Positions 1 through 64,000 of a DNA stretch of 64,000 bases are shown here, piece by piece; the first letter of the stretch is position 1, and every line of letters begins with the position of its first letter. The position numbers and the translations under genes were made by a program. Origin of the DNA: Tubulanus polymorphus (lineage: Eukaryota > Nemertea > Palaeonemertea > Tubulaniformes > Tubulanidae); the NCBI RefSeq assembly GCF_964204645.1, contig NC_134027.1, positions 13,628,485 to 13,692,484 of the forward strand. The letters run 5' to 3'. The notes beneath the pieces are model-generated. The model saw only the letters and a list, made by a program, of their open reading frames with translations, had not been told where the DNA came from and searched no databases.

Positions 1-510
1 TATTCAAATCATATTTTTTGCGCTTAGTTGAACGGATGTGGTCCCTTCAACAACGTAGACTTTCAAAATCAAGAGGCATTTTGTCTGAATTCGGATGCCA
101 AATAGGTATAAAATCAAGTTGAATTGCTCTCGTAGCTTATTTCCTATTCATTTCTATAGACCTCATTTCTGAGTCGTCCCTTTAGTGACATGGTTTTATT
201 AATAGACATAGTACCACGCGTCCAGCGGAAGCAATGCATACACTGAACAGGTGCGCGAACATCTAAATCATCAATTCTGACTAGATTGAAAAGATTTTTC
301 CAATTATGAAATCACCTAACCTTATCGTAAACTATTATCTATTATTTAATGTAAATAGTAGAAAATCTTTAAAAAAATGTCCATTACCCTTTAAAGGCCC
401 CTTGAATAATACCCCTCAAATTTCTTATCAATGGTCTTTCAGGAACCCTGATGGTGTTCTTGGATCATTATTTTTGTCAATCTTCATTTGAATCTATTTC
501 TATTTTTCAG
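1..510. promoter_or_regulatory. Upstream flank of CELSR, no promoter element identified
   Basis: Bases 1 to about 230 are an inverted, diverged copy of part of the 56823-58196 element (compare with the reverse strand of about 56990-57175). The rest holds no gene. A pyrimidine tract ends in CAG at 508-510 and reads as a splice acceptor, so a 5' untranslated exon and the promoter probably lie upstream of the window. Confidence 0.45.
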
Positions 511-522
511 TCTGCCTATGTG

Positions 523-3500
523 ATGGCGCTGAGAAATGCTATGATTATAAAAGTCAACCGCTTTGTGAATATGAGTAGGATTTTCGGAATTCTTCTATTA
601 TTCAATATCTGTTTCTCATATGGAGCAACTATTGATGTGCATATCAATGAAGATCAATGGAGGAAGTCTGGCGACGATTGCATATATAGTGTCTTCATTG
701 GATCTGGATGGACATACCGAATTAGTGATGGCTCCCAGCAACCACAGAGATCTTATCTTATCAAGATGCAGTCAACTGGTGCAATTCTACTTCAGCGATT
801 TCCTAGTTGTGGAGAGATCATTACTTATAACCCTCTGACTCTGAACGTCAATGCTTCATATATGTCATCCAGTTTTAGTTTATTCAATCTAGATATTTAT
901 TTACACAAGGATTGTGATGCTGATAACAAGCATCTACTACTGCCCAGCGACCATAGTGAGGGCACTATTATGGTATATACTAGCTATATACAGAGATGTT
1001 ATGTAAAAAATCAGTTATTACTCAACGTTGGTGCATTGATTCCACAATATTTAAGGAAGTGTGTGGATGAGTATGTACTTGAATCAGCCCTTAAAGATTT
1101 TAACATCTACCCTTTAGTTGGTGATTTGGTAACGAATGCAGATATTTGTTTCACAGGAATGGAATTGAATATAACCCTCACTTTACTGGCATCATGTAGT
1201 AATGAAAACAGAGTAATTCGAGTATTTCTCATTTTGAAAGCAATTGGTCAAAGTGAAAATATTAAATCCGAAATTAGAGTTAGACGAGACACATCTGATA
1301 ATCCAACTACACCAAAATTCCAACAAGCTGAATATATCAAGCATGTTGTTGAAGAACAGAACCCGCCAGTTGAAATAACAACAGTAAATGCATTTGATCC
1401 GGATTTGGGCGCTTCTGGACAACTTACTTATTCGATGCTAGCTCTCCGTGAGGGACGATCCCAAAATATGTTTTCGATTAATGAGATAACTGGTCAGATA
1501 AGAACTAGACAACGCTTAGACCGTGAAGATATATCAATTCATTATTTCCAAGTTGAAGTAAAGGATGATGGTAATCCTGTGAAGAAGGATCAGGCTATAT
1601 TGACCATTTATGTTGAGGATATCAATGACTTTGTGCCTAAATTTGAACTTCCATCTTATACATTGAGTATATCTGAAAACACTCAACTTGGAGCAACTGT
1701 TTTAACGGTACGTGCATCAGATAAGGATTCAGGATCAAATGCTGAAATCCGTTATAGCATTCTAAATCCTAATGTTTTGCATGATGACTTTAGTATCAAT
1801 CCTCATAGTGGAAGTATAACAACAAAATCCTTTTTGGATCGTGAAAAAATGGATAAATATATCCTGAAAGTTCAAGCTGCAGATCAGGGGCCACTTTCGA
1901 ACCAACATTCTTCAACAGTTCCTGTAACTATAATGATACTTGATGAAAATGATAATCATCCACAATTTTCGCAAAAGTCATACACAATTGATATAATGGA
2001 AGATATTGATACTACTCACCAGCCTTTAATTGCTTCAGTTTCTGCATTCGACCCTGACAAAGGAATCAATGCACGTGTTAGATATACTATTGTTGGAGGC
2101 AATAGTGATGGTAATTTTCAGATAGATAAGGTCACTGGTCAGATATCACTTCTACATCCTCTTGATTACGAAAATCGGAATGGCCGTGTTTATCGCCTTC
2201 ATATTCGTGCACAAGATGGTGGACAACCACCTCGAACAAATAGTACTACCATTATAGTCAATGTTGTAGATGTTAATGACAATAGCCCACGGTTTTTTCC
2301 AAGTCAATATACAGAGTCCGTTCTTGAAAGTGAGAACCCAGGATTTTCTATTCTGCGTATTCAAGCTTTTGACAGTGACTCTGGAATCAATTCTGAATTA
2401 GTCTATTCTATTCAGAATGCTCCCGATGATATGCCAATTGCTATTAATGGAAAAACAGGATGGATTACCATAAATGGGCACCTTGATCGAGAAATAACCT
2501 CAAAATATAGTTTCAATGTTGAAGCTAAGGATCACGGAACTCCATCGCGTTCGGCTACTGCTGATGTTGAAATTGATGTAATAGACGTTAATGATAATAG
2601 TCCACTTTTTAATCCACGCTATTATGAAGTGGCAACTTCAGAAGAAACTCCCATTGGATCTCCAATTACAGTAGTAACTGCAAGCGATGCTGATTCAATA
2701 GAAAATGCACGAATCGTTTATGCAATTACTGGTGGAAATATTCATAATACCTTTTCAATTATGAGCCAAATGGGTAAGGGCATGATATCATTGTCTCAAA
2801 AATTAAATTACAAGGATCAGAATCAATACATATTAACGGTAACTGCTACAGATCCAGGTGGGCAAACGGATACATGTACTGTTAAGGTTAATGTAACTGA
2901 TGCTAATACATACCGACCTCGATTCCGTGGAACACCTTATGTTGCTCGGGTAAAGGAAAATGTGCCTGTTGGTGCCAGCATCTTCAAAGTTTTAGCTGAA
3001 GATGATGATGCTGGTGAAAATGCGCGAATCAGCTACACCATTAGCGATGATACTGACATATTCCAAATTGATATGAATACTGGTGTCATCAGTACAAAGA
3101 AGTTGTTGGATCGAGAAACTTCACCTGGTTATACCATAGCGGTTATGGCACAGGATCATGGAATACCTAGAAAATCTGATGCAACTGATGTTTTCATACA
3201 AGTTGAAGATGTTAATGATAATGCTCCTGTCTTCGAGAAACAGTCTTATAATGGTTTGATTAATGAAAAAGTTCCAATTGGAACAAGTGTTTTGAAAATT
3301 TCTGCATCGGATCAAGATTCAGGTCAAAATGGAAATATTCATTATACATTCGAAGGGGGTTCCAATGGTAATGGTGACTTCACTCTCGATGGCACATTTG
3401 GAGTCATTAGAACGGCAAATCTTCTCGACCGTGAGACTACATCATTATACCAGTTGATAGCTTTTGCAGTTGATGATGGATTGCAACCAAAATCCACATC

Positions 3501-4099
3501 AGTTTCAATACAAATACGCGTAGAAGATGCAAATGATAATGCCCCACAGTTTGAGTCGCATACAATACAATTCAAAGTCTTGGAGAATAGCCCGATAGGT
3601 ACAGTAGTAGGTGTTGTACATGCAGTTGATCCAGATGAAGGTGAAAATGCAGTTATCAGATATTTCATAGTGGGACAAGATAGTCCTCCAGCATTTTCAC
3701 TCGATAAGTCAGGCGACGATGCAGTAAAGATTATTACAAATGTACATCTCGACTATGAAGGTGGCCCTACTCAATATATCTTTACCTTGCAAGCTTACTC
3801 GGGCACACTGTTGAATAAAGTTCTAATTCATGTTGAAGTTCAGGATGTGAATGACAACAAGCCAGTTCTGCAAAATTTCAGGATAATTTTCAACAACTAT
3901 TTGGATCATTTTCCTGTGAATATCATAGGACATGTACCTGCTTTTGACCCTGATGTTTCAGACAGGCTGATCTATAAGTTTATCTCCGGTAATGAAGCAA
4001 ATGTGCTGCATCTCAATCTAACTACTGGAGCATTGAAATTAAACTACAGACTTAATTCAGATGTACCAAAGCATGGAAAGCTGATCATAATGGTTTCAG
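523..4099 (+). CDS. CELSR: CELSR exon: signal peptide, N-terminal region, cadherin repeats 1-9 (start)
   Basis: One 3.6-kb open exon. A good acceptor (pyrimidines then CAG at 508-510) precedes an in-frame ATG at 523; the ATGs at 451 and 306 lie upstream of it, probably in intron. In-frame ATGs at 541 and 571 are alternatives. A hydrophobic run (GILLLFNICFSYG) near residues 20-34 looks like a signal peptide. Residues 252-255 (1276-1287) read RVRR, a furin-type site just before the first cadherin repeat. Repeats by base: EC1 1309-1638, EC2 1639-1962, EC3 1963-2289, EC4 2290-2604, EC5 2605-2919, EC6 2920-3228, EC7 3229-3546, EC8 3547-3864, EC9 from 3865. Most show LDRE and DxNDNxP calcium motifs; EC5 ends DANTYRP and lacks LDRE, and EC9 is also degenerate. 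The donor is GTAAGT at 4100, phase 1. Confidence 0.95.
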
Positions 4100-4599
4100 G
4101 TAAGTGCATCAAAAAAATTATTGTTTGGTCCATGGAATCACCATAAAGTCAGATCCATTCAATCCAGATCCAGACATCTTTTAAAATACAGTAAACCTCG
4201 GGTATAACCAGGAATATAGGCCTATGGTCATATCCAAAATATGGTAAACTTGCACACCATAGAAAATTTGTTAGTTCTTAATGTATGCTTTAAACTAGCT
4301 GTATTCTCGACGAGTCAAAATTAAAGCAATGCTGTGATACGGAACGAGCACTGAAGCCAACTTAAGGAACAGGGGGGGGGGGGTTCGGGGCACCCCCCTG
4401 GAAGAATATTATATTTCTAGGTGCTCGGCTGCGTTTTCCCAGCATTTGAGGGCCATCATCAACTAGTTTAAATTTGGTAATTTTTATTTAGCGGTGATCG
4501 TCAGTAGTTTGCTTTAGGCACTTATCTGCTATATATTGATAGGCTTACGTGCATTAAATAGTTCCGTGTTCTCATGTCTTTATCATCTGTCATGGAGCT

Positions 4600-4795
4600 A
4601 TGAAGTGTGTTTATACAATTATTGATGCACCAGTAATAAAATTGAGCACGTGGACCTGAGAGTCTTAGAAAGCCAGATAAGTAAATAAACTCTCAATCAT
4701 TTTCTTAAGCATGGCGGAATTTTTTTAGCATGGCGTATCTTTCATTTGCAAAGTGGTAAAGTGCAATAGCATGGTGGGCCGCTGTGCTAAAACCC
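4600..4795 (-). repeat. Dispersed repeat, inverted relative to 58200-58400
   Basis: The reverse strand of this stretch aligns well with 58200-58400: both contain a CCATGCT, a stretch of CTTTACC, a poly-A/T tract and a shared TTATTTACTTAT before GGCTTTCTAAGACT. No coding content or termini were placed. Confidence 0.65.
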
Positions 4796-5889
4796 CTCAG
4801 CGAGAACACTGAATAAGGAAATATCCATCTGATGAACATGAGAAATGTTCATGATGTGATAAGCAATATTCCGCGTTTTATGTGTCCAAACAAAAAACTG
4901 TATTGAAATTCTTGTGATTATTATTATAAGGCCATCCCAAATTAAAAGTGTTTGCTGTAACATTGACTCTGGTGAAGCAGAACGGTCTGGTGAAGCAGAT
5001 TTGATTGAAAATGAATTGAGTACCGGTGTGTCAACAAGGCACAAACATTGGCTGTTGAACCAATATTGTTGATTTTTGGTGTCTTGGTTTGGCTTAGCGA
5101 GTCCTCGGGCCCACAAAAATTTCGTAGTGATCGAGTTATTTTTATGGGACTTATTCTTGAAAAACACGTAAACCCCTGCTTTTAAGCACTCAGTAATTGC
5201 ACGTTTTCACATATGAGAATTTGCATGCTTGGAATTGAAATATGTAAAAGTTCAATCCTTCCTGGAAGTGTTGCCGTTTTTTGTGCGACTCACCTGGATG
5301 TGCTTTTTGACTTACAGGCCCTAACTTGATAAACCCCCTAAATTTTCTCCCATTTATCTGAGTTGACCTTGTTACCTGAGCTACATTGAATGTGATTGGC
5401 TGTTTGTTGGATAAACGGGAAATTCCAGGATCTTCTGATGTAATTGGGAAAGCCCATTGGGAAAACCCAATGTGGAACCCAAAACAAAATGGCGAGCATT
5501 TCATTCGACTAGGTATCGTATGTTCGCTTATAATTTGTTTGGTGTTACAAATATAACCGAGTAGGCTATTCAATTCAGTATCCAAACTAGCAAGTATGGC
5601 GATACCAATGGAGTTTTGGCTTAGATTTGTCGTGTCAATGCCTTAAAGACCTGCTAACCTGTACAGTTTAACCGTGGCCGTCGGCTTTTTGTGAACTTTT
5701 TGTTTTACTGCTCTACTCTATTCAATTTTAGTACATTCTTAGTAGAATTTTGAGCGGTGATAAATTAATAATGGATTAAATAGTCCATAGACAATAGCGG
5801 GCAGTGGAATGCTCTCAGCTTTTCATCTAATCAACAGTCAGTTTTTTCAACTGATTTAGATGTGGGAGCTAGTCTACACACATATACCC

Positions 5890-5934
5890 TTATATATATA
5901 TATGTATATATATATATGCATATATATATGTATA

Positions 5935-6014
<80 letters not shown>
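5890..6014. repeat. (TA)n microsatellite
   Basis: About 125 bases of almost pure TA with a few TG and CA interruptions at its left end. Open frames in both directions across it are artefacts of the repeat. Confidence 0.95.
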
Positions 6015-6017
<3 letters not shown>

Positions 6018-7856
6018 ATGATAAAATCTGGAAGTTGCGAGTATGATAATATCTTGTATGTATTAATCATGTAATAAGGGGCTAAGAATTAATGAAGTGA
6101 TTAGATTTTGAATAAAAGATGAAGTTTGAAGAGTTTGTTCAGCATATCGTCAGTTGATGGTTATAATTCGGTAATCTTTTCTACATTCGATTGCAATCCA
6201 AATTAGTTTATAGTTAGAATAATATTTTTGACAAAATACACTCAATGATTTGATGGTGAGCCACAGGGCCATTTGACCTTTATCTTGGAAACTGCAAACG
6301 ATTCAACTGCCTGGATTGGTCCTGGACGGCCGTGAAAAGCAGTGAATCTTATAGAAGGGCAGAGAATTTGGGAAAGGGGGATGTGAATCTTAGAAATTGT
6401 TGAATTTATGAAAATAAATTGTCTAACAAATTGAAATAAATAAATCGTCACACCATAAAGATGGAGAGTGTCTATTTGAAAACCCACTTCCATATATATA
6501 TTCATGAGTAATCATCATGCAGTTGTGTGTGATAACAATATGTATAGTGCTTCACGGAGATCATGTCAATAGACAGATTTTCATAAAAACTTCTTGATTC
6601 AATCAATGGGGCATCTTAGGCTTTTTTGATTATTTGGAGCATGGATTCTCTGAAATTCCGCTTGCCAGGGTTTCATAAACCCTGGACACAAACCCTTCAT
6701 TGATCTATTACCCCGTCCAAGATTTCAGCGGCCACTTAGTCTATGAATTAAGCCAATCAGATGCATTGTTTTTCAACGGCAGATTCGCAGATCCCCTGTG
6801 CAACGTTGTCTATTTCCTGATTGTCAAATCGAAGAAAGCGCCACATAGTGGCACGTTGCCAATTCAACGCAAATTTCTCGAGAATTTTTAATGGTACGCT
6901 ATGAGTTTGTGTATGAAATTGACTTCATTGGACTGTTCCCCACGCATACTGCTTGTCAATACTAAATTTAAAACTTTAGTGGTGCAATAGCAGTTACTAG
7001 GCGAAACATCACCTCTCGCAAATTTGCGAGATCAGTCTTTTCAGGGTCATCCCATTCTCTTTCAAAATTGCAAGAGCAGGTTCCTAAGAGGTAACACATG
7101 TTTCTTAAAGAACCGTATTATACATTGTGAGCCATTGACTCCTGAGCCATTGTGAGCTCATGTGTTACACAGTAGAAAGGTAACTACCCTCAAGGCTGTC
7201 ACTTGGGTGCAATTCCAGTGACACAAAGCAACAGGTACAACAGAATTTCTAGCCTTATTTTCCTGTGAATTGCTTATTTTGGTTTGAAATAAGTGCTTAT
7301 AAGTGCTGATTTTGACCATTGTCTTACAACTATTAACCCTGTAATAGATGGGAAATATCGGGACTAGATGAATAACGAGATAAAAGTGACTCTGTGCTAA
7401 ATTCGACAACTCTTTACCCGAGGTTTACTGTATATGTTCCTAGAGCAACTCTGAAATTTCTAAATGATTAAATTAATTATGTTGTTGTTACGTATGTCAA
7501 GTCTCCAATACTGATGATAAGATAGACTAAGGTGTCATAAGCATTCGGTTCATTCATCATTTTAGGTCATCAATAAAATGTATGCTACTAATTTCAAATG
7601 ATATTATAGTAGGATTGCCACAATCTGGTGTGAAGAAAATATAATTAGTTTAGAACCATTATTAAAACCTTAATTAGCTTTAAATATAGAAAGGTGAAAA
7701 AGTTCAAAAGCAAAATTTATCTCAAGGGATGATGTTGAGAACCCTTTTAGGGGGGAACTTATCATCTATTCTTCACGTCAAGAGTGTGGATGGTCTTTAG
7801 AGAGAGTCGAAAATACTGTGGGTTTGAAACTTATTGATTATATTGTACATTTTTAG

Positions 7857-8212
7857 ATGGAAAAAATGAAGTATCTGCAGTATGTGAAATATCTACGAGA
7901 ATGGTGACTCCCAAAATGCTATACAACAGTATATCTATTCAGATAAAAAGAATGACTGTTTCATTATTTTTGTCAAATCTTTATGACAAACTGCTGGATG
8001 GCTTGTCGTATATTCTTCATGTGCCAGTTTCATACATAACGATACTGGATGTGCATCAAGATATTAATGACAATAGTTATCAGATATTAAATGTCAGCTT
8101 TTGTGTTAAATTGGGTGACGAATATGGTGATGACCTATATTGGTCACCTCAGGATCTCCGAGAACAAGTTTATCTACGAAGACTTATGTTATCAGAAATA
8201 TCAACCTTGCAG
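7857..8212 (+). CDS. CELSR: CELSR exon: end of cadherin 9 region and Flamingo box start
   Basis: Enters in phase 1 after TTTTTAG and leaves in phase 0 at a GTATTT donor. The 118 full codons begin DGKNEVSAVC and end with the motif EQVYLRRLMLSEISTLQ, which matches the membrane-distal linker between the last cadherin repeat and EGF1 of CELSR/Flamingo proteins (a Q-x-x-x-L-N-V-T/S-F stretch followed by S-x-x-DL-x-EQ-x-YL). The open frame continues past the donor to 8446, but the match stops exactly at the GT. Confidence 0.9.
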
Positions 8213-8331
8213 GTATTTTCTAGTCATGGTCTTCAATCTTTAATGTTTTTTCTTTTAATATTCAGGTGTTGTATTCGGATATTTGATCATTTCCTTCTGT
8301 GTATAATGCTTGTTTATGAATCTTTTATTAG

Positions 8332-8509
8332 GTCATGCCATTCCACGATAATTTATGGTGCGTCATGGAACCTTGTTACTACTTCAAAGAATGCATCAAT
8401 ATCCACAAATTTGGAAATGCTTCTTCATTCTTGTCATCGAATGTGATGTTATTCAGACCTATTCACCCGGTTAAGTCTTATGACTGCCAATGTCCGAAAG
8501 GTTTTACAG
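8332..8509 (+). CDS. CELSR: CELSR exon: Flamingo box end and EGF1
   Basis: Enters in phase 0 after TTTTATTAG and leaves in phase 1 at GTAATA. It encodes a cysteine-spaced segment containing SSNVMLFRPIHPV and closing DCQCPKGFTG. The FRPIHP motif is diagnostic of CELSR/Flamingo just before the first EGF closes. The intron in front of it is only 119 bases. Confidence 0.92.
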
Positions 8510-8846
8510 GTAATACACGATTTCAAAGCTTTAAATGATTCAGGTGGGTGGCATTGGCATCAGTTATCAACTAGGGTTTTCCTGTCATTATTCTGTGGTT
8601 TGGAAAATCTACCATGTTTACATTATGACTTACAAACGCTTGTGGTCAAGTGATCGTCACTTATAGATGCTTGACCTTGTTTCTTGATAAGGGATCATTC
8701 AATTATTATGTAGGCATAAAATTTGAATTTTTCAACCCCCCTCTGTTTGCAAAATTGGCAATTTTTCATATTCATTAAGCATTACGGTACACAATTGCAC
8801 TGACCTCTCCCCTCCCTTAATGCGTACGTTATAAATGAATGACCCC

Positions 8847-8904
8847 TAATGACATCACAGGGAAAGCCCTTCAGCATCCATGGACTTTCCCAGTGATGTC
8901 ATTA
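8847..8904. repeat. Short perfect-ended hairpin
   Basis: TAATGACATCAC at the left is the reverse complement of GTGATGTCATTA at the right, with arms continuing as AGGGAAAG and CTTTCCC around a loop of about 14 bases. It lies in the intron after EGF1. It could be a small foldback element remnant. Confidence 0.6.
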
Positions 8905-9102
8905 TCAAGAATATATACGTATACAGCATGGTATTGTTAGCTCATTAGGAACTAAAATTGACTTTTCAGTGCTTATGTTGGTGAATAAGATGTGCATATG
9001 AATATTCGGATGAATTTTACGCAATGTGACAGTCTACCCCGGATGTAACGTTGTTGGATTTACCGTAGATTCACTTTTATCGTATTATTTCCCAGGTCCC
9101 CA

Positions 9103-9996
9103 TTTTTAGGCCAGCCGTAGGCTGAGCCTATTACTATACAAATGGAGTGAATTTAAACGACATAGTTTCCAGAGTAAAGGCTCTTTGAATGTGCAACTGA
9201 GCATATATTCATAAAAATCATTCATTAGGGCATCATCCATTATCCAACCCCTATGAAGCTGAATTTTGAAAGAGGGTCGCGTTGAAATTTATATGATCTT
9301 TTTCGCGAAAATCTGATCGCAAAAATATCTGTTTTAAAAAGCCAATCAGAAAGCAAAGACTCCTCTATGATTGGCTTAGCCGCAGAGATCAGCAGGTGTT
9401 CACGTGAACCCGTGGTATCGTCTACCGTTTTACTTCCGGGTCTAATTTTAAGATCTAAAGTTGTATTTCAATATCGTTAGTTGATGTTTAGTTGATTTGG
9501 TTTTTGGGAGGAATATCTTTATTTGCACTACAGAAAATATCATTGACAATTTGTGCAAAGTCCAGGAAAAATAGCTTTTTCTCAAATCGGATGGATGACC
9601 TTGATATGCTAATTAGCTATATGCTCAAACTGCAAATTCAATCAAATTTATTCTGCAATAAGAAAATATCCAAACCAATTCAATTTTACTTAATTGAACA
9701 AGGTAAAACAGCAAATGCATTTCAATTTTGTTATATTGAGCAAATTTCAGATAATTCAATTTTATTCCGCATTCAAATCAATAAGACCGAGGGAAAAGAT
9801 TAATCTGAGGTATTTGTTCCTGCCAGCTCCAGTCGCTGTCTGTGCTACTCATGAAGACACGGTTGAATTGTGTAAATTATTAGCCTGAAATTGACTAGTC
9901 AATGAGCTGGGAGAGTATTTGGACAAATTTAACCTACAGAATGCATCATTTGCCAAGCTGACAGGCTGGCCATAGTGCAGCTTAGGGCTCTTGTTT
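9103..9996 (+). repeat. Family-1 interspersed repeat, fullest copy (about 0.9 kb)
   Basis: Begins TTTTAGGCCAGCCGTAGGCTG and ends GACAGGCTGGCCATAGTG...GGGCTCTTG. Partial copies, all in this orientation, occur at 19447, 21060, 24574, 27182, 52080, 55425 and 58566. The two ends are near-complementary around GGCCAGCC and GGCTGGCC. I see no long open frame, so it looks non-autonomous. Confidence 0.85.
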
Positions 9997-10236
9997 CCTT
10001 CTATTAGGCCTTAAAAATTTCGAATATACCGTTTTTTCTATAACCTAGATCACTTATATCGCATAATTTATTTGGTCCCAATTAGTCAAATTATCTAACT
10101 ACTATTTTTACTATACTTTAGTCTATTTAAGTGTTTTATTTTTTCATGAAATATTAGCACAAAAGAAAGGCTATTGCTCCTTGATAACAGAGTAAAAATA
10201 AAAGAAATTACAAGGGCAGAAAAAATTATTCATTAA

Positions 10237-10728
10237 CCCTTTAACCGGCAAGTATTTTTCGGCCTATGAGAGCTCTTTTCACAAGCTTTCAAATGATACC
10301 ATGTTTGCAAACTTTGGGGGGTTACCTTCAGGGTCTGACCCCAAGGTCACAGATCCCAAGGTCATCCAGATTTTTGGGCCACCCATAATAAAAAACTGTC
10401 ATGAGATTCATCCCAATACGAATTATCATCAGAATCTTTCATTAATATGTCCAAATTATCAGCCAAACTCATTAGAGAACGTCTTTAGTGCATTGGCCAT
10501 TACTACTAACGATATTCTCAATTTTGGAAATCTGACCCACATGACACGTGGTTTCCATACCCCCTTCTACATGCCAAATGTATGATATATCACTTTCCTG
10601 CCTTGTTAGACTTTGTAGGCCGTCTGGTGTCGCCATCTGCTGATAGGAAAATGAATTAGAATGCTTCACTGAAATCAATAGCTGGTCTATTCAAATCGGT
10701 CATTAGCAACCGATTGCCAGTTAAAGGG
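10237..10728. mobile_element. piggyBac-like non-autonomous element with TTAA duplications
   Basis: Flanked by TTAA at 10233-10236 and 10729-10732. The left end CCCTTTAACCGGCAA and the right end TTGCCAGTTAAAGGG are inverted repeats with one mismatch. Length 492 bases; no transposase frame. TTAA targets with CCCT-type ends are typical of piggyBac relatives. Confidence 0.8.
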
Positions 10729-11387
10729 TTAATATGGGATCCTTTAGATATGATATAGCCATGGACTTAAGATCTATAATTAGCAGATGGCGTTCGCAAA
10801 CATCGGCATGAAACCTGAATGGAATTTTAAGCCGCTTATTTCTTCTCTGATTATTCAACACATTGAAGTCTTTTTGTACACACAGGCATGCATGATACAG
10901 CCTACTGTATCCCTCAATAAATGACATCCGGATATAATGAAGTTTCTATGGTATATACGTATACCGTATTTCGGTTATAACGTATAAATTATCTGGTCCT
11001 GACTGCTACGTTACATCTGAGGTAGACTGTAGTCCTATTTACATATAGAAAACACCGAACCGGTGAACTAGTATTGTTTAGGATATAAGTAATTGTCATT
11101 CACTTCCACGGCATGGCTCATCCGTAGCGATCCCGCTTTGTATGGGTATCATGTGGGGAGAATGAGTGTTGTGAATGCATTTCGTCATGACGCTCTGATT
11201 CCTGGCTGCGGCTGCGGCTGCGGCAGTCTTGATCCGCAACACGCCGATGTAGCTGCTACGGTTCATTCTTCTAACCGTGAAGGAATCTACTCATATATTA
11301 CAAATTGCGTCCCTCTATCGTTTACTGGTTATTTGAACTCATCTCTGGTCATCTCATCTCTGCACTTCATAAGGCTGTGGTAAAACC

Positions 11388-11722
11388 TCTTGGCCCATGG
11401 GCAATTATTATTGTGAATGAAATAAACTTGATAATCGATTTTCATTTAAGTTGTTAACGGTCCAATTATTATTAAAAAGTCTTTGAAAGTGACAGACATT
11501 GGTCCTATAAGCGGCCGTATTTCCTTCTAAAGTTTAAAGCAAAACAAATCCATCTGTTTTGCCTACCACTATCCGAGGCGTCAAGCCTCACTGTAGTGCC
11601 CAGGGCAGTTGTTAAAGCAAAGAGATCTGCATAATTTAAAGAGAAGTAGAATGAACAATGTAACATGTTTTCATCGATATTATAAAAAACTGTACCTCGA
11701 GAGCACAGAACCTTTGGTCCTC
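11388..11722 (+). repeat. Family-2 repeat, copy 1
   Basis: Begins near GCCCATGGGCAATTATTA and ends near TGTACCTCGAG. The same sequence order occurs at 26752-27178 in the same orientation, where it is interrupted by a 0.1-kb foldback. Confidence 0.7.
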
Positions 11723-12104
11723 TAGTTTGTTCTGCCATGGGCTTGTGAGTCAAAAATCCATACCCATGTATATCATCAAAGTTGAACATGTATAGATACT
11801 ATATAGTGCACCAAGATTTCATCTTTATACGTTATTGCAAATCCAAGAACAAATCAATTTTGTGCTCAAAAACTAAAATTAACTCAGTTGCTCCTACTGG
11901 ACCCATGGTCCTTTATTACATTTTCTCATGTTTGCTCATCAATTTCTGGCATTCTAAGGCATCAAACAGAAATTAGCCCTTTTACAATTAACAGCAAAGA
12001 TGGTTTGAAGAACAAATGATTTATTTTACCGTAAAAACATTCCAACTGTTGTGTCCATATTCTGTACAATAATACAATTGTCTTTGGTATATGGTTTAAC
12101 GCGT

Positions 12105-12215
12105 AGCTATCGTAGACATATCTACAGTCCAAAAACTGGCTCGTTTCGAATCAAGCTGGCCGACTGGTGGCCATTGTTGTTAGCCGAAATCAGTACTTAT
12201 TACACATATTGAATT
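12105..12215 (+). repeat. Family-3 fragment (related to 49557-50228)
   Basis: Contains CAAAAACTGGCTCG, ATCAAGCTGGCCGACTGG and GGCCATTGTTGTTAGCC, all matching the body of the repeats at 49557, 49999 and 51945. Confidence 0.6.
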
Positions 12216-13391
12216 TTAGAAGACACTTATGAATTATTTTAATCATTCATATATGCTTGTATCCGTTGGGTCCATTGGCATAAGAAAATTATGTTGATCA
12301 GACACTAGTTGGCTGGTCCTGTGACTCCTATTGTACAAAAAAAAACTCATTTTTGGCATGAATTCCAAGAACTGTAGCTTCCTAATGGTGTTCCATTTTT
12401 CATTGAAATTAGTGCTAGGTATACTTTTGGAAGAGATCTTTAACATATCCGAAGGGTTTTTTGACCTGTCAATTGTCATTCAGTTGGTTGCCATTTTAAT
12501 GTCATCAATCATCTTACAAAGATGGAAAAGTTTTTTTTTCTTGAAAATGCCAGCAGTTATTAGCGAACCTATGCTTCTAACGCCAATGGTCTAGTTGGCC
12601 TTGTGCCAAAATTACAAAAGTGGTGTTAACAAGCCACACTTTTAAATATTGATTGTTCTGGTTGTATTTCTTTTAGCAGATGATTCGAATAGTCAAACAC
12701 TGGCTATTGTGACAGGGGCTTGTATTTGAAGTTTGGGGGGTGGTGAACTGTAGCTTAGATCATCCAGTATCCCTGGTACTATATATAAAAAGAAAAGAGT
12801 GGCAACTTGTATTCAGACACATTAAAATCAGCTGTAACTCCTAAAATATCCATAGGATTTTCAATGAAATCCGTTTTAAATTGTTCCTAACATCCTATAT
12901 TTTCTAAATATGTCTACTTGAAGGCCATTTGAAAACCTTTCACTGCTCAAAATCGTGTTCGAAATCGAATTCCCAGTTTTGAAGTATTTGGGAATTTGAG
13001 AAATTTTCCTCAAATCAGCGAAATATTTGGGAAATTCATTAACATATCATGTACTGCATTTGCGAGGGGCCATTTTCTTCAGCGATTTCCCATTTTTTTT
13101 CGCCTTCATCAACCAGACACCACTAAAATGTTGATTGTAGTTATGATGGTATCTTTTCGTTTTTATGAAGGCCTCCATTTTCCATTTGGTAAAAATTGAA
13201 AAATCACCCATGAAATACTTGGGAAAAACCTGGGAATTTTTACTTCATGTAACCGTGGGAACCATGTGACAATACATGCCCCATACTGACTATGCCCATA
13301 TCTCCATAGACTTTTATACTCAAATCGTCCATATTGTTATTAAACATTCTTAAAATTTGATTCAGTATTGTAGTATTTTATTCATGATCAG

Positions 13392-13517
13392 GTATGAAAA
13401 GGAAACGATTGTGTGACACGGAAGTAAATGCATGTTATTCCAATCCATGTGCTGCCAATGGAAAATGTTTACAACGAGAAGGAGGATTTACTTGTATTTG
13501 TCAGCCAGGATATACAG
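13392..13517 (+). CDS. CELSR: CELSR exon: EGF2
   Basis: A phase 1-1 exon of 126 bases, the usual symmetrical EGF cassette. It reads CDTEVNACYSNPCAANGKC, then GGFTCICQPGYTG, giving the six EGF cysteines together with flanking exons. The acceptor is ATGATCAG and the donor GTACAA. It sits in a 4.9-kb intron-rich stretch after EGF1. Confidence 0.93.
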
Positions 13518-14354
13518 GTACAATTGAACTATTGTTGCTGGAATTGTGTGTTGATTAGTCCAACTGAGGGGTCGTTTCAAAATATCACCGATTGACCCTT
13601 TTTAGGTAAAATTCTAGATCCTCAAGCAGCTCTTACAGTTGTCATATTTGGCATATGCATTTGGTAGACAGGATATGCAGGCTGGGATATGCATAGAATA
13701 TACTAAGCCGTAACATTTTTATTGGTCAATGAGAAGTAGCATTCTTGGGGCCCACATCGAGTGACCTATTATGATCACCCACGGCACGATTGAATAGGTT
13801 GATGTTCATCATTTCTAGCGGGAATACTGTTATTCAAGGCGTATGATATAATGATTTATTGTGTGGGATGTATTCAATGATTCATATAGTTTTGATATCC
13901 CGTGCATAAGGTAACGTTGCATCAAGATATCTGACGAAAATATGGTTTTAAAATGCGGAAATTTACATCTTCACTAATAATTCATCTAGTAAGCTACTTA
14001 AAGCAATCCTATCGTGCCACGCGATTATCCGTTTTCACTATCAAACATATTTCGAACGAGTTCCAATATTTCTACTGTCGGACCAAATTAGATAAGCTTC
14101 TGCCGTCCCTGGTTATTATGCCAATTGAAGGTTTAAAATTGTGTCATATCTTGATTATATATAAGTGATAACATTTTTGATAAATATAATAATAATACTA
14201 ATGCAATGATGAATTCAGTTGGCAGCGCATAGGAAAAACCAATGGACTTATACTGAAGATTTGTGTAGAGTACACGTTGTATTCACCCTGTATGATGTCA
14301 CATGCATAGCAAATAGTCGGTGCGCGTTCAGAAAATATACACACCTGTTATATA

Positions 14355-14526
14355 CAGTCTACCCCCGATATACTGCACTCCCATATACTGTCAGCCCAGC
14401 CTACCGCCAGGTTTTCTCAATGTACACCGCTATACAAATACGTAGTAAAACACCCCAGATATACTACCATAGTCTACCACCAAAATTATTCAGCACTGAT
14501 GTGGGCAGTATATTGGGGATTGACTG
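14355..14526. mobile_element. Tc1/mariner-type (pogo/Tigger-like) MITE
   Basis: Flanked by TA at 14353-14354 and 14527-14528. The left end CAGTCTACCCCCGATATACT and the right end AGTATATTGGGGATTGACTG are inverted repeats with few mismatches. Length 172 bases. CAGTC-type termini with TA duplication fit pogo/Tigger relatives. Confidence 0.8.
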
Positions 14527-14846
14527 TATTTTTCAAAAACCCACTTTTAAGATGATAAGAATTTTGATAAATAGGCTACTGAAGTTTACTTTAACACAGG
14601 GTGTGTACAGGAAAAATCTGAATTTTTAGGCCAAAATCATCTGTCAACTTTTACACTCAAGTTGACTACATGAGTTTATATGGTATCTTCAATTTGTTCC
14701 CAGAGGATATGTCACTGGGCCATTGCTCCTCAATATAGGTTTGAGGGTGATGGAAAAGAAAGAAGGATGGATTCTTCATTCTGTGATATTATATTTCGGA
14801 ATTTTCCAAATGCTTAAATCAGTTTTCTTTGTTAAATGATTTTCAG

Positions 14847-15087
14847 GGATGTTCTGTGAAATCGATATGTCAACAAAAAAGTATGAACGAAATGCATGCC
14901 CCATCAATATCTGTCGAAAACCATCTAAGTGTATTCCATTAGTAAAGGGTGGTTTCCATTGCGATAACTGCCCTAAGAAAGCATTCAGAGATGAATTCTG
15001 TCAGCTGACCACGCGAGGCTTCATGGAGTCATCATTTCTTATGTATACATCATTAAAGCGTAGACATCGCTTTCATATTCATCTAGT
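14847..15087 (+). CDS. CELSR: CELSR exon: EGF3 and first strand of LamG1
   Basis: Phase 1 to phase 2. It encodes an EGF-like module (NACPINICRKPSKC, then GGFHCDNC and FRDEFC) followed by the start of a laminin G domain (GFMESSFLMYTSLKRRHRFH). The acceptor is GATTTTCAG; the donor GTAAG at 15088 is two bases after a codon start and joins exactly to the next exon. Confidence 0.92.
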
Positions 15088-15175
15088 GTAAGAACGCAAG
15101 CATAACTTTTTTATCATCCCTCTAACTATATCGATTAAGTCTGAAGTTCAACTAACTTCTGTTCTTTTATTTTAG

Positions 15176-15386
15176 ATTTTCCACTCTCAAGAAGGATGGC
15201 TTGCTTTTTTATAATGGGCGTTTGTACCCAGAATATTTTGATTTTATTGCTTTGTCGGTACGAAATGGTCAAGTTGAATTTCTCTTTTCTTTGGGTGATC
15301 AAAATGTGACAAGGGCAGTAACTTCCACATCAGGCAGTGTCAACAATGGGGAATGGCAGGAAGTTAACTTGGAGTACTTGAATCGT
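15176..15386 (+). CDS. CELSR: CELSR exon: LamG1 core
   Basis: Phase 2 to phase 0. It encodes the typical LamG core FSTLKKDGLLFYNGR, FDFIALSVRNGQVEF, then GEWQEVNLEYLNR. The acceptor is TTATTTTAG at 15175 and the donor GTAAGT at 15387. The preceding intron is 88 bases. Confidence 0.93.
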
Positions 15387-16899
15387 GTAAGTATGATATA
15401 CATATTCCTGGAGCTGCCACTGTCCCAATCTAACCAATTGTTCTGCTGTCCCGCTATTATTGAAATTTTCCTTGGCGTTTGCTACTGCTGTCATGGGGTG
15501 AATAAAATTGCCCCAATGCGTTAATGTGCTTCTTGTGTTTATTGTATTATGATGTATTTTCATACTGTAATGGTACCTAAACATATTTTGTAACAATCAA
15601 TTGCAAAATTGTAGCTAGTCATATGTTCAATGAGTGTGGTGAGTTTTAAGATCATTGCTTTTATATTTTTACCAGACGCAATGAATATTGAAATTTTCTG
15701 TTGAGCATTTCAAATTACTTCCCAAGGGGGACCTCTAGTCTGAATACCAGTCGTTGTTACCGGTTCCCTACAACGTCTGACGCTGAAGTATCATATAGAG
15801 GTTAACTCCTGTTAATTGCAATGCAACAACTGATTTTAGTGTCAAATCAAACCTTTGTACTAAAATAAATAAATAAGTTACCTTGTTGACTTTGAAAACG
15901 TGTTCTATAATAATATTTTTGATGATTTAAATCACGAATCGGAGAATTTATTGATTTGATTTGAATTGAATTGATTGCCATAATCGGGATTTCCAATACG
16001 GACTGGATTAATAAAATGTGAAATTTCAATATGTCTCTCTAAAATAACTCTAAATATTATTTTTTGTTGATAAAATGCATAAATTTTGGTCAATTTTAAG
16101 AATTTGAAACAAGAATGATATCTGCATTGGCATCAATGTCAGTCAAAGTTTAAGTCCGAATCCGTAATTTACACTGCACCACGCACTGCGAAAAGCCGCC
16201 ATATTTGTTATGGTGCTTCACTTCAACTATTTTTTGAGGCGACTAGTCAAAAATTTTGAGCTACTACGATCGTCAAAAGCTACTTAGGATTACAAATTTA
16301 TGCACAAACAATAGTTAACTTCCATCTGATTACAGAACAGTCAGTTTGAGGTAAGTTGATGGTGTTTTAAGGGGTGCAATAGACGCTCAAAGCCTCGTCC
16401 CTCAAAATGAGGGACGAAAATTAACCTTATATGATCACTTTCGCCCTAGACGTTGTTTGTAGTACTAGACTACCTGGACCTCTAGTTCTCCAACTAATCT
16501 CTCCCGGAATCCTCCGAACCACAGGGACCTTTAGGGATGAAATGTCATGCGACCCCGTGTTGGGCCATGAATGGTAGATTTTCACTAATGTGAATTAATT
16601 TTAAAAATGCTCGCGATAAAAAGCAATTCGTACTAATACATAGATCACCTGAAATAACCCAATTGATTAAGCAGGAAGCTCCAGAGATAAATGGTTATCC
16701 CAGTCAAGATTGGATTCCCATAAATTCTGAATAAACTTCTTCACCAAAATAGTACTGGAGTAATTAATCCTAGTAGACCGTTAATTTGGCCCTTTCACTA
16801 ACAATTTCTCTCTTTGTAATGAATTGTGTATCGGATCGTCTTTTACCAGTCGCAACGTATCATCAGAAGTATTCCAGCAGATACCTTAAGTCTTGACAG

Positions 16900-17185
16900 A
16901 CTGTTTGCTACTTGGTACATCATCTTTTAATGCTCTTTGTCTATATCTTTAGAATTCGACAGCCACTCATGCAGGTTAAACCCTGCTTCATTGAGTAATG
17001 ATCTGGAAGTTTCATAGAATTCAATCAACTCAGTATCAGTATACCTACCCAACAAAACATTATCTACATACAAACTATTATGTAAATCTCTAGAAATAGT
17101 ACAATCGTTTAAATCTAGATGATGCTCATGTTGTTGCATTCAGAATAAAAGGAGAACTTTTGGCTCCTAACAAAATCACGTGAAA
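16900..17185 (-). pseudogene. BEL/Pao LTR retrotransposon reverse transcriptase fragment
   Basis: The reverse strand reads GAKSSPFILNAT, then after a one-base frame shift LHNSLYVDNVLLGRYTDTE and SLLNEAGFNLHEWLSNS. This is the catalytic-core region of BEL/Pao reverse transcriptases (SSPFxLNAT, LYVDxxL, AGFNLxxWxSNS). It is a short broken relic in the LamG1 intron; no LTRs or other pol domains were seen. Confidence 0.82.
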
Positions 17186-17707
17186 CTTATAAAAACAAAT
17201 TCACTCTTGGCATCTTGGGGATTGGATAGCCACATAAATCTTACTTCATAAAGATGATGGCGATTATATAGAATATGCAAAAATGCGTTCTCTATATTGG
17301 TGCAAAATCTGTAGCAAAATAGTCAATTGTTTATGAGATTAGGACCCTTTGAAAGATAATCATTACAGACACATTCGATTGAGCCAAAGCAGTGTATGAT
17401 ATTGTGCGGCTGGGCGCTGTTTGGTGAATAAAAACGTGACGATATCTACCGTTTCGAGAATTACCTGCTTACAATAAAAATCTTGGGTATAAAAAAATCC
17501 ATATTCAAAATAACCGTATGACCAACACTATTGGAACCTATATAGAATGTCCTTATAGTGTTTAGACCCACTATGGTGGTAATCCCATTATTCAACATAC
17601 TAGGGCAGAATTTTTGAAAATTTTCAAATTATCTCCAGCACTATTGGGTATTAATTAGTCAGCACTGAAAGGGTTTATGAGCATGGCGTTTTTTCTTTTT
17701 TACACAG

Positions 17708-17817
17708 ACTGTTTGGCTTACGGTTGGTTCAGATTGTGACCGGGGCATATATTCAAACTTTGTTGGAAATAGTTCTCATCGATGTGCAATTACAGCTCGC
17801 AAGATCTTGGATGAGAG
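17708..17817 (+). CDS. CELSR: CELSR exon: LamG1 middle
   Basis: Phase 0 to phase 2, 110 bases. It encodes WLTVGSDCDRGIYSNF and RCAITARKILDER. The D-C-D triplet after a V-T-V-like strand corresponds to the conserved disulphide region of CELSR LamG1. The acceptor is TTACACAG, the donor GTAGG. Confidence 0.85.
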
Positions 17818-17924
17818 GTAGGATTCTTTCATTTTGACATCACAATGTATCCTGAAAATACCTTGGAAAGGGTGTCCAATAAGAATGCAAAAGGGTTGTT
17901 CCAAATATATCAGCAACTTACTAA

Positions 17925-17956
<32 letters not shown>

Positions 17957-18062
17957 CACGTGTACGTACTAGATATACACATACACACACATACGCACAC
18001 ATACACACACATACGCATACATACGCACACATACACACACATACATACGTATATATATATAT
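17925..18062. repeat. TATG / ACAC compound microsatellite
   Basis: TATG units followed by ACACATACGC-type units and a short TA run. Several overlapping open frames here are repeat artefacts. Confidence 0.95.
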
Positions 18063-18282
18063 AATCCTGAACATGCATTTTCGTATCAAGTTTATAATCA
18101 GGCGGCTAGGTGGAATTTATTTAACCATTTCAGCACATTAAGTTTGACTACTGTAAATTACTAACCTTCTTAGAATATTTCAAAAAGAAGTCTTGAGTTC
18201 TGCAACTGGTACATAAAATGGGTGTGACCCTTTAAAAGGGCCCCAGTCTTTGTTTTAATTTATGAATATGAGTGTTTTGCAG

Positions 18283-18386
18283 CTGGCAATCGAGTGAAGC
18301 CTTACCTATTGATAATGAGCCACTCATGACTGTTTCAATTAGTGCTAATTATCGCTCTCATTTAACAATTTATGCACAAAATTCAG
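18283..18386 (+). CDS. CELSR: CELSR exon: LamG1 middle, diverged
   Basis: Phase 2 to phase 1, 104 bases, with a good acceptor (GTGTTTTGCAG) and donor (GTTAGT). It encodes SWQSSEALPIDNEP, then MTVSISANYRSHLTIYAQNS. This part of LamG1 is poorly conserved, so the call rests on splice signals, phase with the upstream exon and position. Its phase 1 end does not fit the obvious next exon; see the microexon entry. Confidence 0.72.
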
Positions 18387-19253
18387 GTTAGTTTTGATTG
18401 ATAGCTTTAAGTTTAAGAATGAAATGTTAAGAATGTTCTACTCAAGACCAAATATTTTGGGGCATGGCTCATTTAAGACCCCAAACGGCTAATGGTCATG
18501 CCAATATAGATATCACATATCCAGATATTGGTTCTCGGGCTTCTGTTATCAAACCTTTATTCTTTGTCTATCTGCCTGTGTATCTGTCATTCAGCTACTT
18601 AGCTTCGTTAATAGTGGGTCAATCTTGATGCGACATGGGTACAATGTCATTATGGTGGTCTAGTTGTGCTGTGCAAAGAATGGGCCATTATGGTGGTCTA
18701 GTTGTGCTGTGCAAAGAAAGGGCCCAGTGCACCACCTAGTGGCAGAACTTCAAATAGTTGTCTTGAAAATATTTAGCTATTGGCCAGGTACAACATATCC
18801 TAAATTCTATGAGAACTGTCACTTGGTTATTTTGGAGTTTGCATTTGAGCCCTAGAACTGTTATTGCCTTTGGCTTGTTGGTAGATGGCCTGATTGAAAA
18901 ACTAATGAACAAGAATTATGTTCAAAGAGTACACTTATATTTTCTATCACTAATCATTTCGTTTATTCAACAATTTAGGTACAACTTTCGAAATAGTCTC
19001 GGTTTATAGTTTTGGATATGGCAATCATGTTTCTTAAGCACTATTGGAACATCTGTCATTCAAGACCACAAAAGGTCAAGGGTTTGGCTATGATATAGGT
19101 TACTTACAAAAATGTTCCATCAATATGTTGCCCCAGTATAGATGATAATGTACAGCCTGATACAGAAACAGCATGTCTAGTTCTGAAGTTAATTGCAATA
19201 CTAAACTTTACATATTTAATTTAAATGTTATATCCAGATCTCTTTTGTATCAG

Positions 19254-19276
19254 GACTGCTTATTGGCCGAGATCGA
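19254..19276 (+). CDS. CELSR: Putative 23-base CELSR microexon (LamG1)
   Basis: Proposed because the exon ending at 18386 leaves in phase 1 and neither plausible acceptor of the next exon accepts phase 1. A pyrimidine-rich CTCTTTTGTATCAG lies just before 19254 and a GTGAGC donor just after 19276. The 23 bases read GLLIGRDR in frame and would leave phase 0, which fits the acceptor CTGGTCAG before 22245. No protein match decides this; it is an inference from splice signals and phase only. Confidence 0.3.
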
Positions 19277-19446
19277 GTGAGCTTAAACAAATGCGAAGCG
19301 AATAAACATCGTATTTCAAGTACGGCCACTTATGTCAACAAAATCTATCACGTTTTCCTCAGTCTAAAAGCTCTAAATGTTCAGGGATTCGACCACAGGG
19401 GTTGCCTTACTGGTTGGCATCCGTATTTCTATGGATTGTTACTAGT

Positions 19447-19600
19447 TTTTAGGCCAGCCGTACGCTGAGCCTATTACTATACAAATGGAGCGAATTTAAG
19501 TGACATGGTTTCTAGAGCCCTTAGACTGTGCAACTGAGGATATACTCATACAAATCGTTCATTAAAGCAATCCATACACATCCATCTCCATAACAGATAT
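19447..19600 (+). repeat. Family-1 repeat, 5' fragment
   Basis: Starts TTTTAGGCCAGCCGTACGCTG and follows the 9103 copy for about 150 bases, then diverges. Confidence 0.75.
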
Positions 19601-20184
19601 CTTAAATACATTCACAAATCAATCCCAATTCACTTGTTTCGTTCTGTTCCCTACTATGTTGATACAAATGCAGAATAATATTACTTTTCTTATTTCTGAC
19701 ATACTGTACATGTTGTAAATATTGTGTTTTTTTCCAGCTCAATGAGCATTGAACTTTTCGGTACGAAATAAAGAAATTGAATTAGATTATCAATTCTCCA
19801 AATCCTGGCGACCTGATTTGGAGAGTTGATAAAATTTATAGATGGACGGCACCCGTAGGACGTCCTTTTGGTAAAGACGTATATGTGGATACAATGATGT
19901 GACTTTTTAACCAAATCTGACAAAGTCAGAAAAAATGACGTCACTTGACGTCCAGTTGAAGTTCATGGGGATTTCGGAAGTAGAATTACATCACACCAAT
20001 ATCCGGCAGCCCATAAACTAAAATACGGCAACTTTTAAGTCGGGATTTCAGAAATGATTCATTTTGTGAAATTTCGACCAAGATTGGGTCAATGAATAGT
20101 TTCACAATCAACCACGTTGATCGAACGAGTTGAAAATAGCTGAAATTCCCTTAGCAACGGAGGCAAATTCATAATAACTAACTG

Positions 20185-20225
20185 CACGGCGGTTCAGCAT
20201 GGCGCAGGTTCGAATCCCGGCGAAT
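20185..20225 (+). repeat. Isolated tRNA-like B-box sequence
   Basis: Contains GGTTCGAATCCCGGCG, an exact RNA polymerase III B-box with T-arm-like flanks. No complete cloverleaf or A-box was found at the right distance, so a SINE or tRNA relic is more likely than a gene. Confidence 0.35.
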
Positions 20226-21059
20226 TACGCTCTTGCACGCCGCACAGTCAATCCTAGCCACAGCACTGAAATACGTTAGTTTTATAAAATTTAATGAAAC
20301 TGGGGTGAAAGACGCGTGTAGAGTCGTATGATTTGCTTCGGCACGGTACTCTCGAGTGCGAGCACTGAGTAGCAACATCACGGTCGGTAAAACATTAGTC
20401 TCCGCCCCTTCTTATGCCAAATAAGGAATTCGGTACCGCTTGCCACGTGCACTGCTTATTTTGAACCGTACATTGCCGGTACTCGTCATTGCAGAGGATA
20501 AGAAAAAAATGAACATTCTTCGCCAAAAGAAATCAATTTCTCTACAGACATTTGTATTTCCTACTTACTCGATTTTTTTCTGCAGAAAATTATTTTCGAA
20601 CTGCTACATTTCAACGCGTATTCCATTTTTTTCTCTTTAGAAGGTATAATTGAAAAATGCGTTGTCTTCCTTTTATTTTCATTTTCAAATGAAGCTAAAT
20701 TTCTAGCCACCAGGTCAAAATTCTTCCATCTTGAAAAAACCCCTCAGTTTCACCATAGATGTCATAGGTTACATTATGGTTTCACGATCACTTCATTTAA
20801 ATCGAAATAGTATTTTTTTTAGCAGACAGTAAGGGTAATTATGAGACTATATTCAATTAAAAAATTTTTCAAGTTTTTTTCTCGCAGAAAATATAATTTT
20901 ATTTGATGTGTTTCCTCAATTTTCTAATCCTATATAAGCCCAATTCAGAAATGAATCAACCTTGAGTAACAGTTTCATCTTCTATCCTGCCATCCCTTAA
21001 CCCTGGCATTAGTTTTGCCGCTAACTTAGAATTGATTCAATTTCTTCATTAATTTAATG

Positions 21060-21541
21060 CTTTGGGCCCGCTACAGTACACTACAGAAAATATCATTGAC
21101 AATTAGTCCTGGAAAAATAGTTTTTTCGCAAATTGCATGGATGACCTTGATATGCAAAGTTCGCCATGTGCTGAAATTGCAAATTCAATCAAATTTTATT
21201 CTGCAAAAAAGAAATCAAATCCAATTCAATTTTACTTTATTGAACAAATATAACATCAAATCCAATTCAATTTTGTTTATTGAGCAAATTTCAGAAAATT
21301 CTGATCTGTTCCACATTCAGGTCAATGAGACCAAGGGAAAAGATTTGTCTGAGGTGTTTGTTCCTGCCAGCTCCTGTCTGTGCTACTTATGAAAACATGA
21401 TTGTACTACTGTGTAAATTATAGGTATTGACTCCGTCCGAGCTGGGAGTGTGTTATGACAAATATAACCTTTAGAACGCATAATTTGTCATTCTATCAGA
21501 AGCTGACAGGCTGGCCATAGTGCCCCTTGGGGCTCTTGTTC
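21060..21541 (+). repeat. Family-1 repeat, 3' fragment
   Basis: Begins within CACTACAGAAAATATCATTG and ends GACAGGCTGGCCATAGTG...GGGGCTCTTG, matching the second half of the 9103 copy. Confidence 0.8.
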
Positions 21542-21718
21542 TCAGATGATTATTAGACTTTGGTGTGAGTATTCTATGTTCCAGCAGCTAGAATGTTAGC
21601 TGTTCTTGGTTTGACCCTTGAATAGATCATTAAATAGTGTATGAGATTGATAAATACTCAGTGTCTGGTACAGTTTTTGATTAACACTTGATTTCCTTAC
21701 GAGAATATATTTTTTTTA

Positions 21719-22142
21719 TGCCCCCGGCTCAACTTAAGTTGAAGTGGGGCCTCTAGGCTGTTAATGTCGATTCGATTCAAATTATGGCCACCAGGGGGCC
21801 AACATGAAAAAAGATGCTAACAGCCTAGCGGCTGCAATTGTTGACCGATTCATTTCAAACTTGGTACACAAGTAGGGTATCACTTGGGCCTGAACCCTAT
21901 TTAAAATTGGGTGGATTCGATTCAAATTATTACTAGAGGCCCCAATTGTTGACCGATTCAAAATATGGCCATCAGGGGAAAAGAGCCTTGAGGCTGCAAC
22001 TGTTGATAGATTATTTACACTTTGCACACATGTTCTCTAATATCATTCTTATAGAAATAATTGTGATCATGATATTTCTAACGCATTTACCACAAAAACT
22101 TCACGTGGCGGTGAATTTCAGGCTGGGGGCATTCTAGGCTTT
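21719..22142 (+). repeat. Family-4 repeat (CCCCCGGCTCAACTTAAGTTG)
   Basis: Begins with CCCCGGCTCAACTTAAGTTG and contains subrepeats around TTCGATTCAAATTATGGCCA, GGCTGCAA.TGTTGACCGATT and AACTTGG.ACACAAGTAGGG. It ends near GGGGGCATTCTAGGCTTTGC, about 100 bases before an CELSR exon. A longer copy lies at 23346-24570 and a tail at 27226-27520. Confidence 0.8.
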
Positions 22143-22244
22143 GCCTCATTCTAGTTTCATGTGAAATGTAGAGGAAACTGAAACCAACCTGATTCTGTCT
22201 ATAACTTATCTCTGATTTTTTTAAGATGCGTCGATCCTGGTCAG

Positions 22245-22470
22245 ATGTGTTTCCGTTATCTTGATATCAATGGTCCATTACATATTGGAGGTGTACCAGT
22301 TTTCAGTCAAGATCCAAGATTACATTCACACAGTTTTGTTGGCTGTATAAAAGATTTCTATATCGATGGTATGCTGTTGGATTTTAATGAATATGTGGCT
22401 CAAAACATGACTACTGAGGGCTGTTTGAAGAGGAGCAACTTTTGTTCATCTAATCCATGCAAAAATCTAG
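22245..22470 (+). CDS. CELSR: CELSR exon: LamG1 end and EGF4 start
   Basis: Encodes FRYLDINGPLHIGGVPVFSQ, SHSFVGCIKDFYIDG and the first half of an EGF (NFCSSNPCKN). LDxxGPLxxGGVP and FVGC are strongly conserved at the end of CELSR LamG1. The donor is GTAAGC at 22471, phase 1. The left edge is uncertain: the AAG at 22223-22225 would give an exon from 22226 in phase 2, and the CAG at 22242-22244 would give 22245 in phase 0. Confidence 0.88.
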
Positions 22471-23345
22471 GTAAGCCAATGTTCTATAGTTTATATATTT
22501 TTAGTCATGTACCCTCTTCCATGAATAATGTCAACCTCGCCATTATTATAATCCATTTTATACTAGTTTCTTAGTGATAATCATAAATTTGATAAATTTG
22601 TCAGCACCAATAACCAGGTGATACTGTAGGAAATTGCTATCAGAAAATTGTAGGTGAAGCCAAAATCTTGAATTGCCACAACTTGACTGCGAAATGATAA
22701 CTTTTAGCAAAAGTTTTCTCAGACATTTCTAGTGAGAAGTAGTTCATAAACGAATTTCTATGATTCCACAATGCTTCATTTGTCATTCTCTGTGAAGATA
22801 CTTCACATGCATAACATTGGTTTTTAGTATACTGCATGGACCTTGAAAAATGATTGAAAAGCAACACTTCCCTGTGTACCAACCCAGTGCTCCAGAGTCC
22901 ATATTGCGTAGATTACGGGAAAAAATTTCGAAGATACGTGGTAAAAAACATTTTTTCAGTACACAGTACAGGAACGAAAAGAAGTTACGTGGCAATAAAT
23001 GAATTGTCAGTATATACAGTTACTGTTGTTCCTATTTGGGTCAGTTAATTTTTATCATTTCATAGATCGATGAAATTATGGGGGGGATGGTGAGGATGAT
23101 GGCATCTTGGGGATTGATTGGTATGACCATAAAAGTGTTTCCCGATCTATTTTTAAATCATTTTCATAAGCAGCATGTGTATACAAAAAAGTTTTATACT
23201 GTTGCCCGACCGTGTCTCTGTGGATATATGAATCTACATTATTGATTTTTCACCGAGTGTTGCTCGTGTAATGCACTATCTTCTATGGCATCTAAACGGC
23301 AAAAGACCCATTATCACTGATTTGCAGGCAAATTTTCCAATTATT

Positions 23346-24570
23346 ATGCCCCGGCTCAACTTAAGTTGAGTGGGATATATAGATTTACCCGCATTTGAAT
23401 ATCCTGTCGCCGCCACCGCTGCCACAAGTGATGTTAACAGCTAAAAGGCTGCAGTTGTCGACCGATTTATTTCAAACTTGGTTCACAAGTAGGGTATAAC
23501 TTGGGTCACAACCTTATGTAAAATTGGGTCGATTTGATTCAAATTATGGCTACCAGGGGGCCTACATGAAAAACGACTTTAACGGCCTAAAGGCCAAAAT
23601 TGTTGACCGATTTATTTCCAACTTGGTACCCAAGTAAGGTATCACTTGGGACAGAATCCTATTTAAAATTGGGTTGATTCGATTCAAATTATGGCTGACA
23701 TGAAAAATGACATTAACGGCCTAAAGACCGTAATTGTTGACGGATTTGTTTGAAACTTGGGACACAACAAAGGCAGCAGTTGGAGCTGAACCATATTCAA
23801 AATTGGGTTGATTTGATTCAAATTATGGCCACTGTTTTAAAGCTTTGTACACGACTAGGGAGCGTCCAGAAATTATGCACCTCAAAATCTCCCGTTTTTC
23901 TGACCCCCTTGTACCACCTTTGTACCAAATTCACTGACCCCCTCATCGGTACATACCATGGTACCCATGACCCCCCATTCCCCAATTATATTGATGAAAA
24001 GAACACAAATCAAAACAAAATATAAAAAATATAGCCTACCTGATTCCAACAAGTGCGTGTAAGATCGATACCGATACCTGGTATGGGGAATTCCCAGCTG
24101 AAGTCTACTACAAGTCACTTGAACAAACTTAAAGCTGATAGAACACCAGTATCGGCTATTTTCATTTGAGTTTGGTGCTTCAAGTACGTACCAAGATTGA
24201 TTAATACCCCCCTCCCTCAAAGTACGTACTTTTTTGCTGACCATCTCCCCCATGTACCACTTTGTACCAAAATTCAGTAACCCCCTCCCCCAATTTGAGG
24301 TACATAACTTTTGGACGCTCCCCTAGGGTATCACTTTGGACACAACCTTGTTAAAAGTTGGGTTTTGATGCGGTTCGCATTATGGCCACCACGGGGGCGA
24401 CATGATAAACGACGTTAACAGTATAGAGGCCGCAATTAATGACCTATTTTCTTAAAACTTCAAACACGAGTAGGGCTTCACTTAGGGCAGAACCCTATTA
24501 AAGGTACGTCCAAATTATGGCCACCAGGGGAAAACAGCCTGCAGGCTGCAACTGTTGATCAATGTTATTA
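23346..24570 (+). repeat. Family-4 repeat with internal tandem units, interrupted at 23858
   Basis: Opens CCCCGGCTCAACTTAAGTTG and carries several imperfect tandem units of about 150-160 bases, each with TTGACCGATTTATTT, AACTTGG, ATTGGGT.GATT and CAAATTATGGC. A separate element sits inside it at 23858-24322. Confidence 0.75.
23858..24322. mobile_element. Non-autonomous TIR element nested in family-4 repeat
   Basis: Left end GGGAGCGTCCAGAAATTATG and right end CATAACTTTTGGACGCTCCC are inverted repeats. It is flanked by CTA at 23855-23857 and 24323-24325; removing it restores the family-4 phrase ACTAGGGTATCAC. Length 465 bases, no transposase. The three-base duplication suggests a Harbinger/ISL2EU-type mobiliser, but the family is not certain. 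Confidence 0.8.
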
Positions 24571-24573
24571 TTA

Positions 24574-25326
24574 TGTTTAGGCCAGCCGTAGGCTGAGCCT
24601 ATTACTATACAAATGGAGTGAATTTAAATGACATGGTTTCCAGAGGAAAGGCTCTTTGACTATGCCACTGAGCATATATTCATATTAACCATTCATTAAA
24701 GGATTATCCATTCTCCAAACCATATGAGCTTTTTCGCGAAAATCTGAACGCAAAGATATCTGTTTTAAAAAGCCGCAGAGATCAGCAGGTGTTCACGTGA
24801 ATCCGTGGTATCGTCTACCGTTTTACTTCCGGGCTTTATTTTAAGATTTGAAATTGTATTTTAAGAATGGTTTCTGTGAAATCTTTAGTTGATTTGGTTT
24901 TTGGGAGGAATATTTTATTTGCACTACAGAAAATATCATTGACAATTATGGAAAGTACATGAAAAATAGCTTTCTGGATATGCTAATTAGCCATGTGCTC
25001 AAACTGCAAATTCAATCAAATTTTATTCAGCAAAAAATATCAAATCCAATTCAATTTCACTTACTGAACAAATAAAACATCAAATCTAATTCAATTTTAT
25101 TTTACTGAGCACATTTCAGAAAATTCAATTTTGTCCTGCATTCAAATCAATAAGACCAAGGGAAAAGTGTGATTTATGTGAGGTATTTGTTCATGCCAGC
25201 TCCACTTGCAGTTTGTGGTACTTATGAAAACACAATTGTATTATGTAAAGGTATTGACTCTGAGCTGGGAGTGTATTTTGGCAAATATAACCCACAGAAT
25301 GCATCATTTGCCATTTTTAGCTCTTG
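24574..25326 (+). repeat. Family-1 repeat, nearly full copy
   Basis: Starts TTTAGGCCAGCCGTAGGCTG and follows the 9103 copy, with internal deletions, to TTTTTAGCTCTTGAGG, where the usual terminal GGCTGGCC is missing. Confidence 0.8.
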
Positions 25327-25577
25327 AGGACCTAGAGAGCTTTTACGAGCGTGTCGGCATCGTGTCCTGTATGTTTGCCACAAACAAAAGCACACCATTT
25401 TCACAGTCATTGAATTAAGAAAGATCCGATTAATGGGGTTAAATCCGCTGCAAAAATAGATCTGGCAATTCAAGATTATTTCACATTATATTGGGTTGAA
25501 TGGTGATTGAAGTTGATCACAATGATATTAAGAAGATTTTTGAATAATATTTTATCAATAATTTGTTTTTTTGCTAA

Positions 25578-26703
25578 AATAATTATGGGAAAGCCATAGA
25601 ATGGCGTACGTTTCATTGGACTAGATGCCGTATACGTGCGAATTTCAAATGCTCATTGCTGGTGAGGATGTAATTATTTCACTCTTCCTCCATAGGTATA
25701 GTTTCATTTTAAAACCTGGTGATTGTTTTGATTGACATTGAGGTGTAAGCGAATATAACTTACACGAGGCCTCCAGCTGTGTGCGCAGAGTGCTACACGA
25801 CACACAAGCAAGCTCGTTCAGTACACTACTCAAGGTGATGCTGTAACGCGTGCACGTTTGACATGAAAATAGGCTGAAGCAGAAGATGAGCGCTGTGTTT
25901 TCTGTTCGATAGAATTTGTAATAAATTGTAATTTCTTGTGACCTGAAAATACTAAGCAGCAAAGTATAAGGTCTGTCGAGGTAAATTTCAGTATAACCCG
26001 ACTTCTAGGGTACCGAGAAGTGAAAACTTTTTTCTGGGATTCATTGAAATAAATTTTATTTTTGATAAAAACGGCCGACCGACCCACTGCCGACTATGAG
26101 CCATGGATGTTTGAATTCAAGTGTGCATCGTGTGAAAACATGCCTTGACATGTGACCTAGTTTAAGTTTTCCAGGAAACTGGCAGTGTTCCAATAAGCTG
26201 CCATTCATTCTAATAGTGACTATATCAAAACCGCGCACATATTCAATGTACTGTTTCATTTTTAACACAGAGATGACGCTCTGGACAATCTACGCTATTA
26301 GACAAATTTCCCGTGCACAACGTAGATGATTTTTTGCGATATTATATTCATGTAAAAAAGCCCAAAGGTGAAAAATCTGTTTATTTTGCCCAAAAATTGC
26401 AAAAAAAAAAAATTTCTACCTACCTACTGACTCATCCTTGTTGAAGTTGAGTCGGTGTTGCAGCAAACAGACAATTATTTTGGGATGGCCTTATTTGAAT
26501 ATTTTTTTCATTTTGTGAAACATATTTTTTGAAAATATAAAATAGTTTCCCTGCCGCGCCTACCTGTACCCTACAAAATTTTGGACGTGGACCGTAAACA
26601 AATGTATATCTTTGGTCTTATTTGACTACAAAATAATTCTTTAAGAAAGATAAAATACAATATAAACTTGTGGAACTTTGATGTGACGAACTAAAAAGAT
26701 TTT
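25578..26703 (+). repeat. Family-5 repeat, copy 1
   Basis: Two blocks, 25578-25990 and 26492-26703, match 59238-59690 and 60268-60480 in order and orientation (for instance AGCAGAAGATGAGCGCTGTG and CTACCTGTACCCTAC). The middles differ; copy 2 carries a hAT-like insertion there. Confidence 0.75.
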
Positions 26704-26751
26704 TCAGGCAATGCCCTTATTCCAAACAACCTCTAGCTTTCAAGGTAAACC

Positions 26752-27178
26752 ATACTTTGCCCATGGGCAATTTATTTTAATGAATTAAACTTTATCATAG
26801 ATTTTCATTTTTATTATCCGTCCAATTATTATCAAAAAGTCCTTGAAAGTGATACACATTGGTCAGTCAATCTTTTTGTACTATAACAGGCCATAATCGA
26901 TCTGACGTATTTTTTCCTGCCACTGTCTGAGGTGCCCAGTCTTACCGTAGTGCCCGTAGACCCAGTTCCACAGTTCCGAGTTAGGATTTGACTCCCAGTT
27001 GAAACATTGAAAATGAACTGATTTTAACTCAGAGTTAGCTCTAACTCACAACTGTGGAACTGGATCCAGGGCAGTTGTTAAAGCAAACAGATACGCATAA
27101 TTAAAAGAGTAGTTGAATGAATAATGTGTATATGTTTTCATTGATATTATAAAAAACTGTGCCTCGAGGTCCTCTAGT
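26752..27178 (+). repeat. Family-2 repeat, copy 2, interrupted by a foldback
   Basis: Matches 11388-11722 in order and orientation. At the point where copy 1 reads GTAGTGCCCAGGGCAG, this copy holds an extra block of roughly 110 bases. Confidence 0.75.
26960..27066. mobile_element. Foldback MITE of about 107 bases
   Basis: CCCAGTTCCACAGTTCCGAG at the left is nearly the reverse complement of the right end, which contains CTAACTCACAACTGTGG followed by AACTGG. It is absent from the related repeat at 11388, which fixes it as an insertion. No clear target duplication. Confidence 0.75.
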
Positions 27179-27295
27179 ATGAAAAGCTGACAGGCTGGCC
27201 ATAGTGTCCCTTGGGGGCTCTGGTTTACGCTTTGTACACATGTTGTCTAATATCAGTCTTATAGAAATAATTGTGGCCTCAATATTTCTAACGCA

Positions 27296-27445
27296 ATGAT
27301 GATTATTCCTGAAGATGACTATTAGGATATAGTCGAAACGTTGAATAAACTACTATCTCGAAGTTTCATTTTCGGACTTTTTATTATCATTGTGGGATTC
27401 TCTCCTCATCGCGTCAACACGGATATTGTGTTTTACCTATCGTGA
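27296..27445 (+). mobile_element. Penelope-type element end with hammerhead-like core
   Basis: A 150-base insertion: the family-4 copy at about 22018-22100 reads straight from ATTTCTAACGCA to TTTACCACAAA, while here the two halves are separated. The insert contains CTGAAGA (27309-27315), a six-pair stem GACTAT/ATAGTC (27317-27322 with 27329-27334) and GAAA (27335-27338), the core layout of a hammerhead ribozyme. AATGATGATTA at its left pairs roughly with TATTATCATT further right, as stem I would. CTGAAGATG...CGAAACG phrases are typical of Penelope-like element ends. Stem III and the cleavage site are not clear. Confidence 0.6.
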
Positions 27446-27637
27446 TTTACCACAAATCCTGTAACTTCAAGTGTGGCAATGAATTTCAGGCCAGGGGTAT
27501 TGTAAGCTTTGCCTTATGCTACCTATTTTCAAAGGTTTGTACATTAATGATGCTGCTAGTCAGAAAACCCAGTATTGCTGCTTTGCAGCTATTTTTGATG
27601 GAGTTATCTTAGAGTAGAACTGGTTTCTATCTTTCAG

Positions 27638-27712
27638 GTGAATGTTTAAACGTTTTTGGAACATTTAAGTGCAAATGCTCTAAAGGATTTGGTGGTCATG
27701 ACTGCTCTATTG
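27638..27712 (+). CDS. CELSR: CELSR exon: EGF4 second half
   Basis: A phase 1-1 exon of 75 bases after CTATCTTTCAG, ending at GTATGT. It reads GECLNVFGTFKCKCSKGFGG, then HDCSI, and supplies the last four EGF4 cysteines. The following intron is 14.7 kb and holds the KDZ transposon and the tandem duplication. Confidence 0.92.
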
Positions 27713-28489
27713 GTATGTACATATAAGATTGGATCATCCATAACTGAAAACTGTTGCATTTGATTTTTAACAGGGAGAACAGGAACAAGTCTATTACCCC
27801 CTATTTGGCTATAGCATTCAATTTTCTGTAATGTCTGTAATGGTATCTTGTGAGGGTTTTTCGGCTTCTTGGTCAGGTATATAATAGTCATTAAATTGAC
27901 AAGTTACTCGGGCATTTGCTCGGCCGAGCATAATTGAAGAAATTTTAAAAAGTTGTTTACTCGGCCGAGTGACTGATCCAATTTCGCTATGTCACTCGAC
28001 CGAGTAATTGTAATCTACTCACCAAGAGTTAGAATATATTTTGCGCTATACACGGTACATGGGAAAAACCCATATATTTCGTGACAAAATCAATGATACG
28101 ATACAATATTGCGATGTACTACGTTTTGCGTTTTTTTAATGATTTGACGTGACCTATATTTGCCGTTATAACGCCACCAAAAAAGAAAACGTGAGCAATA
28201 CAAGACTCCTAGTATTTATTCTGAAAACTTTTTAAGAAAACGCAGTGCTAACGGTTAGACAGTATCGGTTTTGATAACAGCCAGCCGCAAAATAGGTCTA
28301 CTGGCGCAACGTTTTTAAAGCTTTATTTTCATACAATCGTGACCCTCTCGTGACTGGTTCAGTTCAGTTCAAATAAACGGAATATGGCTTTTAATTATTT
28401 CTATCTTTTCTAAAGAATGGGTCGTATAAATGTCAAGCTTCTTATTTTGCGTGGCCTTTTATTCACTTAAATTTAAATTCTCTGCCTAG

Positions 28490-28734
28490 TGATGACGCCA
28501 GAGTCTTGCTCACGAAATTAGTGTATTTGAGCAAAGTTGTTAGTGGAATGCGTTCTACCAACCAACACTGGGTAGATGAATCATGTTGTTTTCAGTGGTG
28601 GCCTGAAAACCTGCCGTGGAAGAATCCCCGATGTGATATTCGTCCCGTGGAGGCGCGCTTCGATCCTTACACAGATGTTGTAAAGAGATTTTGCAGATTG
28701 GCGTATGTTTTTCATAGATGTGAAAACTTGACAG
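28490..28734 (+). CDS. Exon of unrecognised plus-strand gene inside the KDZ element
   Basis: Follows CTCTGCCTAG and ends at donor GTACGC in phase 1. The open frame reads RVLLTKLVYLSKVVSG, then WVDESCCFQWWPENLPWKNP and FDPYTDVVKRFCRLAYVFHR. It is rich in W, C and charged residues and does not look like chance sequence. I do not recognise the family. Upstream exons, if any, were not identified. It may be an accessory protein of the transposon. Confidence 0.5.
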
Positions 28735-29698
28735 GTACGCAAAAATAAATGTTATTCTAATTTCTAATTTGAACTTGCTATCAAAATTGTTCGAAAGCAA
28801 AAATCAAACAATTAAGAGTATAATGCAACTGGAAAAATGTCCCATAAGGTAGAAAAAATGCCCTAGTCTATCATTACTAATTTAGTAAATTTCCCATAAA
28901 AACATCAAAGAACAAACTTGGAATTGTGTAAATAAATTGCACACTAACCTTAAAAAAGAATTCATTAGGTGACCGTGAGAATTATAGGCCTAGAATTTTG
29001 GGCATTAATTAATTTTGCCTTTTGAGAACTCATTCGAACTCATGCATGATACATCAAATTTGAGAAGATTTTAATTTAGTAATAGAAATGATTAAATCAA
29101 ACAAGAGCCATTATTTGTTATCAAATTTTACGGATTTTCTGGAAATTTTAGCTACTGATTTGAGATAATAAAACTTATGGCTTGCGTCTTTTCTTTTTTT
29201 GAGAGAATTTATCTTTGTTGTTATAAAGAAAATCCTTTCAAACAAAAACCCATATGGTTTCACCGTATTTTCATAAGGCCTGTGGCTTATTGTGTATGGC
29301 TTATGTTCTGGCAGTATTGTTTCGTCTTTCAACATCTGTTTATTAGTGGGAACAAGCAGTGTCCTTAACGCTTATGTAATTGATATAAATAGTCTACACA
29401 CAGACACATTGCAACAGGGAATCCTGTGATCAATAGGCGCATAAGGCTATTATTACAAGCGTGCTGTATTGTAACTCAGCGGAGATGAGTCGCGCGTATT
29501 CTAACTTATAAATGTTTAAATTACGAGTATAATAATAATATATACCTACCTACCTACCTACCCATTTTGGTGATTGCCCCGCCTGAGAAACATTTTTTCT
29601 TATGTGGCCTTACATGTAATTAATGAAAAAGCCTTATTGTTCTAATTATACATGTACTTTAATTGTGAATGTCAATGTGAATACCATATCAATTTCAG

Positions 29699-29802
29699 AT
29701 TTAGTTGTCTCGGCACTCCACTCTACTGAAATGTCAGAAGAAGGAGGCAATAAGACGTATGTCTTGGAAGAAGATGGAGAGGACAGAGGAAGAGGAAATT
29801 GA
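29699..29802 (+). CDS. Last exon of the same unrecognised gene, acidic tail
   Basis: After ATCAATTTCAG, and in phase with the exon ending at 28734. It reads DLVVSALHSTEMSEEGGNKT, then LEEDGEDRGRGN, and a stop at 29800-29802. The joined product has a very acidic C-terminus. The stop lies about 200 bases from the end of the convergent transposase gene. Confidence 0.45.
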
Positions 29803-30004
29803 CTGAAAAAATGCAGGATTACAACCAGAAGAAAAAACGTATTCACTAAACCAGATTAACCATATTATTATTAATCATATTACGTGTACTACAAATGTAT
29901 TATAATCATTGTAAAATTTATTCACTTAGTGTATGTGTACATACATTATGTTTATATTTTAGTAAAATTCAATTCATAGATTCAGATATCAAATTTATTA
30001 TACA

Positions 30005-30213
30005 TTCGTTCTTTTATCTCGGTTTTTTATTGCGAGGAACAAAGCAATGTGCCGCATAAAGTTCTCAGGCTTAATATATGCTAACTGTGATTTCAGGCGA
30101 ACCAAGCCACCATTTGCTTGTTTGTTGTCTTGGCTGTTGATATTTATGACATCCAACTTCGCTTTGTATAAGTCAAGAGAGTATCCATCGCAGCACCTGT
30201 AATTACAGTAGAT
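30005..30213 (-). pseudogene. KDZ transposase, last exon
   Basis: On the minus strand, after AATTACAG. It encodes CCDGYSLDLYKAKL, INSQDNKQANGGLVRLKSQL and NFMRHIALFLAIKNRDKR, then stop. The N-S/T-x(3)-E-Q-x-(N/T) region of KDZ transposases normally carries an acidic residue where this copy reads N-K-Q (a single-base E-to-K change would explain it; inference). The family's usual segment between the previous exon and this one (an RFHW-type stretch) is absent. Confidence 0.65.
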
Positions 30214-30303
30214 AAAACATATTAAAAATGTATCTAAGAAAGATGATTCACTCATGAATAAGTTTCGTATGGACAATTTGTCAACTGAAGTGAAAACACT
30301 TAC

Positions 30304-30425
30304 CTATTCAAACAGTACTGATGAAGTTTACAAGCATTGTCGTACACGATAAGGTTAGGAGGTTTCGAAAACCTTTTCTTGAAGATGCTGAATGGATGAT
30401 TCGGCGATTCGTGACTTTCCATAAC
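30304..30425 (-). pseudogene. KDZ transposase, middle exon with YDNAC motif
   Basis: Minus strand, after CATTTTCAG, ending at donor GTAAGTG. It encodes MESHESPNHPFSIFKKRF, then LIVYDNACKLHQYCLNR. The YDxAC motif carries one of the catalytic aspartates of KDZ (Kyakuja-Dileera-Zisupton) transposases. Phase fits both neighbours. Confidence 0.75.
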
Positions 30426-30507
30426 CTGAAAATGATAAATATTTTTCATCTTTAAAAATCTATTCCCATCCGACACTAGATTACTCAATTTCTAAGGTTT
30501 TTCTTAC

Positions 30508-30664
30508 CTGAAATCCGTAATTAATACCATGAAGACAAAACACTGTAAATATTCCTGGAGTCAGGACTCTGTGACACTTCAAATATTTTTGACACCTGTC
30601 TCTTTCACTCTCCCTACAATTACTTCTAGCTTTGTGTGTTGTATCCATTTTGTATGACGCATCT
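30508..30664 (-). pseudogene. KDZ transposase, upstream exon
   Basis: Minus strand, after TATTTCAG, ending at GTAAGAA. It encodes ASYKMDTTHKARSNC, CQKYLKCHRVLTPGIFTVFC and HGINYGFQ. The cysteine-rich segment followed by GIFTxxCxHGxxYGFQ leads directly into the VMESxESP motif of the next exon. Confidence 0.7.
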
Positions 30665-30788
30665 CTGAAATATTTATGAGCAACTGTATTAAAAACAACC
30701 CATTTCATGTAATTCTATAACTGAAATGAAGAATTACTTACTTACATAGCGATAAAATATTTACAGATTCAGTTCCATTGCTTTCTTC

Positions 30789-31097
30789 CTATTCATCCGG
30801 ATTGACAGCACTTGGTAATAATATTTTAACTGCTTTGCAGTGTATACAGTAAGCATCGGATTGCTTTCCATAAAATGACTTCACAGGTTCACTTAGACTC
30901 GTTGATAACGCCCGAAGATGAAGCTTGTTACTCTCTCCAATAAAACAGGTACACGTCAGTAACGAGCAGGATTCATCCATATGTGTGAATCTGAATTCTT
31001 TCCTAACTACACAATGTTGAGAACTTTTATAATCCGCCAATACAAAAGCATTATTTGAAATCATCCAGAATTTCTCACTTCTTTGAAAATCCTGCAT
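30789..31097 (-). pseudogene. KDZ transposase, N-terminal cysteine-rich exon
   Basis: Open frame on the minus strand with RFTHMDESCSLLTCTC, then DAYCIHCKAVKILLPSA. The CxC and CxxC pairs fit the zinc-binding N-terminus of KDZ proteins. The exact splice sites to the next exon are not clear and further exons toward 31900 are likely. Confidence 0.5.
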
Positions 31098-32275
31098 ATA
31101 ATTGTATTCCAGTTTAATTACGATACTGAGGAAAGACGATGAACAAACATCTCTGAAAAGTCAAAAAAAAAGCTTTTTACTACAGTAGTCCAAACAAAAA
31201 AGCTTATGGTTGTAGGCCTATGCGAAATGTCACAGAATTGTAAGGTACATTTTTGTAACCTGCATTAATGTTAATTTTTCTTTCATCCTTATTGGTACAA
31301 ATTTCGTATATCACCTTTTGTATCATCATCCACAACCATGTAAGATTTTATGATGAATAAACATTGATAGATTTTAAAATAGCCCACTACTGAGTGCTCG
31401 GATGATAATTCTGACCGAGCATTCGTTTATTATTCTCACAATACATGACCCAATATAAACAGAACCGAATCATGGGAGTTACTTCAGTTCATGGGAGATA
31501 GTGCAGAGTGAAGGGGTCACAAGCTTACATCGTAGCAGATTTCGAATTTGATCAAACTTATCAAGTAAGTTATGATAATTAGGATTAGGAAAACCTACGA
31601 TGTATTGTAATACTAGTAGGCCTGTTGTTATTTATTGTTGGTTACTTACTGCAACATGGTCTGGAGATTTTCCTCCGGTCGTGGAGTAGATGAGTTTTTT
31701 AATCCCGGCGCTCTTGTATTATTTGATTTTGAAGCACATGATGAAGTTCTGCCGTTTCGACGGTGTTACAGTTGATGAGATCGTACTTTTTCGTTTTTCA
31801 CGTTTCTTACAAGGAACTATATTAGCGTTGCGTGCTTGGCGAGGCATTCTCAATCAATTATCTTGAAGCGAGCGCGACAGTGGCCGTGCGTGAGGAATAC
31901 GGACCGGACCAAATTCAATTTAATTTTATTTTGTGAACCGATTAGGTGGCACCCACAGACATTTTATGAACTAATTGTTTGCTCGACTGAGAGGGTAAGA
32001 ACGAAGTTTACTGATATCTTGGCCGAGTGTGACTGCAGAATTTAATCAGTCACTTGGCCGAGTAGATTGGCGAATTCTTACGTTTGCTCAGCTTTTACTA
32101 AGATCAGCCGAGTGAATTGTCAAATTCGAACAATCACTCAGCCGAGTAAACAACTTTCTGATATAATGCTCGGCCGAGCATATGCCGGAATAACTTGTCA
32201 ATTAGGACCATATTCTTTGTAGAATACCTTAATTTTTTCCTGTGTATTAACATTTAATTCTGTAGATGATTATTG

Positions 32276-32550
32276 TTATCAGCATTGGTTGCTTCATGCC
32301 AGTGCAAGTAAAAGGGATCGAAAGTCCATAGTAAAAAAAGCGATGTTTCTCATTTTCATTGAAAATTCAGATTGAAAGTCTTTTCAGGTAAAATATTAGA
32401 TGCAGCCAAAAATTACTCAAACATTACGTTTCGATTATTCTCCACAACATAGCGTTGCCAAATTTTGAAGTTTTTTTATCACATTTTTGCTTGTTAGTTA
32501 TGTGGTATGTGAGAAGGAGTTAAGCAATCGTGTAGTGGTACATTCCTACT
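32276..32550 (+). repeat. Family-6 repeat, copy 1
   Basis: Starts near ATCAGCATTGGTTG and aligns in the same orientation with 45895-46195, sharing CTCATTTTCAT, CCACAACATAGCGT.GCCA and CAATCG.....CGAT-like phrases. Confidence 0.65.
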
Positions 32551-32896
32551 CATATTGCAGAAGGAATGAAAAGAATAGACTTTTCTATATCACTAACTGA
32601 TTTCCGATGTTTGAAGCAGGATAACTTTCAAAATTTTATGAATATTTCATTGAAATGGGAGTGGTTGTCATAGATCCCACAAGCTCTCTTGGAAAGCGCT
32701 GCGAACAAACCATATTCCATGACTGGTTAAATAAGATATATGCAAGTAATCTAGTCTTCTATATGTAACGCACTTGCCGGAATGTTATTGTCCAACGTGC
32801 GCCGTGGGAACAAAAAAAAGTAAATAAGAAATCCTCGCTAGCTACCACAAACCAACTGAACCACAATTAACAATAAATTGAAATATGATTAGGCCA

Positions 32897-33282
32897 AACA
32901 AAATATGTATTCTGTTTCTGGTCAGCGCGCATCGATCTAGAATCCCCGCATCAAAATTTTTTTTCGTAAACAGAAATCGGCTCTGAAATTCGCGCTAGCG
33001 CCAACAAGTCGCTGATGTCGTCAAACGCAGAAGTAAAACGCGGAAGTTTAGTCCATCTATCTATTCATTGCTACTGTCTGATTGTGAATGAAAACCGAAA
33101 GCATGTTGATATCGATGTCAATTTTAAAAGGGCCGGCTACTATATGTCCGTTCGGACTTGTTCCTGTCGACTAATCCATCACACTCGATAGTCAAATGTA
33201 GGAACATTTAAAAAAAAGATACCGCATCATTTTCTGCAGAAGGGCCTGACCAGAAACAGAATATATATTTTTTTGGCCTTAC
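32897..33282. mobile_element. Harbinger-like MITE (GGCCAAA ends, TTA duplications)
   Basis: The left end GGCCAAACAAAATATGTATT continues TCTGTTTCTGGTCAG; the right end CTGACCAGAAACAGAATATA continues to TTTTTGGCC. The ends are inverted repeats flanked by TTA. Its body contains GAAGTAAAACGCGGAAG and GGGCCGGCTACTATA. The left breakpoint of the tandem duplication (33009) lies inside it. Relatives are at 37229-37499 and 44907-45224. Confidence 0.75.
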
Positions 33283-33612
33283 GCAGTTTATTCATGCAGC
33301 AATAGAATAAATCTTCATGTAGCTTGGTGTGAATTACTCTTAGAATCAAAAGCAAATACTAATCAATTTTGATTTTAACTATCAAACCTAAATTCAAGAA
33401 AACACTAACCAACCACAACCTAATCAAATTTCAAATGAAACAAATATAACAACAACAATGCTTATCTACTCTGTGTATATGTGTATCAATTATGCACTAC
33501 AAATAATCATTAACTTATCAGTCCCGTATTTGAAATCTGTGTAGAAATGAGGTCTCATAGATAGTTACCAAACGTCTTTGGCAAAATTATAAATAAGTTC
33601 CTGCGAAACAGA

Positions 33613-33852
33613 GTGAAATATTGGAAACGTCCAGTTCCAATATTTCTATCGAACGAACTCAATGAGTTTGCCACGATTTCTGCTTTGATGAATCGCCAAA
33701 TACTAACAGTTAACTTCAAATGTGATCATCCAGCAAAAGTTCTGATAAATCTCTTGATTCCAGGAGTGGAGAAATTATATGAAATTTCTCAAATTCTCTG
33801 TTTTCAGAACCAGTTTCCTCACAGCAATAATTTAGCTCATTCCTTAATTTAA
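33613..33852 (+). other. Unrecognised 79-codon open frame in duplicated unit 1
   Basis: Starts MKYWKRPVPIFLSNELNEF. It is preceded by an open stretch and has no recognisable domain. It lies 5' of the LINE tail and might be a degraded part of that element. The copy at 37827-38066 differs by one residue (L to M). Confidence 0.2.
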
Positions 33853-34023
33853 ATATAAATCCGCGGAGGATAAACTGCTTAATTTGGGGCTAAAAATGTT
33901 AGATAAATACTTGTATTCCTTGGAAACTTCGAAAAAATAGTTCCAAGGAAAATAGTCCCGTTCGAAATCATGAAATGGCATATTAGTCTAGCAAAAACTA
34001 GTTATTGAGGCCTAGTCTAGCTA

Positions 34024-34428
34024 TTGAACCCACTTGTACTATTACAGAAGAGAGCTGTAAGATTAATTTCTCATTCAAATTACCTAGCACATACAGATCC
34101 CATATTCAAACGTTTAAAAATCTTGAAACTCCGCGATATTAATGACTTACAATTAGCTGTTTTCGTTTATAAATTTGCCAATTCCTTACTACCTGCATCT
34201 TTCAACGGTTATTGGAGATCAAAATTCCAAATACACCGACGTAATACTAGGAAAAAGTTCGATTTAGAAATTGATAAATTCAAAACCCTAAAACGAAAAT
34301 TTTTGGTCAAATTGTCCAATTGGTCAATTGCACCAATCCTCTGGAATAAGCTACCAAATTCGCTTAAAGAAAAACCTAGTATTAATTCGTTTCGTCTTAG
34401 CTATAAAAAACTGAAGTTTTCCTTATAA
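34024..34428 (+). pseudogene. LINE ORF2 C-terminal tail, unit 1
   Basis: Encodes LLQKRAVRLISHSNYLAHTD, FKRLKILKLRDINDLQLAVF, then IAPILWNKLPNSLKEKPS and FRLSYKKLKFSL before a stop. This is the region after the reverse transcriptase in jockey/CR1-type LINEs (QKRAxRxI.....YLxHTxPLFxxLxILKLxD, then WN.LP). The element is 5'-truncated; its 3' end is probably near the AATAAAAGG at about 34765. Confidence 0.8.
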
Positions 34429-36019
34429 AGCTATTTTGTGAGCTGTTCAGATGCTCCAATTATTCCTAATTCATCTATTTCTGTGTGGTGTGTTATTATG
34501 AACATGTGATCGAGTGTGTGAGGGGTATGTGTGTTTCCGCGTGTATGCGTACGTCTGAGTGTGGTATGAATGTAAGGGGCCTTGCATACATAAGCATTTT
34601 TTTGCTTCTCCAAGACCCTGCCCTTTTATTACAACATGAATATCACGTATAGACTAGACCTTAACACTAGTCTATGCGCCCATGATGACACTTATATATA
34701 ACAGTACCCTTGTATTCTTTTATATAACTTTGTATGCATAATCGTGTTATAATTCGAGGGAAAATAAAAGGTATTAATCGGCAAATATTGCCCAAAAATC
34801 TCAAACTATCAACAGTCCATTCGCCAATAGACCAAATGATAATCAGATTATTCCTAAATATCAGTTAACTAAGATTTTCCTCAGAATTTCTGAAACTACC
34901 AAAAAGATTACCAAATAAGGATATATCATGTGATCAAATGATAATCACTAAAATGAACATTAATCTGGTGATGAAATTCAACTACGCATTGAAAAAGATA
35001 GAAACATCAACTTGGAACGTCTCAAAAAAGTGGTGAAGCTTCTTCCCAATCATGGGAAAAAGTAGGGATTTTTGACAGTGTTTAAGTGAAGCAAATGATT
35101 TCATTGACATGGTCACAAAATCCCTCAAAACTGAAAGAGTATGATCATAAATCATCGAAATTGAATAGATTCTATCATGAATACCTTAATAACGATCTAA
35201 AATACAGATGTGTTTGGCAGTAGTTAAAATTGTATAAAGCAATGCGTTGTTGATATTGTAGGCCTTGAGGAGTCATCGGAATCTCGTCGAAATTTGACAT
35301 TAATCGCTAAATCAAACAGTCTGTCGGTCAGCACTAATTAAAAAAAGGGGAATTGAAAGAAATTGAAGCCAGAATCAATGCTCAGTCGGATCATATAAAG
35401 AATATGTGAACAATTTGACTGTTTAACAGATGCATTTTTCACATGTTCTTCATATGTTGTTTCTGTCTCTCTCAATGCATCGATTTCCCATCTTCTTGTT
35501 GGATTTGTTACATTTGCTGTAATTAACCTCATCACTTCCGCAGATAATGTAACGTACCTCACCAGAATTCAAACCCTATGGCATCAATCAATTCAAATAA
35601 GAATGGTATTAGAGGCTGTTAAAGTTACTAATCCTCCATCTATGTGTAAAAATTGGAACTAAATTGAGGCAGACTATAGGAAGCCTATAGTACGGTTACA
35701 CACCAGGGGTGTAATGGCTCACCACACCAGCAATTGTAGTAAACATATATATTTGCGACGTAAATATATGTCACAAGTGGTTAAAACATTTCTAAAAATT
35801 ACATTAGAGTTGAGGTGAGTTCTGTTTTGTCATGGATATTTCAGAATTTTTACCTTGAATGTCCTTGAAAGGTCCGGGAGTTTAACTTCTTACCAAGTGT
35901 ATGAACCCTGCCACAGACTGCAGTGGATTGAAGCAGCCAACTGGTTCCTTTAGCGTTTCAGCAGAGAAAATTGCAATCCTGACGGGTATGCTTGGGTTTT
36001 GGGAATTCTGTCAGAGGGT

Positions 36020-36335
36020 TATTTCATTCGGGCCCCACTGCAGCACTCGATGAGAGAAATCCAGTACACACTTATGATGCAGGAAGAAGTCATTCCCCAA
36101 CAAGCTCATTGGCTATGACCATGGGTACCTGGAATTCAAGAGCACCTAGTTTAAGGGTAACATCAACTGCCCACTTAAAGTGACAAGGCCTGCCCATTTT
36201 CTGTGGTAGGGTTACCAACTACCGATTTCAGATCACAAGGGTCTTGGCTCCTAGGGCTAGCTTCCCAGAATGAAAATCTAAGAACAGTTGCTGAGGCTCC
36301 TGTATCCAGGAGGATCGACGCTGTGGCCCTCAAGT
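36020..36335 (-). pseudogene. Gypsy-type retrotransposon protease fragment, unit 1
   Basis: The reverse strand reads ATASILLDTGASATVLRFSF, the active-site motif of retropepsin-like aspartic proteases (LLDTGAS-A-T), then after a frame change KWAVDVTLKLGALEFQVPMV and IANELVG. Stops and a frameshift make it non-functional. I saw no LTRs or convincing reverse transcriptase beside it. Confidence 0.72.
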
Positions 36336-38237
36336 TCACCTAACCCAATAGGGAATATCAACAAATTCAGGTTCTGGAATTTCTCGCTTGATTGCGCTAG
36401 TCAGAACCGGAAATTGGTACCTAAATCCGCCATGTTCTAGTTCACTTGCGATAAAAATCTGGCGCTTCAAAGCATTATTTTACTTACTATATACATTGTC
36501 ATGAGTAATCCTTTAAGTATGATATCATGTGTTGGATTCGATAAAATTCCGCTTCAAACGCTAAAATGTAAAAAAATTACTAAGAATCACAAATTTAGCG
36601 AAGCAGCTGATTGAAGTAAAGACTGGTGCTGGTTGTCATCACTTTGTTGTTGAGTGCATGACTCTAAGGTGAATTTATTGCAGCCTACACTGATAGATAT
36701 AAATAATACCATGAAATAAAATTGATTTTAGAAGGACTGCAATCGTAGATCCATAATCATAATGAAAATGTGAAAAGTACAAGGACTCAACCGACAATCA
36801 AAATTGGGGCGCCATGTGCTGTCACCATGTGATACCCGCCAACCAGTCTTTACATTGTCAGCTGTCGCAAAATGTTTTTTGGTAACTTTAGGACATTTAT
36901 TAGGGTTTTCTGACTTTCGTCGAAAACCCTCTTGAAATTCTGTTGATTATTATTATTATTATATATTTTCCGCCGATTTCGTCCAATAAAATTCATCTTC
37001 ATTCAGATTGGACAACTGACAGCTTCGAAACGATATGTATAAATTGATACTGTAGAAACGGTCTCTCTGAACCAACAGATTGTCTGAATGTACTTTCCAT
37101 CCTATTTGAAACTTAAAATTACTTATTAGGTTACTGTAAATAAAGAATTGAATTGAATTGTTAGACAAGCACCGGCGAAATAACAGTTTGTGACGTCATT
37201 TAGTAAGTAAATAAAGGAGGGCTCGCTGATGTCGTCAAACGCAGAAGTAAAACGCGGAAGTTTAGTCCATCTATCTATTCATTGCTACTGTCTGATTGTG
37301 AATGAAAACCGAAAGCATGTTGATATCGATGTCAATTTTAAAAGGGCCGGCTACTATATGTCCGTTCGGACTTGTTCCTGTCGACTAATCCATCACACTC
37401 GATAGTCAAATGTAGGAACATTTAAAAAAAAGATACCGCATCATTTTCTGCAGAAGGGCCTGACCAGAAACAGAATATATATTTTTTTGGCCTTACGCAG
37501 TTTATTCATGCAGCAATAGAATAAATCTTCATGTAGCTTGGTGTGAATTACTCTTAGAATCAAAAGCAAATACTAATCAATTTTGATTTTAACTATCAAA
37601 CCTAAATTCAAGAAAACACTAACCAACCACAACCTAATCAAATTTCAAATGAAACAAATATAACAACAACAATGCTTATCTACTCTGTGTATATGTGTAT
37701 CAATTATGCACTACAAATAATCATTAACTTATCAGTCCCGTATTTGAAATCTGTGTAGAAATGAGGTCTCATAGATAGTTACCAAACGTCTTTGGCAAAA
37801 TTATAAATAAGTTCCTGCGAAACAGAGTGAAATATTGGAAACGTCCAGTTCCAATATTTCTATCGAACGAACTCAATGAGTTTGCCACGATTTCTGCTAT
37901 GATGAATCGCCAAATACTAACAGTTAACTTCAAATGTGATCATCCAGCAAAAGTTCTGATAAATCTCTTGATTCCAGGAGTGGAGAAATTATATGAAATT
38001 TCTCAAATTCTCTGTTTTCAGAACCAGTTTCCTCACAGCAATAATTTAGCTCATTCCTTAATTTAAATATAAATCCGCGGAGGATAAACTGCTTAATTTG
38101 GGGCTAAAAATGTTAGATAAATACTTGTATTCCTTGGAAACTTCGAAAAAATAGTTCCAAGGAAAATAGTCCCGTTCGAAATCATGAAATGGCATATTAG
38201 TCTAGCAAAAACTAGTTATTGAGGCCTAGTCTAGCTA

Positions 38238-38642
38238 TTGAACCCACTTGTACTATTACAGAAGAGAGCTGTAAGATTAATTTCTCATTCAAATTACCTA
38301 GCACATACAGATCCCATATTCAAACGTTTAAAAATCTTGAAACTCCGCGATATTAATGACTTACAATTAGCTGTTTTCGTTTATAAATTTGCCAATTCCT
38401 TACTACCTGCATCTTTCAACGGTTATTGGAGATCAAAATTCCAAATACACCGACGTAATACTAGGAAAAAGTTCGATTTAGAAATTGATAAATTCAAAAC
38501 CCTAAAACGAAAATTTTTGGTCAAATTGTCCAATTGGTCAATTGCACCAATCCTCTGGAATAAGCTACCAAATTCGCTTAAAGAAAAACCTAGTATTAAT
38601 TCGTTTCGTCTTAGCTATAAAAAACTGAAGTTTTCCTTATAA
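38238..38642 (+). pseudogene. LINE ORF2 C-terminal tail, unit 2
   Basis: Identical to 34024-34428, carried by the tandem duplication and not a second insertion. Confidence 0.8.
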
Positions 38643-40233
38643 AGCTATTTTGTGAGCTGTTCAGATGCTCCAATTATTCCTAATTCATCTATTTCTGTGT
38701 GGTGTGTTATTATGAACATGTGATCGAGTGTGTGAGGGGTATGTGTGTTTCCGCGTGTATGCGTACGTCTGAGTGTGGTATGAATGTAAGGGGCCTTGCA
38801 TACATAAGCATTTTTTTGCTTCTCCAAGACCCTGCCCTTTTATTACAACATGAATATCACGTATAGACTAGACCTTAACACTAGTCTATGCGCCCATGAT
38901 GACACTTATATATAACAGTACCCTTGTATTCTTTTATATAACTTTGTATGCATAATCGTGTTATAATTCGAGGGAAAATAAAAGGTATTAATCGGCAAAT
39001 ATTGCCCAAAAATCTCAAACTATCAACAGTCCATTCGCCAATAGACCAAATGATAATCAGATTATTCCTAAATATCAGTTAACTAAGATTTTCCTCAGAA
39101 TTTCTGAAACTACCAAAAAGATTACCAAATAAGGATATATCATGTGATCAAATGATAATCACTAAAATGAACATTAATCTGGTGATGAAATTCAACTACG
39201 CATTGAAAAAGATAGAAACATCAACTTGGAACGTCTCAAAAAAGTGGTGAAGCTTCTTCCCAATCATGGGAAAAAGTAGGGATTTTTGACAGTGTTTAAG
39301 TGAAGCAAATGATTTCATTGACATGGTCACAAAATCCCTCAAAACTGAAAGAGTATGATCATAAATCATCGAAATTGAATAGATTCTATCATGAATACCT
39401 TAATAACGATCTAAAATACAGATGTGTTTGGCAGTAGTTAAAATTGTATAAAGCAATGCGTTGTTGATATTGTAGGCCTTGAGGAGTCATCGGAATCTCG
39501 TCGAAATTTGACATTAATCGCTAAATCAAACAGTCTGTCGGTCAGCACTAATTAAAAAAAGGGGAATTGAAAGAAATTGAAGCCAGAATCAATGCTCAGT
39601 CGGATCATATAAAGAATATGTGAACAATTTGACTGTTTAACAGATGCATTTTTCACATGTTCTTCATATGTTGTTTCTGTCTCTCTCAATGCATCGATTT
39701 CCCATCTTCTTGTTGGATTTGTTACATTTGCTGTAATTAACCTCATCACTTCCGCAGATAATGTAACGTACCTCACCAGAATTCAAACCCTATGGCATCA
39801 ATCAATTCAAATAAGAATGGTATTAGAGGCTGTTAAAGTTACTAATCCTCCATCTATGTGTAAAAATTGGAACTAAATTGAGGCAGACTATAGGAAGCCT
39901 ATAGTACGGTTACACACCAGGGGTGTAATGGCTCACCACACCAGCAATTGTAGTAAACATATATATTTGCGACGTAAATATATGTCACAAGTGGTTAAAA
40001 CATTTCTAAAAATTACATTAGAGTTGAGGTGAGTTCTGTTTTGTCATGGATATTTCAGAATTTTTACCTTGAATGTCCTTGAAAGGTCCGGGAGTTTAAC
40101 TTCTTACCAAGTGTATGAACCCTGCCACAGACTGCAGTGGATTGAAGCAGCCAACTGGTTCCTTTAGCGTTTCAGCAGAGAAAATTGCAATCCTGACGGG
40201 TATGCTTGGGTTTTGGGAATTCTGTCAGAGGGT

Positions 40234-40549
40234 TATTTCATTCGGGCCCCACTGCAGCACTCGATGAGAGAAATCCAGTACACACTTATGATGCAGGAAG
40301 AAGTCATTCCCCAACAAGCTCATTGGCTATGACCATGGGTACCTGGAATTCAAGAGCACCTAGTTTAAGGGTAACATCAACTGCCCACTTAAAGTGACAA
40401 GGCCTGCCCATTTTCTGTGGTAGGGTTACCAACTACCGATTTCAGATCACAAGGGTCTTGGCTCCTAGGGCTAGCTTCCCAGAATGAAAATCTAAGAACA
40501 GTTGCTGAGGCTCCTGTATCCAGGAGGATCGACGCTGTGGCCCTCAAGT
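40234..40549 (-). pseudogene. Gypsy-type retrotransposon protease fragment, unit 2
   Basis: Same sequence as 36020-36335, displaced by 4,214 bases. Confidence 0.72.
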
Positions 40550-42459
40550 TCACCTAACCCAATAGGGAATATCAACAAATTCAGGTTCTGGAATTTCTCG
40601 CTTGATTGCGCTAGTCAGAACCGGAAATTGGTACCTAAATCCGCCATGTTCTAGTTCACTTGCGATAAAAATCTGGCGCTTCAAAGCATTATTTTACTTA
40701 CTATATACATTGTCATGAGTAATCCTTTAAGTATGATATCATGTGTTGGATTCGATAAAATTCCGCTTCAAACGCTAAAATGTAAAAAAATTACTAAGAA
40801 TCACAAATTTAGCGAAGCAGCTGATTGAAGTAAAGACTGGTGCTGGTTGTCATCACTTTGTTGTTGAGTGCATGACTCTAAGGTGAATTTATTGCAGCCT
40901 ACACTGATAGATATAAATAATACCATGAAATAAAATTGATTTTAGAAGGACTGCAATCGTAGATCCATAATCATAATGAAAATGTGAAAAGTACAAGGAC
41001 TCAACCGACAATCAAAATTGGGGCGCCATGTGCTGTCACCATGTGATACCCGCCAACCAGTCTTTACATTGTCAGCTGTCGCAAAATGTTTTTTGGTAAC
41101 TTTAGGACATTTATTAGGGTTTTCTGACTTTCGTCGAAAACCCTCTTGAAATTCTGTTGATTATTATTATTATTATATATTTTCCGCCGATTTCGTCCAA
41201 TAAAATTCATCTTCATTCAGATTGGACAACTGACAGCTTCGAAACGATATGTATAAATTGATACTGTAGAAACGGTCTCTCTGAACCAACAGATTGTCTG
41301 AATGTACTTTCCATCCTATTTGAAACTTAAAATTACTTATTAGGTTACTGTAAATAAAGAATTGAATTGAATTGTTAGACAAGCACCGGCGAAATAACAG
41401 TTTGTGACGTCATTTAGTAAGTAAATAAAGGAGGGCTCCGAGAATTTCCAAATCACGGGGGACTATACTGGGGTTAGACCATTCAACCAAAAAGAGGATT
41501 GCTCCGATAATATCCAAATCATCTCATTTTATTTTTTCCATCGAATACCCGGTAATTAATTTTTCCTTTCGATCACATGCATCCAGAAAACCCGTTATCG
41601 CTGCTTTGCAGCTATATTTTATATTTGCTTTCGGAATTATTCAAATGGTAACTATGATAATAATTACATAATCACACAAAATTTTAGTGGTTTACCAATG
41701 CCGTCACTTTTGAGCAAATGCATTCACTTTTTGTGGCACAAAATTTAATGCCAATAGTGGTACTAATTTGCTATGTAAAATTATGATGTAAACGTCCGAT
41801 GACCCACATACATGACGTTTAGACGGAGATTCCTCATTAACAGGATTCCCTATGCATGGCAACAACCAATTTGAGTTACCCACACCTGCTACGGAGTCTC
41901 GTCGGTAGACTGTTAAGTAATGCATTTACCTTGCGAAACTTGTATTCTAAATCTATATTGTATGAATAGAATCGAGGTATGACTGTATGCGTGTAACGGT
42001 CAGTTTCTGAAGTCATATGAGAATAATTGCTGTACATTTTCGTATGTCTAACTTGGATCAAAAGTTTCAAGATTCATTTTCACTGAATTATGTGCCAGTC
42101 ATTTGTGTCATTAAAACATAAAACGGACAAGTTACTTCGATTCATTGCAAGTTATTTCCACGAGATTAGCTCAGTAGTACCATGGACTCTTAAATGAAGT
42201 CCACGGTGGCCCAAAATACGTAGTTCTGCATACCCACGGAAAATAAAATTTACTGGTTTTAGAGAAATGACAGGTTTTGGTCATCCCATATTACATTTTG
42301 AGAAAAAAAGTTGTACTGATTCCTTGGGACTTATAAATTAAGTCCCAAGAGATTCGACTTATGCGTATTCTACTGCATAGATATGTAAATGCTCATGCAA
42401 TGCTCACTACCCAAAATATTAATTCAATAATGTATCAAAATTTTGTTTTCTACCTTCAG

Positions 42460-42629
42460 TTGTCGCTACAAGGACCTTGCTTGGTGATAGCTATTTGGAG
42501 TTTCAACAAACCGAAGTTCTTCCAATACAATTTCCCTGGTACAATGGGATATCATTTCGAACAAATAAGCAAGATGTATTGCTTATGTTTATTGTGCTCG
42601 GCAACAAAAATACAAATGCAACTATAGAG
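42460..42629 (+). CDS. CELSR: CELSR exon: LamG2 first part
   Basis: Phase 1 to phase 0 after TCTACCTTCAG, with donor GTATTG. It encodes GDSYLEFQQ, then FPWYNGISFRTNKQDVLLMF. The PWYxGxxFRTxKxDxxLM pattern is typical of CELSR LamG2. Confidence 0.93.
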
Positions 42630-42713
42630 GTATTGAGTGTAGCTCAATTCACAGGTAATCACTGACCTATCATTGGACTCTTTGAGTGTAAAAATTCCCT
42701 TTGCATATTTCAG

Positions 42714-42863
42714 GTGGTGAAAGGTTTTATTAAGTGCAGTTTAAACAATCATGTGTTAGTGTTTGATCAGATAACACTTTCAGATGGAAAGTGGCATCAT
42801 CTAGAAATCAGATGGGAAATCTCTGAAGTCATCCTTACTTTAAACTATGGACAAGCTATACAG
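42714..42863 (+). CDS. CELSR: CELSR exon: LamG2 middle
   Basis: Phase 0-0, 150 bases, after CATATTTCAG and before GTAACG. It encodes a LamG strand pair including LSDGKWHHLEIRWE and LTLNYGQAIQ. DGxWHHL is a signature of LamG domains. Confidence 0.93.
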
Positions 42864-43125
42864 GTAACGCATGCCAAATTATTAAGGATTTTAAGCAATT
42901 AATAGACTGCATTTCCTTTTCCCCTTGAACCATCTTTTTACCTATTAGTTCTCAAGGAACAGAAAAATTTTGAATAAAAGTTTATCAGCGAGTCGTTGAA
43001 ATTAATTTATTTATTAAGTCAACTAATATGCAGATGAATACATCATTTAGTGTGAACAGGCACCTTGTAAACTTTGTACCTGTAGGTGTGTTAACCCATC
43101 GTTGTGACTTGATAAGCAATGAAAT

Positions 43126-43252
43126 TCGACCTAATAAGTCAAATTTCAAGTTAATTATGTAGAAATTCGAGTTATTTTCATGGCGAATTTCCGAGTTATT
43201 TTCATGTCAATGTCGAATTTCGACTTAATATCGAAATTCGAGTTATTAAGTC
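43126..43252. repeat. Compact palindrome-rich tract in LamG2 intron
   Basis: Repeats of GAAATTCGA and its complement, including the palindrome CGAATTTCGACTTAATATCG followed by AAATTCG. It probably folds as a hairpin and may be a small foldback element between two LamG2 exons. Confidence 0.6.
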
Positions 43253-43497
43253 GAAAATTATCTCATTTGTCACCTGGGGGCTTCCGTAGTTAAAAGATCA
43301 TAGAAATATAGTAAATTACAAGACCATTTTGATTGATAGAATTCAACCACCTGGTGGATCCCAAGATATGAGATTTCATTGCAGTTTGCCCAGTCCTCAT
43401 TGATACTAACAAGCAAACAAGGCATGGTGTATGCTATGAATAGGGAATAGAATAATTTGCCTTAATTTATTGCATATGACTATTTTTTTGCTTTTAG

Positions 43498-43786
43498 AAA
43501 TATACTGCAATGACTATTGGCATTGATGGATTGACCGTTCGAAAAATCTATGTTGGTGGACTCCTATCATCGGCAACAGATGGTGGTAACCATGTATTGA
43601 AAGGATTTAAAGGCTGTGTCAAAAATATCTATGTTGGAAACTTTGTGAATTCTCATTTGCGATTGTCATCTCAATACAATACACTAGAAGACTGTAATTT
43701 TGCTGATGGATGCAGATATAATCCTTGTCCTAAAAACAGCACATGTCTAAGAAATTTGGATGAACACAGATGCAAATGTGACAAAG
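43498..43786 (+). CDS. CELSR: CELSR exon: LamG2 end and EGF5
   Basis: Phase 0 to phase 1. It encodes GLTVRKIYVGG, KGFKGCVKNIYVG (end of LamG2), then the first part of EGF5 (CRYNPCPKNSTC and HRCKCDKG). The acceptor is TTTTTGCTTTTAG and the donor GTAACA. Confidence 0.94.
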
Positions 43787-44178
43787 GTAACAAATATCAA
43801 GCATATAAGCCCGGGTTATTATGATCCATGCCTATAGATTTTATTTTAGTCTTTATATACAGAATCCCACGCTGATATAATGAGAAAGATAAAGATAATG
43901 TCTGAAAAGTAACTATGTACTAAGGACTATAACCTAATTATCATCAGGAATACAGAGTTAATAAAAATATGCCAAGAACAAAGACAAATTTAGTATTTAA
44001 AACTGAAGTAATTGAGGGGAATTAAAATATAGAACTTTGAGAAAATATGACAGATGAAAATACAGTAGTACACAAATCGTTCCTTGAATATTCAAAAACT
44101 CTCTTTGAATTATTGGTTTTATCGTTTCTATGGATAGGACATTTCTACTGGATAAATGGTTTTACCTTTCATTTATAG

Positions 44179-44444
44179 GGTTTTATGGAGAAATGTGTGA
44201 GAACATATGTGAAAATTTCAATCCTTGTCAACATGGTGGAATCTGTCGTTTTGATAAGCAGTCTCCTCATGGTTATCGGTGCTCATGTAATGAATATCAT
44301 AGTGGAAAATATTGTGAACATGTGATCGGCCAGCCATGCCCTAAGGGATGGTACGGATATCCAATATGTGGCCCTTGCAACTGTCCGAGTTCAGGAGGAT
44401 TTGCTCCATCGTGTAATACATCTACTGGTGATTGCGTTTGTGAG
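44179..44444 (+). CDS. CELSR: CELSR exon: EGF5 end, EGF6, laminin EGF start
   Basis: Phase 1 to phase 0. It encodes FYGEMC, then EGF6 (CENFNPCQHGGIC, YRCSCNEYHSGKYC), then CPKGWYGYPICGPCNC, the opening of the laminin-type EGF. PCPxGWxGxPxCGPCxC is a CELSR hallmark. The acceptor is TCATTTATAG and the donor GTAATG. Confidence 0.95.
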
Positions 44445-44906
44445 GTAATGGAATGGAAGGTGGCACTTCTAATATTACGCTTATTATATCAGTCATTTTG
44501 TCTCATATATTTTTCTAAAAAAGTTGTATGCCCTTTGAGCACAGGCACTGAAAAAATTCAGTTTAAATTCAACATGATTAAGACAAATGATAGGCAGTAT
44601 TTCACGATGGGTCTTGGGAATTATTATGCTGCCATATGCAAATAATGTACATTTTTGGCCTATAATTATAACGTTACGTTGGTGCCTTTTCCTCATTAGC
44701 TCTCTACACACTTCAAATTATGTGCAATTTTCTTGTAGCTTGGTTGCTATAATGGCGGTAGGTCCAGGGATGAAATCAAAAATATTGCTTTTCCAATGTG
44801 GCTACCAGGGTGGACATCTTGAATTTCTATTTAGTACTCTACATAACATCAAACAACGTGCGATTTCTTATAAACCTAGCGCCATCTAGTTATCTATGTT
44901 GTGAAA

Positions 44907-45224
44907 TGCAGAAGTAAAACGCTGAAGTTTAATCCATCTATTTATTGCTATTGTCTTGATTGTGAATGAAAAGCGGTTTTTGAATAGACAAAGGCATGTT
45001 GATATCGATATTAACTGTGAAAGGGCCGGCTACTATACATCCATTCAGATTTGTTATCTACAATGTAGTGTACGCATTTTCAGAAAAACCTCACTCCCCT
45101 TTTGCATACACAACAAATGGACGACGCCTAGTCATATGTAGGATTGTTTTTAAAAAACCGCATCACCGCATCTTTTTGTGCAGAAGGCCCTGACCAGAAA
45201 CAGAATATATTTTTTTTGGCCTAA
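44907..45224 (+). mobile_element. Harbinger-like MITE copy, left end missing
   Basis: Matches the body and right end of the 32897 element (GAAGTAAAACGCTGAAG to CTGACCAGAAACAGAATATA and TTTTTTTTGGCC), followed by TAA. No GGCCAAA left end was found. Confidence 0.7.
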
Positions 45225-45894
45225 TGTACTAGGTCCATATTTTACACCTGAAATTCAGCTTTCTGGCTGTCCAAAAATTGCTGCCAAGATGGACATCTTC
45301 CATTATATCACCCTGGTAGGTCCACGGATTAGGCCCTCCCATAGTACTCAATCAAAAATAAAGTTTCTTGCTGTTACAATGTGGCCTGATTTTCGAGATA
45401 CGGAACTTTGCCATATCAGAGAATTTTATATAGCATTATCAAAAGATGAATGTAGGTTGTAACTCCATCCAAAAATTGGCCTGTTAATTTATATTTATTG
45501 AATAGATAATTTGTTTCATATAGAGCAATGGTACCTTATGAATTGATTAATTTTTTGAGAATAACTAATGAGATATCAGGTTACTACCATTTTTCAATAA
45601 ATAATCAAACCTATGTGGGGGGGTGCTATTGTTTTTATGGGACGTCGAGGGATGTACATGCAAAACTATAAAGTCTATCCCAGTGGTTATAACTGCCACA
45701 GTTCTTCATAGAGTCTTATCATTATACATTGGATCCATGTGGTTTTTATACACTGAACCCTATGTGTTACTGATATCAGGCGACTACTGAATGCAAGAGT
45801 CAATGATATCCCATCAACTATGAGTTGTTCAAGGCTCATTTCAATAACCATTCTAATAACAAAATCTCTTTGTTCCTGTGGATTTGATTTTTTA

Positions 45895-46195
45895 TTAGCA
45901 TTGGTTGACGTCTATGACGTCATGCCAATGCTAGTAAAATAGATCGAAAATAGTAGTACGAAAAAATAGCGCCGACTCTTCTCATTTTCATAGTAACTTC
46001 AAATTGTCACTCCGTTCACGTAAAACATTAGAAACAGCTGAAAATGACTAAAAAAAATGTTTCAATTATTCCCCACAACATAGCGTCGCCAGATTTCTGA
46101 TTTAATGGTCCAAATGGTTTTTCGGTCGCATTTTTCTCGTTCATTATCTGGTTGATGAGAGCGGGTTAAACAATCGCATAGCGATATGTCCGCAT
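45895..46195 (+). repeat. Family-6 repeat, copy 2
   Basis: Diverged direct copy of 32276-32550, sharing ATTAGCATTGGTTG, TTCTCATTTTCAT and CACAACATAGCGTCGCCAG. Confidence 0.65.
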
Positions 46196-46875
46196 TGACA
46201 TTGGCAGTAAAGAATGGGGAACAGCCTCTTCTGAATAGAAAAACATAAAATTATGTACCTCCGGTTTATAAATATCACTGTGTTTGGATATCACTGTAAT
46301 TCCAACTATCAGTATCTATGGGATTATTTGGGATTAATTCTCAGCGTCAGATTACATACATCTAGAGCAGTGGAACGGTAGCCTACTCGTGACTGAAACC
46401 CGTATGTGATCGTGCGGGAACGCCTTTACTAAAGTTAAAACCATTTCATGATGACACGAAACATCAAACGGTAAACGGTAGGCTACCAGCTACCACCATG
46501 ATACGATATCACCAATAAAGATAGATCATTTTATTCAATTTTACCAGAGTTGTTTATTGGATGAAAATATCATTGTTAAGTAGCCTACGCCGAGAACAAC
46601 CATGTTGTATCATCAATCAGTTGACTGATTCGGCTATATTCTAATATAAGTTTTCACTTTAGGACGCCCTACCCGCCTGCTGCGCACTCATAAGGCGGTA
46701 GCACCCTCTTACGCACTCGGTAGAGATTCACTTTGTAATGCGCGCCGGGGAAAAATACCTTTTATTATCTTTTCCATGCGTTAAACAACAGTGATTGAAT
46801 TTACGCGTTGTTTGTCGTAAATTGCAATATTGCGATGGTTATTTACCGTTGCTGTAGTTTTTTGGAATTGAATCG

Positions 46876-47200
46876 AGCGGCCTCGGTAGCTCAGTGAGAT
46901 AAGGCGTGATGCTGTTGAATCCACTATCAATGCTGAGTGACAAGTGGGTTCGAGTCCTGCTGGCTGCAAACAGTGTGCGGGCAACACTTCAAAGGCCGTA
47001 CCGTCATCGTGAGGTTAAATGAACAATCCAACCGGAATAGTCTTGGGAAACCAAGATCCAAACGACGTACGTAAAGCCAAACAAACAAACAATCATCAGC
47101 CGGCCTCAGTGACACCAACGCCGGCATCGCTCTCTGCGACGTTTTGCATGCGTACATGCATCAGAGCTTGGAGCTCTAAGATCAGAGGGTCTTGCAATTG
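46876..47200 (+). mobile_element. tRNA-derived SINE
   Basis: A polymerase III A-box TAGCTCAGTGAG (46887-46898) and B-box GGTTCGAGTCC (46947-46957) lie 49 bases apart inside a tRNA-like head, followed by a non-tRNA body. The head could be derived from a long-variable-arm tRNA. The 3' limit is not clear. Confidence 0.7.
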
Positions 47201-47470
47201 CATTCAGAAAAATCGTTCTGTTTTTGTTTTCATTATTCAGTGAGGCCTAACAGTTCATGCGTGAAAATGGGTTTTTGTATCCAAATCTTGATTGATATAA
47301 ATATCTTGGCTTGGACATAATGGAAAACATCAGAATAAACTAGTTTCGTCTTTTTAACAGAATCGCATTAATGAGGTTTAACAGTACAAATAGCCTAGGC
47401 TAAATCGTTCGGCAGAAAATAAATTCATTTTCAGGAATAAAATCGTACTAGACAAATAGACCTTTAAGGC

Positions 47471-47684
47471 CAAAAAAAATTGATACCTTGTTTCTCCGCT
47501 CTGCTGAGCTTAAATGTTGACCCGGCCGGCCGCCTATCTACCCTATACATTACTTTTTTTTAAATCGTGATCAATTTCACCATAACAGACCCGGCCGCTA
47601 TAGAAATGAACTGTTTATAAATTTTATCATATTTTACAAAAATGACCCGGCCGCTGCGGAGAAACAAGGTATCATTTTTGTTTA
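47471..47684. mobile_element. Harbinger-like MITE (GGCCAAA ends, TAA duplications)
   Basis: Left end GGCCAAAAAAAATTGATACC continuing TTGTTTCTCCGC; the right end GCGGAGAAACAAGGTATCAT continues to TTTAGCC. It is flanked by TAA on both sides. Inside are three copies of GACCCGGCCG. Length about 214 bases. Confidence 0.8.
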
Positions 47685-47889
47685 GCCTAAGTCTGTGGTC
47701 CTCCCAATCAACATCGTCATAGAAGATTTGCCGGCAGATGTAAAACATTATAACCACTTAATACCACAGTATAATCTACCAATGCTTCAAGGCCCATGGG
47801 CCTCTTGTTGTTCCTGTATTAGCCCTGCTACACCATCTACATGAACTGGATTTTAAAAACCCTCAAACTTTTCAAAGAACACCGTTTAC

Positions 47890-48175
47890 CCTTTAAAGAG
47901 AGAACATTGATCTGAAATGTCTGACAATTTTTTCGGGAACAGTATACCAAAATGACAGCCGAAAAATTTGGACATCAAAACAGGCAAAGCTCTTCAAAGT
48001 CTTTTGAAATATGTTTACAAATGACTCATTTACCTTTAAAGAGAGAATAGTGATCTTAAATGTCTGACAATATTTTCGGGAACAGCATTCCAAAGTGACA
48101 TTCGAAAAAATTGGATATCAAAACAGGCAAAGCTCTTCAAAGTCTGTTGAAATATGTTTACAAATGACTATGGGA
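47890..48175 (+). repeat. Two-copy tandem repeat, unit about 143 bases
   Basis: CCTTTAAAGAGAGAA starts at 47890 and again at 48033. Both units contain TGTCTGACAAT, TTTTCGGGAACAG and AAACAGGCAAAGCTCTTCAA. Confidence 0.9.
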
Positions 48176-49255
48176 TTGTGGATTTGTTTATTCTCTAGAA
48201 TTATCTCATGAGTTGTATGCTCTTGTATTGTCTAAATAAAATGCTTCAATGTGGAAATTAGTTCTGACATGTTGTAATGTAAACATTGACTTCAATATCA
48301 TGCGAAAATATTCACTCTTTAATGCAACAAGACTTCAAAACTGATTTTTCAGCGCTCGTTTCTATATTTTCTAATAGCAAGTTTGGAAAAGTCTTGTTCT
48401 TTATTCAATCTGGCCTGTAGCCATAGTAAAAGCAGCTGGGACCAGTAAGTCAGTGATGCTCAGTGAGAGCTTAGCCATTACAAGCTATCAGTACATATAA
48501 ATGTCGTAGATAGTGGCTCTTTGTGTGTGAAATACAATGGTCATAACCACTGGGATAGACTTAAGTTATGAGAGCGATCCATCGGTAAAAGGTGAATTAG
48601 CTCTGTCTGTTACAGGTTTGTTTCCATGTTCTTATGTGTAATTGATGCCTATATCCAACCATATACCTGGGTGGTGTAACTAGAATTTTAATTGTGGAAA
48701 TCATCCTGGCCATAATGATGACTGTTAATTCATTGCCTGCCAAAACTGTACTGGTACGGTTGACTTCTTTCTTAACTTTAACGATAGATGGCGAATTCAT
48801 CGCACAACACCCAGTTAGTTTAATGCCTTTACTACTAAAAAAAACTATCATCATTCGTTCAATGCAGTGTGTTAGTGACGTCATCTATTGAAATGGAGTC
48901 TGAACACGCATGAATGGGCATATTTTATGCAAAATACCCCCTCTGCACTAGTGATTGCTGCAGATTTTATCACTTTTAGGAGAAATGCTGCTTATTTTAC
49001 ATGAAAAAGCAAGACCAGATGAACAAAATAAAACAAATTTGATGATGATATCTCTTTTAGTTTTTGTTTTACGAATCTCTGAAAAACACTGAAATCCTGG
49101 CAAAGCGCAGCATTTCCTGAAAAATAGGCCCGGCAGGCAAAGAGTTAAGATGACAAATTCATTGATAAATATTTTCAATATTTAACATAATGTTAGGGCT
49201 GTGTCTGTGTGCATTATGACTTGTTAGTAATTGGTTTCAATTCTTTTTGTGACAG

Positions 49256-49439
49256 CTTAATCATTATAAACTTCCTGGCAGTAACGAATGTCGGCCATGT
49301 GATTGCTATACACTTGGATCTGTTAGTCGTAAATGTGACCCTCGGAATGGACAGTGTCATTGCAAGGATGGTGTTACTGGACGGCAATGTGACAGGTGCT
49401 ATAGTCGTTATGGGGAAATAACATTACAAGGATGTCAAA
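49256..49439 (+). CDS. CELSR: CELSR exon: laminin-type EGF
   Basis: Phase 0 to phase 1. It encodes NECRPCDCYTLGS, SRKCDPRNGQCHCKDG and GRQCDRCYSRYGE, the eight-cysteine laminin EGF pattern that precedes HormR in CELSR proteins. The acceptor is TTTTTGTGACAG and the donor GTAAGT at 49440. Confidence 0.95.
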
Positions 49440-49556
49440 GTAAGTTTATATATTTAAATTGCTCAACCCACAGAACATTAAAGGCAGTAGAAGTTTTGTT
49501 GGTTTCTCATGGGGTCAAGTTCAAATCATGACTAGAGAGCTGCCAACTGTTCTGAT

Positions 49557-49960
49557 TTTTAGCCCACTCGGGACTTAAGTCCCAGCGGGCTATTGCGTTC
49601 ACTTTTCGTCCGTCGTCTGTCCGTAGACTGAATCCAGTTATTTTGGGAAGTTTTGAAGACGCTACAATGTACTGTCTTGATATTTGGGTTACACATGTAT
49701 CTACCCTAGGCACATCTTCAGCCCAAAAACTGGCTCTGTCAGAATCAAGATGGCCGACTGGCAGCCATTGTTGTTTGCCAAAATCAGCACTTTTTATACG
49801 TTTTTGAACTTTTTGAGGGAAATTTTGAAGACGCTTTGATCAATTACCTTGATCTTTCGTATTTATTTGAATCCCCCCAGGGCCCATTTTTTACTTCACA
49901 CCATTTTGGCGAGCCACTGGACCATTGATCCTTTATCTTTATCTACTTTTAGATATATAT
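49557..49960 (+). repeat. Family-3 repeat (TAGCCCACTCGGGACTTAAG), copy 1
   Basis: Begins TTTTAGCCCACTCGGGACTT with the palindrome GGGACTTAAGTCCC, then CGTTCACTTTTCGTCCGTC, then CAAAAACTGGCTC and GATGGCCGACTGGCAGCC. It lies 117 bases after the laminin EGF exon. Confidence 0.85.
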
Positions 49961-49998
49961 TTTAGGGTAGTATTCAGAGTTAGATTTTTATGGACTTT

Positions 49999-50228
49999 TT
50001 AGCCCACTTGGGACTTAAGTCCCAGCGGGCTATTGCGTTCACTTTTCGTCCGTCCGTAGACGGAATCCAGTTATTTTGGGAAGTTTTAAAGACGCTTCAA
50101 GGTTGTGTCTTGATATTTGGTTTATACATGTATCTACCCTAGACACATCTTCAGCCCAAAAAATGGCCCTCTCAGATTCAAGATGGCCGACTGGCAGCCA
50201 TTGTTGTTTGCCAAAATCAGCACATCAC
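49999..50228 (+). repeat. Family-3 repeat, copy 2
   Basis: Direct repeat of copy 1 starting TTTTAGCCCACTTGGGACTT. It is cut at GCCAAAATCAGCAC, after which unrelated sequence follows. Confidence 0.85.
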
Positions 50229-51944
50229 GTGTTGCTTATGACGTAGAGGGTATAGTGATCGACGGAAGTGCCATTTTTAAAATCGTTGTATCGTGGATGT
50301 TAACTTTAGAGGACCGTACGAAGTCTCTTTAAAGGTGAGTGTCAACATATATGGTGACTTAACCTAATTCTTTGTGAGCGCATAGAGGCCCTGTGAGAAT
50401 CTAGAGACGTTCGCAGCATTGAAAATTACGCAATGGTCCGCTCGACACGCACACACATGCTGTCAGTTTGACTTACGTGACCAAATACAGCCGCCATGAA
50501 TCGGAAGCAATCCACTTCAAATTAAGGTATTTGGCGTCGGATTCTGTACCGAAAATCCCGGATTGTTACACTGCATAGTTTTTTTAGTAGGGTTCTTTTA
50601 ACATTTTGCCTATAAGCCATTTGATTGACACGTGGGGCGGGGCTTGCGATCTGCCGATGACGTCAGATGTAAACAATAATATAACCACGTGCATCGCGCA
50701 CATGTGTAAACAAACCTGGCAACAAATTAGATTTTTTGGCGCCAAAACTTTTTTGATTTTTTCTTTTGTCCAATGATTTTTCAACTGGAGCCAACTGCTA
50801 TGCCATTAGATTGTACAATCAAGTATTCACGTTTTATAGACTCTCTCTGAAATAATTCTTGTCCAGGGGTTATGTATTGAAATATCTATTGTCGTTGTTT
50901 TTGTTTTTTTTTTAAATTTTTAGGACATAAACAGCCTAGAAGAAACATCATCTGGCAGACACACATTTGACTACAGATCATATCCTGTTGTAAAATGTGT
51001 TTAATAATATTTTACTCAAGTTTTCTTGCCATTAATACTTCCTGACTACTTTTATTTTATGGTTATCTAAGTGCAAGGCAAACATTGGTGGGGTTCCTTT
51101 GGCCCTCCGAATATATAGGACCAAAAGGGGTATTTTATGCCATTTGAATTTATTTTTGCTTAGCAAATCTATTCAAATACTTTTTGGCGGGCAAAATTCA
51201 AATTCTGAAGGGTAGGACTAGTCCAACCCCTAAATCCACTTGCATTCAGTCTCATGAGAACTAACTTAAAACGTTAAAACCTTCACCGGCCTCCTACTCA
51301 ATTTTTTGAATAGATGTAAAACTTATGGCAGAATTTATGGTTGATTCCTCGATTTTTGAATCCCAAGGAATAATTTTTAAATTACGCAATAGGATGACAC
51401 TTGAATAGCCGGTATTCAAATTTTTCCAATCAATGTGGGAGGTGTCTGGGTCTACATGCGTTTCACAAACGAACGTCCTCTTTTAAAGTTTCTTTCTAGT
51501 TGTATATGGTCACCAGGGGGCGTTGAGTATTGAAATTGTTAGATTGTTGAGCATTTTAAACCACTTCCCAAGTGGGCATGGTGTCCCTGGACCCCTAGTT
51601 TGCTTAAGCTAAGTCCATTTTGCTATCACGTATGAAACTTTCATCCTTTGGTACAAAGTAACTTTTGAACAAAGCAACTTTCAGAACATTCAATGCAGTA
51701 ATGAAATCCCTTACCCTATTGAATTTCATGGGAATGTGTTGCTTATTTTTATCTTCAAGATGTAGTCATGAAGGTTATGGGATGGTAGTGAGTCGATGAC
51801 GTCATTTTCGTGTCACCACTTATAACTTGTTGGTGGGAGTTCAGACAAAGATTTGTCGAACGAATAAATACTTTAATCTTGTTAATGCAGAGTGTGAAAT
51901 TTCGCTAGTAGATCATTCCGTTATTGCTAGATAGAAAATAAAGA

Positions 51945-52080
51945 GTATCATGTCTTGATATTTCAGTTATGTATGTATCTACCCTAGACACATCTTAGGC
52001 CCAAAACTGGCCCATTCAGATTCAAGATGGCCAACTGGCAGCCATTGTTGTTCTGAAATCAGCACTTTTTACACATTTTT
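51945..52080 (+). repeat. Family-3 fragment
   Basis: Middle of family 3 (ATGTATCTACCCTAGACACA, GATGGCCAACTGGCAGCC), abutting a family-1 copy at 52080. A family-3-like 3' end (AAGTGGGCATGGTGTCCCTG) lies earlier, at about 51540-51600. Confidence 0.75.
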
Positions 52081-53015
52081 TGGCCAGCCGTAGGCTGAGT
52101 CTATCATTATACAAATGGAGTGAATTTAATTGACATGGTTTCCAGAGCTAAGGCCCTTTGACTGTCCAACTGACCATATACTCATACAAATCATACATTA
52201 AAGTCATTATCCATTCTCCAAATCCTAGCGAGCTGAATTTTAAAGGGGGCCTCGTAAAAATTCATATGAACTTTTTGGCTAAAATCTGAACCCAAAAATA
52301 TCGGCTTTTTTAAAGCCAATTACAGAGTTGCCACTTCTCCGGATTTCTCCGGAATTCCGGATTTAAAAAAAATCCAATTTCATTTCCGGATTTTCGGTAG
52401 AAGTCAAATAACCACAAAAGAAAACATCGCGAAAAAAATAAAATCAATTCGGGATTCGACCCTAAACATCAAAACGTAACGGCTCCGTAGAGGGTTCGAA
52501 AAAGCCGTATTGTGCTGCCACGTGGTGGCAACAACCCCGCAGTACACGATTAAACCATAGAACTATAACGGAATAGTTCCGTTATAGTTCCATAATTAAA
52601 CCAAGATGACGCGACGATCGAAATCGACTGACGCTTCGTTTGTTTTTGGCTCTGGTTTATATATGAGGTGTATTTGACGGAACCAATCGCTATTTGAAAA
52701 AATGATCTATACACATTGTTGTTATTGACATATCTTGGAGTGAGTGAGTGTATAACCTTTGAGAAAATGCTTACTGAAAGTTTGAAGCGACAGATTTTCA
52801 TTGGATTGTAATTGACAGACGTGAAAATTTATACACACTTCCGGTAATGAAAGTGAGGCCTATAACGCGTATTGCGCCAGAACGCATCTCCTGGCGTTCT
52901 AATTTCAAAAAATTTTCTGGGGAGGGCCCCCAGACCCTCGACTTATTTTCCGGATTTTTAGCTTCACTTAAGTGGCATCTCTGCAATTAGAAAACAAAGG
53001 CTCCTCTAACATTCG
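52080..53015 (+). repeat. Family-1 repeat split by a TIR element
   Basis: Reads GGCCAGCCGTAGGCTGAG to AAAGCCAATTA at 52322 and resumes ATTAGAAAACAAAGGCTCCTC at about 52986, exactly as uninterrupted copies do (9340, 58780). Confidence 0.85.
52323..52983. mobile_element. TIR element nested in family-1 repeat
   Basis: Left end CAGAGTTGCCACTT and right end AAGTGGCATCTCTG are inverted repeats with one mismatch. CAATTA is duplicated at 52317-52322 and 52984-52989. Length 661 bases, no transposase. It contains a perfect 14-base hairpin (52560-52573 with 52577-52590) and repeated CTCCGGA/TCCGGA motifs near the left end. CAGAG ends suggest a hAT relative, though the duplication is shorter than the usual eight. 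Confidence 0.85.
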
Positions 53016-53524
53016 TTAGGGTTAAATCTATCATAAAGAACAGTCAATAATTAGGCCCACTTTATACTCATTCCATTGGGCACATCCATGGATACGTGTC
53101 ATGGACTTCCATTTTGATCCCAATATTTACGGACATAGCAGGGTGACTAGGTTTCCAGAAAAATGGGGATGACTCATGGAATTCATTTCTCTTAATGAAA
53201 ACACAGGGTATTTGCATAAATTTAATAAAACTCTGGAAAACATAATGAAATAGTTTTTATCTTGGATTTTGTGTTTTCGTTGCAAATTGTGTTTTCTTCT
53301 TCAGCTTGCCCCTCATCAGAACTTTACAAACGCATGATCTTCATTTTATTTAATATTTACAGAAAAACTAAATACTTACGGGGCATGAAGGTGAAGTATT
53401 GTGGTCTCACTGGATAGCCCTGCCTTGCCAAATGTTGGATTTAATTCCTGTTACATAATTTTGGTTAGAGATGAGATGAAAAAAATTTATGTTAAACATA
53501 TTCTTGTGATTCAAATCTTTCAAG

Positions 53525-53626
53525 TTATCTACACGATGTGTCCCCGCAATTGGATTGATGGAATTCTGTGGCCAAGAACTAACTTCAGTAGTGTTGCTAC
53601 CAAGTCTTGTCCAAGAACATCAATTG
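53525..53626 (+). CDS. CELSR: CELSR exon: HormR domain first half
   Basis: Phase 1-1, 102 bases. It encodes YTMCPRNWIDGILWPRTNFS, then KSCPRTSIG: the first two cysteines and the W-x(5)-W-P-x-T core of a hormone-receptor (HormR) domain. The acceptor CTTTCAAG is less usual than CAG, but its phase joins GCQ to I-Y correctly. The donor is GTAAGG. Confidence 0.92.
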
Positions 53627-53754
53627 GTAAGGAAAAGATTAATCAACAAATTTTTTTATGGTTTATTAGATGTAACCATATAAAATCTATGCAATGAATA
53701 CTTTTGAGCATCATATTAAGCTAGATTTTGGCGCCTTGAATTTTGAAAATGTAA

Positions 53755-54470
53755 CAAATCTGTAGATTTATGATTGTTTTTCTGTACTGATGGAAATTAA
53801 TGGTAACAGCTTGATAATGTTTAATTTTAATGCACAGTGTATAAGTCGTATTAATTTCTTTTCAATACTGGTCTATTTGAATCATCGGGGAGACCCACTG
53901 CCAGGTATGATGAATCAGTGTGTGGTTACTACATGTATAACCCCCCTGAGATCGTGTCAATTGACGGATTTTCATACAAATTTCTTGGTTCAAAGGCCTT
54001 TTTGATTTACTTGCAGCAAAGGATCCTCCTCTGAAATTCTGCCAAAAAACATCACATTGAAAAAAGTTGTTATTTGATCATACTTAATTTTTTAAAAGAG
54101 AAGAATTTTCTTTTTTACATTTCTGTCTTAGTTTTCAATTCAATCATTTGCAAAAGAGTAAGTTTCCTCCCATCATTTGAATTCAATCAAATACAGTTTT
54201 CACTCTTTCTTATTTTCCCCAGTCCTTACAAGATTTTTCATGAATATAACTCAACGAAACAGGAAGCTATGTTCCCTTCTGTTTCAATAGGTCTGTGATC
54301 GTAAAAAAATCTATATTTCATTTTTCCTAAAACAAATTAAAAAGGCATTAGTGGCGTGTAGGCATATGGTCACTGGCTTGAAAATAAGCAAATTTCTTAA
54401 AATGTCGCTGCTGTGGTAGTGAGTTTGGCATAACATGGGCAGTGAATTGCAGTGCCACAAAGAACCCTGT
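53755..54470 (+). repeat. Family-7 repeat, copy 2
   Basis: Aligns in order with 63410-64000 (CTGTAGATTTATGA, TGTCAATTGAC, CATTTGAATTCAA, AGTGGCA or AGTGCCACAAAG near the end) and more weakly with 6490-6660. Confidence 0.7.
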
Positions 54471-55026
54471 TAAAACTGCTTTGATTGTTTACAAATGAAT
54501 GAAGGGAGGATATATTGCCGTAAAAAGGTTTTTCATGAGGGAAAAAGCCCTGGAAGTGCTTCTCAAATGGCCTTGAATTTTGGTTGTATTGGGGCTATGA
54601 AGCCCAGGCCCATACACAGGATTTTTTTTGGGGGGTTCTACTTGGGGAAAAAAGGGCAATATCACAAAAAAGGCACCCAAGATGGTGGTGTCAGTGGGCA
54701 GTACTGTGTAATCACGCCGCAGGGTGTGAGAAAATTTTTATATTTTATGTGTTTTTAGATCAGTTTCCTGCAATCCAAACCAAACAGGGTGGATCAATGG
54801 ACTACTGTAGCACAACAAAAGCGTTATCCACGAAAAACGAGGGGGGTCTGAGGTTCTTACGCTAAGCCTTAAATATTTAGTGTAATTATAGCAATATATA
54901 TGATTGTAGCAACATTGTATACAAGAAGATTTCATTGGTGCTGTATGATTATTAAAGTGAAAAGTGGAGTCGAATGTTTTTTAACATGGAATCATATTTT
55001 TTACTGTGAAAAGGTTCTCTCCACAG

Positions 55027-55121
55027 GCAGAGTGACTCGTAGATGTAGCGCAAAAAACGGCTGGTATATGCCTGATATGTTCAATTGTTTATCGTTGAAT
55101 TTAGTCAATTTAAAGAATGAG
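55027..55121 (+). CDS. CELSR: CELSR exon: HormR second half
   Basis: Phase 1 to phase 0 after TCTCCACAG, ending at GTAAGT. It encodes RVTRRCSAKNGWYMPDMFNC, which supplies the last two HormR cysteines, followed by the start of the GAIN domain helix (LSLNLVNLKNE). Confidence 0.92.
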
Positions 55122-55424
55122 GTAAGTTGATACTTTCTGAGAAAAAAATATTAGTGAATGTATAAGCCCATTGCTAATGATATTGCCCATTGGCTGAAGG
55201 ACGTGAGGAGTGTCATAGCTCCCATCAGTCTGTTGGTTGGTTCGTAGGTCTGTGTACCCGTAATATACATTTTATGAAATTTTTCTGGACGGAAAGGGGA
55301 AAAAGAAATAATAATCAGCAGAATTACAGGAGAGTTTTTCGACAAAGATGGTATGTTTTACTCAGTGTCTGCCGTGGGCCATGACCTTGTGACATTGGGA
55401 TGCAGCCTTGATCGTGATAGGTTT

Positions 55425-55748
55425 TTAGGAATGAAATTTTATTCTGCTAAAAATATTAAACCCAATTCAATTTTACTTTATTGAACATTCAAAATATCAA
55501 ATCCAAATTGATTTTGTTTTATTGAGCATATTTCAGAAAATTCAATTATATTCCGCATTCAAATCAATAAGACCAAGGGAAACGAGTCATCTGAGGTATT
55601 TGTTACTGCCAGCTCTTAAAAATACGATTGAACTGTGTATTGACTCTTGAGCGGGGAGTGTATTTTCACAAATATATCCTCAGAATGCATCATTTGCCAT
55701 TTATGAAAAGCCGACAGGCTGGCCATAGTGCCCCTTGGGGCTCTTGTT
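55425..55748 (+). repeat. Family-1 repeat, 3' fragment
   Basis: Contains TTCAATTTTACTTTATTGAA and ends GACAGGCTGGCCATAGTG...GGGGCTCTTG, as in the 21060 copy. Confidence 0.75.
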
Positions 55749-56218
55749 CTTAATTTTATTGCAAGTATGTACAACCATACGATGAAGGTCGTCGGCCATC
55801 AAAATGACAGTCATCTTGAATTTCTTGTATGCCTTAATTTTCTTGTAAGTCAATGATCAGCTCTGCTGTTTATGAAGTATGAATGTGTTTGTCAGCTATC
55901 TTCAATTTCTTGCTCCTTTTCTGTTAGCTTACCCCGGGGAGATACACCTAGCATTGCCACATCCTTGTCTGATATCTGTCATACAAAAAAATGATTTGGT
56001 TAACTCATGTTGAAAATGCTTCTGTAGGTTATTATGATTATATTGAACCGTAAAATAGGAATTCAAATAATTGATCTGTCAATGGCCTTTTATGAAATGT
56101 TGTTTTGTGGAATGGGCACTTGGTCTTTAATACTGTAAAATTCTTGAAATCTAATGCTGTTACTGTTATATCTTGATGTGCTTCTATTTATGAGGCCGGT
56201 GTTAAATTATAACTACAG

Positions 56219-56428
56219 TTGATGAAAGTCGAATCTCACAAAATGAAATTTACCACTTATCTTGCTGGACTTCGAGCTCACCAACTGAGAAAGGCGCTGG
56301 AGGATACAAGCATTCTTTATGGCAGTGATATTGATGTTTCATATCGGCTTCTCAAACAGCTTTTGCTTTATGAAAACAGTCTTAGTGGTCTTGAGCTTAC
56401 TCATACACAGAACAAAAATTATATCGAG
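56219..56428 (+). CDS. CELSR: CELSR exon: GAIN subdomain A, part 1
   Basis: Phase 0-0, 210 bases, after AACTACAG and before GTAAGT. The helical sequence includes LYGSDIDVSYRLLKQLLLYE. The L-(Y/F)G-x-D-(V/I)-x-x-(A/S)Y-x-L-L pattern matches the alpha-helical GAIN subdomain of CELSR receptors. Confidence 0.9.
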
Positions 56429-56590
56429 GTAAGTCTTACGATTGTAAAGAATGTATTTATGTCAATAATATTTGTCAATTCATCCAAAAACTGTTTCGGA
56501 ATAAGTAAAGAACAGCAAAAAAGTCAGATTATCATATTACATTACTTTTAGCTGCCTCATAGATTGGCCACATTTGTTCTTTCATTTCAG

Positions 56591-56774
56591 AACCTTCTAC
56601 ATGCGATGAATTATATATTTGACTTGAAATATAAAAATGAATGGATAGTTATACAAAATAGTTCTGCTGGAGCAGAAGAGTTGATGATGTTGATGGAACG
56701 ATACTCTCATAAGCTGGCAATGAATATGGCTCCTACTCACTTTCCGGCTTTTGATATTGTTGTCTCACGTATAG
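56591..56774 (+). CDS. CELSR: CELSR exon: GAIN subdomain A, part 2 (last exon seen)
   Basis: Phase 0 to phase 1 after TCATTTCAG; the donor is GTACTT. It encodes NEWIVIQNSSAGAEELMMLM and later PAFDIVVSRI, fitting the end of the helical GAIN subdomain. A piggyBac-like element starts only 49 bases after the donor. The remaining GAIN, GPS and seven-helix exons were searched for in 56775-64000 and not found. Confidence 0.88.
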
Positions 56775-56822
56775 GTACTTAAACATTTGTTCAGCCATCT
56801 ATAACAGTGTTGAGGGGTTTAA

Positions 56823-58196
56823 AGGGTAACTGACACTTTTTTAAAGATTTTCTACTTATTACACTAAACGATAGATAATAGGATAGATGATTTCATGATA
56901 AGAAAAATCTTTTCAATCTAGTCAGAATTGATGGTTTTGATGTTCAGTGTATACATTGATTCTGCTGAACATGTGGTACGTCATTGAAGGGACGGCTCGA
57001 AAATAAGAAATAATAAATAGGAAATAAGCTACAAGAGCAATTCAACTTAATTTTATACCTATTTGGCATTCGCCTCTTGATTTTGAAAGTCTACATAACA
57101 AAGATTAAAATAAGCTGTTGAACGGACCACATCCGTTCAAACTAAGCGCAAAAAATAGGATTTGAATAGCAATCCATGGCATTTTCTAGTAGACAGCAAG
57201 GAACACGGATGTATAAATCATCGTTTTAGATTATCATTAAGTGATAGTAAGTAAGATCATGATTATATCTAATACCAAGGATGTTTCGACTTATGAACTG
57301 ATGAATCTTAGACAGAATTACCGGCAGGAATAATTTCCATTCTTAGCTTGAAATACACGTCGTATTGGTAGCGGCTTTGGTCACGAAATTAGAATATTTC
57401 CTCATCCGTCCTATTTTTGACTAATGTTTGTGAAAGGTTTGTGATGTAATCTATCGAAACTCTTCTGCAGGGTAGAACCTCAATCGAAAAACATCATTCC
57501 TTTGAATGTTTGTTGTAATGGCTGTAGAAATTTATTGAAAGTTTTTGTAGAGTTTTGAAGTGTTAGTTTTCAAACTACTCAAGTCTTAAATGATTATGAA
57601 AAATAGTAAATAGTAAACGAATATGAATTTATTTATTCTTTAGTGAGATCGAAATCTTTGAGTGCGACACTGTATAGTACGCTTGTGGTGCTGAACTATA
57701 GGTGAACTATGGAACAGCAGTAACAGTGCTGAGAGCTTAGCATAGTGTACTTTAATAGCTTCATAGAAATCTGCATCTTCAATTTGATCGATTAAGCCTA
57801 TTCAAATTACTCATTGATTCTTTGAAATGGGTTTATGCAATAGACAATAGAGCCTTCTACCTCCCTGGCCAGTTTCAAAGCTGTAAAACAATCTTGCATT
57901 GAGATATAACAGAAAATACACGCTGTTTACTCAAAATTCAATGCATTTCTATAGACGCTATTTCTCAGCTGTCCCTTTAATCACGTTGTGGAGCGCACCT
58001 GCTGATTTAGCCGACGTTGAACAGTAAGCGATGTAAACAACGAAATGAGGTCAAAAATCATGTTACAAAATCACAAATTCCGCGTAAACTAAACAGAATT
58101 TTGGACAGAACGGTTGAAGATGAGTGTATAGATCAATAGAATACATCACATTTTGAAATTTAAAAAAAGTGTCAGTTACACACGGTTACACACCCT
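56823..58196. mobile_element. piggyBac-like element with TTAA duplications, 1.4 kb
   Basis: Flanked by TTAA at 56819-56822 and 58197-58200. The left end is AGGGTAACTGACACTTTTTT; the right end, read inward, is AGGGT, then about 14 extra bases, then GTAACTGACACTTTTTTT. No transposase frame was found. A block near 56990-57175 is an inverted copy of the window's first 230 bases. It starts 49 bases after the last CELSR exon seen. Confidence 0.75.
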
Positions 58197-58199
58197 TTA

Positions 58200-58400
58200 A
58201 ACACGGCAGCCCGCCATGCTACGGCACTTTACCGCCACGCTAATAAGATATACGCCTTGCTTAAAAAAATTCTGCCATGCTTAAAAAAATTATTGGGAGT
58301 TTATTTACTTATTTGGCTTTCTAAGACTGTCAAGTTCACAGGCTCAATTTTATTACCGGTGCATTAGTAATTATATAAACACATTCTCATAGTTACTTCA
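58200..58400 (+). repeat. Dispersed repeat, inverted copy of 4600-4795
   Basis: Shares GCCATGCTTAA.AAAA, GAGTTTATTTACTTAT, GGCTTTCTAAGACT and CTCAATTTTATTAC with the reverse strand of 4600-4795. It directly abuts the piggyBac-like element. Confidence 0.7.
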
Positions 58401-58565
58401 TAAAGTCTCTATACATCAATTGTTATGTTTCGCGCAAGCGGAGTACACATTTTGCAGTGTAGGGCCTATAAATATCCAGGGATTTCCCCGTGTGTAAGAA
58501 ATAAAAGAAATCAATGCCAACAAAGGTCAGCCGCTGGTTCGAATAAGCGAACCAGCGGCTTCAAT

Positions 58566-58924
58566 GTTTACTATACAAATGGAGCGAATTTAAATGACAT
58601 GGTTTCCAGAGTAAAGGCTCTTTGACTGTGCAACTGAGCATATATTCATACAAATCATTCATTAGAGCATTATCCATTCTCCAACCCCTATGAAAATGAA
58701 TTTTGAAAGAGGGCCTCGTTCAAATTCATATGAGCTTTTTTTGCGAAAATCTGATCGCAAAAATATCTTTTTTAAAAAGCCAATCAGAAAGCAAAGACTC
58801 CTCTATGATTGGCTTAGCCGCAGAGATTAGCAGGCGTTCACGTGAACCCGCATTATCGTCTACTGTTTTACTTCCGGGTCTTATTTTAAGATGACAGGCT
58901 GGCCCCCTTGGGGCTCTGGTTTTT
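58566..58924 (+). repeat. Family-1 repeat, internally deleted copy
   Basis: Follows the 9103 copy closely from ACTATACAAATGGAG to CTTCCGGGTCTTATTTTAAG, then jumps to the terminal GACAGGCTGGCC...GGGGCTCT. Confidence 0.85.
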
Positions 58925-59237
58925 TTTGGTTTACCTTTGTCAGCAGTATGAGGTTGGCATTGAGCCAATTCATGTAAAATCGGGGTACGTTTTTTTATTT
59001 GAGCATTCTTTTCATTGGTTCTCGGGTTAAACGACGTATAATCGATGCAATTGAAGACATGACGAACCTCCGTCGATGACATGGTCAACTCTGTTTAAAT
59101 TCGACGAAAAACTGTTTTTGGCGGGATAATTCTTAGCTCTTGCGTATAAAATTGCAATGACCTTGATTGGGGGGCGTCGTCTCTACGAGCGAATGTGATT
59201 GGATGTTTTTGGGATATACGGGGAATTCCGACCCTAC

Positions 59238-60480
59238 AAAAATAATTATGGGGAAGCCATTTATGGCGAACGTTTCATTGGACTAAGTTTGAATTTTAAA
59301 TGCTCATTGCTGGTGAGAATATAATTATTTCACATATCGCCATAGGTATTGTTTCGTTTTAATACCCGTTGATTGAGATCGAAGTGAAGCGAGCGTTCAC
59401 TACACAAGGCCTCCACGTGCGCGGGACGGGAGTGCTAAACATTAGACTGTTGCACACACAAACACACGCTCATGCAGACTACTATATGGAGATGCAGTAA
59501 CGCTGCTTGGTGCGTGCACGTTTGGTATGATAACAGGCTGAATAATCGTCATAGCAGAAGATGAGCGCTGTGTTTTCTGTTTGATAAAATTTGTAATAAA
59601 TTGTAATTTCTTGTGACCTGTAAATACTAAGCACCAAACTATAGGTATAGGTCGAGGTCTGACTATTGTAGCGGTAAATTCCAGGATTTAAAACGATCTA
59701 ATACTACGCCCTGTTGTTTTAGCTTCCGCGGCCATACATTGGCAGGCGCGGATCCAGGGCCATACAGTGACTACAGCACAGTGAAAAAGGGCACCAACTT
59801 TGAAAAGGGCCAGTATTAATGCCCAGCGAGCGAGTTTGAGTGCAATCGTATCATGCCACTAAATGTGTCTTCACATTCAATTCGCTTTTAGCCTTTTTTA
59901 GATATTTGGTCAAAATTTGCCTTTTCTGGATTAAATTTATAGAGCGACAATAATTTCTTTTTTAGAATAGTGCCCTTTTGAGTAAAAATGCCTTAGATTG
60001 CCTTTTATGATTTTGGGCAATTTATTTCATCCACATTTCGCTTTAGGCCTTGTACAGAAAGGCAATTATTTTTTTATGACGCACAAATTGTGTGCCCTTT
60101 TATTTACTTTTTTCCCGAAACATAAATTTTTCAAGGGCATCTGAAAACTGCGACTACCGCACATGCTGCATGTGCGATAGTCTGGATCCGCGCCTGATTG
60201 GAAGAGGTTTCATTTCCAAGACTCAATATTCAGCCACCCTCTGATATATATGTGACATCATATGAATTTTATTTGAATATTTTTTCATATTGTGAAATTA
60301 TTTTTATTTAAATATAAAATAGTTTCCAATGCCGCGTCTACCTGTACCCTACGAAATTTTGGACGTAGACCATAAACAAATGTTTATCTTTGGTCTTACT
60401 TGACTACAAAATAATTCTTTAAGAAAAATAAAATACAATATAAACTTCTAGAACTTTGAAGTCATGAATTAAAAAGATTA
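59238..60480 (+). repeat. Family-5 repeat, copy 2, interrupted by hAT-like element
   Basis: Blocks 59238-59690 and 60268-60480 match 25578-25990 and 26492-26703. Confidence 0.75.
59743..60196. mobile_element. hAT-like MITE (CAGGCGCGGATCCAG ends)
   Basis: Left end CAGGCGCGGATCCAG and right end CTGGATCCGCGCCTG are perfect inverted repeats. ATTGG is duplicated at 59738-59742 and 60197-60201. Length 454 bases, no transposase. CAGGCGCGGATCCAG-type termini are widespread among animal hAT MITEs. Confidence 0.8.
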
Positions 60481-61306
60481 ATAAATGCTTCCTAAACTTT
60501 TATGATAAAATTGAAATATTTTAATAGATATGAGCACATGGAACTATATTTAATGCACGTAAGCCTACCGATATATGGCAGAAAAGTGCCTCGAGCAAAC
60601 TACCAACGATCGCCTTTGAGCACCTAGAAATATGAAATGTTTTCGGGGGATTCCTGAAAAGGGCTAGGGTCTTAGGTGCTTGTCTACTACGTTCCGCCAT
60701 GCTTAGATTTCGACCCAGCGAGAACACTGAACTTCAAGGTCTTTGTATACGGACATCAGGAAGCACTGAATAGCCAAATAACTTAGTATTTTTATATTGG
60801 ATTGGTACCTAGGCATATTTTGTCACCACAATCTCATAATTGTAGCTCATGACAGCTTTGGTTTTTGTAACCAGGGGTTGTGGGATAATGAAATATGTCA
60901 ATATGTATTTGTACCTTGACATATCTTGTTTCCATTATCATTTGCCAATTTCTTGCTCATGACGTGCTCTAAATTATGGCAAATTACAGTTACAAGGTCA
61001 TTGGTGTCTATATGTTCACTAGAGGGTGTCGAAAAGCGGAGTAACATATTACGCGTATTCCTATAGAAAGTGGTGGTTGGGCATATTTTGTAACCGCAAT
61101 CGCAGTTGCAGAATTGGAATTTTGTAGCTCATTCACCAGAATGTGTTGTATGACTAAATGAATAACATTGCATTTCTATATAACTGAATCTATACTATTA
61201 AGCAGAACGGACAGTATTTACTGCGACACATTATAGGGAAATTAATGCATGCATTGAAACGTCCTTTTACTGATGCTTAATACCAGTTTTTCCTGTCATG
61301 TAGTTA

Positions 61307-61931
61307 CCGTATTTTCCGGCCAATAAGCCGATTTTCTAGCCTCAGATTTTTACCCAAAATATCGTGATCGGCTTATTGGGCGGATACGATCTGACGTAAA
61401 AAATCACTTCCCGATCTATGCCACTCTAATGCTCTCAATGATCGTCAAAATCAAGAAAAGTGGTCGATATTTATTTGAGGTCATTATTTACTACCAAGTA
61501 TAATCTATTTTGAACTATTTTATTTTTACTTTGATTGTTCCATCACCGCACAGCGGCAATGGTATACATTTATAGAACGCGCGAGTTCATCGTACTACCA
61601 CGTGTCAGTTCATACATTAGTATATATGCAAATCAGCAGTGAGCTGCGTACTGCGTGTATGGCTGTGTGTATAGTAATCAGCTGAGTGAGTCTATATATA
61701 GCACAGTCACTCGGCGATGATAGTATACACAGCACTCTCACACATCGGCGGGCGCTACTGTCGGCCTCTTAAATCGTCAATTAAGACGAACTAATTGACA
61801 AATCAGTGAATTAAAATCTCTGATGAAGGGCCTCGGCTTATTGGGCGAAGCTTTATGAAATCCATGTATTTTAGGCTAAAAAACTGCCCTCGGCTTATTG
61901 GCCGAGTCGGCTTATTGGCCGGAAAATACGG
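61307..61931. mobile_element. Tc1/mariner-like non-autonomous element (CCGTATTTTCCGG ends)
   Basis: Left end CCGTATTTTCCGGCCAATAA and right end TTATTGGCCGGAAAATACGG are perfect inverted repeats with TA on both sides (61305-61306 and 61932-61933). A CGGCTTATTGG motif recurs internally near both ends. Length 625 bases, no transposase. Confidence 0.85.
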
Positions 61932-61933
61932 TA

Positions 61934-63409
61934 CATGTTTCAAACAGATTGGTGGTCCGAGGGAGTCACAATATCCATTCTAACCCGGGCTAAAATTCGG
62001 TTAAAAAAGATGTGTTTGCCATCTAACAGTAAAGTACCGTACTATCGTAATTTACTGACCTGCAGCATCAGAACAGTACATGATGACACAGTTTTCTCAA
62101 CACTGATTTGTGCCTCAGTTGTTTAAAACATTGGTTAAGACATTCATCACACGTAATCTTTGGATCAAATTTAATATGATTGGACTTACTGATATGTTCT
62201 GACCATGTTGCGGGTCCATACATACGCAGCGTCTCAGAATGGTTCTTGAAGGTGGACAGGCCCATTGGGCAGTTTTTCAGATTGGTTCCATACCACAGTT
62301 AGGTTACTGACAGATATGGAGGCCCAAACGCAGCCTCTTGGGATGGCTCTGGGGGCTGCTGATGAGTGCGTTCGTGGTAAATTTTGTGAGAGAGAATTCA
62401 AATAGTACATACAGTTTTTGGGGAAGGGTAAACAAATATAATGTAAAACTTTGTACAGGGAGGGGGTCAAAGCAAAATGTACGTACTATTCTGACAGGAG
62501 CTCTCTTAAGAGAATGTATTTATATACGAGAGATATCAAAGAAATAATGTCAAACAGTAATACAAAATACAGAATCCTAATATCATCGTCGAGCGACTAT
62601 CTCGGCAATTTTCAATTAATAGTCCCTCAATTTAAGCATAATATCATTCAATTTGCGAATGGAGGGGCTTTTTAAATGAACGTACGGGTGGTGTGGCCAA
62701 TATAGAAAGTACAAAGATCGAATGAGGAAGGGCCTAAAAACGGCTGGGAAAGAATTTACTGTTAATTATTTGAATGATAGGTTTTGTACCACAGACAGGT
62801 CAGACGGGGTAGGGGGTGTGGGGTTGGTTCCTAGAACTCTAAACATGTGAAGCATTTAGATTCATTTCCCGGCCAATATTAATGAATGATTTTCGTTAGC
62901 AAAAAATAACAGGATTCTGCATTTATGTGCCATCCATTGGACGGGTATTCAGCTAGTATGTATAGTAATGCATATGAATAATCACAACAATCAATTGCAA
63001 AATCATAAGATATTACTACTTCTATGATTGACTTCCATGAGTATGAAGCTTTTTTTTAATGATATGATTAGTTCAACAAGGGTTGTGTAATATTGAAAAA
63101 GTTATATTGTCAGGGTTTTCGCCAAGTGAGCATAGTGTCCCCGAACCTCTAGTTGGATTTTGGATTGGTTCAGTATTTACAGCACCTTAGGACAATTAAA
63201 GAACAGGCTTCAGATAAGTTTTAGGGTACTGTAGATCTGAAAATACAAATTTTGATTCTTTGTCATACGGTTTTTATGGTTGAAGACCATATAGCAGGGT
63301 TCGTAGCGGGCCTTGAAATCCTTGAATAGCCTTGAATTGTCAAGAGGAAATACAAGGCCTTGAAAAGCTTTGAATTTAGGACTTTGGTCTTGAAGATTGA
63401 TTCTAGGGA
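61934..63409. other. Intron sequence with no recognised gene
   Basis: No CELSR exon (GAIN, GPS or seven-helix) or other coding homology was recognised. A family-3-like 3' end (AAGTGAGCATAGTGTCCCCG) lies at about 63125-63150. The short open frames look like chance. Confidence 0.55.
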
Positions 63410-64000
63410 AAAATGTCGCAAATCTGTAGATTTATGACTGTTTTTTTGTAATGATGGAAATTTTGATAACAGCGCATGGGTGACGATGTCTAATGCATGG
63501 TATATAAATCGTATTGATTCCTTGTTTTATCCTTCGAGACCCATGTTGTACAGTAGATGTCTATTTGAGTCATTGAGGAAATCCACTACTATGTATATTC
63601 ATGATGAATCATCATTCAGTTGTGTTATTACTGCATGTATAGTGCTTTTCATGAAGATGTCAATTGACTTAGACCATGAATCCCCTATGAAATCCCGCCA
63701 AAAACATCTGGTTGGTGTTTACATCAGATTTTATTTTTAAAAAAGATGTTTTTCTTGGTATTTCCATCTTAATTATTTGCAAAAAGTAAGTTTTCTTCCA
63801 CCATTTGAATTCAACCCAATACAGTTTTCACACTTTTTTTCCGTTATATTTCCAAGAAAATCTGTATTGCAACCAATTAAAACGTCATTAGTGTAGGCAT
63901 TCAGTCACCGGCTCAAAATTATTAAATTTCTTGAAGTTGCTATAGTTGGCCGTGTCAGTGAATATCAGTGAATTCAGGTCAGCAGTGGCACAATGAACCC
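63410..64000 (+). repeat. Family-7 repeat, copy 3, running into the window end
   Basis: Matches 53755-54470 in order and orientation to the last bases of the window, so the copy probably continues beyond 64000. Confidence 0.65.

Follow-up and report, generated by a model that had tools for sequence, protein, structure and literature searches.

Within the window, a 64,000-nucleotide stretch of the Tubulanus polymorphus genome, we observe a decayed transposable element that contains exons of a minus-strand transposase gene and a convergent plus-strand gene similar to NRF1 (Table 1). The preliminary description of this DNA had rightly recognized an element with two convergent genes, yet neither gene is intact in this copy, with several exons absent from the transposase gene and the N-terminal half absent from the NRF1-like gene, and the copy cannot be active. 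Better-preserved relatives are present elsewhere in the same 268-Mb genome, and comparison with their ends places the true termini slightly further out, at about 27874 and 32222, than the originally proposed 27894 and 32203, which delimit a pair of 52-nt inverted repeats (27894-27945 and 32152-32203, 85%). No target-site duplication could be recognized by eye at this copy. Allowing at most one mismatch, the palindrome CTCGGCCGAG occurs seven times in the window, always within the two ends of the element, versus 0.17 occurrences expected, and 0 of 100 shuffles reach this count.

Table 1. Features of the element and its two genes (window coordinates)
Feature	Position	Strand	Basis or remarks
Whole element, decayed copy of subfamily F1	27874..32222	.	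Left end CAGGTATA common to other copies; right end diverged, placed via GAGCTATA ends
Left terminal and subterminal region	27874..28016	+	CTCGGCCGAG-type palindromes at 27919, 27960, 27995
Internal deletion junction; NRF1-like N-terminal half gone, present in L051	28460..28480	.	Alignment break
NRF1-like DNA-binding domain exon	28488..28734	+	PF10491, 27.9 bits; PDB 8k3d, E 4.7e-7; splice donor GTACGC at its end
Last NRF1-like exon	29699..29849	+	Acceptor TTTCAG before 29699; relatives' basic C-terminal motif in another frame
Transposase exon D, NxQAN region	30001..30195	-	65% to L053; K replaces relatives' E
Transposase exon C, IVYDNAC motif	30303..30425	-	78% to L053
Transposase exon B	30508..30663	-	54% to L053
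Transposase exon A remnant, open frame	30789..31160	-	31% over 94 aa to L053; acceptor near 31153
Possible first transposase exon, basic N terminus	31650..31847	-	Read from sequence, no relative aligned; donor GTAAGT, frame interrupted
Right terminal and subterminal region	31980..32222	-	Palindromes at 32018, 32053, 32137, 32169

NRF1, also known as alpha-Pal, EWG, and P3A2, is an animal transcription factor for mitochondrial genes that activates mitochondrial and many housekeeping promoters. The plus-strand gene, initially described as being of unknown family, is NRF1-like: its exon exceeds the cut-off of the Pfam NRF1 family (PF10491; 23.5 bits) and matches solved NRF1 structures. Better copies encode an N-terminal region that the NRF1 profile covers, followed by the NRF1 DNA-binding domain and then a basic tail. 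The Pfam match in relatives spans profile positions 55-208 (locus L053) or 45-208 (L006) and extends beyond the DNA-binding domain, possibly into a dimerization region that is absent from the window copy. The solved-structure searches aligned the DNA-binding domain alone, so that the N-terminal region has a match to the Pfam profile but none to a structure. The N-terminal half is present in the C39 copy and lies at 6138-6428 in L051, and the alignment marking its loss from the window breaks at element position 576 versus L051 positions 1420 and 6422. The acidic tail noted earlier arises, at least in part, from the reading frame: L053 and L056 have a basic C terminus (RKPTEKM...), whose counterpart in the window lies in another frame.

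Across the genome, PF10491 gives 21 hits, 5 of which are host-gene exons, and in the rows covering the DNA-binding domain the NRF1-like proteins share 25 to 36% identity with the host NRF1 exon. We aligned 12 sequences, the host exon and 11 from the 20 transposon loci. All 12 retain the counterpart of NRF1 R206, conservation reaches 90% or more at the N242, W224, and D246 positions, and the R244 position is occupied by R or K. In L015, which lies outside this alignment, Leu replaces R206 and Glu replaces D246. The DNA-contact residues, including the base contacts R206, N242, and R244, were taken from PMC10810270.

A search of the window with pieces of the L053 transposase recovered exons B, C, and D together with a 94-residue part of the 275-residue A, while nothing credible was found in this copy for A2, A3, or the piece bearing the DRxHWxNH stretch. 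In the NE(Q/K)AN motif, the window transposase has K, and the other five of the six aligned sequences have E. The Pfam scan of spliced cores covered two of five, L053 and L057, and the L053 core passes the KDZ family (PF18758) at 29.7 bits with a cut-off of 26.6; the 689-aa L053 chain matches only CxC4, at 22.3 bits and thus under the 26.9 cut-off, and such a sub-cut-off CxC4-like cysteine region appears in two subfamilies. When a profile of the five cores was compared by hhalign to three KDZ sequences of the same genome, two of them nearly identical, the probability was 94.9% (E 4.7e-8, 140 columns), versus 0.3% for the reversed-sequence control. The divergence of the lineage is visible in that the spliced L057 core matches 0 Pfam families, the window exons scanned singly give no Pfam match, and a six-frame genome search with the KDZ profile listed no locus of the transposon family carrying the NRF1-like gene; its 20 hits lie elsewhere (13 loci by our grouping), none overlapping the 20 NRF1-like loci. 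Judged from these comparisons, the transposase is a divergent KDZ, an assignment that is right at the superfamily level.

The six subfamilies (F1 to F6) have the left terminus CAGGTATA in common. Target duplications were recognized in five copies with termini of the form CAGGTATA...TATAGCTC and are 7 bp long, with 7/7 matching bases in L057, L051, L026, and L056 and 6/7 in L053. Among 11 candidate end pairs, 4 share 6 or 7 of the 7 flanking bases and 7 share only 1 to 4, the latter assumed to be chance or decayed pairs. Duplications of 8 and 9 bp were rejected, as the match pattern fits 7 bp. In PMC12730594, 8-bp duplications are given for Zisupton and a Dileera family, and two Kyakuja families are given 7-bp duplications with CA..TG ends and no terminal inverted repeats (TIR). 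The elements described here have 7-bp duplications and a 5' CA, but their 3' end is TC and TIR are present. Of the original KDZ/Zisupton label, the superfamily is upheld by the core of one relative and the profile match, whereas Zisupton in the narrow sense is not, because the duplications read are 7 rather than 8 bp and the lineage has diverged.

An NRF1-like gene lies within 10 kb of the transposase at 14 of 18 transposase loci, convergent in all 14, and the remaining four are single-exon hits. Conversely, 14 of the 20 NRF1-like loci are paired with a transposase, where chance would give about 0.0015 per locus. The check proposed at the outset, whether other copies have the plus-strand gene, is therefore answered positively, although in two of them (C4 and C7) only a degraded remnant is left; from profile hits alone these two had seemed to be without the gene, a reading dropped once the remnants were found. 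The subfamilies are diverse, with NRF1-like proteins 25 to 57% alike. Searches of viral contigs found no relatives, and literature searches found no report of a KDZ-type transposase paired with an NRF1-like gene.

The subterminal repeat sequence differs between subfamilies: CTCGGCCGAG palindromes in F1, four copies of TGCGCG each in F2 and F6, TGCTCG x10 in F3, TGCTCA x9 in F5, and in F4 the palindrome TGCTCATGAGCA (NRF1 site: TGCGCATGCGCA) together with TGCTCA x7. A five-mer ranking was designed post hoc, once the TGCTC pattern was known. By mean z across the six subfamilies, it places the NRF1 half-site TGCGC, taken together with its one-mismatch variants, first among 512 five-mers, a result driven by F4 and F5; this set ranks 49 in F3, 60 in F6, and 100 in F2, and is not enriched in F1, the subfamily of the window copy (z 0.3, rank 187/512). 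Exact TGCGC rises above the shuffle maximum in none of the 14 ends tested, and in F6 the most enriched six-mer is AACTGA, with TGCGCG third. The repeats of F4 and F5 are free of CpG and could be CpG-decayed TGCTCG.

We favor, with a probability of roughly 60%, the interpretation that the locus represents a decayed two-gene cut-and-paste transposon of divergent KDZ type, whose NRF1-like protein binds the end repeats and helps transposition or expression. The multi-exon minus-strand gene encodes the transposase, which we take to be of the DDE type, as in KDZ, and the convergent plus-strand gene an NRF1-family protein that would sit on the subterminal repeats in the element ends, as NRF1 binds TGCGCATGCGCA. 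Binding to GCGCATGCGC-like DNA is a prediction, approached here through the repeat sequences. Once bound, the protein may recruit or position the transposase at the ends, and/or drive both element genes from promoters presumed to lie just inside the repeats.

The transposon protein resembles animal NRF1 in its DNA-binding domain with the base-contact residues R206 and N242, and part of the subfamilies have NRF1-site-like end repeats; unlike NRF1, it is multicopy, lies inside transposons, and has another tail, and its repeats vary by subfamily. VANDAL elements and their VANC proteins belong to plants, and neither the companion nor the transposase is of the kind seen here. In Arabidopsis, VANDAL elements likewise encode a companion protein and have repeated motifs, specific to each family, in noncoding regions (PMC5735166), but VANC function was tested and the NRF1-like companion is known here from sequence. 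Harbinger elements of the Nuwa lineage also pair a transposase with a separate DNA-binding protein (Myb/SANT; PMC12730594), but the transposase and the DNA-binding domain are different and the duplications are 3 bp. Fungal KDZ elements with a second, nontransposase gene (TET/JBP) are known (PMC12730594); the elements here share with KDZ (Kyakuja, Dileera, Zisupton) the transposase core and CxC4-like region, but differ in combining 7-bp duplications with TIR and in having an NRF1-like companion. Our interpretation would add an animal case to transposons that carry their own sequence-specific companion protein.

Alternatively, although we consider it distinctly less probable, the NRF1-like protein could serve chiefly in anti-silencing or expression, in the manner of VANC, binding the end repeats and keeping the ends unmethylated or transcribed while standing outside the transposition complex. 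VANC binds family-specific tandem motifs and co-evolves with them (PMC5735166), and the end repeats here likewise differ by subfamily; moreover, the right-end palindromes of the window lie about 170 to 330 bp upstream of the possible transposase start, and the companions of fungal KDZ elements are TET/JBP dioxygenases (PMC12730594). However, the TGCTCA repeats are CpG-free in two of the six subfamilies, F4 and F5.

It is improbable that the gene is a passenger, that is, a copy of host NRF1 that a single element acquired and that has no role in transposition. The normal-looking host NRF1 gene (C3:7491174-7492411) appears as five separate hits and copies of F2-F4 hold the region in one open frame, which speaks for this reading, but subfamilies this divergent keep the same convergent placement and conserved DNA-contact residues, and such persistence would need long selection. 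Chance nesting of an NRF1-like repeat inside or beside an unrelated KDZ element, for which one could cite the 6 of 20 NRF1-like loci with no transposase within 10 kb and the hAT gene adjoining locus L052, is already disfavored and very improbable, given that the convergent gene is present at 14/14 transposase loci with more than one exon hit and sits inside the shared termini in L051, L057, L053, and L056. The hAT gene was rejected as an alternative partner of L052 because homology with the relative L019 ends before it.

More speculatively, and with the odds against it, animal NRF1 may share ancestry with the transposon protein because a KDZ-type transposon supplied, through domestication of its end-binding protein, what became NRF1, in which case the CpG palindrome of NRF1 would be a relic of subterminal repeats. 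PMC10810270 calls the DNA-binding mode of the NRF1 dimer novel and, in the parts covered, does not address the origin of NRF1. Diverse transposons that keep an NRF1-like protein and NRF1-site-like repeats offer a direct route to this question.

Within families, the dN/dS of the NRF1-like gene is 0.30 to 0.86 over six overlapping pairs with synonymous changes, and that of the transposase 1.07 and 0.35, all based on few changes; the NRF1-like pair L007/L006 shows 0 synonymous and 6 nonsynonymous changes.

A two-gene composition recurs in this transposon family, whose six subfamilies (F1 to F6) have a left end in common and of which the window copy is a decayed F1 member. An element with terminal inverted repeats does lie at the position given in the preliminary description. 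The plus-strand gene, which that description assigned to no known family, is NRF1-like: one exon passes the PF10491 cut-off (E 2.3e-6; 27.9 bits, cut-off 23.5) and matches solved NRF1 chains (8k3d, E 4.7e-7; 8k4l, E 2e-6). In the genome, PF10491 has at least 21 matches, comprising five exons of one host NRF1 gene and 16 separate loci; with the window, C4, C7 and C2:15.36M, these give at least 20 NRF1-like loci. Searching with the transposase core of copy L053 yielded at least 54 exon hits, grouped into 18 loci. Since scoring in the genome search is confined to the best candidates, these locus numbers are minima. Other copies carry the plus-strand gene, which lies within 10 kb in 14 of the 18 transposase loci and is convergent in all 14. 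The other four are single short hits (C5:14.67M, C7:14.08M, C4:15.90M, C5:12.77M). Conversely, 14 of the 20 NRF1-like loci are paired with a transposase, the unpaired being C3:14.175M, C3:14.154M, C5:12.791M, C6:14.105M, C5:14.822M and C2:15.360M. The paired genes at C1:16.08M are 8.3 kb apart, and in the C4 and C7 pairs the NRF1-like gene is reduced to a remnant. In the open-licence literature searched, we found no report of an NRF1-type gene paired with a transposon or KDZ transposase; related sources treat NRF1 structure (PMC10810270), KDZ and TET/JBP (PMC12730594), VANC (PMC5735166) and ascidian factors (PMC8122590).

In its best copies, the NRF1-like gene is open over about 180 codons. 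In L053, the protein matches PF10491 profile positions 55-208 and its alignment to solved structures is limited to the DNA-binding domain, so that the N-terminal part, presumably a dimerization region, rests on the Pfam profile. Among 12 aligned sequences (11 of the 20 transposon loci and a host exon), the sole invariant column is an arginine matching NRF1 R206, which makes DNA base contacts (PMC10810270). Conservation reaches 90% or more at the positions equivalent to W224, N242 and D246, and the residue matching R244 is R or K; L015, outside this alignment, has Leu at the R206 position and Glu at the D246 position. Compared with the C39 copy (L051), an internal deletion has removed the N-terminal half of the gene from the window copy, whose last NRF1-like exon differs in frame from the relatives' basic tail. 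Substitutions within subfamilies are few, and dN/dS is weak evidence of selection, at 0.37, 0.55, 0.51, 0.62, 0.86 and 0.30 for the six NRF1-like pairs in which synonymous changes occur (the remaining pair, L007/L006, has 0 synonymous and 6 nonsynonymous) and 1.07 (F2) and 0.35 (F3) for the transposase. Conservation of the protein and its contact residues across subfamilies 25-57% alike makes a stronger case.

Five spliced transposase cores from better copies (L053, L055, L057, L059, L054), of which L055 and L054 contain stops, have in common D-x-x-Y, HES, DN(A/C)C, LNREP.FF, a DRxHWxNHxGC stretch and NE(Q/K)AN. Of the transposase pieces, the window copy retains only B, C, D and a portion of A, with K replacing E of NE(Q/K)AN. 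Pfam KDZ was passed by one of two cores scanned (29.7 bits, cut-off 26.6), the second having no match; CxC4 matched below threshold in two subfamilies. A five-core profile reached 94.9% probability against KDZ proteins of the same genome (reversed control, 0.3%). Other KDZ elements gave 20 hits, none at NRF1-like loci or at loci of the NRF1-carrying family; they include at least two other transposase types (L063, L062, L064, L065, L066), none found at NRF1-like loci. On large contigs, all 19 NRF1-like transposon loci lie 37%-61% along the contig, perhaps in centromere-near regions; the corresponding range is 48%-65% for 9 of the 11 other KDZ hits that were placed.

The element's left end has 41 matches in the genome, and outer sequence was compared for 23 of 30 loci cut out. 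Left ends extended outward read CAGGTATA in seven loci including the window, and right ends, read inward, GAGCTATA in seven; in the remaining loci compared, outer sequence is different or interrupted. This shared outer sequence sets the extent given in the table; at its right end, the window copy itself has diverged. With at most one mismatch allowed, CTCGGCCGAG occurs seven times in the window, every time inside the element's ends (0.17 expected). Each of the six subfamilies has at least one copy with the left end CAGGTATA, and some have several; the left end of L056 is CAGTATAG, and no ends were found for L054. Among 11 candidate end pairs listed together, seven besides those of the tabulated copies match at 1-4 of 7 flanking bases and are presumably chance or decayed pairs. 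The short copy L026 retains both ends and a 7-bp duplication, and thus short derivatives exist in this family.

Positions, ends and repeats of the features discussed
Feature	Locus or subfamily	Position (strand)	Observation
Element	window	about 27874-32222
NRF1-like exon	window	28488-28734 (plus)
Host NRF1 gene	C3	7491174-7492411	five exons matched by PF10491
EGF-like exon	window	27637-27712	GECLNVFGTFKCKCSKGFGGHDCSIG
Laminin-type EGF-like stretch	window	49298
Repeat-like fragment	window	27311-27343	GAAGATGACTATTAGGATATAGTCGAAACGTTG
Short copy	L026 (C2 near 10.08 Mb)	1481-2638 (minus)	1158 bp
hAT-like gene	L051	2634-4772 (minus)	712 aa, open
hAT-like gene	L052	5824-8125 (plus)
7-bp duplication	L057		GACACTT, 7/7
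7-bp duplication	L051		AAATATT, 7/7
7-bp duplication	L026		CCCTCCC, 7/7
7-bp duplication	L056		TATATTT, 7/7
7-bp duplication	L053		6/7
Copies with CAGGTATA; subterminal repeats	F1		window, L051, L057; CTCGGCCGAG palindromes
Copies with CAGGTATA; subterminal repeats	F2		L053; TACTCGCGCGAGCA and TGCGCG x4
Copies with CAGGTATA; subterminal repeats	F3		L055, L058; TGCTCG x10
Copies with CAGGTATA; subterminal repeats	F4		L059, L008; TGCTCA x7 and palindrome TGCTCATGAGCA
Copies with CAGGTATA; subterminal repeats	F5		L052; TGCTCA x9
Copies with CAGGTATA; subterminal repeats	F6		L013; TGCGCG x4

By unsupervised count, the top enriched subterminal six-mers are CTCGGC (F1), CGCGAG (F2), TGCTCG (F3), TGCTCA (F4 and F5) and AACTGA (F6, with TGCGCG third). 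In a ranking of 512 five-mer neighbourhoods devised post hoc, with the pattern already seen, that of TGCGC is first by mean z (2.76); its ranks from F1 to F6 (187, 100, 49, 1, 1 and 60) indicate that the signal comes from F4 and F5. Exact TGCGC exceeded the shuffle maximum in none of 14 ends examined. The F5 copies L004 and L005 are near-identical and open, and L019 is 96% alike over its left part, which argues mildly against CpG decay as the origin of TGCTCA in F5. The NRF1-like protein would bind the subterminal repeats and act in transposition, expression or anti-silencing. As to which of the two, host NRF1 or the transposon gene, gave rise to the other, the subfamilies' deep divergence fits an old transposon gene, and the one-frame core is compatible with either direction.

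hAT-like genes occur at two copies: one, with DUF4371 and hAT dimerization matches, is nested in L051, and the other, with a dimerization-region match, lies about 1 kb downstream of the NRF1-like gene in L052, whose homology to its relative L019 ends before the hAT-like gene. In the window, an EGF-like exon with splice-like signals, recognized by pattern, lies directly left of the element, which may therefore be intronic to an EGF-domain gene. Farther right there is a laminin-type EGF-like stretch, likewise recognized by pattern, and a fragment resembling part of another repeat is present as a single copy in the window.
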